Under the pieces are notes generated by a model. It was not told the origin of the DNA. It saw only the letters and a list, made by a program, of their open reading frames with translations, and did no database searches. Source: Cyanobium sp. CZS25K (GTDB lineage Bacteria; Cyanobacteriota; Cyanobacteriia; PCC-6307; Cyanobiaceae). Taken from it: a stretch of DNA of 64,000 nucleotides. The position numbers and the translations under genes were made by a program. The DNA is taken from positions 1 to 64,000 of the forward strand of contig JAUCZB010000016.1 in the NCBI GenBank assembly GCA_030373325.1, given 5' to 3'. This document shows, in pieces, positions 1-64,000 of this stretch (its first letter is position 1; each line of letters opens with the position of its first letter).

Positions 1-54
1 ACCGGCCTGCGGCTGGCCCCGGCCCTGGTCGATGGCGCCCCGCTGGCCGCCTGA
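1..54 (+). CDS. C-terminal end of a gene cut by the window edge
   Basis: Frame 1 is open from the first base and ends with TGA at 52-54, seven bases before the next start. Only 17 residues are visible and they are too few to identify the protein. The tight spacing to the gene at 61 suggests co-transcription. Confidence 0.5.
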   Translation, partial: TGLRLAPALVDGAPLAA

Positions 55-60
55 ACCGCC

Positions 61-333
61 ATGGCCACCACCACCCAGACCTCCGACAGCCTGATCGGCA
101 GCCTCTGCCGCGACATGGCCGCCGTACGCCAGAGCTGGAACAGCCTGCAAGGGCTGCTGAGCCAATGCCGCGATGAGCGGCTCCGCCTGCGCCTCGGCCG
201 GGAAACCACGCGCCTGCAGCTTCGCCGGCTGGAACTTCAGCACCAGGCCCGTGCGATGACGCGTCTTCCCTTGCGCGATCCCCTCGGCGCGGCCTTCCTG
301 CTGGAACTCACGAGCCGAGCCCTGTCCGCCTGA
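61..333 (+). CDS. Small conserved-type protein of unknown function
   Basis: A 90-residue protein that I do not recognise. It is rich in Arg, Leu and Gln, with a likely helical middle (about residues 25-65) and no signal peptide or membrane segment. The ATG follows the previous stop by seven bases, so the two are probably one operon. The next gene (ferritin) converges on it from the other strand. Confidence 0.6.
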   Translation: MATTTQTSDSLIGSLCRDMAAVRQSWNSLQGLLSQCRDERLRLRLGRETTRLQLRRLELQHQARAMTRLPLRDPLGAAFLLELTSRALSA

Positions 334-376
334 AGGGGTGAGCGGGGGAAGGGCGTAGGCCGCCCCCCGAGGACGA

Positions 377-958
377 TCAGGCCAGCGGGGCCGCCGGCGG
401 CTGGCCTGCCGCCAGCTCCCCATCGATCAGCAGCATCGAGGCGGCCTCCAGGCGGCCGAACCGGACCCGACCCAACAGGTGGGCCGCCCCGTTCTCGGCC
501 TCGATCTGGCCCTGAATCAGGGGATCGAGGAAGACGGTGGTGCGCACGTCACCGGCCCGCTCGGCCATGGCGTACAGGAGCTGCAGGGAGGTGGTGACGT
601 CCGCCTCCAGGCGGAAGGCATCCGACAGGAGCGCCTCCGCGTCGGCCCACTGCTGGCCAGGAGCCGGCAGGTCACCCAGATCCACCGTCTGACCGCGGGC
701 GATCAGGTAGTCGGCCAGCAGGCCGGCATGCTGCTGCTCCCCCCGGGACTCGCGCATGAGATGGGCGGCGAATCCGCGCAGTTCCCGCTCGGCGAACCAG
801 AGGGACATGGCCCAGTAGGCCGCACTCGCCTGGCGCTCAAGCCCCAGGTGATCCTGCAGACCGTCCAGCAGCGCGGCGTCCAGGGGCTGGGCCATGGCCC
901 TGCCTGCGGGCCCGGTGGCCACCGCGATCTTGGCCATGGAAGACGTGGAAGAGGTCAT
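377..958 (-). CDS. Ferritin (iron-storage ferroxidase)
   Basis: A 193-residue four-helix ferritin of the bacterial FtnA-like type found in marine Synechococcus. The expected metal ligands are visible: Glu in LGLERQAS near residue 40, the E-x-x-H in GEQQHA near 73-77, a Glu in the third helix, and the Glu pair in GQIEAENGA near 150. It would oxidise Fe(II) and store it as ferric mineral in the cytosol. The first seven residues could be dropped if translation starts at the second Met (MAKIAV). It is a single gene, converging with the small gene upstream. Confidence 0.85.
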   Translation of the reverse strand: MTSSTSSMAKIAVATGPAGRAMAQPLDAALLDGLQDHLGLERQASAAYWAMSLWFAERELRGFAAHLMRESRGEQQHAGLLADYLIARGQTVDLGDLPAPGQQWADAEALLSDAFRLEADVTTSLQLLYAMAERAGDVRTTVFLDPLIQGQIEAENGAAHLLGRVRFGRLEAASMLLIDGELAAGQPPAAPLA

Positions 959-1086
959 GAAGAACGGCCTGGGGGAAAGGATCCATGCACCGTCGGTTCA
1001 ATGTAAGGAGCCTGGCAACGAACCGACCTGTCCCGACATCGCTTGAGGCAGGGCCGCCCAGACTGAGGGAGCCCTGCAGCGTCTCC

Positions 1087-1539
1087 ATGGCAGGTGCCAT
1101 CGACCACGCCCTGCGTCTGCGCAGCCTCTGGCTGGCCTGGCTGCTGGCCATGCTGTTCCACGGGGAGCTCAGGCTGATGCCCCTGTTCCACGGGATCTCA
1201 CCGGAAATGGAAAGCCACGTGGATGCTTCCCAGCTGCCGCTGCTGTTCGGAACGATGCTGGCCTACTTCCTGCTGCCCCTGGCCGCCTTCGTGCTGATCG
1301 CCTATGCCGCGAGCGATCCGGACCACCCGCGCCGCTGGCGACCGTAGCGGCTCGGGCACTTCTGGTTCAGCGTTCTCCATACCCTGACCAACATCCCCCA
1401 TCTGGCCGCCGACATCCTGGTGCCTGATGCCTGGGCCGATCAGATCGTGCTGATGCTGGCCATGGTGCTGGTCGGCCTGCTGATCAACCGGGAGGGCTGG
1501 CTCTGGTGGCGTTGCAACCGGCGTCCGGCCCCGGACTGA
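1087..1539 (+). pseudogene. Multi-pass membrane protein interrupted by an in-frame amber codon
   Basis: Reading from ATG 1087, 86 codons run to TAG at 1345-1347. The same frame then stays open for another 63 codons to TGA at 1537. The first part carries two hydrophobic segments (LWLAWLLAMLFH and LLFGTMLAYFLLPLAAF). The part after the stop carries two more, around HFWFSVLHTLTNIPHLA and IVLMLAMVLVGLLI. Four segments in one frame look like one four-helix protein broken by a single base change, either a real mutation or a sequencing error. The family is not recognised. ATG 985 is an alternative, less likely start. Confidence 0.65.
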
Positions 1540-1566
1540 ACGGCCCCGGACGGAACGACCTCCCCA

Positions 1567-2541
1567 TCAGGCGCCGGAGGCGCCGACCCCCAGCAGGGCG
1601 GCCACGTGGGCTGCGCTGGCCGACGCCAGACCGGCGAGCGCGTAGCCCCCTTCCAGGGCGGAGACCAGACGCCCCTCGGCGTGCTCCGCGGCGATGGCGA
1701 GCATCAGCTCGGTCAGGGCCGTGAAATCCTCGTCCTCCAGCCGGAAATCTCCCAGGGGATCCCCGAGCCTGGAATCGAAGCCCGCCGAGATCAGCACGAA
1801 GTCCGGGGAGAAGGCCTCGGCCAGGGGCAACAGCTCCTCCCGCCAGACCGCCACCAACTGGCGACCCGATGTTCCTGCCGGCAGGGGGCAATTGCGGGTG
1901 AAGCCCTCCCCGGCCCCCTCACCCTGCTCCAGCCGGACCCCGGACCCCGGATAGAACGGTGCCTGGTGGCTGCTGAAGAACAGCACGGAGGGATCGCGCC
2001 AGAAGATGTCCTGGGTGCCGTTGCCATGGTGCACGTCCCAGTCGACGATCAGAACCCTCTCCAGCCCATGCACCGCCTGCAGCTGGCGAGCGGCGATGGC
2101 CACATTGTTGTAGATGCAGAAGCCCATGCCGCGTGTGGCGCTCGCGTGATGCCCCGGGGGCCGGACCACCGCGAAGGCGTTGCGCACCCGCTTCTCCATG
2201 ACGGCCTCCACCGCCACCAGCACCCCCCCCACCGCCAGCCGGGCGGTGCGCTCGGAGTGGGGGCCGATGGCCGTGTCACCGGTGGAGAGCTGGTCACGGC
2301 CCGCCAGGATGTCGTCCTGAACCCGCTGCAGATACTGCGGCGTGTGGCAGAGAAGCAGTTCCCGGTCCGTGGCGGGGCGAGGGGGAAGGATCTGACATTG
2401 GCGCAGCCATCCGGCCCGCTCCAACCCCTGCACCACGGCGTCGACCCGTGCGGGACTTTCCGGGTGCCAGGCTCCTGTGGTGTGCTCCCGATAGCTGGCG
2501 CTGCAGACGATGCCGGTGGCTGAGACAGACGGCAGCAGCAC
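1567..2541 (-). CDS. Histone-deacetylase-family amidohydrolase
   Basis: A zinc amidohydrolase of the HDAC/acetoin-utilisation family. Such bacterial enzymes deacetylate small amines such as polyamines, or proteins; the substrate here cannot be read. Visible catalytic motifs are RPPGHHA (the two active-site His), D-W-D-V-H-H-G-N-G-T (zinc and catalytic Asp/His), ISAGFDS (zinc Asp) and LEGGY near the C-terminus. I chose GTG at 2541 as start because the upstream ATG at 2622 would overlap the DUF1830 gene by 76 bases; this gives 324 residues. The frame is open to 2622, so the longer form cannot be excluded. Confidence 0.85.
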   Translation of the reverse strand: MLLPSVSATGIVCSASYREHTTGAWHPESPARVDAVVQGLERAGWLRQCQILPPRPATDRELLLCHTPQYLQRVQDDILAGRDQLSTGDTAIGPHSERTARLAVGGVLVAVEAVMEKRVRNAFAVVRPPGHHASATRGMGFCIYNNVAIAARQLQAVHGLERVLIVDWDVHHGNGTQDIFWRDPSVLFFSSHQAPFYPGSGVRLEQGEGAGEGFTRNCPLPAGTSGRQLVAVWREELLPLAEAFSPDFVLISAGFDSRLGDPLGDFRLEDEDFTALTELMLAIAAEHAEGRLVSALEGGYALAGLASASAAHVAALLGVGASGA

Positions 2542-2546
2542 GGGAT

Positions 2547-2876
2547 TCAGCGGGGCAGGAGGCAGACCGAGCTGGCATTCCCCTTGACGCCCACCGCTCG
2601 GCTCGGAACCTGGGGCAACCATTCCGGACGCTGCGACGCCCCACTCTGCTTCATCGCCATGGCATCGGCGCAGAGTTGCTCGGTGAGCACAACCCCTACG
2701 GATTCCCTGGCCCAGATCTCCACATCAGTGGCGGGCGGGCAATGGAAGGTGAGCACCTCAAAAGGGAAAACCACCCTTTCCAGAAAAAAGTTGTCCGGCC
2801 CACAGCAGCGGACGATCCGCATGCGTTCCGAGCAGTTGCGATAGCTACAAAGCAAAGCCTCCATGGCACCCTCCAT
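2547..2876 (-). CDS. DUF1830 family protein
   Basis: A 109-residue protein matching the cyanobacterial DUF1830 pattern: a short N-terminal LCSYRN motif, then FFLERVVFPFE and a run like FHCPPATDVEIWARE in the middle. The function of the family is unknown. It ends five bases before the GTG start of the deacetylase-like gene, suggesting an operon. A second Met (MEALLCS) four codons in could be the true start. Confidence 0.75.
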   Translation of the reverse strand: MEGAMEALLCSYRNCSERMRIVRCCGPDNFFLERVVFPFEVLTFHCPPATDVEIWARESVGVVLTEQLCADAMAMKQSGASQRPEWLPQVPSRAVGVKGNASSVCLLPR

Positions 2877-2971
2877 CCCGTCATTGTCATCAAGGCACGG
2901 TCAGCGCGGGTGATCCGTTGCCAATGCGACGAAGGCTGATCAATGAGTGTTTGTACTCGCTGGCCAACGGC

Positions 2972-3286
2972 TCAACTGCGCCTCAGCCAGGACGGTGCCC
3001 CGGAGAACCAGTCGCCCAGATCGTCCCGGCTGGGGTCGAAGCCCTTGCCATCAAAAGGATCTCCCAGGTCCATCTGCTCCATCAAGGGATCGAGATCCGT
3101 GACGGATGCACCACGTCGCTGGGAGCGCTGAGCCCGTCGCAACCAGCTCCAGACACTGGCGTCGCGGTCGGCGAACTTCTGAACATAGATGCGGTCAGAA
3201 AGACTGACAGGGTGGGAATCGGCAATCCTGCCGATGATCTCCTGCAGCCTCAGACGGGTGGTTGGTGTAAGCATCTCTTCGATCAT
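2972..3286 (-). CDS. Conserved cyanobacterial hypothetical protein
   Basis: A 104-residue soluble protein. It begins with a helical segment of the type LTPTTRLRLQEIIGRIA, then VQKFADRDASVWSWLRRA, and ends in an acidic tail closing with DDLGDWFSGAPSWLRRS. The same layout is familiar from Synechococcus genomes, but no function is known. It is 95 bases upstream of the DUF1830 gene on the same strand. The 249 bases before it, up to the DCC gene, show no further gene. Confidence 0.65.
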   Translation of the reverse strand: MIEEMLTPTTRLRLQEIIGRIADSHPVSLSDRIYVQKFADRDASVWSWLRRAQRSQRRGASVTDLDPLMEQMDLGDPFDGKGFDPSRDDLGDWFSGAPSWLRRS

Positions 3287-3535
3287 CCATGGCCTGAAGA
3301 TCTAGCCGTTCTGGGCAAGCGGATGGTGCCGAGGATCACAGAATCCAGTCACCTGTCAGGACTTGCCGAAATCAGACCCAGATGGCGGCGCGGCTCGCCG
3401 TTAAGAAAGCACCCATCCACCGCTGAGCGACCGCCGCCGGCAGAATCTGGCCAACTCTCCACCCGCCCGACGTTTGGGCCCCGATCCGTGCATTCCCCTG
3501 CTGCGAGGGGTGTCCCCCCTTCCCCATCCATCGCT

Positions 3536-3922
3536 GTGGACCAACAGCCGCTGCGGCTCGTCTTCGACGGCGGCTGTCCGTTCTGCCGCCATTTCGCCCT
3601 GAGCAGTGAACTGCGCGGCGGGATCCCGAATCTGGAGATCGTCGATGGACGCGCTGAGGCACGCCTGCGTCTTGCGCTGCGGGAGCGGGGCCTGGTGTTG
3701 GCGCAGGGGGCGGTTCTGCTCCAGGGGGAGAGGGCCTGGCACGGCGCCGAGGCGGTGCGGCATCTGTGCGCTCTGATGCGCCCCAGTGATCCCCTGCTGC
3801 AGGCGCTGGCTCCCCTCTTCGCCGGTCCCTCCCGCAGCCGCTGGCTCTATCCCCTGCTGCTGGGGGCACGGCGAGTGGCCCTGGCCATGAAGCGATTGCC
3901 ACTCGATCCAGACAGAGCCTGA
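3536..3922 (+). CDS. DCC-family thiol-disulfide oxidoreductase-like protein
   Basis: The frame contains the family signature LVFDGGCPFCRHF near its start, where the two cysteines form the CxxC redox pair. Family members are about 110-140 residues long. A GTG at 3536 just before the signature gives 128 residues, so the long open frame upstream is probably not translated. The C-terminal half has the basic, helical pattern (RSRWLYPLLLGARRVALAMKR) usual for the family. The physiological partner is unknown. Confidence 0.75.
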   Translation: MDQQPLRLVFDGGCPFCRHFALSSELRGGIPNLEIVDGRAEARLRLALRERGLVLAQGAVLLQGERAWHGAEAVRHLCALMRPSDPLLQALAPLFAGPSRSRWLYPLLLGARRVALAMKRLPLDPDRA

Positions 3923-3956
3923 ACGCGGAGGCCGCACCAGGGGTCGGAGGGCCGGC

Positions 3957-4631
3957 TCAGGGCACCGGCGGCAGGGGCGCCCGGCCCGCCACGGAGGAGC
4001 CCGTGCCGGGCGGCTGCAACAGGGGCGAAGGATCCACCGCCACCAGCCGCCCCTGGCGCATCTGGCGCCATTCGAAGTGCAGGTGCGCCGTACTGGCCGA
4101 TCCGCTGCTGCCCACCCGACCAATCGGTTGCCCAGCCGCCAGGCTCTCCCCAGGCAGCACCGCCACATCCAGCAGTTGGGCGTACAGGCTCTGCCAGCCC
4201 AGGCCGTGGTCGATCACCACCAGCAGGCCATAGCCACCCACCTCATCCACCAGACGCACCGTCCCGGGCAGCACAGCGAGCACGGCCGTGCCCTCCGGGG
4301 CGATCAGATCGAGGCCGGTGTGCATCCGCCAGGTGTTACGGGAGTCGGTCAGCCGCCACCCGAAGCTGGCCTGCTCCGTCGGCCGCTGACCCAGGGGATA
4401 GCCCAGGGCCCCGGCCTGCAGGGCCGGGGCCACCCCCGCCGGAGCCGGCCGGTAGCGGGTCCGCAACGACTCCGGCAGGCGATCGTTCTGTCCCAGGTCT
4501 CCCACCGGCACCTCCAGGGGAACCTGCGACGGCCGGGCCGGGGGCTGCCCCATCGCCCAAAGGGGCAACGGCAACGGCAACAGCCAGGGCAGCACCAGCA
4601 CCGTCAGAAACCGTTGAAACCCCGCTGTCAT
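3957..4631 (-). CDS. Secreted M23 (LytM-type) peptidase
   Basis: A 224-residue peptidoglycan endopeptidase-like protein. Starting at the ATG at 4631 puts a signal peptide at the N-terminus (basic MTAGFQRF, then a Leu/Pro hydrophobic core, then A-x-G). The M23 domain fills the C-terminal half: HTGLDL (zinc His and Asp), the turn around VIDHGLGWQSLYAQL, and HLHFEW (zinc H-x-H). All metal ligands are present, so it could be an active hydrolase in the periplasm. Upstream extension to 4724 would bury the signal peptide. Confidence 0.85.
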   Translation of the reverse strand: MTAGFQRFLTVLVLPWLLPLPLPLWAMGQPPARPSQVPLEVPVGDLGQNDRLPESLRTRYRPAPAGVAPALQAGALGYPLGQRPTEQASFGWRLTDSRNTWRMHTGLDLIAPEGTAVLAVLPGTVRLVDEVGGYGLLVVIDHGLGWQSLYAQLLDVAVLPGESLAAGQPIGRVGSSGSASTAHLHFEWRQMRQGRLVAVDPSPLLQPPGTGSSVAGRAPLPPVP

Positions 4632-4754
4632 CCGCCTGCCGCAAGGGAGCGTGCAGGCCTTGGTAACGTCCCTGGGCACCACTGCCAAGGCGCGATCGCC
4701 ACCGGGCCACGGCACGGTCAGCACCTGCCGATCAAGTGGCCCAAGGGGGGCGGT

Positions 4755-5459
4755 TCAGCGTGGGGGCGTCTCCTGGTGGTCGGGCAGCATCACCATGGCG
4801 TTGGCGATGGCGGTGTCCATCACGATGCGCAGGGCCAGAGCCGGATCGATCACCTCCTTCCCCATGGTGATGGCCTTCTGGGCCACCAGGCCGAACAGGA
4901 TGGGCCATTGCTCCGGGTCTGGGCAGAACCGCAGGGCCAATGGCTGCAGGGCCGGCCAGAGGCTCGGCAGCGACTGCAGGGAATCCGGCGAAGGCAGGTG
5001 CCCACCGGACACCTGCGGCACCCCGAAGTGCTCCTGGCCCAGGCTTTCCAGTCCGTGCCGCCACAGCGCCGTGGGATCCGGCAGAACCGTGCAGCCCGCC
5101 TGCCGGGCCGCGCCGGCGGCCAGCCCCCAGGTGGAATAGGGATCGTTGAACAACGCCTGGACCAGCCCTTCCCCGACCAGGAAGCTGCCCCCGTCCTCGG
5201 TGCCGACGACATGCAGTCCTGAGAGTTCCGGCTGCCCGGCCGCCCGGGCGCGGGCCCTCAGGCTGGCCTGGCAGGCATGGCCCGCCAGGGCGCCGCACAC
5301 CGCCAGGAGCGATTCGACATGCACACCCCTGTCCGACGCCATGGCCTGCAGAAGCCGGCGGCTGATCTCCTCGGCACCGGTCCTGGCCCCCAGCAGGGGG
5401 TCCTGGGGGCGGCGGGCGGCGATAGCCTCAGCCAGGGGATCGCGGGAAGGGGCTGTCAT
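4755..5459 (-). CDS. Conserved hypothetical protein
   Basis: A 234-residue protein of picocyanobacterial character that I cannot assign to a named family. It looks soluble and mixed alpha/beta, with no signal peptide. A central part (HVVGTEDGGSFLVGEGL, then FNDPYSTWGLAAGAA) and a helical C-terminus (GKEVIDPALALRIVMDTAIANAMVM) look structured and conserved. It lies on the same strand as the RDD gene, with 54 bases between them. Confidence 0.6.
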   Translation of the reverse strand: MTAPSRDPLAEAIAARRPQDPLLGARTGAEEISRRLLQAMASDRGVHVESLLAVCGALAGHACQASLRARARAAGQPELSGLHVVGTEDGGSFLVGEGLVQALFNDPYSTWGLAAGAARQAGCTVLPDPTALWRHGLESLGQEHFGVPQVSGGHLPSPDSLQSLPSLWPALQPLALRFCPDPEQWPILFGLVAQKAITMGKEVIDPALALRIVMDTAIANAMVMLPDHQETPPR

Positions 5460-5513
5460 GGCCGGTATCGGGAGGGGGGCGACGTCAGGGGTTCCAGAAC
5501 CAGCATTCCCTGC

Positions 5514-5987
5514 CTACGTCCTGGTGACGCTGGCCGCAGGTTTCCGTTGGGGGAGACGAATCACCACCTTGCCGGCGATTTTGTCGTGCCAGCCCTGACA
5601 GCGAGGATCCCAGGCCACCCAGAAGAAGCCCAGCAGCAGCGGCAGGGTGGCCACGACATAGCCCAGATAGCGCAGGCACCACTGGCGCAGAGAGGGTTCG
5701 CTCCCCGAGTCGCCATCCACGATCCGCAGCCGCAGCAGCAGCAGCAGCAGCAGCAGCAGCTTGCCGGGAGTGCCCTGCTTCCAGAGCCAGAACAGGATCA
5801 CCAACAGGGCGGAGAACAGCGTGCTGAAGGCCAGAACCGCTGATTCACTGGGCAGAACGTAGAGAAGCAGGGGGAAGGGTGCGGTGATGATCAGCAGCAG
5901 CACCGAATCGATCAGCGAGGCTGCCGTGCGGACCCGGAATCCGGCACAGGCTATGGCCGGGTCGGGGGAGAAAACACGACGTCCCAT
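5514..5987 (-). CDS. RDD-family membrane protein
   Basis: A 157-residue protein with the RDD layout: Arg-containing first helix (GFRVRTAASLIDSVLLLI), a second hydrophobic stretch, the G-x-T-P-G-K motif, and a last helix (YLGYVVATLPLLLGFFWVAW) followed by WHDKIAGKVV. RDD proteins are integral membrane proteins, some proposed to act in ion exchange. The start is set at ATG 5987 because the first RDD helix follows it and upstream residues do not fit. Between GK and RLRIV there are nine consecutive leucines, all CTG codons, where family members have about three. Confidence 0.8.
   Translation of the reverse strand: MGRRVFSPDPAIACAGFRVRTAASLIDSVLLLIITAPFPLLLYVLPSESAVLAFSTLFSALLVILFWLWKQGTPGKLLLLLLLLLRLRIVDGDSGSEPSLRQWCLRYLGYVVATLPLLLGFFWVAWDPRCQGWHDKIAGKVVIRLPQRKPAASVTRT
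5733..5759. repeat. (CAG)9 / (CTG)9 trinucleotide microsatellite inside the RDD gene
   Basis: Nine perfect CAG triplets on the plus strand, read as nine CTG leucine codons in the RDD gene on the minus strand. The repeat keeps the reading frame and lengthens the loop after the GTPGK motif. A pure codon run is unusual here, where leucine elsewhere mixes CTG and CTC, so slippage is the likely origin. Confidence 0.95.
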
Positions 5988-6063
5988 GGCGCCCTCTTGC
6001 CCCGCCTGATGGGCGATCGCCTGGAGCGGTGTTAGGACGGTACAGATTCCCTCCCCATGGCCG

Positions 6064-6306
6064 ATGCGAGCCCTTTCCTTCTTCTTCGCCCTGATGGTGG
6101 GTCTGGCCATGGCCTTTCTCGCCCCGGCGATGGCGGGCGGCCACGTGAATGCCCCCGAAGCGATGCTGGCTCCCACCACCGCCGCCTCCAGCCCCGAAGC
6201 CGCCGATTCCCTGGCCGCGGATTCCCTGGCCACCGAGGCGCTGCTCAGCGATCTGCTCGCCGAGCTGAACGTCGATCTTGCCCCCAGCCTCGACGCGGCC
6301 GCCTGA
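6064..6306 (+). CDS. Small secreted or membrane-anchored protein of unknown function
   Basis: An 80-residue protein whose first 25 residues form a clear signal peptide (MRALSFFFALMVGLAMAFLAPAMAGG, cleavage probably after AMA). The mature part is short, Ala/Leu-rich and acidic, with a near-duplicate ADSLAADSLATEALL run. It is transcribed away from the RDD gene, so 5988-6063 must hold promoters for both. I do not recognise a family. ATG 6057 is in another frame. Confidence 0.55.
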   Translation: MRALSFFFALMVGLAMAFLAPAMAGGHVNAPEAMLAPTTAASSPEAADSLAADSLATEALLSDLLAELNVDLAPSLDAAA

Positions 6307-6352
6307 GGCCCCACAACCAACCAACGCACCGGTCGGGCTGGCACCTGAATCC

Positions 6353-6754
6353 ATGGCTCGCTCCCTGCTCGACTCCCGTCAGACGTTGGTCTCCCTGCGG
6401 CCGGATCAGATCGGCCCCTGCCCAGAAACGGCCGACACACCCCCCACCAGGGGCTTTGCTTCGCCCCGCTCCCGAACCAACGGCAGACCGGCGGGCGCCA
6501 AGGGTCGCCGCAAGAAGGGCACGGGCCTTTCCGCCGCCGACCATGGCCCCCTCGGCCGCAGTCCCGGCCTTGAGGCGATCGAAGCCCGATCCCGGCTTGG
6601 CCTGGCCTTGGCAGGCCGGTTGACGGAAGCGGACGTGTCCCTGGCCTGGAAGCGGGCCGCCGCGGAACACCACCCCGACCGGGGGGGCCGCCACGACACC
6701 ATGCAGGCGGTCAATGGCGCCAGGGATGTGCTGCTCGGCAGGGGGGTTGGCTGA
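6353..6754 (+). CDS. J-domain protein
   Basis: The C-terminal third of this 133-residue protein is a compact J-domain: helix LTEADVSLAWKRAAAEHHPDRGG with the diagnostic HPD tripeptide, then a helix ending in NGARDVLLG. J-domains stimulate Hsp70 ATPase activity. The N-terminal part is basic and low in complexity (RTNGRPAGAKGRRKKG), perhaps unstructured. ATG 6353 is preferred over the frame's earlier ATG at 6278, which would overlap the previous gene. Confidence 0.75.
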   Translation: MARSLLDSRQTLVSLRPDQIGPCPETADTPPTRGFASPRSRTNGRPAGAKGRRKKGTGLSAADHGPLGRSPGLEAIEARSRLGLALAGRLTEADVSLAWKRAAAEHHPDRGGRHDTMQAVNGARDVLLGRGVG

Positions 6755-6785
6755 CCCCGGGACGGCCCGCCTCAGCACGAGGGCC

Positions 6786-7766
6786 TCAGGGGGCGGGAGG
6801 GGCCGAAGCAGGGAAGCGCTCCAGATAGGTGGTCACCGCCAGGGGTCTGGGCTGGTTGTAGCCCACCGGCAACCAGAGGTCGCCTGAGGCGGAGGCGTAA
6901 TGGACCTCCCAGTTGTAAAAGCCGGTGAACGCCTGTGGGTCCATGCGGAGCAGCTCGGCATAGAGCAACACGGCCCGGACGTAGTGGTTGCTGTTGTTGT
7001 ATCCCCAGAGCCCCCGGCGGATGTCCTTCAGGCCACCCCGGCGCACCAGGTACCGGGCAGCGGCGTTGATCGCATCCTGCGGATCCCGGATGTCCCCCTT
7101 GCCGATGCCAGGCTCGGCCCAGGTGCTGGGGAGGAACTGCATGGGGCCTCGGGCATCGGCCACCGAAACACCATCGATGCGGCCCATTCCCGTTTCCACC
7201 AGATTCACGGCCGCCAGGACTTCCCAGGGGATGCCGGTCGCGGCGGCCGCCTCCCGGTAGTAGCGCAGCAGATCGGCGGCAGGTTCCGGCGGGATGATGC
7301 GCCAGGCGGGAACGAACCTGGAGCGCGGCCCACCCCGATGCATGGCCAGGAACTCCCTGCGTGCCGCCAGGTGACGATCCAGTACACCTTGCCAGCGGAC
7401 TGGAAGGGAACCCCGCACCCGGGCGGCCAGAGCAGGATCGGTGGCAAGCCTGCGGTAGATCACCTGCTGACGGTGACCCAGCTCGGGAAGCAGTTCGGCG
7501 GGTGTGGCCGCGGACCTCAGCGCCGTCTCCACGGCGTCCAGCTGGGAGGCGATGGCCGCAGGATTCCCGGGCAGCCGGGGGTAGGAGCGGGGTGGGGCTG
7601 AAGCAGGAGGCAGGGAATCCTCTGCGCGCGGTGGCTCCTGGGATGGGACCGGAGGAGCGCTCGAACCGGGGGGCTTCTCCATCGTCACGGCCAGCGCCAC
7701 GGCCGCGGAAGCCAGCAGGGTGACCAGCAGGGGGGGGGTGACGACGCGCATGGGCAGGGGTGGCAT
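6786..7766 (-). CDS. Lytic murein transglycosylase (SLT domain)
   Basis: A 326-residue exported protein. The N-terminus has a hydrophobic signal or anchor (PPLLVTLLASAAVALAV), then a Pro-rich linker and a helical region. The SLT domain follows, with VNLVETGMGR (catalytic Glu), the GPMQFLPSTWA motif and NAAARYLVRRG. It would cleave the glycan strands of peptidoglycan in the periplasm. ATG 7751 is an equally good start. It is adjacent to the sucrose operon on the same strand but 75 bases downstream, so it is probably separate. Confidence 0.85.
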   Translation of the reverse strand: MPPLPMRVVTPPLLVTLLASAAVALAVTMEKPPGSSAPPVPSQEPPRAEDSLPPASAPPRSYPRLPGNPAAIASQLDAVETALRSAATPAELLPELGHRQQVIYRRLATDPALAARVRGSLPVRWQGVLDRHLAARREFLAMHRGGPRSRFVPAWRIIPPEPAADLLRYYREAAAATGIPWEVLAAVNLVETGMGRIDGVSVADARGPMQFLPSTWAEPGIGKGDIRDPQDAINAAARYLVRRGGLKDIRRGLWGYNNSNHYVRAVLLYAELLRMDPQAFTGFYNWEVHYASASGDLWLPVGYNQPRPLAVTTYLERFPASAPPAP

Positions 7767-7841
7767 CGACCGTGGAGGACAGTGGGAATCGGAGAGAGCT
7801 GGGCGGCTCACGCTGGAATGGGCACGGGAACCTGGTGGGAT

Positions 7842-9794
7842 TCAGGTCTTGGTGAGCCAGTAGAACTGATACGCCTGCAAGGCGATGCGGCTGCCGGACT
7901 GCGACGGCCGGCGGCCCGAATAGAGATCGGTGAGGCAGTCATGGCGGCCAAAGACAGCAGGCCCGAGGGTGTCGAGATCAAAGAACTGCGGCTGGTCGTT
8001 GAAATTGGCTAAAACCAGGACCTTCTCCGACGGCCGTAAAGGGTTGAAGCGGACGAAAGCCAGAAGGTGGTCATTATCGAGATCAAGGATTTCTCGGTTG
8101 TTGAAATCAGCAAAAGCAGCAATTTCCTTGCGAATGGAAATCATCTTCTTCATGGCCGTGAAGATGGAGCATTCCACCGTTCCCTGCTTCTTTCTTTGCT
8201 CTGCCTTCTCCCAGTTGATCTTCGGGCGATGCACCCATCGGGTGTCACTGCTCTTGCTGGCATCGTCATAGAAACTGTAATCGTTCAGCACACCCAGAGC
8301 GTCACCGTTATAGATGAGTGGAATCCCGCCGAAAGAAAGTATGATTCCATGCATCAGCAGGATACGACTGATGGCCGTGGCGATCAGCCTCTGATCATTC
8401 GACTCGATGGCCGATTCGAGGCCCACTAGAGACGCCAGAGAGCCACAGATCCGCGCATCACCGGTGGCGTCGTTGGGCATGAAGGCGAGTCCCCGGGGAA
8501 TCGAATCAAAATCTCCCTTGAAGTAGTCGATGAGAAAGCGACGGTGGGCGCGGGGCTCGTAACCCACCTGATGGATGTCCTTGTCATCGAAGCCGAAGCC
8601 GATGTCATCGTGGCAACGGACATAGTTCAGCCAGGTGGCGCGCTCCAGCTTGCTCGGCAGACTCTTGATGCCCTGGGAAAGAAGCTTGGTGTTCCGTGTG
8701 GCAACGCTGTCCCATAGCAACGCCATCAGGGTGGCGTTGTAGGCAATTTCACACTCCTTGGCGACAACGGCATCTTCCCCAAAATATTTGGTGATTTCGG
8801 TGGGGGCCACGATGGCCTCCGCAATGAAAAGCACACCGGGAGCCGTCACCTGACAGCAATCCTTCATGAGCTGCAGAATGAGATGGGCCTTGCGTTCGTT
8901 CTGGCAGGTGGTTCCGAGCTTCTTCCAGAGAAAGGCAACGGCGTCAAGACGCAGAACATCCACACCCTGGTTAGCCCAGAAGAGCAACACATCCAGCATT
9001 TCGATGAACACTGCCGGGTTGGAGTAGTTGAGATCCCACTGGTAGTCATGAAAAACCGTCATGACCCACTTGCCCATCGTCTCATTCCAGGTGAAGTTGC
9101 CTGGATCACTCTCCGGAAACACTTCGGGCATGCTCTGCTCGAAAACATCCGGAATATCCCTGTTGTCATAGACATAGTAATAATCCTGATAATGCTGCTC
9201 CCCAGCCATCGCACGCTTCGCCCACTCATGCTCATCGGAGGTGTGGTTCAGAACGATGTCCAGCACCAGCAGGATCTCTCGCTTCCTGAACTCATCAGCG
9301 ATGCTCCTCAGATCACCGATCGTCCCGACTCTTTCGTCGATCTGACGAAAGTCACTGATCGCATATCCGCCATCACTCTTGCCAGTGGGACACATCAGGA
9401 TGGGCAGAATATGAACCATGTTTATACCCAGCTCCTGAAAATAGCCGATCTTGGTTTCCAGGTCGGAAAGATTCTCGGAAAAGCCGTTGGAATAGATGGC
9501 CATCCCAACCCACTTCTGGGAGAGAAACCAGTTGTAGTCATCCTCCCTTTGGATATCGAGACGTTCAAGATCAGGCGATCGGTCGATGTAGCCTCGGGCC
9601 ATGGTCTCAACCAGGCGCAGAAGTTGAAGCTTGAAATCGTCACGGTGGCCATAAAGCGTGACAAACAGGGAATGGATGGCGTAGAAGTTAGCCCCCAGCC
9701 TGGTGTAAAAATGTCGCAAGTCCTGGCGGCGGATCTCCGGCCGGAGATCATCCAGGATGGAATTCAGCAGCGAGTGGGAGATTTGCTCGTACAT
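7842..9794 (-). CDS. ams: Amylosucrase (GH13)
   Basis: A 650-residue glycoside hydrolase family 13 enzyme. The catalytic set of amylosucrases is visible: QGVDVLRLDAVAF (nucleophile Asp), LFIAEAIV (acid/base Glu) and NYVRCHDDIGFGF (transition-state Asp). The N-terminal helical domain typical of amylosucrase (about residues 1-90) and the C-terminal beta domain are present. It would split sucrose, transferring glucose to a glucan and releasing fructose. It follows fructokinase by five bases as the last gene of a sucrose operon, an arrangement like that known from Synechococcus PCC 7002. Base composition here is clearly lower in GC than in surrounding genes. Confidence 0.92.
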   Translation of the reverse strand: MYEQISHSLLNSILDDLRPEIRRQDLRHFYTRLGANFYAIHSLFVTLYGHRDDFKLQLLRLVETMARGYIDRSPDLERLDIQREDDYNWFLSQKWVGMAIYSNGFSENLSDLETKIGYFQELGINMVHILPILMCPTGKSDGGYAISDFRQIDERVGTIGDLRSIADEFRKREILLVLDIVLNHTSDEHEWAKRAMAGEQHYQDYYYVYDNRDIPDVFEQSMPEVFPESDPGNFTWNETMGKWVMTVFHDYQWDLNYSNPAVFIEMLDVLLFWANQGVDVLRLDAVAFLWKKLGTTCQNERKAHLILQLMKDCCQVTAPGVLFIAEAIVAPTEITKYFGEDAVVAKECEIAYNATLMALLWDSVATRNTKLLSQGIKSLPSKLERATWLNYVRCHDDIGFGFDDKDIHQVGYEPRAHRRFLIDYFKGDFDSIPRGLAFMPNDATGDARICGSLASLVGLESAIESNDQRLIATAISRILLMHGIILSFGGIPLIYNGDALGVLNDYSFYDDASKSSDTRWVHRPKINWEKAEQRKKQGTVECSIFTAMKKMISIRKEIAAFADFNNREILDLDNDHLLAFVRFNPLRPSEKVLVLANFNDQPQFFDLDTLGPAVFGRHDCLTDLYSGRRPSQSGSRIALQAYQFYWLTKT

Positions 9795-9798
9795 CGGA

Positions 9799-10716
9799 TC
9801 AACGGCAACCCCAGGACGTCAGAAACTCCTGATAGACAGAAGGATCGTCGATGGTGGCCCCCTGGCGCGACACCAGGGCTGCCGCGAAGTCCCTGGCGTG
9901 ATCGAGGCTGTCGGAGGGCGACCACTGCTGACTGAGCCCGAGCAGAAAGGCGGCGGCGAAAGCATCCCCCGCGCCGACAGTGTCCACGATGCGCGTATCC
10001 GGAGCAGGGCCAACAGTCGCCATTTCACCGCCGCTCCAGAGCATGGCTCCCCGGGCTCCACGGGTGACGATCAGGGTTTCAAGGCCATGTTGGTGAGCAA
10101 AGTCTCGCATCACGGAACCAAGGCTGGCATCATCGTCCGCCAAGAGACCAACCTTCGGGCCATCCACCGCCAGCAGGGCCAGCTCCGCTTCATTGAGCTT
10201 GACGTGATCAGCGTCATCCAGCAACGGCTGGATCACTTCTCGAGACCACCAGGGTGTGCGCAGGTTGACGTCCAGAAAAATCGTTCCCTGATGCATGGCT
10301 TTGACCGCCGCCAGGGCCGCCGCAGCCACGGGGTGGCGAAGGGCCAGAGAACCGTGATAAAGGATGCCATGGGCTGGCAGCTTCGGGATGTCTCGCGCCT
10401 GGATGAAGTCGTAGGCACTCTCCGGCACGATGTCGTAGTGGGGCTCGTTCGCTTCGATGCTGACCCTCACACGGCCGGTGGGGTGCGAAGCGTCCGATTG
10501 CAGAAAGGTGCTGTCCAGGCCCCAGCTCTGCATCGATGAACGAATCTGATCACCTCGCCCATCCTGCCCGACCCTGCTGATGAAACTAGGCGACAGGCCA
10601 AAGCCCCTCAGATGCCAGGCCACGTTGAAAGGTGCACCCCCCAGGACCTCCGCACCGTCAGGGAAGCAATCGAAAAGCACTTCACCGAAAATGGTGATCG
10701 GGGAAAGAGTCTGCAT
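9799..10716 (-). CDS. frk: Fructokinase (PfkB family)
   Basis: A 305-residue PfkB-type sugar kinase with the N-terminal EVLFDCFP.GAEVLGGAPFNVAWHLRGFG segment that binds the sugar and the C-terminal signature VGAGDAFAAAFLLGL with the catalytic Asp. It would phosphorylate fructose freed by the amylosucrase encoded next. The start is ATG 10716, five bases after the spp stop; an upstream Met at 10782 would overlap spp. Gene order and spacing indicate co-transcription with spp and ams. Confidence 0.9.
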   Translation of the reverse strand: MQTLSPITIFGEVLFDCFPDGAEVLGGAPFNVAWHLRGFGLSPSFISRVGQDGRGDQIRSSMQSWGLDSTFLQSDASHPTGRVRVSIEANEPHYDIVPESAYDFIQARDIPKLPAHGILYHGSLALRHPVAAAALAAVKAMHQGTIFLDVNLRTPWWSREVIQPLLDDADHVKLNEAELALLAVDGPKVGLLADDDASLGSVMRDFAHQHGLETLIVTRGARGAMLWSGGEMATVGPAPDTRIVDTVGAGDAFAAAFLLGLSQQWSPSDSLDHARDFAAALVSRQGATIDDPSVYQEFLTSWGCR

Positions 10717-10720
10717 CGGA

Positions 10721-11557
10721 TCAATCCAACTCCCGGATGGCATCGGCATGGAAGTGGGCAATCCCTTCCAGGATTCCGGCACTGTAGTTGCCGTTCATTC
10801 CCCGGAAGCCACCTTCGGCGAGATACAGACGATCGCCCGTCCCCATCCGCTGGGCTGCCTCGATGGCCTGGTCGACCACATCACGATGGGCATTGGCAAC
10901 CAGCACCGAAGGCACCGAACTGGTGAGCACCGCCAGGTCATTGCCGCTGTCCCCAGCAAACAGCGTCTGCTCCGAAGCGAAGCCCTGCTCACGCATGAGA
11001 AATTCAATCGCATGGAGCTTATTGGCCCTTTGGGGCAAGACATCCATCAGCCCCACGGCCGCCTGCTCATCGACGCTGTAAATCAGACTGGCGCTGATGT
11101 TATTGGCTTCAAGACAGCTTTCCATGGCCTGCTTCAAGGCGATCAGATCAACATCCAAAGGAATAAAGTAGCTCAGCTTGTAGGTATTCTGCTTTTCTTC
11201 AGGCTGAAGCAGCAACCCACCGAATCCAGTGAAAAGTGGGGCAATATCTGCAGCCACCAACCCCTGCCAATCAACGGAAATGCAGCTTGACCATGAAGTC
11301 AGAAGTGACCAGCCATCGAGATCCCTATGATAAATGGAACTACCGACATCTCCGATGATCCAGTCAGGATCAGGAAGTCCATACTCTTGCATCGATTGTT
11401 GAACCAACCCCAGATGTCTGCCGCTGACATAAGCCAGAAAAACTGAAGGCAGAGCAACGAATCGAGCAAACGTTGATCTTGCTCCACTGGATTCGGGGGG
11501 TTCGCCATTGGGCAGCAGGGTTCGATCAAGATCCGTACAGATGAGCAGCTTTTGCAT
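10721..11557 (-). CDS. spp: Sucrose-6-phosphate phosphatase
   Basis: A 278-residue HAD-superfamily phosphatase. Motif I is intact (CTDLDRTLLPNG, nucleophile and second Asp). Motif II lies in AYVSGRHL, a lysine lies in QRANKLHAIEFL, and motif III is FAGDSGNDLAVL. These match cyanobacterial SPP, which releases phosphate from sucrose-6-phosphate made by the upstream SPS. It sits 21 bases after the sps stop. Confidence 0.9.
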   Translation of the reverse strand: MQKLLICTDLDRTLLPNGEPPESSGARSTFARFVALPSVFLAYVSGRHLGLVQQSMQEYGLPDPDWIIGDVGSSIYHRDLDGWSLLTSWSSCISVDWQGLVAADIAPLFTGFGGLLLQPEEKQNTYKLSYFIPLDVDLIALKQAMESCLEANNISASLIYSVDEQAAVGLMDVLPQRANKLHAIEFLMREQGFASEQTLFAGDSGNDLAVLTSSVPSVLVANAHRDVVDQAIEAAQRMGTGDRLYLAEGGFRGMNGNYSAGILEGIAHFHADAIRELD

Positions 11558-11578
11558 CAGCGTCGTATTGGAGGGGTT

Positions 11579-13723
11579 TTACAAGTTAAAGAAGTCATAA
11601 TGATCGATGGCTTCAAGGATACCGGAAGCATGGGATCCCTCTGCGAAATACACCCGTTGGGTGTCACTGAGCCGAGCGAGTTCTTCACGATGCCGGCTGG
11701 CCACAACCACCCCAAGCGTGTTGCCACGCAGCATGTCTTCGTCGCCCCCGGATCCACCGTTCACGAGGACATGCTCCAGGGGGATTTTCCACTGATTGGC
11801 GACATAACGCAGGGCCTGACCCTTGGACGCACGGGCGGGTACGAAGTCAAGAAACTGTCCGAAGGACAGGGTGGTGTGCACGGAGACCTCATGCTGACGC
11901 AGCAAGGTGAGGATTTCCTCCATCGATGGAGCCTGCTGTTCGTCGTAGTAATAAGAAACCTTGAAACGGCTCTGTTGATCCTTCGACTGGGGGGTCAATC
12001 CCGGCAGCGGATCAATGAGCCGCTTGAGCACCTGTGGCGTCCACCAATGGTCAATGTGGTGGGTCCAGGAGATGTCCGTCGTCAATTGGGGTGGGTAGTA
12101 GATTTCAGTCCCCAGGCTGGTGATCAGAACGTCAGGCATGGGAATGGCATGGACCTTCAGAATCTTGAGAACCGAATTCAGGCTTCGGCCTGTGGAAATA
12201 CCGAAGAGGACCCTGCGGTGCTGTTCCCGCATCACCTTCACAAACAGGGCAAGGGCCTCTGGATCCCCAAGCAGGGTGTTGTCGATGGCGGTGAAGATGG
12301 CACGGGTTCGGGTCTGGAAGGCAGGAGCTTTGGAAAGTGGAGCAGGACGGGCAGCCAGTCTGTTCTGATCAATCAGATCCGTCAGCTTCTGAAGATAGGT
12401 CTTGGCATGGGCTTCCCAGGAATAGAATCTGGCCACGTTGATGAGGCCATTCTCTGAATACTTAGACCACAACTTCCCATCCTCAAGGATCGTGAGCAAG
12501 GCGGCGGCAATGGAGGCTTCGTCGAGCGGATCGATCAACAGGCCGTTGTTGCAGTTGCCGATGATGTCCACGGGTCCGCCGACTTCCGTCGCCACGAGCG
12601 GCAGGCCACTCGCTGCCGCTTCCAGCAAGGTCAGGCCGAAGGGTTCGGTGAGGGCCGGATTGACGAAGACACCTTTCGAAGCGGCGGCCAGCCTGTAAAT
12701 GTCCGCCACCTCACTGGCGGAATGATGTTTGGGCAGGGCGACCAGACCGTTCAGCTCGTAGCAGTCAATGACAAGCAGCAGCTCCGTCAATACATTCTGA
12801 GCACCTTCATTGAGTTCCCGGATATCGTCTCGATTGCCGGCAACAATGACAAGATTGGCAAGTTGCTGCAGGCGCTTGGACCGTCCGTAGGCCTCCAGGA
12901 GCGACACGATGTTTTTGCGTTCATCCGGCCTGGAAAGCGCCAGGATCATCGGCTTCTCCGGCTCCCTGAGATACCTGCTGAGGATGCTGGAGAAGGCAAC
13001 CGGAGCCTCTTCAGCCCTCGGGGGATGGAACTGATTCAGATCGGTCCCCGGAGGAATGACCGACATTTTTTCGGGCGAATAGCAGTCGTAGAGTTCGTAT
13101 TGATCCTCAATCTCATTGTGCGTGCTTGTGATCACGAGGCTGGCACTGTTGAGCACATCCTCCTCGGCACTGATCCGCTCGGACATCTTGTAGCGCTGCT
13201 GGATGTCTTCCACGGAAAGCCCAAGGGCCAGAAGCCTGCGAAACTTGTCCCTGCCGAGGGAGTGACCGGTATGAATCAGCGGCAAGCCCGTGAGGTGCGA
13301 AAGCCGGACACCGACATAGCCGGCGTCCGCGTAGTGGCTGTGCAGAACATCCGGCAGGCGCGGTTGGCGATGGAGCCAGGCGAAGAGTTCATCTGTGAAC
13401 GCATCGAGATGGCTCCATAGTTCCTCCTTCGGGATGTACAGATCGGGGCCGGCGTCAATGCGAATGATCCGCGCCCTTGGGCCCAGATCCTCCATCGGCT
13501 CTCCGTAGTCAGGCGACAACGAAGCATCCGTGAGGCGTCTGGTGACCAGATCCACCTGCCTGACGGAAGGCTGTCGGGCCAAGGCCCTGGTCAGTTCCAC
13601 CACGTATTTCGTCTGACCACCAGTATCGGCGTCGCGGCCTAATTCAAGCTGCTTCCCTCGAATCAGACCATGAATGCTGATCATCAGGATAGAAAGAGAA
13701 TTGTCCTTGGCTTTCATCTTCAT
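11579..13723 (-). CDS. sps: Sucrose-phosphate synthase, two-domain type
   Basis: A 714-residue protein. Residues 1 to about 460 are a GT4 glycosyltransferase: ISIHGLIRG with GRDADTGGQTKYVVEL near the N-terminus, then the nucleotide-sugar region NPALTEPFGLTLLEAAASGLP. The remainder resembles SPP, but the catalytic motif reads TAIDNTLL, so the nucleophilic Asp of D-L-D-x-T is Ala. The phosphatase-like domain is therefore probably inactive, as known for Synechocystis SPS. It would make sucrose-6-phosphate from UDP- or ADP-glucose and fructose-6-phosphate. It is first gene of the operon. Confidence 0.92.
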   Translation of the reverse strand: MKMKAKDNSLSILMISIHGLIRGKQLELGRDADTGGQTKYVVELTRALARQPSVRQVDLVTRRLTDASLSPDYGEPMEDLGPRARIIRIDAGPDLYIPKEELWSHLDAFTDELFAWLHRQPRLPDVLHSHYADAGYVGVRLSHLTGLPLIHTGHSLGRDKFRRLLALGLSVEDIQQRYKMSERISAEEDVLNSASLVITSTHNEIEDQYELYDCYSPEKMSVIPPGTDLNQFHPPRAEEAPVAFSSILSRYLREPEKPMILALSRPDERKNIVSLLEAYGRSKRLQQLANLVIVAGNRDDIRELNEGAQNVLTELLLVIDCYELNGLVALPKHHSASEVADIYRLAAASKGVFVNPALTEPFGLTLLEAAASGLPLVATEVGGPVDIIGNCNNGLLIDPLDEASIAAALLTILEDGKLWSKYSENGLINVARFYSWEAHAKTYLQKLTDLIDQNRLAARPAPLSKAPAFQTRTRAIFTAIDNTLLGDPEALALFVKVMREQHRRVLFGISTGRSLNSVLKILKVHAIPMPDVLITSLGTEIYYPPQLTTDISWTHHIDHWWTPQVLKRLIDPLPGLTPQSKDQQSRFKVSYYYDEQQAPSMEEILTLLRQHEVSVHTTLSFGQFLDFVPARASKGQALRYVANQWKIPLEHVLVNGGSGGDEDMLRGNTLGVVVASRHREELARLSDTQRVYFAEGSHASGILEAIDHYDFFNL

Positions 13724-13846
13724 GGTTCTGCGAGATGATGCTGGTTCTGGATGATGACTCCGTGAATCGGTGACCCAGAGTCAGCAGGTCGGCTTCCGAT
13801 CACTGCCTACCGTTGAAGGGCAATTCATTCAGCGGCCCATGAGATC

Positions 13847-13852
13847 AGTATA
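13847..13852 (-). promoter_or_regulatory. Possible -10 element for the sucrose operon
   Basis: On the minus strand an AT-rich stretch reads TAAAATATACT, an island in an otherwise GC-rich gap between the hli gene and sps. TATACT here would give an untranslated leader of roughly 115 bases. No convincing -35 element was seen. The rest of 13724-13992 holds no gene I can support. Confidence 0.35.
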
Positions 13853-13992
13853 TTTTACCCCGATCAAAGCGTCGGTGATGTTCGCATGATTGCCCTTTCA
13901 GGAGCGAACCGAGGCCCGTCCATCAAGACCCATGCAAAGGAACAAAGCGACCGGTCGTGGGCCGTGGCCGCCGACCGACTTGAGAAGGAGCC

Positions 13993-14238
13993 TCAGCCGA
14001 GCACCCAGCGCAACATCAGCAGCAACTGACCCAGGACACCCTCGCCGGTGAGCGCCTCACCGATCAGGGCCGCCGCGAACCCCAGCATCGCCACACGCCC
14101 ATTGAGCCGCTCCACCCCCGCCAGGGCATCGTGATTCCAGGGGCGGGAGCCGGTGATCCCCGCTCCGAAACGCTCCACGGGTTCGTAGTGGAAGGCCTGT
14201 TCGCTGCCTTCTGCCCTGCCATCGCCCATGGAACCCAT
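13993..14238 (-). CDS. hli: High-light-inducible protein (single-helix chlorophyll-binding protein)
   Basis: An 81-residue Hlip. The chlorophyll-binding helix is plain: ERLNGRVAMLGFAAALIGE, with the Glu/Asn-Arg pair that binds chlorophyll and salt-bridges between partners. A second hydrophobic tail (GVLGQLLLMLRWVLG) closes the protein. Hlips protect photosystem assembly intermediates in the thylakoid under light or nutrient stress. It is transcribed divergently from the gene at 14328. Confidence 0.9.
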   Translation of the reverse strand: MGSMGDGRAEGSEQAFHYEPVERFGAGITGSRPWNHDALAGVERLNGRVAMLGFAAALIGEALTGEGVLGQLLLMLRWVLG

Positions 14239-14302
14239 CCTGACCGGGACCCAGCCTATGCGTCACCGGGGGGCCACTGGCGCATCGCCCCAACCGGACT
14301 AC

Positions 14303-14316
14303 AGTACATCTGTACC
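14303..14316. promoter_or_regulatory. LexA-type SOS box
   Basis: The 14-mer AGTACATCTGTACC fits the cyanobacterial LexA consensus RGTACNNNDGTWCB at every position. It lies 11 bases upstream of the ATG of the plus-strand gene at 14328 and 64 bases upstream of hli on the other strand. Its position could block transcription of the small gene and perhaps hli. The motif match is seen directly; LexA binding is inferred. Confidence 0.6.
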
Positions 14317-14327
14317 AGAGTCCAGCC

Positions 14328-14627
14328 ATGGCGCCCGGTCAGATCGATCCTGCGGTGGCCCCGCTGCGAAGGGCCAACCCCCAGCGCTTCCGGGATGCCC
14401 GCCTGGGCCATCTGGCCGTGGTGGCCGTGGCCGGCAGACCCTGGTTCATCGGCCGGATCTGCGACCTCAGCGGCCCAGAGCCGACGGACTTCGCCCGGGT
14501 GCTGAACATCGACACGGGCGACTTCGAGCGGATCCCCGCTCCCTGGATCGTTGAGCTGATGGGGGAAGGAGGGCTGGTGATCGACCGGTTTCCCCGCAGG
14601 CGTCCGCTCAGTTCTCCAGCAGATTGA
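14328..14627 (+). CDS. Small hypothetical protein behind a LexA-type box
   Basis: A 99-residue soluble protein of unknown function. It shows beta-rich segments (RLGHLAVVAVAGRPWFIGRICDL) followed by an acidic helix region (FERIPAPWIVELMGEGGLVI), and has no cysteines beyond one. It overlaps tail-to-tail by 20 bases with the 2OG-Fe oxygenase gene. The LexA-like box just upstream is the only hint to its role. Confidence 0.6.
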   Translation: MAPGQIDPAVAPLRRANPQRFRDARLGHLAVVAVAGRPWFIGRICDLSGPEPTDFARVLNIDTGDFERIPAPWIVELMGEGGLVIDRFPRRRPLSSPAD

Positions 14628-15564
14628 TGCGGTAGAGCACCTCCTCGAGGGCATCTGCGGCACGGATGGCGCTGTACCGCTGGGGGCGATCAGGGCCGCA
14701 GCAGGAGGGCACCGGCGCCAGGATCGTCCAGGGCCTGGCATGGCAGAACTGCACAACGCTGTGGCGCTCCCCTGTGCCCCCTGCCGGCGCCACCACCCGA
14801 TGCCAGCCGGTGGGGATGCGGCCGTTGCTGAGGCGCTCCAGCATCAGGCCTGTGTTGATGATCACGCGCCCTTCCGGTGGCAGGGCCTCCAGCCATTCCC
14901 CCGCCACCCGAACCTGCAGGCCCGGCCCGGTGGCCCTCGGCAGGGCGGTGATGAGGTTGATGTCCCCGTGGGCCGCCGCCCACAGGTGTCCCTCTGCCGG
15001 GGCCTGCTCCATGGGCGGATAGCGCAGCGCCCGGGTGAGGGTGGGAGCTTCGCTGACCATCTCCTCGAAGAACGCTTCATCGCAGCCCATGCCCACGGCG
15101 ATCACCCGCAGAAACCGACGCTGCAGATCGGCGATCGCCCGATGGAAGTCGCCCAGCAGGGCGGTGATGCCGGGAACGGCCGCCTCCGGCAGGATCTGCT
15201 CGGGATAGAGCTCCGGAAACCGGCGCCGCAGGGGATGGCCCAGGGGCAGGGGGGCCGCCCAGTTCAGCATCTCCTTCCAGTCCGGGAGAGTGTTGCCGGC
15301 GGCGGTCTCCACCAGCAGCTCCGTGTAGCCGGTCTGACCGCTGGCGCCTGGTGCCCGGAACTGGCGCTTGGTATCGGCCTCCAGGGCGAAAAAAGCCTGC
15401 AGGAGGCCATAGGCGCCATCCAGCAGGTCGGCGGGAAGATCGCTGCTGGTATAGACGAAGCCGGTGGCCAGGCTGCGCATCACGCCGTCCACCACGGCGT
15501 CCCTGGCCTGCCTGCTGCCTCTCTCAAAGGCGAGCAGATCCACATCGAGGATGCCGGAAGCCAT
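14608..15564 (-). CDS. 2-oxoglutarate/Fe(II)-dependent oxygenase, isopenicillin-N-synthase family
   Basis: A 318-residue non-heme iron oxygenase. The C-terminal double-stranded beta-helix carries the iron triad: H-x-D in AAHGDINLI and the distal His in TGWHRVV. The 2-oxoglutarate-binding Arg-x-Ser is in GERHSVVQF. The N-terminal half matches the DIOX-N layout (GFVYTSSDLPADLLDGAY). The substrate is not predictable from sequence. It ends on the small SOS-box gene and starts 12 bases from the band-7 gene's stop, so it may be co-transcribed with it. Confidence 0.85.
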   Translation of the reverse strand: MASGILDVDLLAFERGSRQARDAVVDGVMRSLATGFVYTSSDLPADLLDGAYGLLQAFFALEADTKRQFRAPGASGQTGYTELLVETAAGNTLPDWKEMLNWAAPLPLGHPLRRRFPELYPEQILPEAAVPGITALLGDFHRAIADLQRRFLRVIAVGMGCDEAFFEEMVSEAPTLTRALRYPPMEQAPAEGHLWAAAHGDINLITALPRATGPGLQVRVAGEWLEALPPEGRVIINTGLMLERLSNGRIPTGWHRVVAPAGGTGERHSVVQFCHARPWTILAPVPSCCGPDRPQRYSAIRAADALEEVLYRINLLEN

Positions 15565-15576
15565 GGGACGATCCGA

Positions 15577-16380
15577 TCAGCGGCGTCCGTTGACGATCAC
15601 CGGAGTGCCGCCTCCGGCCGCACCCGGCAGGGCCGGCACCACCGAGGTCTGGCCGTCCCACTTGTCGAGGAACAGCTTGAAGAGCACCTGGTCGTCGAGG
15701 CTGGAGTTGAGGGTCTGGTAGCGCTTGGCCTCCTGTTCGGCGATGAGCACCTCGGTCTGGGCGCGCAGCAGCTGCTGCTCGGCGATCTGCTTCTGTTCGA
15801 TGGCGGCGCGGTACTCCTCGGCGATCTGCAGTCCGGTGAGATCCAGGCCCTGGACGGTCACATAGTCGAACTTGCGCAGCTCCTCGGCCACCTTCTCCTG
15901 CACCAGTTCGGAGATGGAGTTCCACTCCGTGGCAATGGTCACCAGCTCGTACTGGGAGAAGACCGACTTGAGGGCTTTGAGCAGCGAGGGCTGGATCACC
16001 CGCGGATAGATCTGCTGGTCGTCGGTGGCGATGGTTTCGTAGATGCGGCCGGCCTCGGCAGGCTTCATGGCGTACTTCACCGTGGCGGTGGCCTGGATCA
16101 CCTGCAGGTCCTTGGTGAGGGTGGAGAACTGCTCCGGTCGCACCTGGGTACGCACATCGAACAGGGAGGTGTTCTGGGCGAGGGGGATCTTGATGTTGGC
16201 GCCGGGCTGGCGCGGTGCCCCGGTGACCTTCCCCAGGGTGGTGACCACGGCCACGTTGCCCGCCGGCACGATGAACACCGTCTGGGTGAGCAGCACCAGT
16301 CCCCCCAGAACGGCAGCAAAAATCAGCTGCCAGAGGCCGCCGAAGCCGTTGTCTGCGCCGGAGCGCATGGGCGATTGCAT
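15577..16380 (-). CDS. Prohibitin / band-7 (SPFH) protein
   Basis: A 267-residue membrane protein with one N-terminal helix (LWQLIFAAVLGGLVLLTQTVFIVPAG) followed by an SPFH domain (VVTTLGKVTGAPRQPGANIKIPL and later TVKYAMKPAEAGRIYETIA). A coiled-coil segment follows (EEYRAAIEQKQIAEQQLLRAQTEVLIAEQEAKRY). Such proteins form large membrane rings and often guard FtsH proteases. ATG 16380 is chosen because the upstream 17 residues are Pro-rich and unlike the family. Confidence 0.85.
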   Translation of the reverse strand: MQSPMRSGADNGFGGLWQLIFAAVLGGLVLLTQTVFIVPAGNVAVVTTLGKVTGAPRQPGANIKIPLAQNTSLFDVRTQVRPEQFSTLTKDLQVIQATATVKYAMKPAEAGRIYETIATDDQQIYPRVIQPSLLKALKSVFSQYELVTIATEWNSISELVQEKVAEELRKFDYVTVQGLDLTGLQIAEEYRAAIEQKQIAEQQLLRAQTEVLIAEQEAKRYQTLNSSLDDQVLFKLFLDKWDGQTSVVPALPGAAGGGTPVIVNGRR

Positions 16381-16460
16381 CAGAAACCTGGGCGGGGAGG
16401 GTGGAGCGACCCTAGGCAGCGGAGGTGGCACAGGGCCGGCATCGTGGGAGAGCCCGGCGC

Positions 16461-16553
16461 ATGGTGGCTGGGCTGGTGCTGTGGAGCACGGCCCTGGCCC
16501 TGGCCTCGGTTCCGCTGTGGTGGTGGCTGCTGAGTGGTCCGCTGAAGAGCTAG
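16461..16553 (+). CDS. Predicted 30-residue single-helix membrane peptide
   Basis: An ATG at 16461 follows GGGAGAG with about eight bases of spacing, a good ribosome-binding site. The frame encodes 30 residues, almost all hydrophobic, with a Trp cluster (PLWWWLLSGPLKS) at the C-terminus and a TAG stop. It resembles the many one-helix thylakoid peptides in size but matches none I know. It sits between the divergent band-7 and rhomboid genes. Confidence 0.45.
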   Translation: MVAGLVLWSTALALASVPLWWWLLSGPLKS

Positions 16554-16589
16554 GACTGGCGGCCCAACCCAGTCCACCCGACGGCGGCC

Positions 16590-17171
16590 ATGGCCGGTTC
16601 CCTCGCCCAGCGGCTTGACCGCAGCCTCTCCCGCCTCAAGGGCGTGGCCGTGCTGCCGTTGCTGATCCTGGCGGTGCCCTGGGCCCAGGAGATCATCGAC
16701 CAGCTCGTCTTCGGTGGCCGCTGGAACCTGCCCATGGTGCCGGGGGGCCCCTTCCTCGGCGTTCTCACCGCCCCCTTCAGCCACGGCGGCTTCGGCCACC
16801 TGATCGGCAACAGCCTCTGGTTCCTGCCCCTCTCCTGGCTGGTGCTGGCCAAGAGCCGGGGTGACTACCTGGCCGTGTGGCTCGGGGTCTACGCGACGGC
16901 CATTCCCGTCTGGCTCTTCTGGCATCAGGCCAGCCACGGTCTTTCCGGGGTGATCTACGGGCTGCTGGGGTACCTTCTGCTGATCGGCTGGCTGGAACGC
17001 CATCCGCTCTCGATCCTGTTGTCCCTCACAGCCCTGTTCGCCTACGGAGGGGCCCTGCCCAGCCTGCTGCCCTTTTTGAGCCCGCCGGGGGTGAGCTGGA
17101 TCGGCCACGCTTCCGGCTTTGCCGGCGGTGTGCTGGCGGCCCTGGCGATCTACCGCGAAAAGAGCAGCTAG
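16590..17171 (+). CDS. Rhomboid-family intramembrane serine protease
   Basis: A 193-residue multi-pass protein. Key rhomboid features are the loop-helix motif FSHGGFGHLIGNSLWF, the catalytic serine in ASHGLSGVIYGLLGY (GxSG context) and the catalytic His in WIGHASGFAGG. It should cleave membrane proteins within the bilayer; no substrate can be named. It is 12 bases upstream of the CPBP protease fusion, so two intramembrane proteases may be co-expressed. Confidence 0.88.
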   Translation: MAGSLAQRLDRSLSRLKGVAVLPLLILAVPWAQEIIDQLVFGGRWNLPMVPGGPFLGVLTAPFSHGGFGHLIGNSLWFLPLSWLVLAKSRGDYLAVWLGVYATAIPVWLFWHQASHGLSGVIYGLLGYLLLIGWLERHPLSILLSLTALFAYGGALPSLLPFLSPPGVSWIGHASGFAGGVLAALAIYREKSS

Positions 17172-17183
17172 CGGCCCCATCCC

Positions 17184-19568
17184 ATGTTTCCGCCACACCA
17201 AGAGCCGAGGCGCGGTCCCCTCGACCGCCCTCGCTGGCTTGCCCTGCTGGTGGCCCTGGCCGTCACCGCACTGCTGATCCTGCCCCTGGCCCCTGCGGCC
17301 CAGGCCCCACCGGGGCGCACTCCGGCCACCAGCTACGACCTCGCCTGGCAGGCACCCTTCAATCGTCCGGACCACTACCCACTGGAGCGACGCCCGGATC
17401 CCGCCCTGTACCGACCCCATGGCGACTGGTTCGGCCGACTGATCCTGCCCACCGCCCCAGCGATGGGCCGTGGCAGCGAAGACTGGGTCTGGCTGGAGGT
17501 GGAGCAGGCCCCGGCCGGCCGCGAGGACCTGATCGGCCGTCGCCTGCGCCTGGGCTGGCAGGACGACCCGATGCTGCGTGCCCTGGTCGGCAAGGTGAGC
17601 ACGCCGGTGCGGCTGGGCTCCGAGGCCCGCCTGGCGGCGCAGCAGGCCAATGTGGTGCCCACCCGTCTCGACGGTCGCGACAACGTGGGACCGCTGCAGT
17701 CCCTGGCCGGGGCCCGACCCCACGACGACATCACCGTGAGGCTCGAGGAGGTGCGACTCGAGCAGGAGGACGGGGAACCCGTGCTTCGCATCGGTCGCCC
17801 CCCCCTGCAGAGCACGGGCCGCTGGGTGGCTCTGGTGCAGCTGCTCTCCCGCGATCCTGCCGATCCGGAACGGTTCCTGGTGCAGCACTACGACAGGCGC
17901 CAGGCGAGCTTCAGCGGAGCGATCGAGACCGTGCGGCTGCCCCGCCAGCCTGCCGATCGCCATGGCCGGCGCCTGTTCGAGCCGGAGGGACTGCTGCAGA
18001 CGCCGGTGGGCAGCGACGGCTGGTACCTCTACGGCGCCCCCGATGCCGCGGGCACCTTCACCGTCCAGGCCCTGGAACCGCGCCGCCTCACCGCCCTGGA
18101 GCCCGACCGTGTCCTGCGGGGCACCGCCGCCGGCCTCCATGAGATCAGCCGGATCAACTGGAGTGACAGGCAGACCCGGCGGGGCCGCTTCAGCCGGGTG
18201 GCCCTGGTTCCAGGCGATGGGCAGGAGCCATGGCAACCCGGCGACCGGTCGCTGGTGATCCACAACTTCGGCGGCATCGGCGGCCCCGCCGGGGAGGCGA
18301 TCAGCGGCTTCACCGTGACGGGGCATTTCGCCTTCGGGGCGGCCCGGGTGGTCGTCGATCCCTTCACGGGGGAGCCCCGCTTCGATCTGCGCTACCACCA
18401 GATCTACGCCAACAACCCCAACGGCATCGTTGCCGGCAGCCAGGACTGGAGCGCCTACACCGGCAACCTGCAGCGGGGCTGGCTGGGCACACGGCCGATT
18501 TCGGACGTGCTGGTGCGCACCGACCCGCTGCTCCTGGAGGAACTGGCGATCCAGGCGGAGGTGCTGATGGCCCGCTACCGCAGCGGCGACGGTGGCGGGG
18601 TCTCGCTGGTAACGCCGGCCATCTCCTGCGTGCAGGATTCCAGCCAGGCCCTCTGGATCGCCATCGACCAGCTGCGCCGGCGGCGTCGGGAGCTGGATGG
18701 CCGCGAACTGCCGAAGCTGGCCTCCCTGGCCCAGTCCCTCGACGCCCTGCTGACCCCCTTCGGCATGGTCCGCGACGACTGGCGCCACAACGCCTCGCTC
18801 CTGGGAACCCCAGGCGACGGGCCGGACCGCTTCAAAGCCAGCCGAAGCCTGTGGGAAGGGCTGTTGAGCTGGCGATCCATGCTCCCCCGCCGTGGTCACG
18901 ACGAGATGGCCCGGGTGTTCCTGCGCCACGGTGATCCCCTGCAGATCCTGCGCACCAACCAACTGCCCGGCGCCAACCAGCGCCTGGCCCCGCTGGCACC
19001 GACCCAGCTGCTGGGCCAGCTGCCCGTGGTGGGGCTGACGCTGCCCCGCCTGATGGATGCCGTCTTCACCCCTCTCACCGGCAGCGGGCTGGCCCTGAGT
19101 GCCCTGCTGCTGGGGGTCTATGCCGCCGTCGCCCTGCCATTGGGGCGGGCCTCCGGCTTCCTGCCGGCCCAGCGACCAAGGGTGCGGCACCTGGCGTTGC
19201 TGCGCCAGGCCCTGGCCCTGCTGCTGATGCCCTCCCTGTTCGAGGAAGTCCTGTTCCGGGCCGCCCTGCTGCCCCACCCCCTGGAAGGGGTGAACGGGTG
19301 GAGCAACGCGGCCTGGGGGGCCCTGAGCGTGGGACTTTTCGTCGCCTGGCATCCCGTCGCCGGTCGGCTCTGGTACCCCCAGGGTCGCCGGCTCTTCGAC
19401 GACGGGCGATTCCTGCTCCTGACCAGCCTGCTGGGGGTGACCTGCGTGATCGCTTATCAGGCCACCGGGTCCATCTGGTCACCGGTGCTGATCCACTGGC
19501 TGGTGGTGGTGGTCTGGCTGGAGCTGCTGGGGGGCCGCTGGCGGCTGGCCCAGGGGACTCAGGGGTAG
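17184..19568 (+). CDS. Large N-terminal domain fused to a CPBP (CAAX-type) intramembrane protease
   Basis: A 794-residue protein. After an N-terminal hydrophobic segment (LALLVALAVTALLILPLA), residues of about 45-600 form a soluble region with no family I can name. The last 170 residues are membrane-embedded and carry the CPBP motifs: SLFEEVLFRAALLP (Glu-Glu and Arg) and the His in LFVAWHPVAG. Canonical CPBP proteases are about 200-300 residues, so the N-terminal extension is a substantial fusion. It overlaps ppk2 tail-to-tail by ten bases. Confidence 0.8.
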   Translation: MFPPHQEPRRGPLDRPRWLALLVALAVTALLILPLAPAAQAPPGRTPATSYDLAWQAPFNRPDHYPLERRPDPALYRPHGDWFGRLILPTAPAMGRGSEDWVWLEVEQAPAGREDLIGRRLRLGWQDDPMLRALVGKVSTPVRLGSEARLAAQQANVVPTRLDGRDNVGPLQSLAGARPHDDITVRLEEVRLEQEDGEPVLRIGRPPLQSTGRWVALVQLLSRDPADPERFLVQHYDRRQASFSGAIETVRLPRQPADRHGRRLFEPEGLLQTPVGSDGWYLYGAPDAAGTFTVQALEPRRLTALEPDRVLRGTAAGLHEISRINWSDRQTRRGRFSRVALVPGDGQEPWQPGDRSLVIHNFGGIGGPAGEAISGFTVTGHFAFGAARVVVDPFTGEPRFDLRYHQIYANNPNGIVAGSQDWSAYTGNLQRGWLGTRPISDVLVRTDPLLLEELAIQAEVLMARYRSGDGGGVSLVTPAISCVQDSSQALWIAIDQLRRRRRELDGRELPKLASLAQSLDALLTPFGMVRDDWRHNASLLGTPGDGPDRFKASRSLWEGLLSWRSMLPRRGHDEMARVFLRHGDPLQILRTNQLPGANQRLAPLAPTQLLGQLPVVGLTLPRLMDAVFTPLTGSGLALSALLLGVYAAVALPLGRASGFLPAQRPRVRHLALLRQALALLLMPSLFEEVLFRAALLPHPLEGVNGWSNAAWGALSVGLFVAWHPVAGRLWYPQGRRLFDDGRFLLLTSLLGVTCVIAYQATGSIWSPVLIHWLVVVVWLELLGGRWRLAQGTQG

Positions 19569-20491
19569 GCGTTGGGCACGAAGAACTGCTCGTTCATGGG
19601 GGGGCGCTGGTAGTCACCGCCGCTCTTGCGGGGGGGCAATTCGATCGCATCCGGCGTCATGTCCTCGTAGGGGACCTTGCTGAGCAGGTGGCGGATGCAG
19701 TTGAGCCGGGCCCGACGCTTGTCGTTGGCTTCGACGGTGAACCAGGGAGCTTCAGGGATGTTGGTATGGGCGAACATCTCGTCCTTGGCCCGGGAGAACT
19801 CCACCCAGCGATCGCGGGACTCCAGATCCATGGGGCTGAGCTTCCAGCGCCGGGCCGGATCCTCCAGGCGGGAGCGGAAACGGGCCTCCTGCTCGTCGTC
19901 GCTCACGGAGAACCAGTACTTGATCAGGGTGATGCCGCTGCGAACCAGCATGCGCTCGAATTCTGGACAGGACAGCATGAACTCATCCACCTGCTCAGGG
20001 CTGCAGAAGCCCATCACCTTCTCGACGCCAGCCCGGTTGTACCAGCTGCGATCGAACAGGACGATCTCCCCGGCCGAGGGGAAATTCTCCACATAACGCT
20101 GGAAGTACCACTGGGTCTTCTGCTGATCGGAGGGCGTGCCCAAAGCCACCACGTTGCAGCCCCGTGGGTTGAGGGGCTCGGTGATGCGCTTGATGGTGCC
20201 GCCCTTGCCGGCGGCATCACGGCCTTCAAACAGCAGGATCATGCGGTAGCCCACATGCTTGACCCAGTACTGCATCTTCACCAGCTCCACCTGCAGCCGG
20301 ACCAGTTCCTTTTCGTAGAACTTGCGCTCCAGCTTGGCGGCTCGTGTATCCGAAGGGTTGACGAGGTCGTCGGAGAAGGGGGAGGGCCGGTAGAAGTCCG
20401 TCTCACTGATCCCCGAAGGAGCATGGCCGCTGCCGGACTTCTTGCCTGACTTGGTCTTGCCCTTGGGAGCGCTTTTGTCCTTTTTACCCAT
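19559..20491 (-). CDS. ppk2: Polyphosphate kinase 2
   Basis: A 310-residue one-domain PPK2. It shows Walker A (EGRDAAGKGGTIKR), the lid and Walker B region (GEIVLFDRSWYNRAG) and the family motif YWFSVSDDEQEARF. PPK2 enzymes transfer phosphate between polyphosphate and nucleotides. A Lys/Ser-rich N-terminal tail (KDKSAPKGKTKSGKKSG) precedes the core. ATG 20491 is preferred over 20569 because the upstream residues are Cys-rich and unlike the family. The 272 bases upstream hold no gene I can support. Confidence 0.9.
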   Translation of the reverse strand: MGKKDKSAPKGKTKSGKKSGSGHAPSGISETDFYRPSPFSDDLVNPSDTRAAKLERKFYEKELVRLQVELVKMQYWVKHVGYRMILLFEGRDAAGKGGTIKRITEPLNPRGCNVVALGTPSDQQKTQWYFQRYVENFPSAGEIVLFDRSWYNRAGVEKVMGFCSPEQVDEFMLSCPEFERMLVRSGITLIKYWFSVSDDEQEARFRSRLEDPARRWKLSPMDLESRDRWVEFSRAKDEMFAHTNIPEAPWFTVEANDKRRARLNCIRHLLSKVPYEDMTPDAIELPPRKSGGDYQRPPMNEQFFVPNAYP

Positions 20492-20763
20492 GCGGCAGCG
20501 TGATGAAAGCTTCTTCAGGCTTAGCCCATCCACATGACAACAACGGCAACAATGAACACCCGCCGACAAAGTGGGAGATTCCCTTAAGAATGGTCGCCAT
20601 GGACCATCCTTTCACGAAAACGCTGGCCGTTGATAGCCAGTCATCGTGGCCAACTCTGAGGACGGATGCTCCTGACGGAGAGGTGAACGTTCGTTGGGTT
20701 CAACCGGAGCCCCCGGTCCCCCTAAAGCTCTCCAGAAGCCGGGAGGGGCGAGCAGAGGGAGCC

Positions 20764-20922
20764 TCAGGCGATGACGCCGGCCTCGGGGGCCCACTGGGCG
20801 ATGAGCTGCTCCAGCCGGACCATCCGGTAGCGGTTCAGCTCGTTGGGGAGATGGTCGTACTGCTCCTTGAGGGCGCGGAGCTGCTCCAGGAGAGCGTTCA
20901 TCACGGGATGGTCTTCGGACAT
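20764..20922 (-). CDS. Predicted 52-residue protein
   Basis: A short frame from ATG 20922 to TGA 20764. It encodes a helical, charged protein containing NALLEQLRALKEQYDHLPNE and then YRMVRLEQLIAQWAPEAG, with a clear heptad-like pattern. No family is recognised. The frame uses codons like neighbouring real genes and is free of low-complexity runs. Confidence 0.5.
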   Translation of the reverse strand: MSEDHPVMNALLEQLRALKEQYDHLPNELNRYRMVRLEQLIAQWAPEAGVIA

Positions 20923-21119
20923 AGCTGACGGGGTTTCGTTGCCAAAATCTTAACCGAATTGGAAGAAGGTGCTGCGCTCTGCAGCGTTCGGGTCAGCGAA
21001 CCCCCATGGCCGGGCTGCCGCGGCTCCGAGCGGCAATGTCCCCGGATGGGGGGCGCAGGATGGCCGCCCATGAACGACAGTGGAGAGATCTCTGCGGGGC
21101 CTGCCCCGAAGGATGCCCG

Positions 21120-21398
21120 ATGACCGCCCGATCGCTTCCAGCGTCCCTGCCGAAGGTCACGATCCCGAAAGTCACCATCGGTGAACTGGAGGCCAATTAT
21201 TCGATGTACTGCAAGGCCCTGCGGCTGCTGGTCCGGGAAGGTCGGACCCTCAAGAAGATCCAGCGCACGGTCTGCTGGCACCGGCTCGAGCAGCTGCACC
21301 AGTGCCTGCCGAGCCAGTACAAGGATCCGGACTATCTCTTTCTGCTGCTGCGCCGCGAGACCAACCGCAAGGCGGCCGGTCTTCCCTGTCCTTCCTGA
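21120..21398 (+). CDS. DUF3136 family protein (copy 1)
   Basis: A 92-residue protein carrying the picocyanobacterial DUF3136 core: TIGELEANYSMYCKALRLL, then LKKIQRTVCWHRLEQLH and DPDYLFLLLRRE. The function of the family is not known. A second, more diverged copy is at 42970. ATG 21120 is used as start; a longer frame from 21006 has an unlikely N-terminus. Confidence 0.75.
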   Translation: MTARSLPASLPKVTIPKVTIGELEANYSMYCKALRLLVREGRTLKKIQRTVCWHRLEQLHQCLPSQYKDPDYLFLLLRRETNRKAAGLPCPS

Positions 21399-21471
21399 AG
21401 CCACCGCCCCGATCCCGTAGCAACCGTCACAGCCGTCCCGTCCGGGGGCCTTCAGGATCCCAAGGCGGATA

Positions 21472-21630
21472 TTGCTTCTAGGGTTCCGGTCCCCCATGGC
21501 TGGCACTGCCATTCCTGGCATTGCCGGCACCTGAGGGATGCCTGGTCCGAGAGAAGCGCACCCACCGGAGCTTGAGAACCCTGTTCTCACCGGTGTGTGG
21601 CACGGAGGGACAAAAGCCCGGGAGACCGCC
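21472..21630 (+). ncRNA. Guanidine-I (ykkC) riboswitch
   Basis: Three conserved blocks of the ykkC-type aptamer occur in order: CTAGGGTTCCG at 21478-21488, CTGGTCCGAGAG at 21542-21553, and ACGGAGGGACAAAAGCCC from 21602 followed by GGGAGA. The spacing between them accommodates the known stems. The aptamer binds guanidinium and switches on genes for guanidine use or export. It ends about 30 bases before gdmH. No intrinsic terminator is visible, so control may act on translation or through an unseen terminator. The outer ends of stem P1 are approximate. Confidence 0.92.
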
Positions 21631-21657
21631 CCATCCCCACCGTGCCCAGAGGTCCGA

Positions 21658-22872
21658 ATGAATGATCCGTCCAGCGGCAGCCAGGCCGATGCGTCCGAAG
21701 CCTTCGGCCGGGGCCGCCCCCCGGCCGGCACGGAAGGGGCCCGGGCCCTCGAGAAGGAGGCCGCCCTTCCCCTAACCGGCTGGCAACAGGAGGTCGACCA
21801 GGGCCATCGTTACGGCCTGGAGGCGGCAGAAAGCATCGTCGATCGGCGCATCTCCACCTTCTCCCGCGGGGAGCTGCCCCACTTCGCGGGCATCAACACC
21901 TTCATGAAGGCGCCCTACATCGAGGACGTAAACCGGGTGGGGGAATTCGACGTGGCGGTGGTGGGCGTCCCCCACGACAGCGGCACCACCTACCGCCCCG
22001 GCACCCGCTTCGGCCCCCAGGGGATCCGGCGCATCTCGGCCCTCTACACCCCTTACAACTACGAGATGGGGGTCGACCTGCGCGAGCAGATCACCCTCTG
22101 CGACGTGGGTGACATCTTCACCATCCCCGCCAACAACGAGAAGAGCTTCGATCAGATCTCCAAGGGCATCGCCCACGTGTTCGCCAGCGGGGCCTTCCCG
22201 ATCATCCTGGGCGGCGACCACTCGATCGGTTTCCCCACCGTCCGGGGCGTCTGCCGCCACCTCGGCGACAAGAAGGTGGGCATCATCCACTTCGATCGCC
22301 ACGTCGACACCCAGGAGACCGACCTGGACGAGCGCATGCACACCACGCCGTGGTTCCATGCGACCAACATGGCCAATGCCCCGGCCGAAAACCTGGTGCA
22401 GCTGGGCATCGGCGGCTGGCAGGTGCCGCGGGAAGGGGTGAAGGTCTGCCGCGAGCGGGGCACCAACGTGCTCACCGTCACCGACATCTGCGACATGGGC
22501 CTGGAGGCGGCGGCGGCCTACGCCATCGAGCGGGCCACCGACGGCACCGACTGCGTCTACATCTCCTTCGACATCGACTGCATCGATGCCGGCTTCGTGC
22601 CGGGCACCGGCTGGCCCGAGCCCGGCGGTCTGCTGCCCCGCGAAGCCCTCAAGCTGCTGGAGCTGATCGTCCGCAACGTTCCGGTCTGCGGCCTCGAAGT
22701 GGTGGAGGTCTCCCCCCCGTATGACGTCAGCGACATGACCTCCCTGATGGCCACCCGGGTCATCTGCGACACCATGGCTCACCTGGTGGTGAGCGGCCAG
22801 CTGCCCCGCAAGTCGGTGCCGGCCTGGCTCTCCAAGGACTGCAACATGCAGGTCGACCGCGCCTGGAGATAG
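21658..22872 (+). CDS. gdmH: Nickel-dependent guanidine hydrolase
   Basis: A 404-residue ureohydrolase-fold enzyme. Metal motifs are GGDHSIGFPTVRG, HFDRHVDTQE (the family's D-x-H-x-D) and SFDIDCIDAGFVPGTGWPEPGG. The DRHVD variant, the downstream HypA/HypB-like genes and the upstream guanidine riboswitch all point to guanidine hydrolase, which makes urea and ammonia from guanidine, rather than agmatinase. The start is ATG 21658: an upstream in-frame ATG at 21538 lies inside the riboswitch. It ends three bases before ghaA. Confidence 0.92.
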   Translation: MNDPSSGSQADASEAFGRGRPPAGTEGARALEKEAALPLTGWQQEVDQGHRYGLEAAESIVDRRISTFSRGELPHFAGINTFMKAPYIEDVNRVGEFDVAVVGVPHDSGTTYRPGTRFGPQGIRRISALYTPYNYEMGVDLREQITLCDVGDIFTIPANNEKSFDQISKGIAHVFASGAFPIILGGDHSIGFPTVRGVCRHLGDKKVGIIHFDRHVDTQETDLDERMHTTPWFHATNMANAPAENLVQLGIGGWQVPREGVKVCRERGTNVLTVTDICDMGLEAAAAYAIERATDGTDCVYISFDIDCIDAGFVPGTGWPEPGGLLPREALKLLELIVRNVPVCGLEVVEVSPPYDVSDMTSLMATRVICDTMAHLVVSGQLPRKSVPAWLSKDCNMQVDRAWR

Positions 22873-22875
22873 GCC

Positions 22876-23280
22876 ATGCATGAAGTCGACATGACGCGCT
22901 GCCTGCTGCTGTCCATGAACGAGTGGAAGCAGCAGCACGCTCCCCGGGTGCCGGCGGTGGATCGGGTCCATCTCGAGGTGGGCACCTTCACCTGCGTGGA
23001 ACCCGACCAGCTGGTGGTCACCTGGGCCGATGCCGTCAAGGGCAGCTGGCTCGACGGCGCCGAGCTGGTGATTGAGTCGGTGCCCCTGGTGGGGCGTTGC
23101 GTCCGTTGCCAGGCCACCTACAGCCCCGATCCCGCCGAGGGCTTCCGCTCCCCCTGCTGCCACCACCCGATGGAGGAGATCGTCAGCGGCCGCGAGCTGC
23201 GGATCCGCTCGGTCGCCTACGGGTTCGAGTCCGCCCCCTCACCGACCAACCCCGTGTCCCGTCCCACCGCCGCCCGCTGA
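22876..23280 (+). CDS. ghaA: HypA-like nickel chaperone for guanidine hydrolase
   Basis: A 134-residue HypA homologue. The nickel-binding N-terminus MHEVDM (Met1, His2, Glu3) and a zinc site built from CVRC and CCHHP are visible. Neighbouring gdmH indicates that it delivers nickel to guanidine hydrolase rather than to hydrogenase; no hydrogenase gene lies in the window. It is spaced six bases from the HypB-like gene. Confidence 0.88.
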   Translation: MHEVDMTRCLLLSMNEWKQQHAPRVPAVDRVHLEVGTFTCVEPDQLVVTWADAVKGSWLDGAELVIESVPLVGRCVRCQATYSPDPAEGFRSPCCHHPMEEIVSGRELRIRSVAYGFESAPSPTNPVSRPTAAR

Positions 23281-23286
23281 TCCGCC

Positions 23287-23988
23287 ATGCACATGCCCCT
23301 TGAAGACAGCCTCGGTATCAACCTGCTGGCGGCCAACCAGCACCGGGCCGAGCACAACCGCGAGCACTTCGACGCCTGGAACCTGCTCTGCCTCAACGTG
23401 ATGAGCAGCCCCGGCGCCGGCAAGACCTCCCTGCTGGAGCGCAGCCTCGCCGCCCTCGCCAGCCGCTGGGCCATGGCCGTGCTGGAAGGCGACATGACCA
23501 CCCTGCTCGATGCCGAGCGACTGGAGGCCGTGGGGATTCCGGTGGTGCCGATCACCACCGGCCGTGCCTGCCACCTGGATGCCGCCATGGTCAGCGGCGG
23601 CCTGAAGCTGCTCCGCCAGCGGCTCGATCCCGCCGGCCTCGACATCCTCTGGGTGGAGAACGTGGGCAACCTGGTCTGTCCCGCCGAATTCGCCATCGGT
23701 GAGCACCGCAAGGTGGCGCTCCTGAGCGTCACCGAGGGGGACGACAAGCCCCTCAAGTACCCGGTGATGTTCCGGGAGGCCGACTGCGTGCTGATCACCA
23801 AGGTGGATCTGCTGCCCCACCTGCCGGTGGATGTGGAGCGGATCGAGGCCCACATCCGCCAGGTGAACCCCCGCACCGCCGTGTTCCGCCTCTCCGCCAC
23901 CACCGGCGAGGGCTTCGAAGCCTGGCACGACTGGCTCGACGCCCAGCGCCAGGCCGTTCAGTCCTCCCCCGCCCTGTTGCACGCCTGA
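23287..23988 (+). CDS. ghaB: HypB-like GTPase for nickel insertion into guanidine hydrolase
   Basis: A 233-residue SIMIBI-class GTPase. It has the P-loop [13 protein letters not shown], the metal-binding region [10 protein letters not shown], and the G4-like [10 protein letters not shown]. It lacks the long His-rich N-terminus found in some hydrogenase HypB proteins. Together with the HypA-like protein it should load nickel into GdmH at the cost of GTP. Its stop overlaps the next start (TGATG). Confidence 0.88.
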
Positions 23989-25352
23989 TGAGTCACCAGC
24001 ATCCCGCCTCCGATGCCACCACGGCCCTGCAGGCCGACCTGCGCGCGAAGGGCGTCCGCTACGCCCTGGCGAGCTTCGTCGACCTGCACGGGGTGAGCAA
24101 GGCCAAGGCCGTTCCCCTCGAGCACCTCGGCCAGATGATGGCCGGCTCCGAGCTGTTCACAGGGGCGGCCCTCGACGGCGTTCCCCAGGAGGTGAGCGAC
24201 GACGAGGTGGCCGCGGTTCCCGATCCCGCCAGCGCCACCGTGCTCCCCTGGCAGCCGGAGGTGGCCTGGTTCGCCAGCGACCTGCACCTGCACGGCCGGC
24301 CCTTCGACGCCTGCAGCCGCCACATCCTCGGCCGGGTGCGCCAGGAGGCCGCCGCCATGGGCTTCCGCTTCAACCTCGGCATCGAGACCGAGTTCTTCGT
24401 GCTGAAGAAGGGGGCGGCGGGCGGCTGGGTCCCCTTCAGCGACCGGGACACCCTCGACAAACCCGCCTACGACGTGCGCGGCCTGCTCGACAACCTGCCC
24501 TGGCTGGACGAGTTGGTTCAGGCGATGAACGGCCTGGGCTGGGGGGTCTATTCCTTCGACCACGAGGACGGCCCCGGCCAGTTCGAGACCGACTTCGACT
24601 ACGCCGACGTCCTCACCATGGCCGACCGGCTCACCTTCTTCAAGCTGATGGCCAAGGAGATCGCCCATCGGCACGGTCTGCTGGCGACCTTCATGCCCAA
24701 ACCCTTCGGCGACCGCACCGGCAGCGGCGCCCACTTCAACATGTCCCTGGCGGACCTTCAGACCGGGGTGAACCTGTTCGCCACGCCCGAAGCGACCCCC
24801 GGGGAGGTCACCAAGCTGGCGGAGCACTTCATCGCCGGTGTGCTCCGCCACGCCCCCGCCATCTGTGCGGTGATCGCCCCGACGGTCAACAGCTACAAGC
24901 GGCTGGTGGCCCAGGGGAGCATGTCGGGGTTCACCTGGGCACCGGTGTTCGTCTGCTACGGCAACAACAACCGCACCAACATGCTGCGCATTCCCTCTCC
25001 CGGTGGTCGGGTGGAATGCCGGGCGGCCGACATCTCCTGCAACCCGTACCTGGGTGCGGCGCTGATGCTGGCCGCCGGCCTCGAAGGGATCCGCGAACAA
25101 CGCGATCCCGGCGCCCCCAACCTGGTGAATGCCTACACACTCAGCGCAGCGGAACGGGCCGAACGCGGCCTGAACATGCTGCCCCGAACCCTCGGGGAAG
25201 CGGTGGAGGCCTTCGCGGCGGATCCACTTGCTGAAAGCGTATTCGGTGATGCCATGTTCAACGCCTTTATCTCCTACAAACGTGAAGAGTGGGAGTCCTA
25301 CCACTCGGCGGTTTCCGAATGGGAACAGCATCGTTATCTGGAGTTTTTCTGA
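23988..25352 (+). CDS. Glutamine-synthetase-family ligase, GlnT-like (copy 1)
   Basis: A 454-residue GS-fold protein. It begins with SFVDLHGVSKAKAVPL, as in the GlnT-type group, and has the GS metal and catalytic segments LGIETEFFVL, FDHEDGPGQFE, GSGAHFNMSLAD and NSYKRLV, plus FVCYGNNNRTNMLRIP. Such enzymes ligate ammonia or an amine to glutamate. It lies inside the guanidine operon, translationally coupled to ghaB and ahead of the importer genes. It could capture released ammonia or glutamylate an amine substrate; the sequence does not decide. Confidence 0.85.
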   Translation: MSHQHPASDATTALQADLRAKGVRYALASFVDLHGVSKAKAVPLEHLGQMMAGSELFTGAALDGVPQEVSDDEVAAVPDPASATVLPWQPEVAWFASDLHLHGRPFDACSRHILGRVRQEAAAMGFRFNLGIETEFFVLKKGAAGGWVPFSDRDTLDKPAYDVRGLLDNLPWLDELVQAMNGLGWGVYSFDHEDGPGQFETDFDYADVLTMADRLTFFKLMAKEIAHRHGLLATFMPKPFGDRTGSGAHFNMSLADLQTGVNLFATPEATPGEVTKLAEHFIAGVLRHAPAICAVIAPTVNSYKRLVAQGSMSGFTWAPVFVCYGNNNRTNMLRIPSPGGRVECRAADISCNPYLGAALMLAAGLEGIREQRDPGAPNLVNAYTLSAAERAERGLNMLPRTLGEAVEAFAADPLAESVFGDAMFNAFISYKREEWESYHSAVSEWEQHRYLEFF

Positions 25353-25478
25353 GCCTCTCCATCGAGATCCCTTCACTCCAAAATCCCACGGAGCCGAGTC
25401 CGGCATCCATTCGGCAGCGCGCCAAAGACGCGACCTTCCCCATCTGCTCAGCCACCACTCCATTCCGCGATTCCTGTG

Positions 25479-26489
25479 ATGTTGAAAGCCACTTTTTCCC
25501 GTCGTCAACGCCGGGCCGTCGCCCTCGCCCTGATGGCCGCCCTCGGGGGAGGATTGCTGGCGGGTTGCCAGCAGCCGGCCAGCCAGGAGGCGCCCGTCAA
25601 AATCGGCTACAGCGCCTGGCCGGGCTGGTTCCCCTGGAAGGTCACCGAAGTCAAGGGGTTGTTCGAGAAGCAGGGGGTGGCGGCCTCCATGCAGTGGTTC
25701 GACGGCTACCTGGATTCGATCAACGCCCTCAACGCCGGCCAGCTGGACTGCAACAGCCAGACCCTCAACGACACGATCAGTTCCGTGGCGGGTGGGGCCG
25801 ATCTCCAGGTGGTGCTCCAGAACGACTTCTCCACGGGCAATGACCAGATCATCGCTGCGGCGGAGATCAAGACGATCCCCGATCTGAAGGGCAAGAAGGT
25901 CGCGGCCGAGGAAGGCACCGTCGACCATTTCCTGCTGCTGAAAGTGCTCAAGGAGGCGGGTCTCTCCGCCAAGGACATCACCTTCGTACCGCTCGAAACC
26001 GGCGCCGCCGCCGCGGCCTTCGCGGCCGGCAAGGTGGATGCGGCCGGCGTCTATGCCCCCTTCACCACCCAGGCCCTGAAGCGCCCCGGCAGCCGGGCCC
26101 TGGCCACCTCCAAGGATCACCCCGGGGCAATCAGCGATCTGCTCGTCTGCCGCACGGAATTCGTCGCCAAGAATCCCGAGAAGGTCCAGAAGATCGTCAA
26201 CGCCTGGTTCGCCACGCTGCAGACAATCAAGGACGACCCGGCCGGCACACTGCCGATCCTGGTGGAGCGCTCCGGAGTCAGCGAAGCCGAATTCAAGGAG
26301 TACAACGCCGGCACCACCATCCAGACCCTCGAGGAAAACCGCAGCAACTTCAAGCCGGGCACCACGATGCTGTCGCTTCCCTTTGCCGCCGAACAGATCA
26401 GCGCCTTCCTGGTGGAGACGGGCCTGGCCAAGACCAAGCCTGACCTCACCAACCTGCTGAATTCCCAGTTCGTCGACAACGCCCGTTGA
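25479..26489 (+). CDS. ABC transporter substrate-binding lipoprotein (NMT1/SsuA-like)
   Basis: A 336-residue periplasmic binding protein. The N-terminus is a lipoprotein signal (basic RRQRRAVALAL, then GGGLLAGC with the lipobox Cys). The mature part has the two-lobe fold of nitrate/taurine/thiamine-precursor binders (KIGYSAWPGWFPWKVTEVKGLFEKQG). Position in the guanidine operon, as for the sll1080-1082 genes of Synechocystis next to gdmH, suggests guanidine or a related cation as ligand. ATG 25479 is used; GTG 25476 is possible. It is separated from the GS-like gene by about 125 bases. Confidence 0.87.
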   Translation: MLKATFSRRQRRAVALALMAALGGGLLAGCQQPASQEAPVKIGYSAWPGWFPWKVTEVKGLFEKQGVAASMQWFDGYLDSINALNAGQLDCNSQTLNDTISSVAGGADLQVVLQNDFSTGNDQIIAAAEIKTIPDLKGKKVAAEEGTVDHFLLLKVLKEAGLSAKDITFVPLETGAAAAAFAAGKVDAAGVYAPFTTQALKRPGSRALATSKDHPGAISDLLVCRTEFVAKNPEKVQKIVNAWFATLQTIKDDPAGTLPILVERSGVSEAEFKEYNAGTTIQTLEENRSNFKPGTTMLSLPFAAEQISAFLVETGLAKTKPDLTNLLNSQFVDNAR

Positions 26490-26494
26490 GCACC

Positions 26495-27271
26495 ATGGCC
26501 CGGTCCCCCGCCCTGCGCCGCTTCGTCAGCCACCCCTGGGTCCTGGGGGTGCTTGGCATCCTCACCGTCTTCCTGGTGTGGTGGCTGGTCACCTCCAGCG
26601 GCATGGTCGACAAGCTCTTCCTGCCGGGCCCCGGAGCGGTGTGGATGGCGGGCACCGACCAGTTCCAGCGGGGCATCCTGGTGGCGGATGCGGCGGCCAG
26701 CATCAAGCGGGTGTTCATCGGTTTCATGATCTCGGCAGGGCTGGCCCTGCCGATCGGCATCGCCATGGGCACGAACCGCACCATCTGCCACTTTCTGGAG
26801 CCCCTGATGGCGCTGATCCGCTACATGCCGGCGCCGGCCTTCATCCCGCTGCTGATCATCTATTTCGGCCTTGAGGAACTCCCGAAAGTGATGCTGATCT
26901 TCATCGGCACCTTCTTCTTCAACGCCCTGATGATCATGGATGCGGTGAAGTTCGTTCCCTCCGAACTGGTGGAAACGGCCCTCACCCTGGGGGGCCGGGG
27001 CCTGCCGATCCTCACCCGGGTGGTGGCCCCCTACATCGCTCCCCAGGTGCTCGACACCTACCGCATCAACATGGCCTCCGCCTGGAACCTGGTGATCGTC
27101 GCCGAACTGGTGGCCGCCAATGAGGGCCTGGGTAAACGCATCAGCCTGGCCCAGCGATTCCTGCGCACCGATGAGATCTTCGTCGGCCTGATCGTGATCG
27201 GTCTGATCGGCCTGATGATCGATCTGGGTTTCCGCTTTCTGATGCGACGGGCCTGCTCCTGGGCCAACTGA
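26495..27271 (+). CDS. ABC transporter permease (SsuC/TauC-like)
   Basis: A 258-residue permease with six likely transmembrane helices, beginning with VLGVLGILTVFLVWWLVTSSG. The cytoplasmic EAA loop for contact with the ATPase lies at about residue 155 (ELVETALTLGGRGLPILTRVVAP). It follows the binding protein by five bases and precedes the ATPase by five. Confidence 0.88.
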   Translation: MARSPALRRFVSHPWVLGVLGILTVFLVWWLVTSSGMVDKLFLPGPGAVWMAGTDQFQRGILVADAAASIKRVFIGFMISAGLALPIGIAMGTNRTICHFLEPLMALIRYMPAPAFIPLLIIYFGLEELPKVMLIFIGTFFFNALMIMDAVKFVPSELVETALTLGGRGLPILTRVVAPYIAPQVLDTYRINMASAWNLVIVAELVAANEGLGKRISLAQRFLRTDEIFVGLIVIGLIGLMIDLGFRFLMRRACSWAN

Positions 27272-27276
27272 ACCCC

Positions 27277-28044
27277 ATGCATCTCCAGGTCTCCCAGGTT
27301 TCCAAGAGTTTCGGCGAAGGGCGTGATCGCAAGCTCGTTCTCGACAACATCTCTTTCGAGCTGGTCTCGGGCCAGTTCATGGCCCTGGTCGGCAGTTCGG
27401 GGTCCGGCAAGTCCACTGTGATGCGCCTGATCGCCGGTCTGGAGCGGCCCAGCGCGGGCACCATCCACCTCGATGGCGTGCCGGTCCAGCGCCCCGGCTC
27501 CGACCGCGGCATGGTGTTCCAGAAGTACAGCCTCTACCCCTGGCTCACAGCGGCCCAGAACGTCGCCTTCGGCCTGTCCCTCCAGGGTCGGGACAAGGCG
27601 GAGATCCGCGAACGCACCGCCTACTTCCTCGACGTGGTCGGGCTCGCGGATGCGGCCCGACGGCTGCCGCGGGAACTCTCCGGGGGCATGCAGCAGCGGG
27701 TGGCCATCGCCCGGGCCCTGGCCAACGAACCGAAGGTGCTGCTGCTGGACGAACCGTTCGGGGCGCTGGATCTGCAGATCCGCGAATCGATGCAGGAGTT
27801 CCTCCACGACCTCTGGAAGCGCACAGGGCTCACCGCCCTGCTGATCACCCACGACATCGAGGAGGCGCTGCTGCTCGCCGGCACCGTGCACATCATGGCG
27901 CCGCGCCCCGGCAGGATCGTCCACAGCGTCGACGTCCAGCTCGACCGCTCCGACCTGCGCCACCTGCGCGTGTCCCCGCCCTTCCTGGAATTGCGCGAGG
28001 AACTCGCCAGCCGCCTGCGCAGCCTGGATGGCGCCCTGCTCTGA
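27277..28044 (+). CDS. ABC transporter ATP-binding protein (SsuB/TauB-like)
   Basis: A 255-residue ATPase with Walker A (GSSGSGKST), Q-loop (FQKYSLYPWL), signature LSGGMQQRVAIARAL, Walker B (VLLLDEPFGALD) and switch His (LLITHDIEEAL). It completes the three-gene importer of the guanidine operon. The next gene (Rieske oxygenase) begins 34 bases downstream with no terminator between. Confidence 0.9.
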   Translation: MHLQVSQVSKSFGEGRDRKLVLDNISFELVSGQFMALVGSSGSGKSTVMRLIAGLERPSAGTIHLDGVPVQRPGSDRGMVFQKYSLYPWLTAAQNVAFGLSLQGRDKAEIRERTAYFLDVVGLADAARRLPRELSGGMQQRVAIARALANEPKVLLLDEPFGALDLQIRESMQEFLHDLWKRTGLTALLITHDIEEALLLAGTVHIMAPRPGRIVHSVDVQLDRSDLRHLRVSPPFLELREELASRLRSLDGALL

Positions 28045-28078
28045 GGGATCACTCCGTCCTGCCCACACCGTTCGTTCC

Positions 28079-29128
28079 ATGGACACCGCCACCGGGGCCA
28101 CCTTTCTGCCGACGGAGCTCTACGGCTCGCCGTCCATCGCCGCCCTCGAGCGCGAGCACTACGCCACCCGCTTCTGGCACCCCGTCGCCGCCGCCGCCGA
28201 TCTGCCGCTGGGCCATGTGCGGGCGCTGGAGCTGCTCGGTCTTCCCGTGCTGCTCTGCCACGGCAGCGACGGCCGCGTACGGGCCTTCCGCAACCGCTGT
28301 CCCCACCGGGCGGTGGCCTTCCGTTCCCCACAGGAGGGAAGCGTGGCCTGCCGCAGGCTGGTGTGCCCCTACCACGGCTGGACCTACGACCTGGGCGGCA
28401 CGCTGCTGGCGGCCGCCCGGGAAGGGGACTTCGTCGACCCGTTCGATCGCGGTGCCTGGCCGCTCGAGGTCCTCGGCTGCCAGGTGCGGGCCTCCCTGAT
28501 CTGGGTGGCCCTGGGGGCCGACCCGATCCCCCTGGACGACCAGCTCGATCTGGCGCTGCAGGAAGCTCCCGAAGCCCTCGCCCAAACCCTGGTGCCCCTG
28601 GCCTTCCACGAGCGGGGACTGGCCTGCAACTGGAAGATCGCCCACGACAACACCCTGGACGATTACCACGTCGCCATCGCCCATCCCACCACCCTGCATC
28701 GGCTCCAGGGCCCGGTGCGCGACTACCGCCATCGCTTCGGCACCTGGGCCAACGTGCTGGCCACCCCCTCGCCTGAGGCGGACGGGGAGTTCCTCACCTT
28801 CGGCCTGCCGCCGTGGAACCACCTGCTGGCGTGGCCGGACGGACGGCTGGCGATGATCCAGTTCCTGCCCGAAGCGCTGGACACCTGCCGGATGCAGGTG
28901 TGGCTGCTGGGGCCTGCCTCACTCCGGGGCGAAGGGGAGGCGCTGATGGCGGAGATGGTCCATTTCCTCGCCGAGGACCGCGCCCTGGTGGAATCGGCGC
29001 AGCGGGGCTACGGGGATGGCTTCCGCACCGGACCGCCGCACCGGCTGGAGGCCCGGATCCTGCACCAGCAGGCGATCTACGCTGCGCTGCTGGAGCCCTG
29101 GTACGCGTCGGGGCGGATGCCCAGGTAG
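28079..29128 (+). CDS. Rieske non-heme iron oxygenase
   Basis: A 349-residue oxygenase subunit. The [2Fe-2S] Rieske site is CPHRAVAF and CPYHGWTYDL. The mononuclear iron site is in the C-terminal domain: NWKIAHDNTLDDYHVAIAHPTT, with the Asp and two His expected. Such enzymes hydroxylate or N-/O-demethylate small molecules and need an electron donor, which is not encoded nearby. Close spacing behind the importer suggests that it belongs to the same transcript and acts on an imported nitrogen compound. ATG 28079 replaces the earlier frame start at 28028, which overlaps the ATPase gene. Confidence 0.87.
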   Translation: MDTATGATFLPTELYGSPSIAALEREHYATRFWHPVAAAADLPLGHVRALELLGLPVLLCHGSDGRVRAFRNRCPHRAVAFRSPQEGSVACRRLVCPYHGWTYDLGGTLLAAAREGDFVDPFDRGAWPLEVLGCQVRASLIWVALGADPIPLDDQLDLALQEAPEALAQTLVPLAFHERGLACNWKIAHDNTLDDYHVAIAHPTTLHRLQGPVRDYRHRFGTWANVLATPSPEADGEFLTFGLPPWNHLLAWPDGRLAMIQFLPEALDTCRMQVWLLGPASLRGEGEALMAEMVHFLAEDRALVESAQRGYGDGFRTGPPHRLEARILHQQAIYAALLEPWYASGRMPR

Positions 29129-29295
29129 GCGGCTTCCTTGAACAGGGCCCGCTTGGCATCGGCGTCCTGGCGCTGCTCGGCGATGGCGTAACGGGCGCGC
29201 AGGGAAGCAACCAGGGTGGCCTGACGCGGATCGGACCCTTGGCTGGAGCGGTTGGCCGACGGCGTGCCGGTAGGGGCGTCGATCATGTTCATCAC
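29077..29295 (-). CDS. Small hypothetical protein
   Basis: A 72-residue charged, helical protein whose second half (RARYAIAEQRQDADAKRALFKEAAYLGIRP) looks like a conserved helix pair. No family name is known to me. Its 3' end overlaps the Rieske gene by 52 bases tail-to-tail. Confidence 0.5.
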   Translation of the reverse strand: MMNMIDAPTGTPSANRSSQGSDPRQATLVASLRARYAIAEQRQDADAKRALFKEAAYLGIRPDAYQGSSSAA

Positions 29296-29308
29296 GACGT
29301 AACTCTGT

Positions 29309-30169
29309 TCACGATGAACACAGCTTATCGCTGTTCCCAGCTATCGGCTGACTGCGCAACCACCGCGTCATCGCCGTGTTGATCGTCAGCAGATCGGCCA
29401 CCGGTTGGTTCGTGAACGGCAGGGTGGGCAGGTAGCCGTCCGGCCCGAATTCGGGAGTGAAGCTGGGGGGCGGTGCCCCCCGATTCACCGCCCGTTCGGC
29501 GAACAGTTGCCAGCACGCCAGGTGGGCGGCAAGCGCCTCGGCATGTTCGGGGGCGAAGGGATGGGACACCTGGGGACCCTGGGCATGGCCCACCCGGGCA
29601 TGGATGTGGTCCACCCGGTCGGCCATCGCCCGCACCGGCTCCAGATCCGGAGTCATCAGCCGTTCGGCCACAACGCACCAGTGGCTCAGGTCGGCCGTCA
29701 GCCGCAGCCCCGGCACGGCCTCCAGCAGCGGCGCGATCGTCCAGGGCATGCCCAGGCAGCGGGACCGGTGGGTTTCGAAGCTCACCGGCAGGCCGCTGGC
29801 CGCCGCCAGCGCCTGGGCCTCGGCCAGAAAAACCCGTTGCCGCTCCAGGGGCCAGGCATCGCTGCCGGTGAGCACGGTCACCCGGTGGGGGTGGAGCTCG
29901 GAGCAGCGGTTCAGCTGGGTGGCCAGTTCCGCCAGGTGCTGCGCCGGCGTGACGGCCAGCTCCGGCACGTAATCGCCGCCGGTGACCACCTCCAGCACCA
30001 GGGGTCTGCCGGACTCCAGCAGGCGGGCGCGTCCGTCCGGGTCGCCGACCAGGGACGGATGGTGGATGTTGAGCTCCACCCCGTCGAATCCCCCCCGGCC
30101 GGCCGTCTCCAGGGCCATGGCGAGGGGCCCCTCGAAGCCCCAGAGGGAGAAAAACAGCAGGGAAGGCAC
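29309..30169 (-). CDS. TIM-barrel sugar isomerase/epimerase-like protein
   Basis: A 286-residue protein of the xylose-isomerase-like / AP-endonuclease-2 superfamily. Seen elements are GFDGVELNIHHPS near the N-terminus, VSFETHRSR with Glu and His, LTADLSHWCVVAE and DHIHARVGHAQGP, together a typical metal site. The start is GTG 30169 (VPSLLFFSLWG); upstream residues are shadow sequence. Its substrate is unknown. It is transcribed away from the desaturase-like gene. Confidence 0.75.
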   Translation of the reverse strand: MPSLLFFSLWGFEGPLAMALETAGRGGFDGVELNIHHPSLVGDPDGRARLLESGRPLVLEVVTGGDYVPELAVTPAQHLAELATQLNRCSELHPHRVTVLTGSDAWPLERQRVFLAEAQALAAASGLPVSFETHRSRCLGMPWTIAPLLEAVPGLRLTADLSHWCVVAERLMTPDLEPVRAMADRVDHIHARVGHAQGPQVSHPFAPEHAEALAAHLACWQLFAERAVNRGAPPPSFTPEFGPDGYLPTLPFTNQPVADLLTINTAMTRWLRSQPIAGNSDKLCSS

Positions 30170-30271
30170 CGGAGCGGCACGACGCAGATCCCACTCTTCC
30201 CTGCCGCACGCCCCTGGCGGGTAACCATCCCCACCGGGCGCCACACCCGGAGCAAGTGTCCGTGACGAACG

Positions 30272-31312
30272 GTGTCCGGCGGACTCCGAGCGGGACAGTG
30301 GAGCGACATCCTCTCCCTCCGCCGGCCAACGGCGACCTTCGTGACCGCCTCCCCACCCTCCGCCCCAGCGGTGGCCGGCCCGCGCACCGCCGGGCCTCTG
30401 CTGTCCGCTCCGCTGCTGGCGCGCCTCAACGAACGACGCGACGGGCCCGGCTGGCGCCGGCTGGCCTTCCACCTGACGGTGCTGGGCCTGGGCGCCCTCC
30501 TCTGGGGATGGCCCATGCCGCCAGCCCTCCCCACCGCTGCGTTCTGGGGCCTGCGGCTGGTGGGACTGCTGCTGCTGGGCTGGGGTCTGGCCTTCGGCTT
30601 CTGCGCCATGCACGAGTGCGGGCACCGCACTGCCTTCGCGAGCAAGGCGCTCAACGACACCGTGGCCTGGTGGGCCGGTCTGCTGAGCTTCTACAACGCC
30701 GATTACTACCGCCGCTACCACCAGTGGCACCATCGCTTCACCCACCAGCCGGGCCTCGATCCGGAACTGGAGGACGACCCGCCCAGCACCCTGGGGGGCT
30801 ATCTGCTCGAGCTCAGTGGCCTGCCCTGGTGGACCGGCAAGCTGCGCGGCCATGCCGCCGGCCTGCGCGGTGACTTCGGCGGCAGGCCCTACATCCCCGC
30901 CGAGGCGACCGCGGCCGTCACCCGCTCGATTCGGCTTCAGGTCGCCGTCTACGCCGTCCTGCTGGCCGCCTCCCTCTGGCAGGCCAACGGCGCCCTGTTC
31001 TGGTTCTGGCTGCTGCCGCTGGCCGTCGGCCAGCCCCTGCTGCGCTTCGTGCTGATGGCCGAGCACGGCGGCTGCAGCACAGGCACCGACGGCCTCAGCA
31101 ACACCCGCTCCACCCTGACGCTGGCGCCCCTGCGCTGGCTGATGTGGGAGATGCCCTTCCACGTTGAGCACCACCTCTACCCCTCGGTTCCCTTCCACGC
31201 CCTCGCCGAGGCCCATGGCCATCTGGCGCCCCATCTGGTGCACACCGGTCAGGGCTATCTGGCGGTGCAACGCGACTTCCTGAGCGATCCCGCCCGACTG
31301 GCCCTCCCCTGA
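30272..31312 (+). CDS. Fatty-acid-desaturase-superfamily membrane hydroxylase/desaturase
   Basis: A 346-residue membrane diiron enzyme. The three histidine boxes are intact: HECGH, HQWHH and HVEHH. Four hydrophobic helices flank them. The superfamily includes acyl desaturases, carotenoid oxygenases and hydroxylases of small molecules, so the substrate is uncertain. The start is ambiguous: GTG 30272 or GTG 30341, neither with a strong ribosome-binding site. It is followed by the alpha/beta hydrolase after 11 bases. Confidence 0.8.
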   Translation: MSGGLRAGQWSDILSLRRPTATFVTASPPSAPAVAGPRTAGPLLSAPLLARLNERRDGPGWRRLAFHLTVLGLGALLWGWPMPPALPTAAFWGLRLVGLLLLGWGLAFGFCAMHECGHRTAFASKALNDTVAWWAGLLSFYNADYYRRYHQWHHRFTHQPGLDPELEDDPPSTLGGYLLELSGLPWWTGKLRGHAAGLRGDFGGRPYIPAEATAAVTRSIRLQVAVYAVLLAASLWQANGALFWFWLLPLAVGQPLLRFVLMAEHGGCSTGTDGLSNTRSTLTLAPLRWLMWEMPFHVEHHLYPSVPFHALAEAHGHLAPHLVHTGQGYLAVQRDFLSDPARLALP

Positions 31313-31323
31313 ATCCCGATCTC

Positions 31324-32379
31324 TTGCCCCCCAGCCCCGCAATCCCGCGCCGTTTCGCGCTCGGGGACTTTCCCCTCGCTTCCGGGGGAACCCTTCGCTC
31401 CGCCTGGCTCGATTACCGGGTCTACGGAACGCTGGCCGGCGACCGCTCCAACCTGGTGCTCTACCCGAGCTCCTACGGCGCCTGGCCCGAGGACATCGAC
31501 TGGGTGGTGGGACCGATCCTTGATCCGCAGCGCTGGTGCGTGGTGCTGGTGAGCCAGTTCGGCAACGGCCGCTCCTCCAGCCCCAGCAACGCCGGACCGG
31601 ACCTGGAGGACGGCCGCTGGCCCGTCGACCACCGCGACAACGTGGCCGCCCAGCGCCGGCTGCTGGAAGAGGTCTTCCAGGTGGCCGAGCCGGCCCTGAT
31701 CTACGGCTGGTCGATGGGGGCCCAGCAGGCCTACCACTGGGCCGTGCTGGAGCCGCAGCGGACCCGGCGCATCTGCTGCGTCTGCGGCACGGCGCGCACC
31801 ACAGCCCACAACCGGGTGTTCCTGCTGAGCCTGCGCCAGGCCCTCACCGCCGATCCCCACTGGGATGGGCTCCGCTTCCGGGGGGTGCCCGAGCAGGGGT
31901 TGCGCACCTTCGCCCTGATCTACGCCAGCTGGGCCGCCAGCCAGCCCTTCTATCGCCGCGGCGCCCACCGTCAGCTGGGCTTCGCCAGCGTCGAGGCCTA
32001 CGTGGAACAGGCCTGGTTACCGGCCTACCGCCGCCATGACCCCCATGACCTGCTGGCCATGCTCGACGTCTGGATGGCGAACGATGTGGCCGCCGCCGCC
32101 GGGATCAGCGCCACCGATGGCACGGGCGACGGCGCTGGCGATCCCGATGCCGAGCTGGCCGCGGCCCTGGGCCGGATACGGGCCCGCACCGCCGTGATCG
32201 CCGGCCGCCACGACCTCTACTTCACTCCCGACGACTGCCAGGCCGAGGCCGCCCTGATCCGCGGTGCCCATTTCGAGGTCCTGGAGTCCGACCTGGGCCA
32301 CCGGGCCGGCAATCCCCGCGACGCGCCGGTCGAGCAGCGCCAGCTGCGGGCCGCCGTGGATCAGCTCTGCGCCGACTGA
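31324..32379 (+). CDS. Alpha/beta hydrolase, homoserine-acetyltransferase-like
   Basis: A 351-residue MetX-like alpha/beta hydrolase. The nucleophile elbow is IYGWSMGAQQAYHW, the acid lies in GRHDLYF and the catalytic His is in SDLGHRAG, all in the expected order. Similar proteins have lost acyltransferase activity and act as esterases or amidases. TTG 31324 is the only start that keeps the N-terminal strand. The gene ends in a short tandem repeat. Confidence 0.78.
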   Translation: MPPSPAIPRRFALGDFPLASGGTLRSAWLDYRVYGTLAGDRSNLVLYPSSYGAWPEDIDWVVGPILDPQRWCVVLVSQFGNGRSSSPSNAGPDLEDGRWPVDHRDNVAAQRRLLEEVFQVAEPALIYGWSMGAQQAYHWAVLEPQRTRRICCVCGTARTTAHNRVFLLSLRQALTADPHWDGLRFRGVPEQGLRTFALIYASWAASQPFYRRGAHRQLGFASVEAYVEQAWLPAYRRHDPHDLLAMLDVWMANDVAAAAGISATDGTGDGAGDPDAELAAALGRIRARTAVIAGRHDLYFTPDDCQAEAALIRGAHFEVLESDLGHRAGNPRDAPVEQRQLRAAVDQLCAD

Positions 32380-32412
32380 CGCCTCTGCGCCGACTGACAG
32401 CTCTGCGCTGAC
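32365..32412. repeat. Tandem 18-bp repeat across the end of the hydrolase gene
   Basis: The unit CTCTGCGCCGACTGAC plus two variable bases occurs twice exactly and a third time truncated. The first copy encodes the last residues and the TGA of the alpha/beta hydrolase gene; the others lie just after it. The array seems to come from duplication of the gene's own 3' end. Confidence 0.85.
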
Positions 32413-32456
32413 GGATCGCCTCCGCCTCCAGCTCCCCTTCCTCTTCACCACCCCCG

Positions 32457-33704
32457 ATGACCGATCTGGCCCGCTTCGCCGCCACCCATGGCATCCGCCA
32501 TTTCCTCTTCTCCTTCTGCGACCTGTTCGGGGTGCAGCGGGCCAAGCTGGTGCCGGCGGCCGCGGCGGCCGAACTGGCCCGATCCGGGGCTGGCTTCGCC
32601 GGTTTCGCCGCCTGGCTCGCCATGACCCCGGCCGACCCGGACGTGCTGGCGATCCCCGATCCCACCAGCCTGATGGTGCTCCCCTGGCAGAAGGACGTGG
32701 CCTGGGTGGCCACCGATCTGCAGGTGGAGGGGCAGGTGCTGGAGCAGTCGCCCCGGCGGGTGCTCCAGCGGCAGATCGCCCGGGCGGCGGCCCTGGGCCT
32801 GCAGTTCCGCAGTGGAGTGGAGGCGGAGTTCTTCCTGATGGACCCGGAACGGGACGCCATCGCCGATGGTCTCGACCGGCAGTCGAAGCCCTGCTACGAC
32901 CAGCTCGCTCTGATGCGCCACTACCCGCTGATCAGCGAACTGCTCGACGGCATGGAGAGCCTCGGCTGGGGGCCCTACCAGGCCGATCACGAGGATGCCA
33001 ACGGCCAGTTCGAACTCAACTGGACCTATGCCGAATCGCTGCTGACCGCCGACCGCCACGCCTTCTTCCGCGTGATGGCGGCCGCCCTGGCGGAACGCCA
33101 CGGGGTGCGGGTGAGCTTCCAGCCCAAGCCGATCCCGGCCCTCACCGGCAACGGCGCCCACCTGCACGCCTCCCTCTGGGACGAGGGGGGGCGCAACGTG
33201 TTCCACGACCCGGCCGGGGAGAAGGGTCTGTCGGAGATCGCCTACCGGTTTCTCGCCGGCCTGCTGGCCCACGCCCCGGCCCTCTGCGCCCTCACCAATC
33301 CGGTGGCCGGCAGCTACCGGCGTCTGGCGCGCTCCATCACCAGCTCCGGCGCCACCTGGTCCCCCTCCTGGATCAGCTACGGCGGCAACAACCGCACCCA
33401 CATGGTGCGCATCCCCGACGACCAGCGCATCGAACTGCGGCTCGGCGACGGCGCCGCCAATCCCTACCTGCTCCAGGCCGCGGTGCTGGCGGCGGGCCTC
33501 GACGGCATCGAACGCCGTCTCGAACCTGGCCCCCGAAGCGACCTGAACACCTACGTCGAGGCGCCGGAAGCCGCACTTCCCCTGCCCACCTGTCATGCCG
33601 ATGCCCTCGAGGCCTTCCGCCATGACGCGCCCCTGCGGGACGCCCTGGGGGCGCCGTTCTGCAGCGCCTTCGAAGCCCTGGTGGCCCAGCGCTCCGATGA
33701 TTAA
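32457..33704 (+). CDS. Glutamine-synthetase-family ligase, GlnT-like (copy 2)
   Basis: A 415-residue paralogue of the protein at 23988, sharing SFCDLFGVQRAKLVP, SGVEAEFFLMD, ADHEDANGQFELN, GNGAHLHASLWD and ISYGGNNRTHMVRIP. The N-terminus AGFAGFAAWLAMTPADPD resembles GlnT-type enzymes more closely than copy 1 does. It follows the alpha/beta hydrolase by 77 bases in the same direction. Its amine substrate is not known. Confidence 0.85.
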   Translation: MTDLARFAATHGIRHFLFSFCDLFGVQRAKLVPAAAAAELARSGAGFAGFAAWLAMTPADPDVLAIPDPTSLMVLPWQKDVAWVATDLQVEGQVLEQSPRRVLQRQIARAAALGLQFRSGVEAEFFLMDPERDAIADGLDRQSKPCYDQLALMRHYPLISELLDGMESLGWGPYQADHEDANGQFELNWTYAESLLTADRHAFFRVMAAALAERHGVRVSFQPKPIPALTGNGAHLHASLWDEGGRNVFHDPAGEKGLSEIAYRFLAGLLAHAPALCALTNPVAGSYRRLARSITSSGATWSPSWISYGGNNRTHMVRIPDDQRIELRLGDGAANPYLLQAAVLAAGLDGIERRLEPGPRSDLNTYVEAPEAALPLPTCHADALEAFRHDAPLRDALGAPFCSAFEALVAQRSDD

Positions 33705-34387
33705 GACCACCGATTGAGCCCACCGGGGGCACAACACCTCCAGGCGTCGCAAGACGAGCAGAACTGCCTATAGCCAGGGCGCTCCAGAAGGAAGAAACTG
33801 ACGTCAACAACCAGGAGGCTCCAGCGATGGAAGACACACCGCCCGGTCAGATTTCAGGAGTTCGTTGACGGCAGGACCCTGCTCCAACAGTCTTTATTCC
33901 TTACTACGGTTTCCCGATCTCTTGCAGGTCACCCGATGCATCGTTCAGGTGCCCACGGGTCAATGGAAACCGGCCCCTGGATGCCTCGGCCCCAGGTGCC
34001 TCCCTCGGCAGCTCCGACTCCGAAACCCACGACAGGGGACTCCCATGGATCCCCACCCCAGCTGACCTCTTTTCGATGGCGCGCCCATGAAGCAGGGGCA
34101 TCCTCGACCCCTTCCTCATCACCCATCAACGGTCCCCAACGACCCGATTGTCAGCATCTCTGATCGTCAAAACGTCACACCGACATCAACCCAGACATCA
34201 GACCAGTCGATACAAACCAGGGACGACAACCGTTCCACCCCAAGCCCGGCGATCCTGGACGCCGGGCTTTTTCATGGGCCCATCTGCCGTGGAGGGTCCC
34301 GTTGGCGTGGAGTCCGCCGCCGAGACCGGCCAGTAACCATCGGCCCATGGAAACCGCCTAGGTTTACTTAACAATTTGTCAGGGTCC
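33705..34387. other. 683-base intergenic region
   Basis: No convincing protein-coding frame was found; the short frames present have unnatural composition (Pro, Ser, Arg, His runs). The middle is poorer in GC than the flanks. It contains one strong intrinsic terminator (34243-34272) and, next to the glycosyltransferase start, an inverted repeat AAACC-GCCTA-GGTTT. A small RNA ending at the terminator is possible. Confidence 0.6.
34243..34272 (+). terminator. Rho-independent terminator
   Basis: A perfect nine-base-pair GC-rich stem AGCCCGGCG / CGCCGGGCT closes an eight-base loop and is followed by five T residues. It is over 500 bases from the preceding gene stop, so it may end a long 3' leader or a separate small RNA. 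Confidence 0.85.
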
Positions 34388-36391
34388 ATGACGCGCTTGC
34401 CCTGGGCCGTGCTGCTGCTGACGCTGCTGGGGGTCCGCTACCTGAGCTGGCGCCTCAGCGCCAGCCTCAATCTGGCCACACCGCTGTCGGTCAGCCTCAG
34501 CCTGCTGACGCTGCTGGCCGAACTGGTGCTGCTGGCCGGATTCTTCCTGCAGCTCTGGTTCACCCTGCTGCCCGAACGACCCGTGCCTGCCCCGGGCCCA
34601 ATCCCCGTGCCGGCTCCGGCGGTCGACGTGCTGGTGCCCAGCTGCGGCGAACCGGCCGAACTGGTGGAGCGCTGCCTGCGGGGCTGCCTGGCGATGGACT
34701 ACCCGAGCCTGACGGTCTGGTTGCTCGACGACGGCAACCGGCCGGAGCTTGCGCACCTGTGTGAACGCCTCGGCTGCCGCTATGTCGCCCGCCAGGACCA
34801 CCTCCATGCCAAGGCCGGCAACCTCAACCATGGGCTCCGCCAGGGCCAGGGGGAGCTGGTGGCGGTGTTCGATGCCGACGTCGTCCCCCTGCGGACCTTT
34901 CTCAAGCGCACGGTCGGTCTGTTCAACGACCCCAGCGTGGGCTTCGTTCAGACCCCCCAGAGCTACATGAATGCCGATCCGGTGATGCGCAACCTGCGGC
35001 TGGAGCGCTGGCTGCTGCCGGACGAGGAAAGCTTCTACCGCTGGATCCAGCCCACCCGTCAGAACCTCAATGCGGTGGTCTGCGCCGGCACCTCCTTCGT
35101 GATGCGTCGTGAGGCCCTCGAGCGGGTGGGGGGCTTTGAAACGGCCACCCCATCGGAGGACCTCGCCACCGGCATCCGGATCACCGCCGCGGGCTATCGC
35201 AACCACTATCTGTCGGAGAAGCTCAGTGCCGGCCTGGCCCCCTTCACGGCGGCGGCCATGGCCCGGCAGCGTTGCCGCTGGGGCAGCGGCTCCCTGCAGA
35301 CCCTGCGCACGGGCGCCGATCCGTTGCGGATTCCCGGGCTCAGCCCCCTGCAACGGCTGGCCTACAGCGAGGGCATCCTGCACTGGTTCAGCTTCCCGGC
35401 CCAGCTGGTGCTGCTCTGCACGCCGCTCAGCCTGGGCCTGCTGGGCATCGCACCGATCCTGATCGGTGGTGATGCCCTGCTGACCGTCGCCATGCCCTTC
35501 TTCCTCAGCCAGCTGCTGCTCACCCGCTGGTTGAGCGGCCATGCCCGGGCAGCCATCCTGCCGGAGCTCTACCGCTGGATCTTCCTGCTGCCGATCTGTG
35601 CCGCCGTGATGTCCACGGCCCTGGGGCGGCCGCGCCGGTTCAGGGTCACCCCGAAGGCGGTGAACAGTCAGGGGAACGCCGGCCCCGATGCGGGGCTGCT
35701 CCTGCCCCTGCTGCTCCTGTTCGCGCTGCAGCTGCTGGCCCTGTGGAACCTGGCGCCGGGGCGCCTGCCGCAGCTGGCCGGCCAGGAGGCGGTGCTGCCG
35801 GTCACGGCGGCCACCATCGGAGTGGTGCTGGGGTGGAGCCTGCTCAATGGTCTGCTGCTGCTGCTGGCGATCCGGAGCTGCTGGGATCGGCCCCGGAGTG
35901 ATGGGGTTCCGTGGTTCGCCCTGTCCCTGCCGGTGCGGTTGCACCACCCCGGCGGCACGGTGCGGGCTCGCCTGCAGGGGTTCAGCGCCACGGGCGCCGA
36001 ACTCAGCCTGGAACGCCGTGGCGACCAAGCGGCGCTGGAAACGGCCGGCAGCCTGGCCCTGGAGGGTCTCCTGACCGATCAGACGCTGCCCTTGGTCGCC
36101 ATGGCCCAGCGCACCGGTGCCATCGGTGGCGTCTGGGGGCCGCTCTCCCCGCGGCAGCGCGATCAGCTGGACACCATGCTCTACCGACGCGAGGGGCTGT
36201 GGCCCACCCTGCGGGCACCCTTCGAGCTCCGCACCCTGCCCCTGGTGCTGCTGCGGATCCTGCAACCGGTGGGGCCGGAGAGCTGGTTCCGCCGCAGTCT
36301 CATTCCCCAGCTTCCACCGCTGGCGGCGCTGCCGCTCCCCAGGCATGCCGACCTTCCAGCACGGGCAGCCATGCCCGACCACGCGCGTTGA
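34388..36391 (+). CDS. Cellulose-synthase-like glycosyltransferase (GT2, BcsA type)
   Basis: A 667-residue processive GT2 enzyme. N-terminal helices are followed by the catalytic domain: WLLDDGNRPE (first Asp), VFDADVVPL (D-x-D), TPSEDLATG (catalytic base region) and QRCRWGSG (Q-x-x-R-W). Four or more helices follow. The C-terminus (FALSLPVRLHHPGGTVRARLQGFSATGAELSLE) resembles a PilZ domain, but the c-di-GMP RxxxR motif is not clear. No bcsB, bcsC or cellulase gene is near, so the polymer may differ from cellulose. ATG 34388 is preferred to TTG 34376. Confidence 0.85.
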   Translation: MTRLPWAVLLLTLLGVRYLSWRLSASLNLATPLSVSLSLLTLLAELVLLAGFFLQLWFTLLPERPVPAPGPIPVPAPAVDVLVPSCGEPAELVERCLRGCLAMDYPSLTVWLLDDGNRPELAHLCERLGCRYVARQDHLHAKAGNLNHGLRQGQGELVAVFDADVVPLRTFLKRTVGLFNDPSVGFVQTPQSYMNADPVMRNLRLERWLLPDEESFYRWIQPTRQNLNAVVCAGTSFVMRREALERVGGFETATPSEDLATGIRITAAGYRNHYLSEKLSAGLAPFTAAAMARQRCRWGSGSLQTLRTGADPLRIPGLSPLQRLAYSEGILHWFSFPAQLVLLCTPLSLGLLGIAPILIGGDALLTVAMPFFLSQLLLTRWLSGHARAAILPELYRWIFLLPICAAVMSTALGRPRRFRVTPKAVNSQGNAGPDAGLLLPLLLLFALQLLALWNLAPGRLPQLAGQEAVLPVTAATIGVVLGWSLLNGLLLLLAIRSCWDRPRSDGVPWFALSLPVRLHHPGGTVRARLQGFSATGAELSLERRGDQAALETAGSLALEGLLTDQTLPLVAMAQRTGAIGGVWGPLSPRQRDQLDTMLYRREGLWPTLRAPFELRTLPLVLLRILQPVGPESWFRRSLIPQLPPLAALPLPRHADLPARAAMPDHAR

Positions 36392-36535
36392 GGTCGTGGG
36401 TGACCGGCAGGTGCGCCAGGAACAAGTCGGTGCGTTCTTGTCAGTCAGGGTGCGCGTCCGCCAGAGTCGTCCCATGACCTTGACCATCCCCTCCGGATCG
36501 GGACATTCCTGCTCTCCACGGCCGTTTGCTGCCCG

Positions 36536-37603
36536 ATGACCGACCTGTTCACTCCCCTGACAGTGGGCCCGCTGGAGCTGCCCAACCGGCTGCTGATGGC
36601 GCCCCTGACCCGCGCTCGCGCCGAGCCGGGTCACGTGCCTGGGCCGCTGATGGCCACCTACTACCAGCAGCGGGCCGGCGCCGGCCTGCTGATCGCCGAG
36701 GCCACCATGGTGATGGAGGGCAACTCGGCCTTCTGGCACGAGCCCGGCATCCACAGCCCGGCCCAGGTGGAGGGCTGGCGGCTCACCACCGACGCGGTGC
36801 ACGCCGCCGGGGGGCGCATCGTGCTGCAGATCTGGCACGGCGGTCGTGCCTGTCACCCCCTGCTCAACGGGGGTCGCCAGCCGGTGGCCCCGAGTCCGAT
36901 CGCCATCACCGGCGACGAGGTGCGCACCCCCGAGGGGAAACAGCCCTACGTCGTCCCCAGGGAACTGGCCGACGACGAACTGCCCGGGATCGTGGGGGGG
37001 TTCCGGCGAGCCGCCCGCAACGCCATCGCCGCCGGCTTCGACGGGGTGGAGGTGCATGGTGCCAATGGCTATCTGCTCGACGCGTTCCTGCGGGACGGGA
37101 GCAACCGGCGCAGCGGTCCCTACGGCGGAGCGATCGGGAACCGGGCCCGGCTGCTGCTGGAGGTGCTGGAGGCCGTTCAGACCGAATCCCCCCTGGTGGG
37201 CCTGCGGATCTCTCCGTTGAACGGCTACAACGCCATGGTGGACAGCGACCCCATCGGGCTGTCCTGCTGGCTGGCCGAGCGCCTGAATGCCACCGGGCTG
37301 GACTATCTGCATGTGATGCGGGGTGACTTCCTCGGCCAGCAGACGGGTGACGTGCTCACCCCGATCCGGGCTCGCTTCAGGGGGGTGCTGGTGGGCAACA
37401 TGGGCTACACGCCCGAGGAAGCCAACGCTGCCATCGCCGCCGGCGACCTCGATGCGGTGGCCTTCGGCACGGCCTTTCTGGCCAACCCTGACCTGCCCGA
37501 ACGAATCCGCCGCGGCGTCCCCCTGCAGGACCCCGATCCGGCCACCTACTACTCCCCCGGTCCGACCGGCTACACCGACTACCCCTTCCTGGAGGCTGCC
37601 TGA
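36536..37603 (+). CDS. Old-yellow-enzyme family NADH:flavin oxidoreductase
   Basis: A 355-residue FMN enzyme that reduces activated C=C bonds in enones or related electrophiles. The N-terminal LFTPLTVGPLELPNRLLMAPLTR, QIWHGGR and the active-site EVHGANGYLLDAFLRDGSNRR with His-x-x-Asn are all typical. It heads a run of redox genes in one direction; the FMN reductase starts one base after its stop. Confidence 0.9.
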   Translation: MTDLFTPLTVGPLELPNRLLMAPLTRARAEPGHVPGPLMATYYQQRAGAGLLIAEATMVMEGNSAFWHEPGIHSPAQVEGWRLTTDAVHAAGGRIVLQIWHGGRACHPLLNGGRQPVAPSPIAITGDEVRTPEGKQPYVVPRELADDELPGIVGGFRRAARNAIAAGFDGVEVHGANGYLLDAFLRDGSNRRSGPYGGAIGNRARLLLEVLEAVQTESPLVGLRISPLNGYNAMVDSDPIGLSCWLAERLNATGLDYLHVMRGDFLGQQTGDVLTPIRARFRGVLVGNMGYTPEEANAAIAAGDLDAVAFGTAFLANPDLPERIRRGVPLQDPDPATYYSPGPTGYTDYPFLEAA

Positions 37604-37604
37604 C

Positions 37605-38123
37605 ATGCCCCTTGATCTGCTCGTGCTCAGTGCCAGCAGCGGCGAGAATCTGAAACTCTCCGAACGCTTCGCCGCCTCAGGGCGCAGCCACGGCATGGAG
37701 GCCGAGGTGCTCGACCTCACCAGGCTTTCCCTTCCGCTCTACAACCCCCGCACCCATGCCGAGGCGGGCCTTCCCCCCGAAGTGGTCCCGCTCAGCCAGC
37801 AGCTCGAGGCCGCGCCGCGCTGGGTGATCTGCGCCCCCGAATACAACGGCTCGCTCCCCCCGGTGCTGACCAGCGCCATCGCCTGGCTGTCGGTGCAGGG
37901 GGAGGGGTTTCGCAGCCTGTTCAACGGCCGGCCGGTCGCCATCGCCACCCATTCCGGTGGTCCTGGTGTCGAGGTGCTGGCGGTGCTGCGCATCCAGCTG
38001 GCCCATCTCGGGGCCCATGTGGTGGGCCGCCAGCTCTCCAGCAACCGCAACAACACCGCCAAGGACGGCAGCATCGACGACATCGTGCGCCGCCTCCAGC
38101 GGATGGAACCGATTCAACCCTGA
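37605..38123 (+). CDS. NAD(P)H-dependent FMN reductase
   Basis: A 172-residue flavodoxin-fold reductase. The family motif APEYNGSLPPVLTSAIAWLS, which binds FMN, and a short strand LLVLSASSGENLKLSERF are visible. It should reduce flavins or quinones using NAD(P)H. It is coupled to the OYE gene, which suggests a joint role in handling quinones or electrophiles. Confidence 0.85.
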   Translation: MPLDLLVLSASSGENLKLSERFAASGRSHGMEAEVLDLTRLSLPLYNPRTHAEAGLPPEVVPLSQQLEAAPRWVICAPEYNGSLPPVLTSAIAWLSVQGEGFRSLFNGRPVAIATHSGGPGVEVLAVLRIQLAHLGAHVVGRQLSSNRNNTAKDGSIDDIVRRLQRMEPIQP

Positions 38124-38136
38124 GCACCTGCGTCCC

Positions 38137-38829
38137 ATGACCCTTGTCTTCCGAGCCGCCGGGGAGCGCTTCCACAGCCAGCTCGACTGGCTGGACAGCT
38201 GGCACAGCTTCTCCTTCTCCCACCACCACGATCCAGCCTGGATGGGGTTCGGGCCCCTGCGGGTGATCAACGACGACACCATTGCCGCCGGCCGCGGTTT
38301 CGGCATGCATCCGCACCGTGACATGGAGATCGTCACGGTGATGGTGGAAGGCCAGCTCAACCATCGCGACTCCATGGGCCACAGCGAGGTGCTCAAGGCC
38401 GGAGAGGTGCAGGCGATGAGCGCCGGCACCGGCGTGGTGCACAGCGAGATGAATCTGGGCGATCGCCCCTGCCGTCTGCTGCAGATCTGGATCGAGCCGA
38501 GTGACGGGGGTTTCCCCCCTGCCTATCGCCAGGAGCCGTTCCAGCTCCAGGCCAACTGGACGCCGCTGCTGGATCCGGAGGGGCGGCTGGGGGCCTTCGC
38601 CATCAACCGGCCGGTACGGCTCTGGCGGGCCAGACCCGCCGCGGGCGATCGGCTGGACCTGGCCATCACCTCCGATGCCATGGGTTGGCTGCAGGTGATC
38701 GATGGACAGGGGACGATCTCCGGCCAGCCCCTGCAGCGGGGCGACGGGCTTGGCTTCCCTGCGGCCCGTTCGGACACGTTCGAGGCCGGCCCGGAAGGGG
38801 CCGACGTTCTTCTTTTCGAGCTGCGCTGA
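38137..38829 (+). CDS. Pirin-family protein (quercetinase-like)
   Basis: A 230-residue bicupin. The metal ligands of pirin are in GFGMHPHRDMEIVT (two His) and GTGVVHSEMN (His and Glu). Bacterial pirins such as YhhW have quercetin 2,3-dioxygenase activity. It lies 13 bases after the FMN reductase gene, again in the redox run. Confidence 0.87.
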   Translation: MTLVFRAAGERFHSQLDWLDSWHSFSFSHHHDPAWMGFGPLRVINDDTIAAGRGFGMHPHRDMEIVTVMVEGQLNHRDSMGHSEVLKAGEVQAMSAGTGVVHSEMNLGDRPCRLLQIWIEPSDGGFPPAYRQEPFQLQANWTPLLDPEGRLGAFAINRPVRLWRARPAAGDRLDLAITSDAMGWLQVIDGQGTISGQPLQRGDGLGFPAARSDTFEAGPEGADVLLFELR

Positions 38830-38901
38830 TCGGGCCTGCCGGCACAGGGTGGGATCGGCAACCTCGCCACGCCCCCAGGATGGGGGGAACCGTTCGACGT
38901 C

Positions 38902-39267
38902 ATGGCCCGTTTCCTGCTTCTCTTCAGACCCCGTTCTCCGCTGCCTGCAGCCGAGCTCATCGGTCGTCTCGACCCCCTGATCGAACGGTTCCGTGCCGAA
39001 GTGGATCATCGCTCTGCCGCCCACCTGAGCGCCACGGTTCGGGGCGAGCATGAGACGCTGCGGCTGCAGCTGATCGCCGATGTGCAGGCCAAGGCGGATG
39101 GTCCCCTGCTGGAACTGGTGCTGATGAGCCGTGAGGCCATGGGGGCCGGCGCCCCCCTGACCAAAGAGATGTTCAGGAATCTGGTGACGATGGCGGCCCA
39201 GGTCATGCCGGACCTTGACCTGGTGTTTCGATCCGACCGGGACGGCGCTCTGCCCGACCGCAACTGA
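38902..39267 (+). CDS. Hypothetical protein
   Basis: A 121-residue soluble protein I do not recognise. It is mixed alpha/beta with a likely beta-alpha pattern (SATVRGEHETLRLQLIADVQAKADGPLLELVLMS) and no export signal. It precedes the membrane protein gene by 13 bases and is probably co-transcribed with it. Confidence 0.6.
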   Translation: MARFLLLFRPRSPLPAAELIGRLDPLIERFRAEVDHRSAAHLSATVRGEHETLRLQLIADVQAKADGPLLELVLMSREAMGAGAPLTKEMFRNLVTMAAQVMPDLDLVFRSDRDGALPDRN

Positions 39268-39280
39268 GAGAATCGACGGG

Positions 39281-39709
39281 ATGCAGACGCTCCCGACGAC
39301 CCCTGCCGCCCTCGCGGAACTGCAGCCGCCACGCGGCTACCGCGTGCTGGCCTGGCTCGGACTTGTGCTCAATCTGCTGGCCCTGCCGCTGGGCCTGGCG
39401 GCGATTCTCCTCTCCAGCTTCTGGAGGACGGCCAATGTCGCCGTTTACACCAGTGCCGTGCTGCCCGCGGTGGCCCTGGGGTTAGTGGCCTGCATCGCCC
39501 TGCTGAAGTGGCGCCTCTGGGGTCAGATTCTGGCGATCGTGGCGCTTTCGCTCGACCTGGCGATCGAGATGGCCTACGGCATCGTGCGGATGGCGCTGGT
39601 GGGCGAGGAACGGCTTCTGCTGGCCGTGCTTGCTCCCCTCGCCTGGGGGCTCACCCTGACGGCGCTGGTGTTCTGGTGCCGGCCGGCCATCCGCTCCTAC
39701 CTGCGCTGA
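39281..39709 (+). CDS. Small integral membrane protein
   Basis: A 142-residue protein with four predicted transmembrane helices (for example VLAWLGLVLNLLALPLGLAA and VLAPLAWGLTLTALVFW) and no recognised domain. It is the last gene before glnN. Confidence 0.65.
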   Translation: MQTLPTTPAALAELQPPRGYRVLAWLGLVLNLLALPLGLAAILLSSFWRTANVAVYTSAVLPAVALGLVACIALLKWRLWGQILAIVALSLDLAIEMAYGIVRMALVGEERLLLAVLAPLAWGLTLTALVFWCRPAIRSYLR

Positions 39710-39743
39710 AGCCCCTGCGGCCCACCCGCCAACCTGGCGTTCT

Positions 39744-39757
39744 GTATCAACGGCTCC
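39744..39757 (+). promoter_or_regulatory. Imperfect NtcA-like site upstream of glnN
   Basis: GTA-N8-TCC occurs about 58 bases before the glnN start, one base off the NtcA consensus GTA-N8-TAC. GlnN is NtcA-controlled in other cyanobacteria. No clear TAnnnT box is at the usual distance, so this is only a candidate. Confidence 0.25.
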
Positions 39758-39814
39758 ACCCATGGGACCGGGCACAAGGATTGGATACCCGGCAGCCGAT
39801 CCCCAGCTGATCCC

Positions 39815-41983
39815 ATGCCCAGTCCCCAGCGCTTCGCCGCCCTTCAGGAGATTCACCAGCGTCCGCCGGTGGCCACCCCTCCCATTGAGTCGCTCGATGA
39901 GCTCTGGGCCAGCGATGTGTTCAGCCTGTCCAAGATGAAGGCAGCGCTGCCCAAGGACATCTTCAAGTCGGTGCAGCGCACCATCAAGGAGAACGGCAAG
40001 CTCGACGTGTCGGTGGCCAACGTGGTGGCCCAGGCCATGAAGGAATGGGCCACCGGTCGCGGTGCCCTCTACTACGCCCACGTCTTCTATCCCCTCACCA
40101 ACGCCACAGCCGAGAAGCACGACGGCTTCATCTCCGTGCAGGGCGATGGCTCGGTCATCACCGAATTCACCGGCAAGGTGCTGGTGCAGGGCGAACCCGA
40201 CGGTTCCTCCTTCCCCAGCGGCGGCATCCGCACCACCTTCGAGGCCCGGGGCTACACCGCCTGGGACATCACCAGCCCGGCCTTCCTGATGGAGACCCCC
40301 AACGGTCTCACCCTCTGCATTCCCACCGTTTTCATCTCCTGGACCGGTGAGGCCCTCGACAAGAAAACCCCTCTGCTGCGCTCCAATTCGGCGATGAACA
40401 AGCAGGCCCAGCGCCTGCTGAAACTGCTGGGTGAAACCGAGGTGGCCCCGGTCAACTCCAGCTGCGGCGCCGAGCAGGAGTACTTCCTGATCGACAGCGC
40501 CTACATGCCCATGCGTTCGGACCTGCTGCTGGCCGGCCGCACCCTGTTCGGCAAATCCCCCGCCAAGGGCCAGCAGTTCGACGACCACTACTTCGGCGCC
40601 ATCCCCCAGCGGGTTCAGGTGTTCATGCAGGACGTGGAACGCCAGATGTACAAGTTGGGCATCCCCGCCAAGACGCGCCACAACGAAGTGGCCCCCGGCC
40701 AGTTCGAGATTGCCCCGTTCTTCGAGGCGGCCAACGTGGCCACCGACCATCAGCAGCTCACGATGACCATTCTCAAGAGCACGGCGCGCCGCCACGGCAT
40801 GAACTGCCTGCTGCATGAGAAGCCGTTCGAGGGCATCAACGGCTCCGGCAAGCACGTCAACTGGTCGGTGGGCAATGCCACCCAGGGCAACCTGCTCGAT
40901 CCCGGCAACACCCCCCACGAGAACATGCAGTTCCTGCTGTTCTGCGGTGCCGTCATCCGGGGTGTGCACCTCTTCGGCCCGCTGATGCGGGCCGTCGTGG
41001 CCACGGCGGGCAACGACCACCGACTCGGCGCCAACGAAGCCCCTCCGGCGATCATCTCCGTTTACCTGGGCAGCCAGCTTGAGGACGTCTTCCGTCAGAT
41101 CAAGGAGGGCGACGTGAAGGGCTCGACCCATGCCGGCGTCATGCAGCTCGGCGTCGACACCCTGCCGGAATTCCCCAAGGATCCCGGCGACCGCAACCGC
41201 ACCTCCCCCTTCGCCTTCACCGGCAACCGCTTCGAGTTCCGGGCCGTCGGCTCCAACCAGTCGGTGGCCGGTCCGCTGGTGGCCATGAACACGATCCTGG
41301 CCGATTCGCTCGCCTACGTCAGCGACCAGCTGGAGCAGAAGATGGCAGCGGGCGAAAGCCTGCCTGGTGCCGCCTTTGCGGTGCTCAAGCAGATCATGAC
41401 CGACCACGGCAACGTGGTCTTCGGCGGCGACGGCTATTCCAGCGACTGGCACCGCATGGCCGTGGAGGAACGGGGCCTGGAGAACCTGCCCACCACCGCC
41501 GATTCCCTGCCGGTGCTGCAGCGTCCGGAGGTGAGGGATCTCTTCGCCCGTCAGGGCGTGCTCAGCCCCCTGGAGCTGGAAAGCCGCTTTGAGGTCTACG
41601 CCGAGCAGTACGTGCTGGCCATCGATGTCGAAGCGAAGCTGGCCGTCCAGATCGCCCAGACCCAGATCTACCCGGCGGCCATGCGCTACCTGGGTGAGCT
41701 GGCCAACTCCCTGCAGCTGCAGAGCACGATGGGAATCCAGGTGTCCCCGGAAACCCAGACGAAGGTGGCTTCCCTCAGCGCCAAGCTGATGGAGCTGAGC
41801 AGTGCCCTGGAGAGCGCGATCGCCAATGCCCCGCACGGCACGATGGCCCACATGCGCTATTCCGCCGACACCCTGATGCCGCTAATGCACGAGCTGCGGG
41901 AGGCCGTCGACGGCCTCGAGGCCCTGGTCGACGACAACATCTGGCCCCTGCCCTCCTACCAGGAGATGCTGTTCATCCGCTGA
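39815..41983 (+). CDS. glnN: Type III glutamine synthetase
   Basis: A 722-residue GSIII, the long dodecameric form. Signature segments are [13 protein letters not shown] (metal Glu), [35 protein letters not shown] and [22 protein letters not shown]. The length is normal for GlnN. It makes glutamine from glutamate and ammonia with ATP and is usually induced by nitrogen starvation. It is the third GS-fold gene in the window but belongs to a different branch from the two GlnT-like ligases. Confidence 0.95.
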
Positions 41984-42011
41984 ATTCCGGTAGCGCAGAG
42001 GGTCGGCAGCG

Positions 42012-42797
42012 ATGAAGGCCCTTCTGCTGGATCTCAACGGGGTGCTGTTCGAGGACCGCACCCCGTTGCCCGGAGCCATCGCAGCGGTGGCCGCGGCCCG
42101 GAGCCGCGGCCACCTGCTTCGTTTCGTCACCAACACGGCCACCCGCTCCGCCCAGGACCTGCAGGCCGATCTGGAGCGGATGGGCTTCCGCCTCGAGGCC
42201 GATGAGCTGTTCACCGCTCCTCTGGCCACCCGCCGCTATCTGTTGCGGCGCAACTGGTCTCCCCAGACGCTTGTGCATCCGGCGATCGAACCCCTCTTCG
42301 CTGACCTGCAGCCTCCAGAGGGCTCCTGCCGGGAGCCTGATTGCGTCGTTCTCGGCGATGCCCGTGATCGGCTCTCCTACGCGGCGCTCAACCGGGTGTT
42401 CCAGCTGGTGCAGCAGGGCAAACCCCTGATCGGCATCGGCCGCAACCGCTGTTTCAGGGAACAGGGCCAGTGGATGCTCGATGCGGGGGCCTTTCTAACC
42501 GCCATCGAATGGGCTGCCGGGGTTGAAGCCCAGGTGATGGGCAAACCGTCGCCGGCCTTCTTCGATGAGCTGGTGGCCTCGACCGGTCTGCCGCCGCAGG
42601 ACTGTCTGATGATCGGGGATGACGTGGAAGCGGACGTGGCGGGAGCCATGGCCCAGGGTTTGCGTGGCGCCCTGGTCCGAACAGGCAAGTTCCGCCCCGG
42701 AGATGAGGAGCGGTTGCCCGATGGCGGCGTGGTGATCGCCTCAATCGCGGACTGGCCCGCCCTCGAAGACGGCGGCCTCCTTTCCGCCCCTGCCTGA
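42012..42797 (+). CDS. HAD-superfamily phosphatase (LHPP/NagD-like)
   Basis: A 261-residue HAD-IIA hydrolase. Motif I is LLLDLNGVLF, with the nucleophilic Asp kept but the second Asp replaced by Asn, as happens in the LHPP group (which has Ser). Motif II is FVTNTATRS, a C2 cap follows, and motif III is MIGDDVEADVAGAMA. The substrate is unknown. The gene starts 28 bases after glnN. Confidence 0.83.
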   Translation: MKALLLDLNGVLFEDRTPLPGAIAAVAAARSRGHLLRFVTNTATRSAQDLQADLERMGFRLEADELFTAPLATRRYLLRRNWSPQTLVHPAIEPLFADLQPPEGSCREPDCVVLGDARDRLSYAALNRVFQLVQQGKPLIGIGRNRCFREQGQWMLDAGAFLTAIEWAAGVEAQVMGKPSPAFFDELVASTGLPPQDCLMIGDDVEADVAGAMAQGLRGALVRTGKFRPGDEERLPDGGVVIASIADWPALEDGGLLSAPA

Positions 42798-42969
42798 ATG
42801 TGCCCCATCACAGCGACGGGGCCTTCAGCCGCTGGCTCCGCCCCTGACCCGCTTGCGGGTGCCGCCTGCAAGGGAAGCTCGCTGCCACAGGTGTGGCCGG
42901 ACCTCAAGATCTGCACCTTGGTTCCCTTCGTCACAGTCGGCCCGCGGCGGGAGGTGCTGTAGTCGAGGC

Positions 42970-43236
42970 ATGAGCGTCCCTGCCGATCAGCTGCCACCCT
43001 CCGAATGGTCGGCTGACCTTCGGGACCTGGAAGAGCACTACGGCTCCTATTGCCGGGCCATGCGGATGCTGGTTCGGGAGGGGAAAAGTCTCAAGAAGGT
43101 GCAGCGCACCGTCTGCTGGCAACAGCTGGCCCGCCTGCACGACTGCCGCCCGGCCCGGTACCAGGAGCCTGATGCCCTGTATCTCAAGCTCTGCCGGGAG
43201 CGCGGGGGCGGTGGCGGAGCGGCATTGAACCGCTGA
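42970..43236 (+). CDS. DUF3136 family protein (copy 2)
   Basis: An 88-residue paralogue of the protein at 21120. The shared core is LEEHYGSYCRAMRMLVREG, SLKKVQRTVCWQQLARLH and EPDALYLKLCRE. The N- and C-terminal ends differ; this copy ends in a Gly run. Function unknown. Confidence 0.75.
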   Translation: MSVPADQLPPSEWSADLRDLEEHYGSYCRAMRMLVREGKSLKKVQRTVCWQQLARLHDCRPARYQEPDALYLKLCRERGGGGGAALNR

Positions 43237-43326
43237 GGATGTCACGACGCCGATGGGGCTTTCCGGGATTCGGTCGCATCCGCCACTGACAGGCACCCCT
43301 GCAGCGAACGATGACGGGTGTTCCCC

Positions 43327-43764
43327 ATGCTTTCGACGTTGTCCATGGACGCACCTACGGCCTTCGCCGCGGTCGCTCTCGCCGCCGTCTCCTGGGACGG
43401 GGCCCTCACCATGGCGGGCACACGGGCCCTTCGCCATGCCCTTGACTACCGCGCCCCCTTCAAGGGAAGGAGTGACAAGGAGATGATCACCCTGATGGAC
43501 ACGCTGCTTCAGGGCCTGCGGTCCAAGGGTGCGATCGGCCTCATGGAGGAGGCCGCCGCGGTGCTGGACGACCGGCAGCGGCACACGGCCTACGCGGTGG
43601 CGGCGGAGATCATGCGCTCCGACGGCCCGCTGCAGGACCAGGAGACGACGATCCTCGCCAACCTTGCCACCACCCTGCAGCTGGATCCGGAAGAAACCAC
43701 CAAGGTCCTGGAGGTCATGGACATCCTCCATGCCAGCATCCTGGTGCCTGCCGTGAGCGCATGA
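43327..43764 (+). CDS. TerB-like (tellurite-resistance family) protein
   Basis: A 145-residue all-helical protein with the TerB-like layout: LAAVSWDGALTMAGTRALRHAL in the first part, then AYAVAAEIMRSDGPLQDQETTILANLA, where the Asp/Glu-rich loops could bind a metal. The wider family is often tied to stress responses. The stop overlaps the start of the FAD monooxygenase by four bases (ATGA). Confidence 0.75.
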   Translation: MLSTLSMDAPTAFAAVALAAVSWDGALTMAGTRALRHALDYRAPFKGRSDKEMITLMDTLLQGLRSKGAIGLMEEAAAVLDDRQRHTAYAVAAEIMRSDGPLQDQETTILANLATTLQLDPEETTKVLEVMDILHASILVPAVSA

Positions 43765-44921
43765 GTCACGCCCCCAGCGGCCTTCGCATCGCCGTGGTGG
43801 GCGCCGGCAGTTCAGGCCTGCTGCTCTCGCTGATCCTGCAGCGCCAGGGCCACAGGGTGTCCCTGTTCGAGCGCTCAGGGCAGTTGCGCACCGAAGGCTG
43901 TGGAATCCTGCTCGTCAAGAGCGGTGTCGAAGCGGTCGCCGCAGCCGCGATCCCCGGCCTGCTTGACGACCTGCTGGCCGGAGGCCATTCCGTGCAGCGC
44001 TTCGTGTTTCGCAACCTGAGGGGCGATCTGATCGAAGCCAGCCCGGCCGAACGCGACGACGGAGACCTGCCTTCCCTGCTGATTCACCGTCGCGCCATTC
44101 TCGACGCCCTCTGGCGCCACCTTGATCCCGCCTGCTTCCAGGGCGATCGCTCACTCGTCTCCTGGAACCAGAGCGATGACGGCGTCGTGGCGCGCTTCGC
44201 CGATGGGCAGGAATGGACGGGAGATCTCCTGGTCGGGGCCGATGGGATCTTCTCGAGGGTGGCCGCCCTGCTGGCACCGGGGCGACGGTTGCAGTACCTG
44301 GGGGATCGGGTGTGGCGAGGGGTGGTGACGGACGAAACCTTCTGCACCAACGGGGATTTCTTTGTCTATGCCCGCGGCCGGGGTATCTACGCCAACTTCT
44401 TCGATCTGGGCCCCGATGGGGAGGGCCGGGGGCGCACCCACTGGGGCTTCTTCCAGGAGGAGGAGCTTCCGGGCGACCGCGAGACGCGGCAACGGCTGCT
44501 GGAGGAAGGCGTGCCGGCCGCCGCACTCGCCAAGCTGCCCGCCGATGCGGCGGCGGTGATCGCGGCCACGGCCCCGGAGGCGGTGGTCGCCAACTGGTCG
44601 TTCGACATCGATCCCCTGCCCACGCTCGTCAAGGGGCGGGTGGCCCTGATCGGTGATGCGGCCCACGCCATGAGTTCCTCCCAGGCCCGGGGGATGACGG
44701 CGGGACTGGAAGATGCGGTGGCGCTGGCGGCACGGCTTGCCCCCGGCGCCTCCGGCTCCCTCCTGGTAGCCCTGCAGGGCTACCAGGAGGAGAGGCTGCC
44801 GGTGGTTCACCGCTACCAGGAGCGCAGCCGCCAGGTCAGCCATCGCACGGGGCGGAAGCGCCCCCCGAACCGCGGGTCGGCAGGGGTCCATTCACCTGAG
44901 CAACAGCGAAAGATGTTGTGA
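43761..44921 (+). CDS. FAD-dependent monooxygenase (PHBH fold)
   Basis: A 386-residue flavoprotein hydroxylase. The FAD-binding GxGxxG is in IAVVGAGSSGLLLS, the DG motif in LLVGADGIFSRVA and the GD motif in VALIGDAAHAMSS. Such enzymes hydroxylate aromatic or polyene compounds; the substrate is unknown. The last 30 residues are basic and variable. It is coupled to the TerB-like gene. Confidence 0.85.
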   Translation: MSHAPSGLRIAVVGAGSSGLLLSLILQRQGHRVSLFERSGQLRTEGCGILLVKSGVEAVAAAAIPGLLDDLLAGGHSVQRFVFRNLRGDLIEASPAERDDGDLPSLLIHRRAILDALWRHLDPACFQGDRSLVSWNQSDDGVVARFADGQEWTGDLLVGADGIFSRVAALLAPGRRLQYLGDRVWRGVVTDETFCTNGDFFVYARGRGIYANFFDLGPDGEGRGRTHWGFFQEEELPGDRETRQRLLEEGVPAAALAKLPADAAAVIAATAPEAVVANWSFDIDPLPTLVKGRVALIGDAAHAMSSSQARGMTAGLEDAVALAARLAPGASGSLLVALQGYQEERLPVVHRYQERSRQVSHRTGRKRPPNRGSAGVHSPEQQRKML

Positions 44922-44981
44922 AGGTGACAGTTTGAATCTGGCACAGGGGGTGAGAATGGCCTTCTGTTTACGAGGCAAGAC

Positions 44982-45236
44982 GTGGCGATCTCCTTACCTC
45001 AGACCTCCCGTCTGCGCAGCAGCTCACAAGCCTGCCGCGCTTATCGGCTGGTGGATCAGCAGGGTGATCCCCATCCCATTCTCGACGACCTCTACGACTC
45101 CCTTGATGCCGCCTGGAGCGAAGCCATCAACTGGTGGCAAGAGGAATTCGGCCCGGTTCAGGGACCTGTCGGCATCGGGGTGGAGGTGAGCACCCTGAGC
45201 GGTGAGTGGCGCACCCTGCGCTACCCGGACAGCTGA
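44982..45236 (+). CDS. Small conserved-type hypothetical protein
   Basis: An 84-residue soluble protein beginning at GTG 44982. The middle LDDLYDSLDAAWSEAINWW and the end GIGVEVSTLSGEWRTLRYPDS look like a common short picocyanobacterial protein. No function is known. An overlapping frame from 44932 has shadow-like composition. Confidence 0.55.
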   Translation: MAISLPQTSRLRSSSQACRAYRLVDQQGDPHPILDDLYDSLDAAWSEAINWWQEEFGPVQGPVGIGVEVSTLSGEWRTLRYPDS

Positions 45237-45241
45237 GGGCC

Positions 45242-45520
45242 TCAGCCCACCTTTACACCCTTCCAGAAGGCCACCCGGCCACGGATGTTGCTGGCGGCTT
45301 CCTTCGGCTCCGGGTAGTACCAGACGGCATTGGGATTCTCCTTCCCGTCCACCACAAGGTCGTAATAGTGGGCTTCACCCTTCCAGCCGCACACCGAACG
45401 ATGGCTGGAGGGACGTATGCAGGCATGGTCCAGGGAATCCGCCGGGAAATAGGCGTTTCCTTCCACCGTCACGATGTCCTCGCTGCTGGCGATCACCGTT
45501 CCGTTCCAACTGGCCTGCAT
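45242..45520 (-). CDS. DUF427 family protein
   Basis: A 92-residue protein with the DUF427 pattern: a start like ASWNGTVIASSED, AYFPADSL, HRSVCGWKGEAHYYDL, then WYYPEPKEAASNIRGRVAFW. The family is a small beta-barrel of unclear function. It converges with the gene at 44982. Confidence 0.88.
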   Translation of the reverse strand: MQASWNGTVIASSEDIVTVEGNAYFPADSLDHACIRPSSHRSVCGWKGEAHYYDLVVDGKENPNAVWYYPEPKEAASNIRGRVAFWKGVKVG

Positions 45521-45566
45521 CGTCGATGGCTTCAGAGATGCACCATTCTGACGCCCCCTGATCGGC

Positions 45567-46142
45567 TTACCAATCGTTCGGCTGGTAGATCCGCAAGGTG
45601 CCCACCCCCACCGGGCTGGGTACCGGATCGGGGCCGGCTGGAATCGCCGACACCTGAAACAGATAGGTGTCAGCCTGGATCGGGTTGAACCAGGGCCGCA
45701 GGGAAACCGTGACGGTTGTCCCGGGGGGAATGGGCTCGGGGAAGCTGAGGTTGAAGCGCCGGGCCCCGGGTTCGAAGCTGGCCTGGACGGGAACCCGACG
45801 CCCCTCGCGGCGGGGGACCCCGAGAAAGGCCCGGGTCCGCTCGACGGCGAAGGGGAACTGCCAGTCAGCCCCGCGGACCTGCTGAATGGTCATGCCTCCG
45901 AGGGAGGCACCCGCCTGATCATCGAGGCTGAGGGTGAAAAAGTACTCCGCCGGGGATTGCCCCGCGTTGGTGGTGTAGCTGGTGAGGGCGACCTTCCATG
46001 GGGCCCGTACGAACTGGGTGCGGCCGCCCACCTCCAGGGCGTGGGCTGCGGGCAGGGCTGCCGCCAGCATCAGCGTCAGGGCCGCCATCGGCAGGGATCG
46101 GGAGCGCCCCCCCAGGAGAGCTGGACACGAAGGGGGTGCCAT
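45567..46142 (-). CDS. DUF2808 secreted protein
   Basis: A 191-residue cyanobacterial DUF2808 protein. An N-terminal signal peptide (MAALTLMLAAALPAAHALE) leads to a beta-rich mature part with FVRAPWKVALTSYTTNAGQSPAEYFFTL and VSLRPWFNPIQADTYLFQV. It is probably periplasmic or outer-envelope; function unknown. Start ATG 46142 or the internal ATG at 46088. Confidence 0.83.
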   Translation of the reverse strand: MAPPSCPALLGGRSRSLPMAALTLMLAAALPAAHALEVGGRTQFVRAPWKVALTSYTTNAGQSPAEYFFTLSLDDQAGASLGGMTIQQVRGADWQFPFAVERTRAFLGVPRREGRRVPVQASFEPGARRFNLSFPEPIPPGTTVTVSLRPWFNPIQADTYLFQVSAIPAGPDPVPSPVGVGTLRIYQPNDW

Positions 46143-46168
46143 GGCCACCTCGAGCGACGGCCCCAACG

Positions 46169-47449
46169 CTAAGGGGACACCCGCAGGGAGGGGTTCGCGG
46201 CGGCAAGGAAAGGAGCCGGATCCTGATCGCGACGATGCCGAACCGGGATCGGTTCCCCCGGCGCCGAGGGGTCGGACGGATCGAGGCAGGCGGTGGCCTC
46301 CAGGGAGCGGCGCAGCAACCGGGCCGCATGCAGCGGCATGTCCCGGGGAACGCTGATCCTGTCGCGGAGATAACGCAGTCCCCTGGCTGATCCAGCCGGC
46401 GGCGGACAATCCCTGCCGGTGATCAGGTGGGTGAGCGCGCAGCGCAACGGGCGATCCAGCCCGGCCGGCCCCAGGGGATTGCGCGCCAGCAGAGGGCCCC
46501 GGTGCCGCAGCACCCTGGCGAGGGCAACGGCGGCCGCATCAGCCGGCTCGCTCTGGCTGGTTTCGGGATCAAGGCCGGGTGGGGTCACCACCGGCCAGGG
46601 GCCGATGTCGATCCGCTCGGCCAGCTCCCGCTGCTCGCGCGTGCCGCTGGCATGACAGCCCCCCATCTGGGGAGGCAGGTCGTGGGCGTGGGTGTGGAAG
46701 TCGCTCTGGGTGCCCAGATAGGTGGAGCGCTCCTCAAGGGCCCTGAACCAGCGATCGATGGCGGGGTGACGGTCCCGCAGCAGGTAGCCCTTGTAGTAGG
46801 CCAGGCTGGCGTTCATCCGCTCGACGTAGGGCACGAAGATCAGATCCACCGTGCCCAGCTCCCCCAGCAGAAAGGGTCCGGGTGCGGCGGAGAGGGCGCG
46901 CGCGAAGCGTTCGGCGAAGCGCTCGAAGCCCTCCTGGCCACGGGCCTCATCGCCCGCCCCATGGCTCGGGACGCAAAGCCACTGGCACCAGGCCCGGAAC
47001 AACTGACGCTCCAGCTGGCGCAGGGGGAGCGCCTGGGGCGCGTGCATTCCCAGGCCCAGGGGCCCAAAGGCCCGCTCCAGGGCCTCGAGAATGTGGTCGC
47101 TTTCGGTGATCAGACGGCCATCCAGCTCAAGGGCCGGCAGCATGCCGCCGCGCACCAGGTCGGTGTACCAGGGTTCCTTCTGCCCGTAGCAGAACATCGT
47201 CACCTTGCGGATCCGGTACGGCACCCGACGCTCCTCAAGCCACAGCCAGACCTTCTGGCAGTAGGGACACCAGGCGTGATGGTCGCGGTAGAGCGTGACC
47301 CGGACCTCATCTTCCGGGCGGCCGAAAAGCCGCAGCAGGGCCTGGGAGCTGGTGGACCCCGCCGTCGGATCCGTTACCGCCGGCGCCGCATCCCTGGCCA
47401 GCGCCCCCCAGTCCAACGGCTCGCAAAACATGCTGTCGGGGCCGGCCAT
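46169..47449 (-). CDS. Glutathione S-transferase-family protein
   Basis: A 426-residue protein. The thioredoxin-like N-domain carries CPYCQKVWLWLEERRVPY and the cis-Pro/Glu-Ser region MLPALELDGRLITESDHIL. A helical GST C-domain follows (RAWCQWLCVPSHG to YLLRDRHPAIDRWFRAL). At least 100 further residues extend beyond a standard GST, including a conserved-looking HTHAHDLPPQMGGCH. It probably uses glutathione; substrate unknown. Confidence 0.8.
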   Translation of the reverse strand: MAGPDSMFCEPLDWGALARDAAPAVTDPTAGSTSSQALLRLFGRPEDEVRVTLYRDHHAWCPYCQKVWLWLEERRVPYRIRKVTMFCYGQKEPWYTDLVRGGMLPALELDGRLITESDHILEALERAFGPLGLGMHAPQALPLRQLERQLFRAWCQWLCVPSHGAGDEARGQEGFERFAERFARALSAAPGPFLLGELGTVDLIFVPYVERMNASLAYYKGYLLRDRHPAIDRWFRALEERSTYLGTQSDFHTHAHDLPPQMGGCHASGTREQRELAERIDIGPWPVVTPPGLDPETSQSEPADAAAVALARVLRHRGPLLARNPLGPAGLDRPLRCALTHLITGRDCPPPAGSARGLRYLRDRISVPRDMPLHAARLLRRSLEATACLDPSDPSAPGEPIPVRHRRDQDPAPFLAAANPSLRVSP

Positions 47450-47567
47450 GGAGGGGCAAATGGGCCGATCAGCCTAGGCAACGCTGCGTGGGGGCGCTCT
47501 CAGCGCTGCTCGCAGCGCCAGAGACAGCGAACCTAAAGTCTGGGAACCTCGCTCCCCTGCAGCACCC

Positions 47568-48086
47568 ATGTTCGATGCCTTCACCAAGCTTGTCGCCCAG
47601 GCCGATGCCCGCGGCGAATTCCTCAGCCCCGGTCAGATCGATGCCCTGGGAGCGATGGTGGCCGAGAGCAACAAGCGGATGGACACCGTCAACCGCATCA
47701 CCTCCAACGCCTCCAAGATCGTCACCAACGCGGCCCGCGACCTGTTCGATCAGCAGCCCGCTCTGATCGCCCCCGGTGGCAATGCCTACACCCATCGCCG
47801 CATGGCCGCCTGCCTGCGTGACATGGAGATCGTCCTGCGCTACATCACCTACGCGATCTTCACCGGTGACGCCTCCGTCCTTGAGGACCGCTGCCTCAAC
47901 GGCCTGCGCGAAACCTATCTGGCCCTGGGCGTTCCCGGTGCTTCGGTGGCCGAAGGCATCCGCAAGATGAAGGACGCCGCCATCGCCATCGCCAGTGATC
48001 GCAACGGCATCACCCAGGGGGACTGCGCTGCTCTGATGTCCGAAGTCGGCACCTACTTCGATCGCGCCGCCGCCGCCGTCGCCTGA
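47568..48086 (+). CDS. cpcB: C-phycocyanin beta subunit, without an alpha partner
   Basis: A 172-residue beta phycocyanin of full length, starting [20 protein letters not shown]. Both bilin-attachment cysteines are present: the one in [11 protein letters not shown] (Cys-84 region) and the one in [13 protein letters not shown] (Cys-153/155 region). It would carry two phycocyanobilins in the phycobilisome rod. Normally cpcB is followed at once by cpcA; here a terminator follows 26 bases after the stop and no cpcA is within the window. It may be an extra or relocated copy. Confidence 0.93.
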
Positions 48087-48112
48087 TTCCGGTTGTCCAC
48101 TGCCGACACCTC

Positions 48113-48137
48113 GCCGGGAGTCACTCCCGGCTTTTTT
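48113..48137 (+). terminator. Rho-independent terminator of cpcB
   Basis: The stem GCCGGGAG / CTCCCGGC with a three-base loop (TCA) is followed by six T residues. It ends the cpcB transcript, confirming that cpcB is a single-gene unit here. Confidence 0.9.
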
Positions 48138-48521
48138 GTGACCGTTCGCTGGCCGGACAGCGGGATTGTTCTTTTCGCTACACAGCCATCCTTCCCCTGC
48201 CCTGAAGGTGCTTTTTTCCTTTCCAAGCTTTTTTACGCCTCTGATGCCAAGGTCCTCGAAGGATGGGCGGCAATTTCCAGCCACGCCCCCAAGGTCCTCC
48301 GCCGTGGGCCGTCGGGATGGTTCCAGGTTTGCCATTCCGCTCGATCCCCCGCCAGCGATCGCCTGGGGCGGGGATCCGATCCAGATAGGCATCCTTCATC
48401 CGCTCTTCTCTTGCCGCTCCGTTCATATTGAGGCAGCCATTCTGTTCGATTCTTTTTCCACACCAACGCCCCGTCTGACACGGGAGCCAGCAAGACAGAG
48501 ATCCTGGTCTTCATTCCCGCC
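48138..48521. other. Intergenic stretch between cpcB and the ammonium-transporter remnant
   Basis: No gene is supported. The stretch is richer in A/T than its flanks, has T-rich runs near 48210-48235, one HIP1 octamer near 48355, and GTT-N8-TAC at 48168-48181, one base from an NtcA site. It may be what is left of an ammonium-transporter gene and its promoter. Confidence 0.4.
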
Positions 48522-48767
48522 ATGAAAGCGTTTGTTCCTGCCCATACCTTCCCCGGTTCCAGGGTGATCATGGAGGCGCCGTGTTACATCGGGCTGTGGA
48601 TCACCGGAATGAAAGCCGTTCCAGCCACCACTTGGTTTACGGCTCTGGAAACTGCTATGGTTCTAGCGATTCTCGGTGCGCTGATGCCCCTTCGCGTCAG
48701 TCACGAAGAGGAAGAACGCGGACTCGACCGCGGACTCGACTTCGTATCTCACGGAGAAGAGGCGTAA
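48522..48767 (+). pseudogene. Apparent C-terminal remnant of an ammonium transporter (Amt)
   Basis: The frame could encode 81 residues. The last part has a hydrophobic stretch (TALETAMVLAILGAL) and then the tail LRVSHEEEERGLD...SHGEEA. That tail follows the Amt/AmtB C-terminal pattern L-R-V-x-x-E-E-E-x-x-G-L-D-x-x-x-H-G-E. The eleven-helix body is missing. A 12-base tandem duplication inside the tail gives GLDRGLDF. Lying 31 bases before a PII gene fits the usual amt-glnK pairing. I read it as a decayed gene. Confidence 0.55.
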
Positions 48768-48798
48768 GACCCCATGACCAACTAAGGCCTGCAACTCC

Positions 48799-49137
48799 AT
48801 GAAAATGATCACGGCAATGGTTCGCCCTTCCAAGGTCGATGCCATCAAGACAGCCCTCGTCGCCCTCGACATCATCGGCATGACGGTCACCGACTCCCGC
48901 GGGTTCGGTCGCCAGAAAGGCCAGGTCGAGCACTACCGGGGTACGGAGTTCACTGTCGAGTTCCTTCCCAAGGCGAGGATTGAGATCGTCCTTCCTTCCG
49001 CCAAACTGGAGGCCGCGGTCGCCGCCATCACCGAGGCCGCCCACACCGGCGAAATCGGCGACGGCAAGCTGTTCGTCACTCCGGTGGAATCGGTTGTCCG
49101 GATCCGCACCGGCGAGTCCGGCGAAGCCACCCTCTGA
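48799..49137 (+). CDS. glnB: PII nitrogen-regulatory protein, GlnK-like paralogue
   Basis: A 112-residue PII protein. Conserved elements are RGFGRQKGQ, the T-loop HYRGTEFTVEFLP and the C-terminal GEIGDGKLFVTPV with VVRIRTGE. In the T-loop Ser49 (phosphorylated in canonical cyanobacterial GlnB) is Thr and Tyr51 is Phe. This therefore looks like a second PII rather than the main one. It would bind ATP/ADP and 2-oxoglutarate and regulate a partner; the adjacent apparent amt remnant suggests that the ancestral partner was an ammonium channel. Confidence 0.9.
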   Translation: MKMITAMVRPSKVDAIKTALVALDIIGMTVTDSRGFGRQKGQVEHYRGTEFTVEFLPKARIEIVLPSAKLEAAVAAITEAAHTGEIGDGKLFVTPVESVVRIRTGESGEATL

Positions 49138-49172
49138 GCAGCGGTCCCAATCCCCTGCACTTCCATCACCAG

Positions 49173-49203
49173 GAGCTGGCCATGGCGGTCAGCTCTTTTT
49201 TTA
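49173..49203 (+). terminator. Rho-independent terminator after the PII gene
   Basis: GAGCTGGCC pairs with GGTCAGCTC (one G-T pair) around a five-base loop, followed by a run of about eight T residues. It begins 36 bases after the PII stop. Confidence 0.88.
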
Positions 49204-49285
49204 TGGCGACCACCCGGCACCCCTGGGGCCCCTGCTCCTGCCGTCCGCCAGGATGCCTCACCTGCCCCTGGAGCCGCCGCCGGCC

Positions 49286-50005
49286 ATGGACCAGCCCCGC
49301 ACCCTGCTGATCAGCGGCGCCGGCCGGGGCATCGGCCGCTCGATCGCAGAACGGGCCCTGGCGGAGGGACATCGGCTCAGCCTCGGCGTGCGCGATCCCT
49401 CCGGGCTGCCGGAAGGCCCGCTCATCGAAGCCGTCCGCCTGAGGCCCGATCGGGTGTTTCTGCATCCCTACGACGCCCGCGAACCCCGCCAGGCGAGGGA
49501 CTGGGTGGAGGCCACCCTGGCCCATTTCGGCGCCATCGACGGGCTGATCCACTGCGCAGGGGTGTTCTCCCGGGTGGGCCTGCTGTTCGAGCCCGGCCAG
49601 GAGCGCGAGATCGACGATCTCTGGCGCGTCAATCTGATGGGTCCCTGGTGGCTCACCAGGGCCGCCTGGCCAGCACTGGTGGCCAGCGGCGACGGGCGGG
49701 TGATCACCCTGGTGTCGATGAGCGGCCAGAGGGTGAAGGGCTCCCTGGCGGCCTATCCCTGCAGCAAGTTCGCCCTGATGGGCCTGTGCCAGTCGATGCG
49801 CAACGAGGGCTGGAACGCCGGCATCCGGGTGACGGCGATCTGCCCGGGCTGGGTCAACACTTCCATGGCCTCCCAGGTGAAGGCGCTGGCAGCCGAAGCC
49901 ATGACCCAGCCCGAGGATCTGGCCACCCTCACGGCCCAGTTGCTGCGCCTGCCCGCCAGCGCCGTGCCCTTCGAGCTGAAGATCAACTGCCAGCTGGAGA
50001 CCTGA
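49286..50005 (+). CDS. Short-chain dehydrogenase/reductase
   Basis: A 239-residue classical SDR. The cofactor motif is ISGAGRGIGRSIAE, the HCAG strand is GLIHCAGVFSR, and the active site has Ser in LVSMSG and Y-x-x-x-K in YPCSKFAL. The substrate is unknown. The start at ATG 49286 places the cofactor motif eight residues in; an ATG at 49253 would add eleven residues. Confidence 0.87.
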   Translation: MDQPRTLLISGAGRGIGRSIAERALAEGHRLSLGVRDPSGLPEGPLIEAVRLRPDRVFLHPYDAREPRQARDWVEATLAHFGAIDGLIHCAGVFSRVGLLFEPGQEREIDDLWRVNLMGPWWLTRAAWPALVASGDGRVITLVSMSGQRVKGSLAAYPCSKFALMGLCQSMRNEGWNAGIRVTAICPGWVNTSMASQVKALAAEAMTQPEDLATLTAQLLRLPASAVPFELKINCQLET

Positions 50006-50011
50006 AACCGC

Positions 50012-51427
50012 TCAGATCAGCCGCGATCCGGAGGCTGCCCGGCGCTGGGCGGGATCAAACACCGCCGCCACGGTGCGAATCAGCCAGCGGCCTGAGGCGG
50101 TCACCTCCACCACGCCCAGGCCATCGGCCTCGCTGAGCCGCACCAGGCCATCCTCCGCCAGGGCCTTCAGATCGGTCCATTCGCAGGCGAAGCGCTCCGG
50201 ATCGATCGCCACCCGGAAATGGCACATCACCTCCCTGATCAGCTCCCGCCGCTCCAGCACCTCTGGATCGGTGACCACCAGCCCCCGCTCCACCGGCAGC
50301 TGGCCGGCGGCGATGCGGGCCGTGTAGGCCTTCAGATCCCGCAGGTTCTGGCTGAACAGCCCGGGGAACTGGCTGATCGCCGTGGGGCCCACCCCCAGCA
50401 GCTCCAGCTCGCCGCCGGTGGTGTAGCCCTGGAAGTTGCGGTGCAGGCGTCCCTGGCGGGCCGCGACGGCCAGGCTGTCGCCGGAGAGGGCGTAGTGATC
50501 CATGCCGATGGCGTCGTAGCCACAGCCGCCCAGGCGGGCGGCGGCCCGCTCCAGCATCTGCAGCCGCTGCCGCTGGGAGGGCAGATCCTGCGGCGCGATC
50601 TTGCGCTGCAGGGGCAGCTGCTCCGGCAGATAGGCGAAGGAGAACAGGGACACCCGATCGGGGCGCAGGTCCTGCACCAGGGCCAGGGTGGCCTCGAAAC
50701 GCTCCGGCGTCTGGAGCGGCAGACCGCAGATCAGATCGACGTTGACGCTGGCGAAGCCCGCCTCCCGCATCCAGGCCATGGCCCGGCGCAGCTGATCCAC
50801 CGGCACCACCCGGTTGACCGCCTGCTGAACCTGGGGGTCGGCATCCTGAATGCCGAAGCTGATCCGGGAGAAGCCCAGGCGGCGCAGGGCGACGACGTCC
50901 TCCCGGCTGAGGGCCTCCGGATTCACCTCGATGGAGGCCTCCAGGTCGTCCTCCAGATCAAAGTGACGCTCGATCAACCTCCAGAGGCTCTCGCGCTCGG
51001 GGATCGTCAGGTAGTTGGGGGTGCCCCCGCCCCAGTGGAGCTGGGCGAGGCGCCGCCGCTGGGCGGAGCGGCGCGAAATCAGCTCCAGTTCGGCGGCCAG
51101 GGCCTCCAGGTAGGGAACCACCACCTTCGAACCGGCGCCGGTGGTGATGCGGTTGCAGCCGCAGAACCAGCAGGCGTTGCGGCAGAAGGGCACATGCACG
51201 TAGAGCGACAGCGGCTCCTCCGTGGGGCGGGCCAGCTGGGTCTCGAGGTCGGCTGCCGTGACACCGCCGTGAAAGGTCGCGGCCGTGGGGTAGCTCGTGT
51301 AACGGGGTACGGGCCGGTCGTGCTTGAGCAGCAGATCGATCGTGGTGGCTGGGAGCGATGAAGCGCTGGGCGCAGAAACGGTGGGCGATGAAGCGGTGGG
51401 CGATGAAGCGGTGGCCGCTGGGGTCAT
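50012..51427 (-). CDS. hemN: Oxygen-independent coproporphyrinogen III oxidase
   Basis: A 471-residue radical SAM enzyme. The cluster motif CRNACWFCGC (C-x3-C-x2-C), the start PRYTSYPTA and LHWGGGTPNYL are typical of HemN. It oxidises coproporphyrinogen III to protoporphyrinogen IX without oxygen. It lies 53 bases after the heme oxygenase gene, as in the known low-oxygen cluster (acsF2, ho2, hemN) of other cyanobacteria. The first 25 residues are Ala/Ser/Thr-rich and encoded by a short tandem DNA repeat. Confidence 0.92.
   Translation of the reverse strand: MTPAATASSPTASSPTVSAPSASSLPATTIDLLLKHDRPVPRYTSYPTAATFHGGVTAADLETQLARPTEEPLSLYVHVPFCRNACWFCGCNRITTGAGSKVVVPYLEALAAELELISRRSAQRRRLAQLHWGGGTPNYLTIPERESLWRLIERHFDLEDDLEASIEVNPEALSREDVVALRRLGFSRISFGIQDADPQVQQAVNRVVPVDQLRRAMAWMREAGFASVNVDLICGLPLQTPERFEATLALVQDLRPDRVSLFSFAYLPEQLPLQRKIAPQDLPSQRQRLQMLERAAARLGGCGYDAIGMDHYALSGDSLAVAARQGRLHRNFQGYTTGGELELLGVGPTAISQFPGLFSQNLRDLKAYTARIAAGQLPVERGLVVTDPEVLERRELIREVMCHFRVAIDPERFACEWTDLKALAEDGLVRLSEADGLGVVEVTASGRWLIRTVAAVFDPAQRRAASGSRLI
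51380..51416. repeat. 15-bp tandem repeat in the hemN N-terminal region
   Basis: GGTGGGCGATGAAGC occurs twice in a row, with a partial third copy and a degenerate earlier copy. Read on the minus strand it gives the repeated peptide TASSP. The length is a multiple of three, so copy-number change would not break the gene. Confidence 0.85.
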
Positions 51428-51480
51428 GGGTGAGGAGTCGCAGGGGGGATGGAGCCGACGGGGGCGGGGGGATGGGGTGA

Positions 51481-52197
51481 TCAGCGCCTGGACGGGACGG
51501 CCTCCACTGACGTCCCCAGATCGGCCAGCTCCGCCAGCAACCGCTGGGTGTCGAGGAACGCAACCACCGATTCGTCCAGCAGCTCCGCCTCTTCGACTGC
51601 GCTGAGGTCGAGCTGCTCGAAGGCCTCGTGCAGCGCCTGCTTCAGCGCGGAGATGGGACGCTGGAACTGCCAGAAGCGCAGACTGGGCAGGCCCTGTCTC
51701 GCAAGGATCGCATTGGCCTGCTCGGCCAGCTGCTGCCCGCCGGAGAGGTCGCCGCCATAGCGCACATAGACGTGAGCCATGAAGCGGTGCGGAGCCTGCC
51801 GGACCAGGCCCTGCAGCTCCGCCATCCAGTCACGGGCCGCGGCGGAGGCCGGCGTGGCCGGGATGGCGCCCAGCATGGCGATGTCCTGCTGCAGGGCCTG
51901 GCTGCGGGCCAGGTCGGCCCAGGGAAAGGCGTCCGCCCCCAGGGCGGACGCCAGCGCGGGGCCGTGCTCCTCGATCAGGGCGTAGGCGGGAGCCAGGGCA
52001 CGGATCAGGGCCGCCAGCTGGAGGGGACTGGCCTCGCCCGCCAGCAGGGCCCGGGAGAAGGTCATGCCTTCGGCCTGGTGATGGGCGGCACCGATGCGGG
52101 CGTGGAGCCGACGCACCCGGGGGCCGAAACCCTTGCGCGCGGCGACATCGGCAGGTCTGGCGTGGTCGGAGATGGCGGCAGGGATGGCGGTGGTCAT
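51481..52197 (-). CDS. ho2: Heme oxygenase (biliverdin-forming)
   Basis: A 238-residue all-helical heme oxygenase. The proximal His is in IGAAHHQAEGMTF. The distal-helix Gly motif is in VYVRYGGDLSGGQQLAEQ, close to the usual YLGDLSGGQ. It opens heme to biliverdin, the precursor of phycobilins. ATG 52197 is preferred to 52242 because the latter would put the palindrome at 52248-52257 only six bases before the start. It precedes hemN in one operon. Confidence 0.9.
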   Translation of the reverse strand: MTTAIPAAISDHARPADVAARKGFGPRVRRLHARIGAAHHQAEGMTFSRALLAGEASPLQLAALIRALAPAYALIEEHGPALASALGADAFPWADLARSQALQQDIAMLGAIPATPASAAARDWMAELQGLVRQAPHRFMAHVYVRYGGDLSGGQQLAEQANAILARQGLPSLRFWQFQRPISALKQALHEAFEQLDLSAVEEAELLDESVVAFLDTQRLLAELADLGTSVEAVPSRR

Positions 52198-52247
52198 GGG
52201 GAACGAGGCCGTGGAGGGAACGGGCCCGGAAGGGGCGCTCATGGATA

Positions 52248-52257
52248 CGTTATAACG
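52248..52257. promoter_or_regulatory. Palindrome CGTTATAACG upstream of heme oxygenase
   Basis: A perfect ten-base palindrome 50 bases before the chosen heme oxygenase start. A nine-of-ten match, CGTCATAACG, lies upstream of acsF at 54386. GTTTCCAC-type motifs also occur near both. Shared operators would link the two transcripts of the cluster; the binding protein is inferred, not shown. Confidence 0.5.
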
Positions 52258-52389
52258 CTACTGTTTTCCCATGCTTCTGTGGAAACAATTTCGTTGCAAC
52301 CCTCCCACCGCCCTTGTCCCCCCCCTCCCCGGTCACCCTCCCCTGCGACGCCGTCGAGCACCGCTCCGCTGCGCTCCCTGTCCATCCTG

Positions 52390-52650
52390 GTGGCCCCCCT
52401 GGGCCAGCTCAGCGCGGAAGGCCAGCTGCGTGAACTGATCGAGGAGCGTCGCCAGCGCCAAGGGGCTGACGGGGAGCTCTGGCACCTGGGGCCGGAGGAG
52501 CGCACCGAAGCGATCGTGGCTGGTGATGCGGCGGTGATCACCGGCTTACAGGTGCGCTTCGGGAGGTGCGCTGGAACACTCGCCCTTGAGCTCACGTGGC
52601 TGCGGCAGCGGGCGATGGGCAGCCCTGCCCAGGCAGGGGCGGGTCAGTAA
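52390..52650 (+). CDS. Predicted 86-residue protein of unknown function
   Basis: A frame from GTG 52390 encoding LVAPLGQLSAEGQLRELIEERRQR, then GELWHLGPEERTEAIVAGDAAVITGL. It is helical and natural in composition, unlike the opposite-strand frame. The start codon is uncertain and no family is known to me. It faces the decayed ADO-like gene tail-to-tail. Confidence 0.45.
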   Translation: MAPLGQLSAEGQLRELIEERRQRQGADGELWHLGPEERTEAIVAGDAAVITGLQVRFGRCAGTLALELTWLRQRAMGSPAQAGAGQ

Positions 52651-52663
52651 GAGGCGAGATCCT

Positions 52664-53345
52664 TCAGCGCAAGGGCACCAGCTCCGCCGCCTTCCCCGCC
52701 AGTCGCGTCACCAGCCGACGGGCCTGGCGCGGCTCAAAGCCGACCCTCTCGGTCGCCTCCTGGAAACAGCCCACGAATTCCCCCACCAGTGCGACCGGAT
52801 CGATGCCGATCGCCTTCAGGTCGCTGCGGGCGGCCTGGAGGATGGCGAGCACGGTCGGCAGGGCACGCTCGCAGCAGGCGGCCATCGGGGCCGCCACTTC
52901 GGGGTACCAGGCCGCCAGCCAGCGTTCGCCGTAGTCGAGGTGTTCGGCCTCATCGGCCAGCACCGCCTGGATGATCGGCTCGGCGTAGGCATCGGCCACC
53001 GGCATGTAGCAGAGGTAGGCCGCCACTGCGAAGCTCTCCACGATCAGGCACTGGATCACCAGGGCGCTGACCCTATCCCCCGGCGCACCGCCTCGCGGAA
53101 GAGGTGATGCAGTGGAGCAAACAGCCGGCGGGCCAGCTGCAGATCCGGACAGATCCCCAGCTGCGTGCCGCAACCCGCAGCAGGTCTTCCCCGTCCTCCG
53201 GCAGGAGGCCGGCCAGCAGGCGGAAGTGGCTGTCCGCCAGCCCTTCCCCCACGACCACCAGGGCGTTGATGCGGCTGTAGGCGTCGCGGTAGGCGGGGCT
53301 CAGGCCGCCTCCGCCCGCACCATCGGCTGCCAGAACTGTCGCCAA
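52664..53345 (-). pseudogene. Decayed aldehyde-deformylating-oxygenase-like (ADO) gene
   Basis: The pieces, in three frames, match a cyanobacterial ADO in order. Part one is AYSRINALVVVGEG to LPEDGEDLLRVAAR. Part two, in another frame, is LGICPDLQLARRLFAPLHHLFREAV. Part three is DRVSALVIQCLIVESFAVAAY to DEAEHLDYGERW and the C-terminal helices. A one-base loss in a G run near 53080 breaks the frame. A deletion of about 43 bases near 53163 removes the segment that in ADO carries the E-x-x-H iron ligands. The remaining ligands are intact. The gene starts within the end of acsF and probably shared its transcript. Confidence 0.8.
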
Positions 53346-54364
53346 AGCAGCCCGCCGAAGCGCAGCTTCAGACCCAGCTGGCGCAAGGGACCGGCCCCCT
53401 GCCGGCGGGCGGCGCCCATCTCCTGGAAGCAGGCCACCAGGCGATTGCGCAGCGCGATGAAGCCGCTGTTCTCCAGATCGAACACCCAGGGGAAGGCGCG
53501 GCGCGCCGTGCGGTTGGTCTGCCGCATCACCTCCGCATCGAAGGCCTCCGGATCCATGCCCAGGATCAGGTAGAAGTCACCCCGCTCACACACCGTGAGG
53601 CTGTGGGTGAGAAACACCGACCAGAGAAAGAAGCGACTCAGCAACTTGCCCCGAAACCCCTGCCGCAGGGACGGCCAGCAGCGGATCAGCATGTTGAAGA
53701 TGTCGCCATGGCGGTTTTCGTCCTGGCACCAGGGCTCGAAAAAATCGAACAGCGGCGCAAAGTTGTTGTCGGGGTGGGCCTTGAGATGGCGATCAATCAG
53801 GATGTAGCGCCAGTAGCCGATCTTTTCCGACAGGAAGACGCTGTACAGCACCCAGCTGAGGGGAAACCAGGTGATCGGCCGCTTGGTGCTCAGGCTGGGC
53901 AGATCGATTTCGATGCCTTCGGCCACCAGCGCCCGGTTGAGAAAACCGGCATGCCGGGCCTCATCGCGGGCCATGAGCTGGAAAAGTTTGCCGAGCTCGG
54001 GACGGCTGGCCTGCATCAGCCGACGGGACAGTTCCTTGAAGAGCAGGAATCCGGAAAACTCCGACACACAGGAGCGCACCAGGTAACTCTCGTAGGCCTC
54101 CTTCTCCTGTGGATTGAGATCCCTGAGGCGATCCAGTGGTGCCTTGCGATCGAAATGCTCCCGGTTGTAGTCCGCCTCCATTTCGGAGAGCATCGCCTCG
54201 AACACGGGGCGCTGCTGCTCCAGGTCCGTGCGGGCCGCCTTGGCGATCTGGGTCGTGTAGAACCGCGGCGTCAGCAGATCTTCGCGCAGGTGCGGAGCCG
54301 CCGGGGCGGCCCCAGCAGAGCTTCCAGCAGGGCCCGCAACACCAGAGGAGAGGGTGGCAGTCAT
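53300..54364 (-). CDS. acsF: Mg-protoporphyrin IX monomethyl ester oxidative cyclase
   Basis: A 354-residue diiron cyclase that forms the fifth ring of chlorophyll. Iron motifs E-x-x-H are in LMARDEARHAGFLNRAL and WCQDENRHGDIFNML, and the N-terminal core LLTPRFYTTQ is typical. The neighbourhood with heme oxygenase and hemN marks it as the low-oxygen isoform (ChlAII/AcsF2 type). It is divergent from the ArsR-like regulator and followed by the ADO-like pseudogene, which it overlaps by about 45 bases. Confidence 0.92.
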   Translation of the reverse strand: MTATLSSGVAGPAGSSAGAAPAAPHLREDLLTPRFYTTQIAKAARTDLEQQRPVFEAMLSEMEADYNREHFDRKAPLDRLRDLNPQEKEAYESYLVRSCVSEFSGFLLFKELSRRLMQASRPELGKLFQLMARDEARHAGFLNRALVAEGIEIDLPSLSTKRPITWFPLSWVLYSVFLSEKIGYWRYILIDRHLKAHPDNNFAPLFDFFEPWCQDENRHGDIFNMLIRCWPSLRQGFRGKLLSRFFLWSVFLTHSLTVCERGDFYLILGMDPEAFDAEVMRQTNRTARRAFPWVFDLENSGFIALRNRLVACFQEMGAARRQGAGPLRQLGLKLRFGGLLWRQFWQPMVRAEAA

Positions 54365-54385
54365 CAGACAGACGACGTTGCTTCA

Positions 54386-54395
54386 CGTCATAACG
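54386..54395. promoter_or_regulatory. Near-palindrome CGTCATAACG upstream of acsF
   Basis: Located 22 bases before the acsF start, in the divergent promoter region shared with the regulator at 54511. It matches the palindrome before heme oxygenase in nine of ten bases. Two further ACGGAAA motifs lie at about 54425 and 54467 in the same region. Confidence 0.45.
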
Positions 54396-54510
54396 ACAGC
54401 GTGATACTACATGATCCGGTTTCCACGGAAAGCCGTTTTCACGATTCTGCATGAATGGGCTGCGACGGAAACGTGGTAGCATTCCGTCCTCCTGGGCTTT
54501 GCTGAGGTCG

Positions 54511-54816
54511 ATGGAATCTCTGGCCGACTACTTCAAAGTGTTCTCCGAGCCCAACCGGCTGACGGTGCTCGAGACCCTGCGCCCGGGCCCCCTGAACGTC
54601 ACGGCCGTCGTCGAGAAGACCGGCCTCAGCCAGGCGCTCGTGTCCAAGCATCTCAAGCTGCTGACGATCGCCGGCGTGGTGCGCCGCCGTCCCGAAGGCA
54701 GCCTGGTGTTCTATGAAGTGATTGACAAGAGCGTCTTCCAGCTCCTGGTTCAGGCCCGGAAGCTCATGCTCGCCTCCCGCCGTCAGCAACTCGATGCCCT
54801 CGCGGCCATCCTCTGA
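54511..54816 (+). CDS. ArsR-family winged-helix regulator without cysteines
   Basis: A 101-residue ArsR-type repressor. Helices FSEPNRLTVLETL and the recognition helix TGLSQALVSKHLKLL are followed by the wing VVRRRPEGSLVFYEV. It contains no cysteine at all and lacks the metal-sensing ELCVCDL motif, so it cannot sense metals or thiols in the usual way. Divergent placement suggests that it controls the acsF transcript. In other cyanobacteria this cluster is governed by ChlR, a MarR-type activator. Confidence 0.85.
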   Translation: MESLADYFKVFSEPNRLTVLETLRPGPLNVTAVVEKTGLSQALVSKHLKLLTIAGVVRRRPEGSLVFYEVIDKSVFQLLVQARKLMLASRRQQLDALAAIL

Positions 54817-55450
54817 CCTCCCCGCCGACCTGGACACCCTCAAACGGGCCCTGGCGGAGGGGCGCCGCCAGTTTCCCGGCCTGCGGCTGGGGGATCTCGA
54901 TGGTGTGGCGCTGGATCTGGGGGACTGCGACCTCCAGGGCGGCTGCTTCAAGGAGTCGCGGTTCGGCCATGCCCGGCTGGCGGGAGCGAACGTGCAGGGC
55001 GCCTGTTTTCAGCAGGCCCTGCTCTGGGGGGCCGATCTCTCCGACCTCAAGGCCGGCGGCTCCTTCTGGCACGACGCCGACCTGTCGGCGGCGCGGCTGC
55101 AGGGGGCCGATTTCGACGCCGCCCTGATGCACCGGTGCTGCCTGCGGGGCGTGCTGGCCGCCCACAGCCGCTGGCGGTCCACGCGGCTGGTGGAGGCCGA
55201 CTTCCGCAGCGCCCTCGACCAGCGCACCGACCTGGGTGGGGCCGATTTCAAGGGGGCCGATCTCAGTTTCGCCCTGCTGCAGGGAGCCCTGCTGCAGGGC
55301 AGTGACCTTCGCGGTGCCTGCCTCTACGGCACCAACATGGAAGGGGCCGACCTGCGCAACGCCAACCTGAGTGGCTGCGACCTGCGGGACACCGATCTCC
55401 GGGACGCCATGCTGGATGGCACCCTGCTCCACGACGCCCTGCTGCCATGA
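54794..55450 (+). CDS. Pentapeptide-repeat protein
   Basis: A 218-residue protein made mostly of A(D/N)Lxx-type five-residue repeats (for example DLRGACLYGTNMEGADLRNANLSGCDLRDTDLRDA), which fold as a right-handed beta-helix. The first 30 residues are non-repetitive. Function is unknown. The start at ATG 54794 overlaps the regulator gene by 23 bases, and the stop overlaps gor (ATGA). Confidence 0.85.
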   Translation: MPSRPSSDLPADLDTLKRALAEGRRQFPGLRLGDLDGVALDLGDCDLQGGCFKESRFGHARLAGANVQGACFQQALLWGADLSDLKAGGSFWHDADLSAARLQGADFDAALMHRCCLRGVLAAHSRWRSTRLVEADFRSALDQRTDLGGADFKGADLSFALLQGALLQGSDLRGACLYGTNMEGADLRNANLSGCDLRDTDLRDAMLDGTLLHDALLP

Positions 55451-56805
55451 CCGACTGCTTCGATCTGATCGTGCTGGGGGCGGGCTCCGGCGGCCTTGCC
55501 GCCGCCAAACGGGCGGCCTCCTACGGAGCTTCCGTGGCGATCGTGGAGGGCGACCGGGTGGGGGGCACCTGCGTGATCCGCGGCTGCGTGCCCAAGAAGC
55601 TGATGGTCTACGGCTCGGCCTACCGGCACCTGCTCGCCGATGCGGCCAGCTACGGCTGGCAGCTGGATGGCTTCCGGCCCGACGCTTCGGTGCTGCTCGC
55701 CAACGTGCGCCGGGAGGTGGACCGGCTTAATGAGCTGCATATCGGCCTGCTGGAGAAGGCGGGCGTCGAGCTGGTACGGGGCTGGGGCCGGTTCGCCGAT
55801 CCCCACCACATCGACGTCGTTCACGGTTCCGGCACGGTCCGTCGGCTCAAGGGGGATCGAATCCTGATCGCCGCCGGCGGACGCCCGCACCGGCCGGTGA
55901 TTCCCGGGGCCGAACTGGGCTGGGTGAGCGATGACATGTTTCTGCAGGAGAGCTTCCCGGACCAGGTGGTGGTGGTGGGGGCTGGCTTCATCGCCTGCGA
56001 GTTCGCCTGCATCCTGCATGGTCTGGGCGTGGCGGTGACCCTTCTGGTGCGGGGCGATCACCTGCTGCGGGGCTTCGATCGGGAGGCCTCCCATGCGGTG
56101 CAGGAAGCCATGGAGGCCGAGGGCATCGAGATCCGCTTTGCCCACAGTCCCGCCGCCATCACCGGCACGGCCGGGAATCTGGAGCTCGTCACCCAGAGCG
56201 GTGAGGTGCTTCCCTGCGGAGGCGTGCTGCTGGCCACAGGCCGTCGGCCCTTCCTCGAAGGGCTGCAACTGGAGTGCGCCGGGGTGGCGGTGGAAGGTCA
56301 CCGCATCCCGGTGGATGCCGACCAGACCACCAACGTGCCCCACATCCACGCCGTGGGCGACGTGACCGACCGGATCAACCTGACCCCGGTGGCGGTGGAC
56401 GAGGGCCGGGCCTTCGCCGACACCGTCTACGGCAACAAGCCGCGCCAGGTGAACCACGACCTGGTGGCCAGTGCCGTGTTCAGCCAGCCGGAGCTGGCCG
56501 GCGTGGGACTGAGCGAGGAAGCGGCCATCGAGCGCTTCGGCGCCGATGGGATCCGGGTGCACAGGGCGCGCTTCCGGCCGATGGCCCAGGCCCTGCCGGC
56601 CCGCGGCCCCCGGGTGCTGCTGAAACTGATCGTGGAGACGGCCACCGACCGGGTGGTGGGCTGCCACATGGTGGGGGACCACAGCGCCGAGATCATTCAG
56701 ATGGCGGCGATCGCCATCGGCATGGGCGCCACCAAGGCCGATTTCGACCGCACCATGGCGCTGCATCCCTCGGTGGCCGAGGAGTTCGTCACCATGGCCG
56801 GCTGA
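55447..56805 (+). CDS. gor: Glutathione reductase
   Basis: A 452-residue flavoprotein disulfide reductase. It has the FAD motif VLGAGSGGLAAAKRAA, the redox-active pair in GGTCVIRGCVPKKLM, the NAD(P) motif VVGAGFIACEFACILHGLG and the C-terminal MALHPSVAEEFVTM with the active-site His. It keeps glutathione reduced in the cytosol. It overlaps the pentapeptide-repeat gene by four bases. Confidence 0.92.
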   Translation: MTDCFDLIVLGAGSGGLAAAKRAASYGASVAIVEGDRVGGTCVIRGCVPKKLMVYGSAYRHLLADAASYGWQLDGFRPDASVLLANVRREVDRLNELHIGLLEKAGVELVRGWGRFADPHHIDVVHGSGTVRRLKGDRILIAAGGRPHRPVIPGAELGWVSDDMFLQESFPDQVVVVGAGFIACEFACILHGLGVAVTLLVRGDHLLRGFDREASHAVQEAMEAEGIEIRFAHSPAAITGTAGNLELVTQSGEVLPCGGVLLATGRRPFLEGLQLECAGVAVEGHRIPVDADQTTNVPHIHAVGDVTDRINLTPVAVDEGRAFADTVYGNKPRQVNHDLVASAVFSQPELAGVGLSEEAAIERFGADGIRVHRARFRPMAQALPARGPRVLLKLIVETATDRVVGCHMVGDHSAEIIQMAAIAIGMGATKADFDRTMALHPSVAEEFVTMAG

Positions 56806-56821
56806 TCAGCGCGAGAGAGGA

Positions 56822-57103
56822 TCAAAGCTCGTCTTCGACGCCCGCCTTGATGGTGCAATCGGAGAGCGGGTAGCTGACGCAGAGCAGGGCGAAACCCTCA
56901 GCGATCTGTTCGTCGTCCAGGAAGCTCTGGTCGGACTGGTCGACACTGCCGGAGAGAATCTTGCCGGCACAGGTGCTGCAAGCCCCGGCGCGGCAGGAAT
57001 AGGGCAGATCGATGCCCTGCTCCTCAGCCGCATCAAGGATGTAGGTGTCGTCCGGGCAGGTGAAGGTCTTGCCTTCTTCGATGCTGATCGTGAAGCTCGC
57101 CAT
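56822..57103 (-). CDS. petF: Plant-type [2Fe-2S] ferredoxin
   Basis: A 93-residue ferredoxin. The cluster ligands are [12 protein letters not shown] (three Cys) and the downstream Cys in [13 protein letters not shown]. It carries electrons from photosystem I or to reductases. It is shorter at the ends than the main photosynthetic ferredoxin of about 97-99 residues, so it may be a paralogue. Confidence 0.9.
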
Positions 57104-57198
57104 GGCGCCGCTGGAGGAATCAGGGGAAATCCTTGGGGAGCCTGCGGCAGAGATGTGTATCGGGCCGTACAGCGTGAGCGAGCGGGGACACGCCCGCC

Positions 57199-57633
57199 TC
57201 AGGCGGAGGGACCGGTCGGCGGTTCGGCGGGGAAGCCCCAGGCCCGCCGGAGCCCGGCGTCGGAGAGTTCCCAGGCATGCTCACTGGCCACCACGGCGGC
57301 CCGCACGCCCTCTCCCACCAGCCCCCTGGTCTGCCGGCAGCGCTCCAGCAGGTGACGGAAACGCAGGCTCTCCTGAAGCAGCCGTTCGACCCGTTCGGCA
57401 CCTCCGGCGCTCGCCAGCATGGTCGGTTCTCGCGCGCACAGTTCGAGGCTGTCGATGTGCTGCTCCAGCCAGGCGGTCTCATACGCGAGCATGGCGTCGG
57501 TGCAGCCTTCAAGACTGGCGGCATAGAGCTCCAGATGGGCTTCGAGCCGCCCCGAAACGTCCCCCCGCTCGACCGGAGCCGGGGAGGTCGAGCGGTCGTG
57601 CAGCCGCTGCATGATCTGACGCAGATAACTCAT
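57199..57633 (-). CDS. Hypothetical helical protein
   Basis: A 144-residue protein, strongly helical and acidic, with heptad-like stretches ([37 protein letters not shown]). No domain is recognised and no export signal is present. It lies 21 bases after the cysK start-side neighbour on the same strand and could be co-transcribed with it. Confidence 0.55.
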
Positions 57634-57654
57634 CGACGGTGGCCTCGAAGCGGA

Positions 57655-58635
57655 TCAGACGGCAGCCAGGCCCCGTTCATTGAACACCCCTTCGAACAGC
57701 ACCGAACTGAGATAGCGCTCGCCGGAATCCGGCAGCACCACCACGATCGTGCGACCTTCGAAGGCCTTTTCCCTGGCCAGCCGCAGGGCGGCCACCGTGG
57801 CGGCGCCGCAGGAGATGCCGGCCAGGATGCCTTCCTCCTTCATCAGGCGACGGGCCATGGTCACCGCTTCCTCGTCGCTGACGGCCTCCACCCTGTCGAC
57901 CAGGTTCAGATCGAGATTGGCAGGAACGAACCCCGCCCCGATGCCCTGGATCTTGTGGGGACCGGGCCGGAGATCCTCACCGGCCATCGTCTGGCGGATC
58001 ACGGGGCTGTTGGCGGGCTCAACCGCCACTGATACCAGGGGCTGGCCCAAGGTGGTCTTGAAGTAGCGGCTCACACCGGTGATGGTGCCGCCGGTACCCA
58101 CGCCCGCCACGAGCGCATCGACCTCGCCGCCGGTGTCCTTCCAGATCTCGGGGCCGGTGGTGTCGTGATGGATGCGGGGATTGGCCGGGTTCATGAACTG
58201 CTGCAGCATCACCCAGCGGTCCGGTTCGGACTCGGCCAGCTCCCGCGCCGCGGCGATGGCCCCACCCATCCCCTGCCGACCCTCGGTGAGCACCAGATGG
58301 GCGCCGTAGGCGGTGAGCAGCTTGCGCCGCTCCAGACTCATCGTCTCCGGCATGGTGAGCGTGAGGGGGATGCCCCGGGAGGCGGCCACGAAGGCCAGGG
58401 CGATGCCGGTGTTGCCGCTGGTGGGTTCGATCAGTTCCTTGCCGGGGCCCAGCAGACCATCCTTTTCGGCCTGCCAGATCATCGCCGCGCCGATGCGGCA
58501 CTTGACCGAATAGGCGGGATTGCGGCCCTCGATCTTGGCGATCACCCGGGCCCCGCATCCCTCCGTGACGCGATGCAGCTCCACCAGCGGGGTCTGCCCG
58601 ATGCTGAGGCTGTTATCGGCATGGATGGGGCTCAT
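57655..58635 (-). CDS. cysK: Cysteine synthase (O-acetylserine sulfhydrylase)
   Basis: A 326-residue PLP enzyme. The PLP lysine is in [16 protein letters not shown], the substrate loop is [15 protein letters not shown] and the phosphate-binding loop is [15 protein letters not shown]. It makes cysteine from O-acetylserine and sulfide in the cytosol. It is divergent from the exbB-like operon. Confidence 0.93.
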
Positions 58636-58770
58636 GGCGCTCCCTCTGGATCCGGTCCATGGGCACCTTAGTCAGCGCGCGATCACCGGGGACTGTCAAG
58701 CAACTGCGGCACGTCGCGTGGGCGACGTCGACCCATACCATCGCCTCCTGGAAATGGAGCTGAACCAGGG

Positions 58771-59268
58771 GTGAAGACACCGATCCCCGGGATCCATGGA
58801 CCCGTTGCCCTCCTGCTTCTGCTGCTCTCCATCGCCGTGGTGACCGTGGCGATCGACCGGGGCCGCTACTGGTGGAACTGGTGGCGCACCCGTTTCGCAC
58901 GACGCCAGCACTGGGAACGGGTGCTTGCCGAACAGGGCGGGCCTGGGACCGGGCGGCTCCTGGAGGACTGGGACCTGGAGATGCGTTTCGGCGAGCCGCT
59001 GCTGCAGGCGGCGGTGGTCCTTGCTCCCCTGCTGGGGCTGGTGGGCACGGTGCTCGGCCTGATGCAGGTGCTCTCCAGCCTCGGCCCCCAGCTGCTGCTG
59101 CCGGCGGGCGCCAACCTGGCCGGATTCGGCCAGGTGCTGCTGAGCACGGCCCTGGGCCTGGTCGTCAGCCTGGTGGCCAGCGCCAGCCTGTTCGCGAACC
59201 AGTGGCTGCGCCAGAGCCAGTGCCTGCGTCTGCAGCGCCTCGGACGGGCGCGCTCCCCGCTGGCATGA
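58771..59268 (+). CDS. exbB: ExbB/TolQ/MotA-family proton-channel subunit
   Basis: A 165-residue membrane protein with one N-terminal helix (VALLLLLLSIAVVTVAI) and two C-terminal ones typical of the family: VVLAPLLGLVGTVLGLMQVL and VLLSTALGLVVSLVASASLF. It is short for ExbB (about 210-240). GTG start. The stop overlaps the next start by four bases. Confidence 0.85.
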   Translation: MKTPIPGIHGPVALLLLLLSIAVVTVAIDRGRYWWNWWRTRFARRQHWERVLAEQGGPGTGRLLEDWDLEMRFGEPLLQAAVVLAPLLGLVGTVLGLMQVLSSLGPQLLLPAGANLAGFGQVLLSTALGLVVSLVASASLFANQWLRQSQCLRLQRLGRARSPLA

Positions 59269-59618
59269 CCCACGCCCTCGCCTGTCTTGTCGGGTTGACC
59301 CTGCTGCTGTGTGGATCGGTCGCGGCCCTGGCCGACCTCGCCAGGGAACGGCATCCACGGCGGCGTCCCCACAGCGGTGAGGCCCTCACCGGTGCCCTCT
59401 GGATCGTCCAGGCGCCGAACGATCGCTGGTTCGTCAATGGAGAACCGGTGTCCCGTGGCCGGCTGCCGGGCCTGCTGGCCTCCCAGCCGGCCAGCACCGA
59501 GATCCGCTTCCTGCCCGCCGCCACCCTGCCGCTCGGACAGGTGGCCCGCTCCCTGGCCCACCTGCGCGCGATCAGCCCTCAGCCGGTGGGGCTGTCCCTG
59601 CCGGGGAAGGATCCGTGA
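59265..59618 (+). CDS. ExbD-like protein (first)
   Basis: A 117-residue protein with one N-terminal helix (ACLVGLTLLLCGSVAAL) followed by a periplasmic domain of ExbD shape (GALWIVQAPNDRWFVNGEPVSRGRLPGLLA). The Asp in the helix that carries protons in ExbD is not evident. It is coupled to the genes on both sides. Confidence 0.6.
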   Translation: MTHALACLVGLTLLLCGSVAALADLARERHPRRRPHSGEALTGALWIVQAPNDRWFVNGEPVSRGRLPGLLASQPASTEIRFLPAATLPLGQVARSLAHLRAISPQPVGLSLPGKDP

Positions 59619-59980
59619 GCACCGACGTCCGGCTCGGCCAGGGATGGGGGCCACCGTTGGACGCCCTGACGCTCGGGGCGATGGCGACGGGTCTGGCCCT
59701 GCTGACGCTGGCCCTGGGCCTGGTTCCCCAGCGGCTGGCCCAGCGGCCGGCGAGCCAGGGCATCGTCAGCCTGCGCCTGGCCGCCGATGGGCAGTTGCGG
59801 CTGTGGAACCAGCCGGTCGCGGCCGACCAGCTGATCCCCGTCCTGAGCAGGATCGAAACCGGCAGCGCTCGTCCGACCGTGCGCGTTGTCCCCGATGCCG
59901 ACGTTCCCTGGGGGTCGGTGCGGCAGCTGATGGATCGGCTGAGCGCCACGGACCTGCCCCTGGAGCTCCAGCTGCCATGA
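59615..59980 (+). CDS. ExbD/TolR-like protein (second)
   Basis: A 121-residue protein with an N-terminal segment PLDALTLGAMATGLALLTLALGLVP, where the Asp could be the proton-carrying residue, and a periplasmic domain SLRLAADGQLRLWNQPVAADQLIPVLSRI. GTG start. It overlaps both neighbours by four bases. Confidence 0.7.
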   Translation: MSTDVRLGQGWGPPLDALTLGAMATGLALLTLALGLVPQRLAQRPASQGIVSLRLAADGQLRLWNQPVAADQLIPVLSRIETGSARPTVRVVPDADVPWGSVRQLMDRLSATDLPLELQLP

Positions 59981-60723
59981 ACGCCGGCCTCTCCCACCGT
60001 CTCCGGCAGCTCCGGCTGCCCGTTCTGGTGGCCCTGGTCCTGAACGGGGTCCTGGTCCTGACCGCCCTGCGTCCCTTCGAGCGGACCCGGCCCGCCAGGA
60101 CGGCGGCCCCGGTGGACGACACTCCGGAGCTGCTGCGCTTCAGCCGCCGGCAGGCCCGCGAGCCGGCTCTGGCGCTCCTGCCCCTCCCCTCGCTGAGGGG
60201 GCTGCCACCTCCCCCTCCGTCGGAGCTGCCGGCCCGACGCCCCGGGGGAGCCGCCGGCCGCAGGCTCGGCGACCAGGCCCGCCCTGCCAGGCCCAGGAGC
60301 AAGGCGGCAGCCGCCGACGCCGCCACCGTGACCGCCACCGTCACCGCCGCCGCTGCGGACGCGCAGGGGACACCCCAGCACCGCCCCCCTGACGAGACGA
60401 TGGCGGAACGACCGGCGACCGCCAGGATGCTCGCCCTGACCCTCCAGGCCCGCGCTCTCAAGGCGGCCGAGGCCACGGTCGTCGCAGCGCTGTGGGAGCA
60501 GGCGACCCCCACGCGGGAGTCCCCCGCCGGGTTGGCGGGGCCTGCGGAAGGCGTGGAACAGCGACGGCTGCCGCTGGCCAGGGTGCGCGGGGGCGGGCTG
60601 CCGCTCACCGATCCCCTCGCCGTGTGGTCGGACGGCAGGGTGCTGCTGCTGTGGCCGGACGGGGACACGCTCTGGATGCTGGGCGCGGCGGACGACGGCA
60701 GAACGGGCAGCGTCAAGCCCTGA
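59977..60723 (+). CDS. TonB-like energy-transducer protein
   Basis: A 248-residue protein with one N-terminal helix (LPVLVALVLNGVLVLTALRP), then a long Pro/Ala/Arg-rich linker (residues about 65-130) and a short C-terminal domain (LTDPLAVWSDGRVLLLWPDGDTLWM). The layout and operon fit TonB, but the usual TonB C-terminal domain sequence is not seen. It may contact an outer-membrane partner encoded elsewhere. Confidence 0.6.
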   Translation: MNAGLSHRLRQLRLPVLVALVLNGVLVLTALRPFERTRPARTAAPVDDTPELLRFSRRQAREPALALLPLPSLRGLPPPPPSELPARRPGGAAGRRLGDQARPARPRSKAAAADAATVTATVTAAAADAQGTPQHRPPDETMAERPATARMLALTLQARALKAAEATVVAALWEQATPTRESPAGLAGPAEGVEQRRLPLARVRGGGLPLTDPLAVWSDGRVLLLWPDGDTLWMLGAADDGRTGSVKP

Positions 60724-60726
60724 GCG

Positions 60727-61932
60727 TCAGCCGCCGCAGGAGTCCAGCCCCGCCAGCGCCTGGAACAGACGCCGCAGGGCCTCCTCCAGATCGGCGGCAT
60801 CGAGCCCGCCGTAGCTGAGCCGCAGCAGGCCCTGCCCACCGGCGACCGGCAGGCCGAAACTCTCCCCCGGCAGGGCCGCCACAGCGTGCTCCAGCACCAG
60901 CCACCGGAGCAGCGCGTCTCCATCGATGGTGCAGGGGAACTGCAGCAGGCCGTAGAAGGCGCCATCGGGGGGGCCCAGAAGCTCCAGCGCGAGACCGTCG
61001 GCCTGAGCGGCCGCCACGGCGGTGAGCAGCTGCCGTCGCCGCTGCCCGAGGGCGACGATGTGAGGCCGGCACCAGGCCGGTCCGGCCTCCAGGGCCGCCA
61101 GCGCCCCCCGCTGACAGACCTGGGGCGGACAGATGAGCACGGTGTCCTGGACCTTGGCCAGGGCTCCCATCAGCTGGCGGGGAACCGCGGCGTAGCCCAC
61201 CCGCCAGCCGGCCATGCCGTAGGCCTTCGAGAGGGAGAACAGCGACACCGTGTGCGCCCCGCTGCCCGGCAGCCGACCGGGGCTCCGATGGGGCACCGAT
61301 CCATGGACGAATTCGGCATAGGCCTCGTCGCTCACATGCAGCAGCCCATGGCGGTGGCACAGGCGGTTGATGGCCGCCAGCACCTCCGGCGGCGTCACCA
61401 GGCCGCTGGGATTGCTGGGGGAGACCGTGACGATGGCGCGGCTGCGGGGGGTGATCGCCGCCGCCAGCCGGTCGGGATCGGGCACCAGCCCCGCCGCCAC
61501 CGGCACGGGCACGCCGCCGGCCAGGCGGATCGCCATGGCGTGGTTGAAATAGAACGGCAGGGGCAGCACCACCTCGTCGCCGGGGTCGCAGAGCACCTGG
61601 GCGATGGCGTTGAAGGCCATGTTGCTGCCGGCCGTCACCAGCAGGTCGCTGCCCTCCAGATCCAGGCCGCGCGCCTCTGTGAGCTCCCTCCGGACCGCCT
61701 CCAGCAGGGGCGCCTCGCCCTGGAGCGGCCCGTAGCGATCGAGCCGTTGATCCACCTCGGCCATGGCCAGGCTCACGGCCCGGCGCACCCCCGGCGGCGG
61801 CGCCCAGGCCACCATGCCCTGTGCCAGGGAGAGGGCGTCCGGACGCTGGCGCATCAGGGCACCCACCCGGGCGATGACCGGATCGGCCACCGCCGCCATC
61901 CGCCCCGCAGCCCCTGGAGCAGCACCCCCCAT
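60727..61932 (-). CDS. Class I/II PLP-dependent aminotransferase
   Basis: A 401-residue fold-type I enzyme. Key parts are DRYGPLQGEAPLLEAV, VTAGSNMAFNAIAQVL, the Asn/Pro in VTVSPSNPSGLV, the Asp-Glu-Ala-Tyr of SDEAYAEF and the PLP lysine in SLSKAYGMAGWRVGY. Similar proteins act as aspartate- or methionine-type aminotransferases; specificity is not clear. The start may be the Met at residue 12. Confidence 0.87.
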   Translation of the reverse strand: MGGAAPGAAGRMAAVADPVIARVGALMRQRPDALSLAQGMVAWAPPPGVRRAVSLAMAEVDQRLDRYGPLQGEAPLLEAVRRELTEARGLDLEGSDLLVTAGSNMAFNAIAQVLCDPGDEVVLPLPFYFNHAMAIRLAGGVPVPVAAGLVPDPDRLAAAITPRSRAIVTVSPSNPSGLVTPPEVLAAINRLCHRHGLLHVSDEAYAEFVHGSVPHRSPGRLPGSGAHTVSLFSLSKAYGMAGWRVGYAAVPRQLMGALAKVQDTVLICPPQVCQRGALAALEAGPAWCRPHIVALGQRRRQLLTAVAAAQADGLALELLGPPDGAFYGLLQFPCTIDGDALLRWLVLEHAVAALPGESFGLPVAGGQGLLRLSYGGLDAADLEEALRRLFQALAGLDSCGG

Positions 61933-61933
61933 C

Positions 61934-63034
61934 TCAGGCCCCCGCCGGCAGCAGCAGTTCCATCACCGCCCCCCCCTGGGGATGATTGGAGGCCTGGATG
62001 CGGCCGCCGTGGGTGACCGCGATCTGCTGGACGATCGCCAGCCCCAGCCCGCTGCCGCCACGGTCGCTGCGCACCCTGGAGGGATCACCGCGGTAGAAGC
62101 GCTCGAACATGTGCTCCAGGTCGTCCTCGCTCAGGCCAGGGCCTTCGTCGCGGATCGTCAGCAGACACCACCCTGCCGTCGTTTCCGTCTCCACCCACAC
62201 CGTGCCGCCCTCCGGGCTGTAGCGCACGGCATTGTCGAGCAGGTTGAGCACGGCCCTGTGCAGCCGCGAACCATCGCCCATCACCGCCAGGGGCCCCTCG
62301 GCCGCCAGCTGCAGGCGGATCGAGCGCCGCTCTGCCAGGGGCCTCAGGCCGAGCCACACCTGCTGCACCAGCTGGGGCAGATCGACGCGGCTGCGCAGCC
62401 GGACACCCTCGGGCAGGGTGTTCTCCAGCCGCGAGAGTTCCAGCAGATCGCCGACGAGGCGCTGCATCCGCAGCAGCTCCCGCTGCAGCCGTTCCACCAG
62501 CACGGCATTGGCATCGTTGACGTGGGCGGACAGGCTGTCGCCCACCAGCAGCAGGGCCGTGAGGGGCGTCTTGAGTTCGTGGGCCACGTCGCTCACCCAG
62601 CGCTCCTGCTGCTCCAGCTGGGCTTCGAGCGAACGACGGCTCTGGAGAATCACCGCCACCCAGCCGCCCTCGCCGGGCAGGGCGAAGACGGCGAGCTCCT
62701 GGTCGCCGAGCTGCCAATCCAGACGCTGGGGTCGCTCCCGCTGGCGGGCACTGCGGATCACCCCCTGCAGTTCGGGAGAATGGAAGACCCGATCGAGGGG
62801 TTCCTGGCGCAGCAGACCCGCTCCAGGCACCTCCAGCAGCCGTTCAGCGCGCAGATTGATCAGCTGGAGACGATCGTCGCCATCGAGAATCAACCAGCCA
62901 TCGGGAGCGCCGCCGATCCAGCGCAGCAGCTGCCGGACGGAAAGCCCGGCAAGGGACTGGACCGGCCGGCTGCGGCGGCGCGCCAGCAGCCAACCCAGGG
63001 CCAACCCCAGAAGCCCCGCCAGCACAAGCCTCAT
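61934..63034 (-). CDS. phoR: Sensor histidine kinase (PhoR/SphS-like)
   Basis: A 366-residue kinase. A single N-terminal helix (LVLAGLLGLALGWLLA), a PAS-like domain (GWLILDGDDRLQLINLRAERLL), the phospho-accepting His in SDVAHELKTPLTALL and the ATP-binding motifs NLLDNAVRYSPEGG, DEGPGLSEDD and GSGLGLAIVQ are all present. It directly precedes and overlaps nothing; the response regulator gene ends one base away. The pair resembles the phosphate-sensing PhoR/PhoB system. Confidence 0.87.
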   Translation of the reverse strand: MRLVLAGLLGLALGWLLARRRSRPVQSLAGLSVRQLLRWIGGAPDGWLILDGDDRLQLINLRAERLLEVPGAGLLRQEPLDRVFHSPELQGVIRSARQRERPQRLDWQLGDQELAVFALPGEGGWVAVILQSRRSLEAQLEQQERWVSDVAHELKTPLTALLLVGDSLSAHVNDANAVLVERLQRELLRMQRLVGDLLELSRLENTLPEGVRLRSRVDLPQLVQQVWLGLRPLAERRSIRLQLAAEGPLAVMGDGSRLHRAVLNLLDNAVRYSPEGGTVWVETETTAGWCLLTIRDEGPGLSEDDLEHMFERFYRGDPSRVRSDRGGSGLGLAIVQQIAVTHGGRIQASNHPQGGAVMELLLPAGA

Positions 63035-63727
63035 TCAGCCGAAGCGGTAGCCGAAGCCCCGTACGGTGATGAGATGCTCCGGCGCCGAGGGGTTGGCCTC
63101 CAGCTTTTCGCGCAACCAGCGGATGTGCACATCGACGGTCTTGCTGTCACCGAAATAGTCGTAGCCCCAGACCCGCTCCAGCAGTTTGTCGCGGCTCCAG
63201 ACGCGACGGGGATGCTGCATGAACAGCTCCAGCAGCCGGTACTCCTTGGGTGAGAGGTTGACCTCGAGGCCATCGCGGGTGACCCGGCATTCCTCGGGGA
63301 ACAGACTCAGATTGGCGTGCTGAAGCACCTTGGCGGCGACCTCCAGCGACCGGCTGCGGCGCAGCAGGGCACGGCAGCGGGCCACCAGTTCCCTCAGGCC
63401 GAAGGGTTTGACAAGGTAGTCGTCAGCCCCCACCTCGAGCCCCAGCACCCGGTCGGTCTCGCTGTCGCGGGCGCTGACCACCAGGATGGGCGTCTGGTTG
63501 CCGGCGGAGCGCAGCTGCCGGCAGAGATCGAGCCCCCCCAGCCCGGGCAGCATCAGATCGAGCACCACCAGGGAGAACTCCTGGCCGGGAGGGCACTCCT
63601 GAAGGGTGCGCAGGGCCTCACGGCCGTTGCCACAGGCCGTGACCGAGAAGCCCTCCAGCACGAGAACGTCGCGGATGGTTTCTCGGATCGTGTCGTCGTC
63701 CTCGACGACAAGCAAAGGGTGAGGCAT
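63035..63727 (-). CDS. phoB: OmpR/PhoB-family response regulator
   Basis: A 230-residue regulator. The receiver has the acidic pair VVEDDDT, the phospho-accepting Asp in VVLDLMLPG and the Lys in LVKPFG. The winged-helix domain at the C-terminus ends VWGYDYFGDSKTVDVHIRWLREKLE. Together with the kinase it probably controls phosphate genes. ATG 63727 begins just before the receiver; the longer frame to 63775 adds 16 unlike residues. Confidence 0.87.
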   Translation of the reverse strand: MPHPLLVVEDDDTIRETIRDVLVLEGFSVTACGNGREALRTLQECPPGQEFSLVVLDLMLPGLGGLDLCRQLRSAGNQTPILVVSARDSETDRVLGLEVGADDYLVKPFGLRELVARCRALLRRSRSLEVAAKVLQHANLSLFPEECRVTRDGLEVNLSPKEYRLLELFMQHPRRVWSRDKLLERVWGYDYFGDSKTVDVHIRWLREKLEANPSAPEHLITVRGFGYRFG

Positions 63728-63771
63728 CACGCCATTATCGGCGGCTGCGCTGGGCAGATCCCAGAACTGGC

Positions 63772-64000
63772 TCAACGCCGTGGGAGATAGCTGACCACCA
63801 GGCGCCGCTGACCATCCAGCTGCAACCAGCCCTCGTCGCGGAGGGCGCCGATCACCCGGGTGACGGTGACCCGGGTGGTGGCCAGGGCACTGGCCACCTC
63901 CTGATGGGTGAGGCGCAGGTTGAGGCGCAGGCCGGATTCGCAGGGCTGGCCGTACTCGCTGGCCAGGAGCTCCAGGAAACCGCGCACCCGTTCATCGACG
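63772..64000 (-). CDS. CRP/FNR-family regulator, C-terminal part
   Basis: The 3' end of a gene that runs past the window edge. The visible 75 residues are the CRP-type DNA-binding domain: LNLRLTHQEVASALATTRVTVTRVIGALRDEGWL. Its place next to phoB/phoR resembles ptrA of marine picocyanobacteria, a CRP-like gene in the phosphate cluster, but the sensor domain is not visible. Confidence 0.75.
   Translation of the reverse strand, partial: VDERVRGFLELLASEYGQPCESGLRLNLRLTHQEVASALATTRVTVTRVIGALRDEGWLQLDGQRRLVVSYLPRR

Follow-up and report, generated by a model that had tools for sequence, protein, structure and literature searches.

A decayed copy of a putative low-oxygen ADO isozyme in the tetrapyrrole gene cluster of Cyanobium sp. 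CZS25K

The window, a stretch of 64,000 nucleotides from the freshwater cyanobacterium Cyanobium sp. CZS25K (contig JAUCZB010000016.1), harbors a broken gene of the cyanobacterial aldehyde-deformylating oxygenase (ADO) family inside a low-oxygen tetrapyrrole cluster. It is likely to be an ADO2 gene that was inactivated recently; ADO2 is a separate clade of the family, and its members would serve as low-oxygen isozymes, dispensable and repeatedly lost. Such a role is the most likely one in view of the genetic linkage, the metal ligands, the predicted fold and the title of one PDB entry. ADO requires O2 and converts long-chain fatty aldehydes into alkanes and formate; the role of alkanes in cyanobacterial physiology is not settled.

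The pseudogene extends over positions 52664..53303 of the minus strand, as delimited by PF11266 matches in three frames and by intact orthologues at the matching position in relatives. A first-pass annotation, made from the sequence alone, had rebuilt an ADO-like protein from three frames within 52664-53345; the reconstruction holds, and the terminal stretch (53304-53345) is part of the neighboring gene, AcsF2. The N-terminal piece (53166..53300) covers PF11266 positions 4-48 (E 3.9e-7) and includes the first Glu ligand (E25, numbered as in the intact ADO2 of locus L035). The middle piece lies in a different frame (53080..53175; PF11266 positions 59-90, E 0.024), and the C-terminal piece in a third (52664..53080), where PF11266 positions 91-214 are matched at 53080-52709 (E 2.5e-27) and the ligands equivalent to E108, E137, and H140 are retained. 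Pieces of the gene reach 98.4 and 33.4 bits against PF11266, above the gathering cut-off of 28 bits, and the three-frame match is far beyond chance. No other ferritin-like family, an assignment that the first-pass annotation had allowed for, scores comparably; the best competitor, DUF455, reaches only E 0.07 and was rejected.

The lesions are defined by DNA alignment of the window copy to five intact orthologues. A 40-bp deletion, slightly shorter than the 43 or so bases first estimated, has its junction at 53175..53176 on the minus strand and is flanked by short GCGGC repeats. It removes the E53-x-x-H56 ligand segment (around MEGRHARDF), which corresponds to E60 and H63 in ADO numbering, so that the loss of the first E-x-x-H segment, as stated in the first-pass annotation, is borne out. 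One further base is missing at about 53082..53083 (minus strand). This loss had been placed within a run of G, but it lies beside that run, whose length equals that in the relative L037. A third defect, overlooked in the first-pass annotation, is the start site (53301..53303, minus strand), which has CTG in place of the ATG that overlaps the AcsF2 stop codon in L037. With these lesions, the window copy cannot give rise to a working ADO in its present form. The intact orthologues at the equivalent position in relatives are 71-82% identical to it (about 46-82% over intact ADO2 orthologues overall), compared with ~36% for normal ADO. In the C-terminal piece, dN/dS against orthologues is 0.25-0.48, vs. 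0.13-0.42 between intact copies, a rise that is at most slight and therefore says little about the date of the loss beyond "recent"; relaxed selection was set aside as a dating tool for this reason. The loss is probably recent, since the lesions are unlike others seen and the remaining sequence is little relaxed.

The genes around the pseudogene place it in a low-oxygen cluster, as first proposed. AcsF2 (53300..54364, minus strand; TIGR02029 and NF010172 above cut-off) is an intact second copy of the oxidative Mg-protoporphyrin monomethyl ester cyclase, 45% identical to AcsF1 elsewhere in the genome. HO2 (51481..52242, minus strand; PF01126) is an intact second heme oxygenase, 29% identical to the only other one in the genome, and HemN (50012..51427, minus strand; TIGR00538 above cut-off) is an intact oxygen-independent coproporphyrinogen III oxidase. 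The combination that characterizes low-oxygen tetrapyrrole clusters, namely a second-copy AcsF together with a second heme oxygenase and HemN, is thus present in the window. A cysteine-free ArsR/SmtB-type regulator (54451..54816, plus strand; NF033788 above cut-off) is divergent from AcsF2. Between ADO2 and HO2 lies a small ORF on the opposite strand (52336..52650, plus strand; start not fixed), recognized by its conservation among relatives; it is ~100-140 aa long, the window copy is without an internal stretch, and no Pfam match was obtained in the one relative tested. Because this ORF is conserved and runs in the opposite direction, what had been called an operon probably comprises two transcripts: from the gene arrangement, the AcsF2 transcript probably ends with ADO2, and HO2-HemN probably form the second. 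The description as a cluster stands, and a single simple operon is doubtful.

Elsewhere in the same genome, the normal ADO is intact (contig C9, 84711-85364; 391 bits) and is directly followed by an acyl-ACP reductase (C9, 85457-86464). No alkane pathway is therefore being lost, only the broken gene described in the first-pass annotation. The accompanying remark that ADO normally pairs with acyl-ACP reductase and not with acsF, ho, or hemN is true of the cell's ordinary ADO. For ADO2, however, the location is not odd, as the whole clade sits there and was found in no other place. ADO2 genes do not share the family trait of pairing with acyl-ACP reductase, and no second acyl-ACP reductase that might act as an ADO2 partner was found, each genome having a single one.

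Many related genomes, in which the first-pass annotation had proposed a search, do carry an intact ADO-like gene in the interval from AcsF2 to HO2. All 56 distinct ADO2 loci examined lie in the AcsF2/HO2/HemN cluster. AcsF2 is visible in 49 of them and either AcsF2 or HO2 directly in 52; the remaining four are short pieces, for which longer records of the same genomes show AcsF2 or HO2. The usual order is the ArsR-type regulator (on the opposite strand), AcsF2, ADO2, HO2, and HemN. The divergent regulator is strongly conserved across Cyanobiaceae and without cysteine in nearly all relatives, and the small opposite-strand ORF is kept in most loci. Optional genes include a weakly hemerythrin-like ORF before AcsF2 and, between AcsF2 and ADO2, sometimes a fatty-acid desaturase, which is often the neighbor of ADO2, and sometimes a GT8-like gene. 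Some lineages carry inserts between ADO2 and HO2 (a gene of the malate/lactate dehydrogenase type, a paralogue of CysK, a histidine kinase and response regulators). In L097 and L099 the ADO2-GT8 pair is inverted, yet still within the cluster. The hemerythrin-like ORF immediately precedes AcsF2 in many clusters (e.g., L051:3226-3642, L045:3209-3697, L094:6006-6362) and was not seen in the window. Downstream of ADO2, some Cyanobium genomes have a second cysteine-synthase-like gene (L036:6525-7478, L041:6513-7478, L065:8214-9179). The same cyanobacterial cluster also occurs in a record labelled as a Bifidobacterium breve MAG (L053, CALPNT020000022.1), which is mislabelled or contaminated.

Phylogenetically, ADO2 stands apart within the cyanobacterial ADO family: a maximum-likelihood tree built from 80 proteins separates it from normal ADO (ADO1), with 100/100 support for each clade. 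Among 386 genomes scanned across the phylum, scores at the ADO2 level (over 240 bits) occur only in Cyanobiaceae; second ADO copies in two other genomes, G427 and G510, were considered as ADO2 outside this family and rejected, as they fall in the ADO1 clade. Normal ADO coexists with ADO2 in the genomes seen, and the two are 37-43% identical within one genome. Between genera, identity is 55-59% for ADO2 vs. 75-77% for ADO1, and by this comparison the more variable ADO2 evolves faster than ADO.

The intact ADO2 proteins keep the features expected of a dimetal enzyme of this family. The six metal ligands are invariant (E25, E53, H56, E108, E137, and H140 in L035, corresponding to E32, E60, H63, E115, E144, and H147 of ADO), as are Q110, Y122, and D143. 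Among the substitutions peculiar to the clade are F86 to L, E30 to V, E34 to L, and N38 to H, and some of these probably lie near the active site or channel. The AlphaFold2 model of the L035 protein (pLDDT 95) has only ADOs as its top structure matches, with an rmsd of 0.6 Å to 5UX2 and mostly 0.8-1.3 Å to normal ADOs, so that intact ADO2 is predicted to have the ADO fold. Against PF11266, intact ADO2 proteins score 205-218 bits, well above the 28-bit gathering cut-off. Against TIGR04059 they score 207-220 bits, just under the equivalog cut-off of 222.65, whereas the normal ADO from the same genome as the window reaches 398 bits. By these curated criteria ADO2 is not called ADO proper; having passed the Pfam cut-off and missed the equivalog cut-off, it belongs to the ADO family as a sister group of the curated equivalog. 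One member of the clade has a crystal structure: the PDB entry 5UX2, entitled "Protein 19 with aldehyde deformylating oxidase activity from Synechococcus," matches the ADO2 encoded by genome G181 (locus L091) without a difference over a stretch of 219 residues, and this ADO2 gene sits in the order ArsR, AcsF2, GT8, ADO2, HO2, HemN. No paper behind this entry was found, and the activity claim rests on the PDB title.

ADO2 thus resembles cyanobacterial ADO (PF11266, TIGR04059; PDB 2OC5, 4RC5, 4Z5S, 6JZU) in fold and in its six metal ligands, at 37-43% sequence identity, but differs in forming a separate clade below the equivalog cut-off and in being encoded in the AcsF2/HO2/HemN cluster rather than beside acyl-ACP reductase; the window copy is, in addition, broken. 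The protein of 5UX2 is 57% identical to L035 ADO2 and comes from the same kind of cluster, and is intact, unlike the window pseudogene. The closest known cluster is that of Synechococcus sp. PCC 7002, where ChlR controls chlR-acsFII-ho2-hemN-desF and DesF, a low-oxygen desaturase, is required for growth under micro-oxic conditions (PMC4500134). The core low-oxygen genes are the same, and both clusters include a lipid-modifying, O2-dependent isozyme. In contrast, ADO2 is present in the cluster described here, and the regulator is a cysteine-free protein of the ArsR/SmtB type rather than a MarR-type [4Fe-4S] ChlR; no divergent MarR-type ChlR with the conserved [4Fe-4S] cysteines occurs in the window, and the ArsR/SmtB-type regulator occupies its place. 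The fatty-acid desaturase between AcsF2 and ADO2 (L047, L051, L059, L093, L095, L101) is a possible DesF counterpart, its position being unlike that in Synechococcus 7002. Two ADO homologues have been reported in Cyanobium gracile PCC 6307, Synechococcus CB0101, RS9917, and two others (Coates et al., 2014, PMC3903477), in a passage that itself mentions neither clade, gene neighborhood, nor a low-oxygen link for the second homologues. Second ADO homologues are therefore already known, and what appears to be new is their link to the low-oxygen cluster, for which no paper on ADO or a second ADO homologue was found in the part of the open-access literature that was covered.

The breaks in the window copy might be sequencing or assembly errors, the gene being intact in the living strain. 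The assembly is indeed a draft (34 contigs, 88.5% complete), and one of the lesions affects a single base next to a run of G. However, the 40-bp loss and the start-codon change are atypical for base-call errors, and AcsF2, HO2, HemN, the ArsR regulator, and other neighbors are all full length, which makes a generally poor assembly an unlikely cause. Furthermore, the same gene has decayed with different lesions in other strains. The dN/dS of the C-terminal piece, raised slightly at most, also fits a very recent loss, and taken together an artifact is highly improbable.

With the gene accepted as broken, ADO2 might still be a redundant second ADO of the ordinary kind, not specially linked to low oxygen, its position frozen by chance. 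The activity named in the 5UX2 title, the normal ADO alongside it and its repeated loss, which shows it to be dispensable, would all fit. This explanation is nevertheless unlikely given that every one of the 56 loci lies in the cluster, across many genera and despite inserted or rearranged neighbors (including the inversions in L097 and L099), and that ADO2 evolves faster than ADO1 and separately from it. Alternatively, ADO2 could be a dimetal oxygenase with a changed substrate or task, such as another aldehyde or an oxygen consumption that protects the cluster enzymes. The clade-specific substitutions, the scores just under the equivalog cut-off and neighbors that handle tetrapyrroles, lipids, and sugars speak for such a change; the conservation of all ligands and of Q110, Y122, and D143, a model backbone nearly identical to that of ADO and the aldehyde deformylating oxidase activity of the 5UX2 title speak against it, and we regard it as quite unlikely.

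The preferred reading, a low-oxygen isozyme of ADO, would work as follows. ADO2 would be made when oxygen is scarce, the ordinary acyl-ACP reductase would supply it with fatty aldehydes, and with O2 and an ADO-like dimetal centre it would convert these into alkanes and formate. It would thereby take the place of the normal ADO, just as AcsF2, HO2, and DesF take that of their aerobic counterparts. Counting against the isozyme are the sub-cut-off TIGR04059 scores, the clade-specific changes, the faster evolution and the lack of a second acyl-ACP reductase. A wider proposal, to which we give somewhat less than an even chance, is that Cyanobiaceae have a dedicated low-oxygen dimetal aldehyde oxygenase, standard in the micro-oxic cluster and altered relative to normal ADO in its affinity for oxygen, its substrate, or its partner, such that hydrocarbon or aldehyde metabolism would be a regulated part of the low-oxygen response. 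The tie to the low-oxygen pigment cluster in every locus examined predicts a need for hydrocarbons or for aldehyde removal when O2 is scarce, met by a dedicated enzyme. Should ADO2 prove to work at lower O2, it would also be of practical use in producing alkanes.

The window copy is one of several losses. Different large internal deletions affect ADO2 in G113 and G005, the gene is broken or truncated in L046, L060, and L108 as well, and G132, G243, G254, G258, G267, and G271 have the cluster but no ADO2. Some of these are draft metagenome assemblies, in which single frameshifts may be errors; the sequences as a whole indicate that ADO2 has been broken several times independently. Its dispensability and repeated loss may be explained by the normal ADO that remains and by micro-oxic exposure that differs between lineages, and the strains without it are natural knockouts for comparison. 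The reverse of the window case also occurs, as L044/L075 and L105 have a broken AcsF2 beside an intact ADO2.
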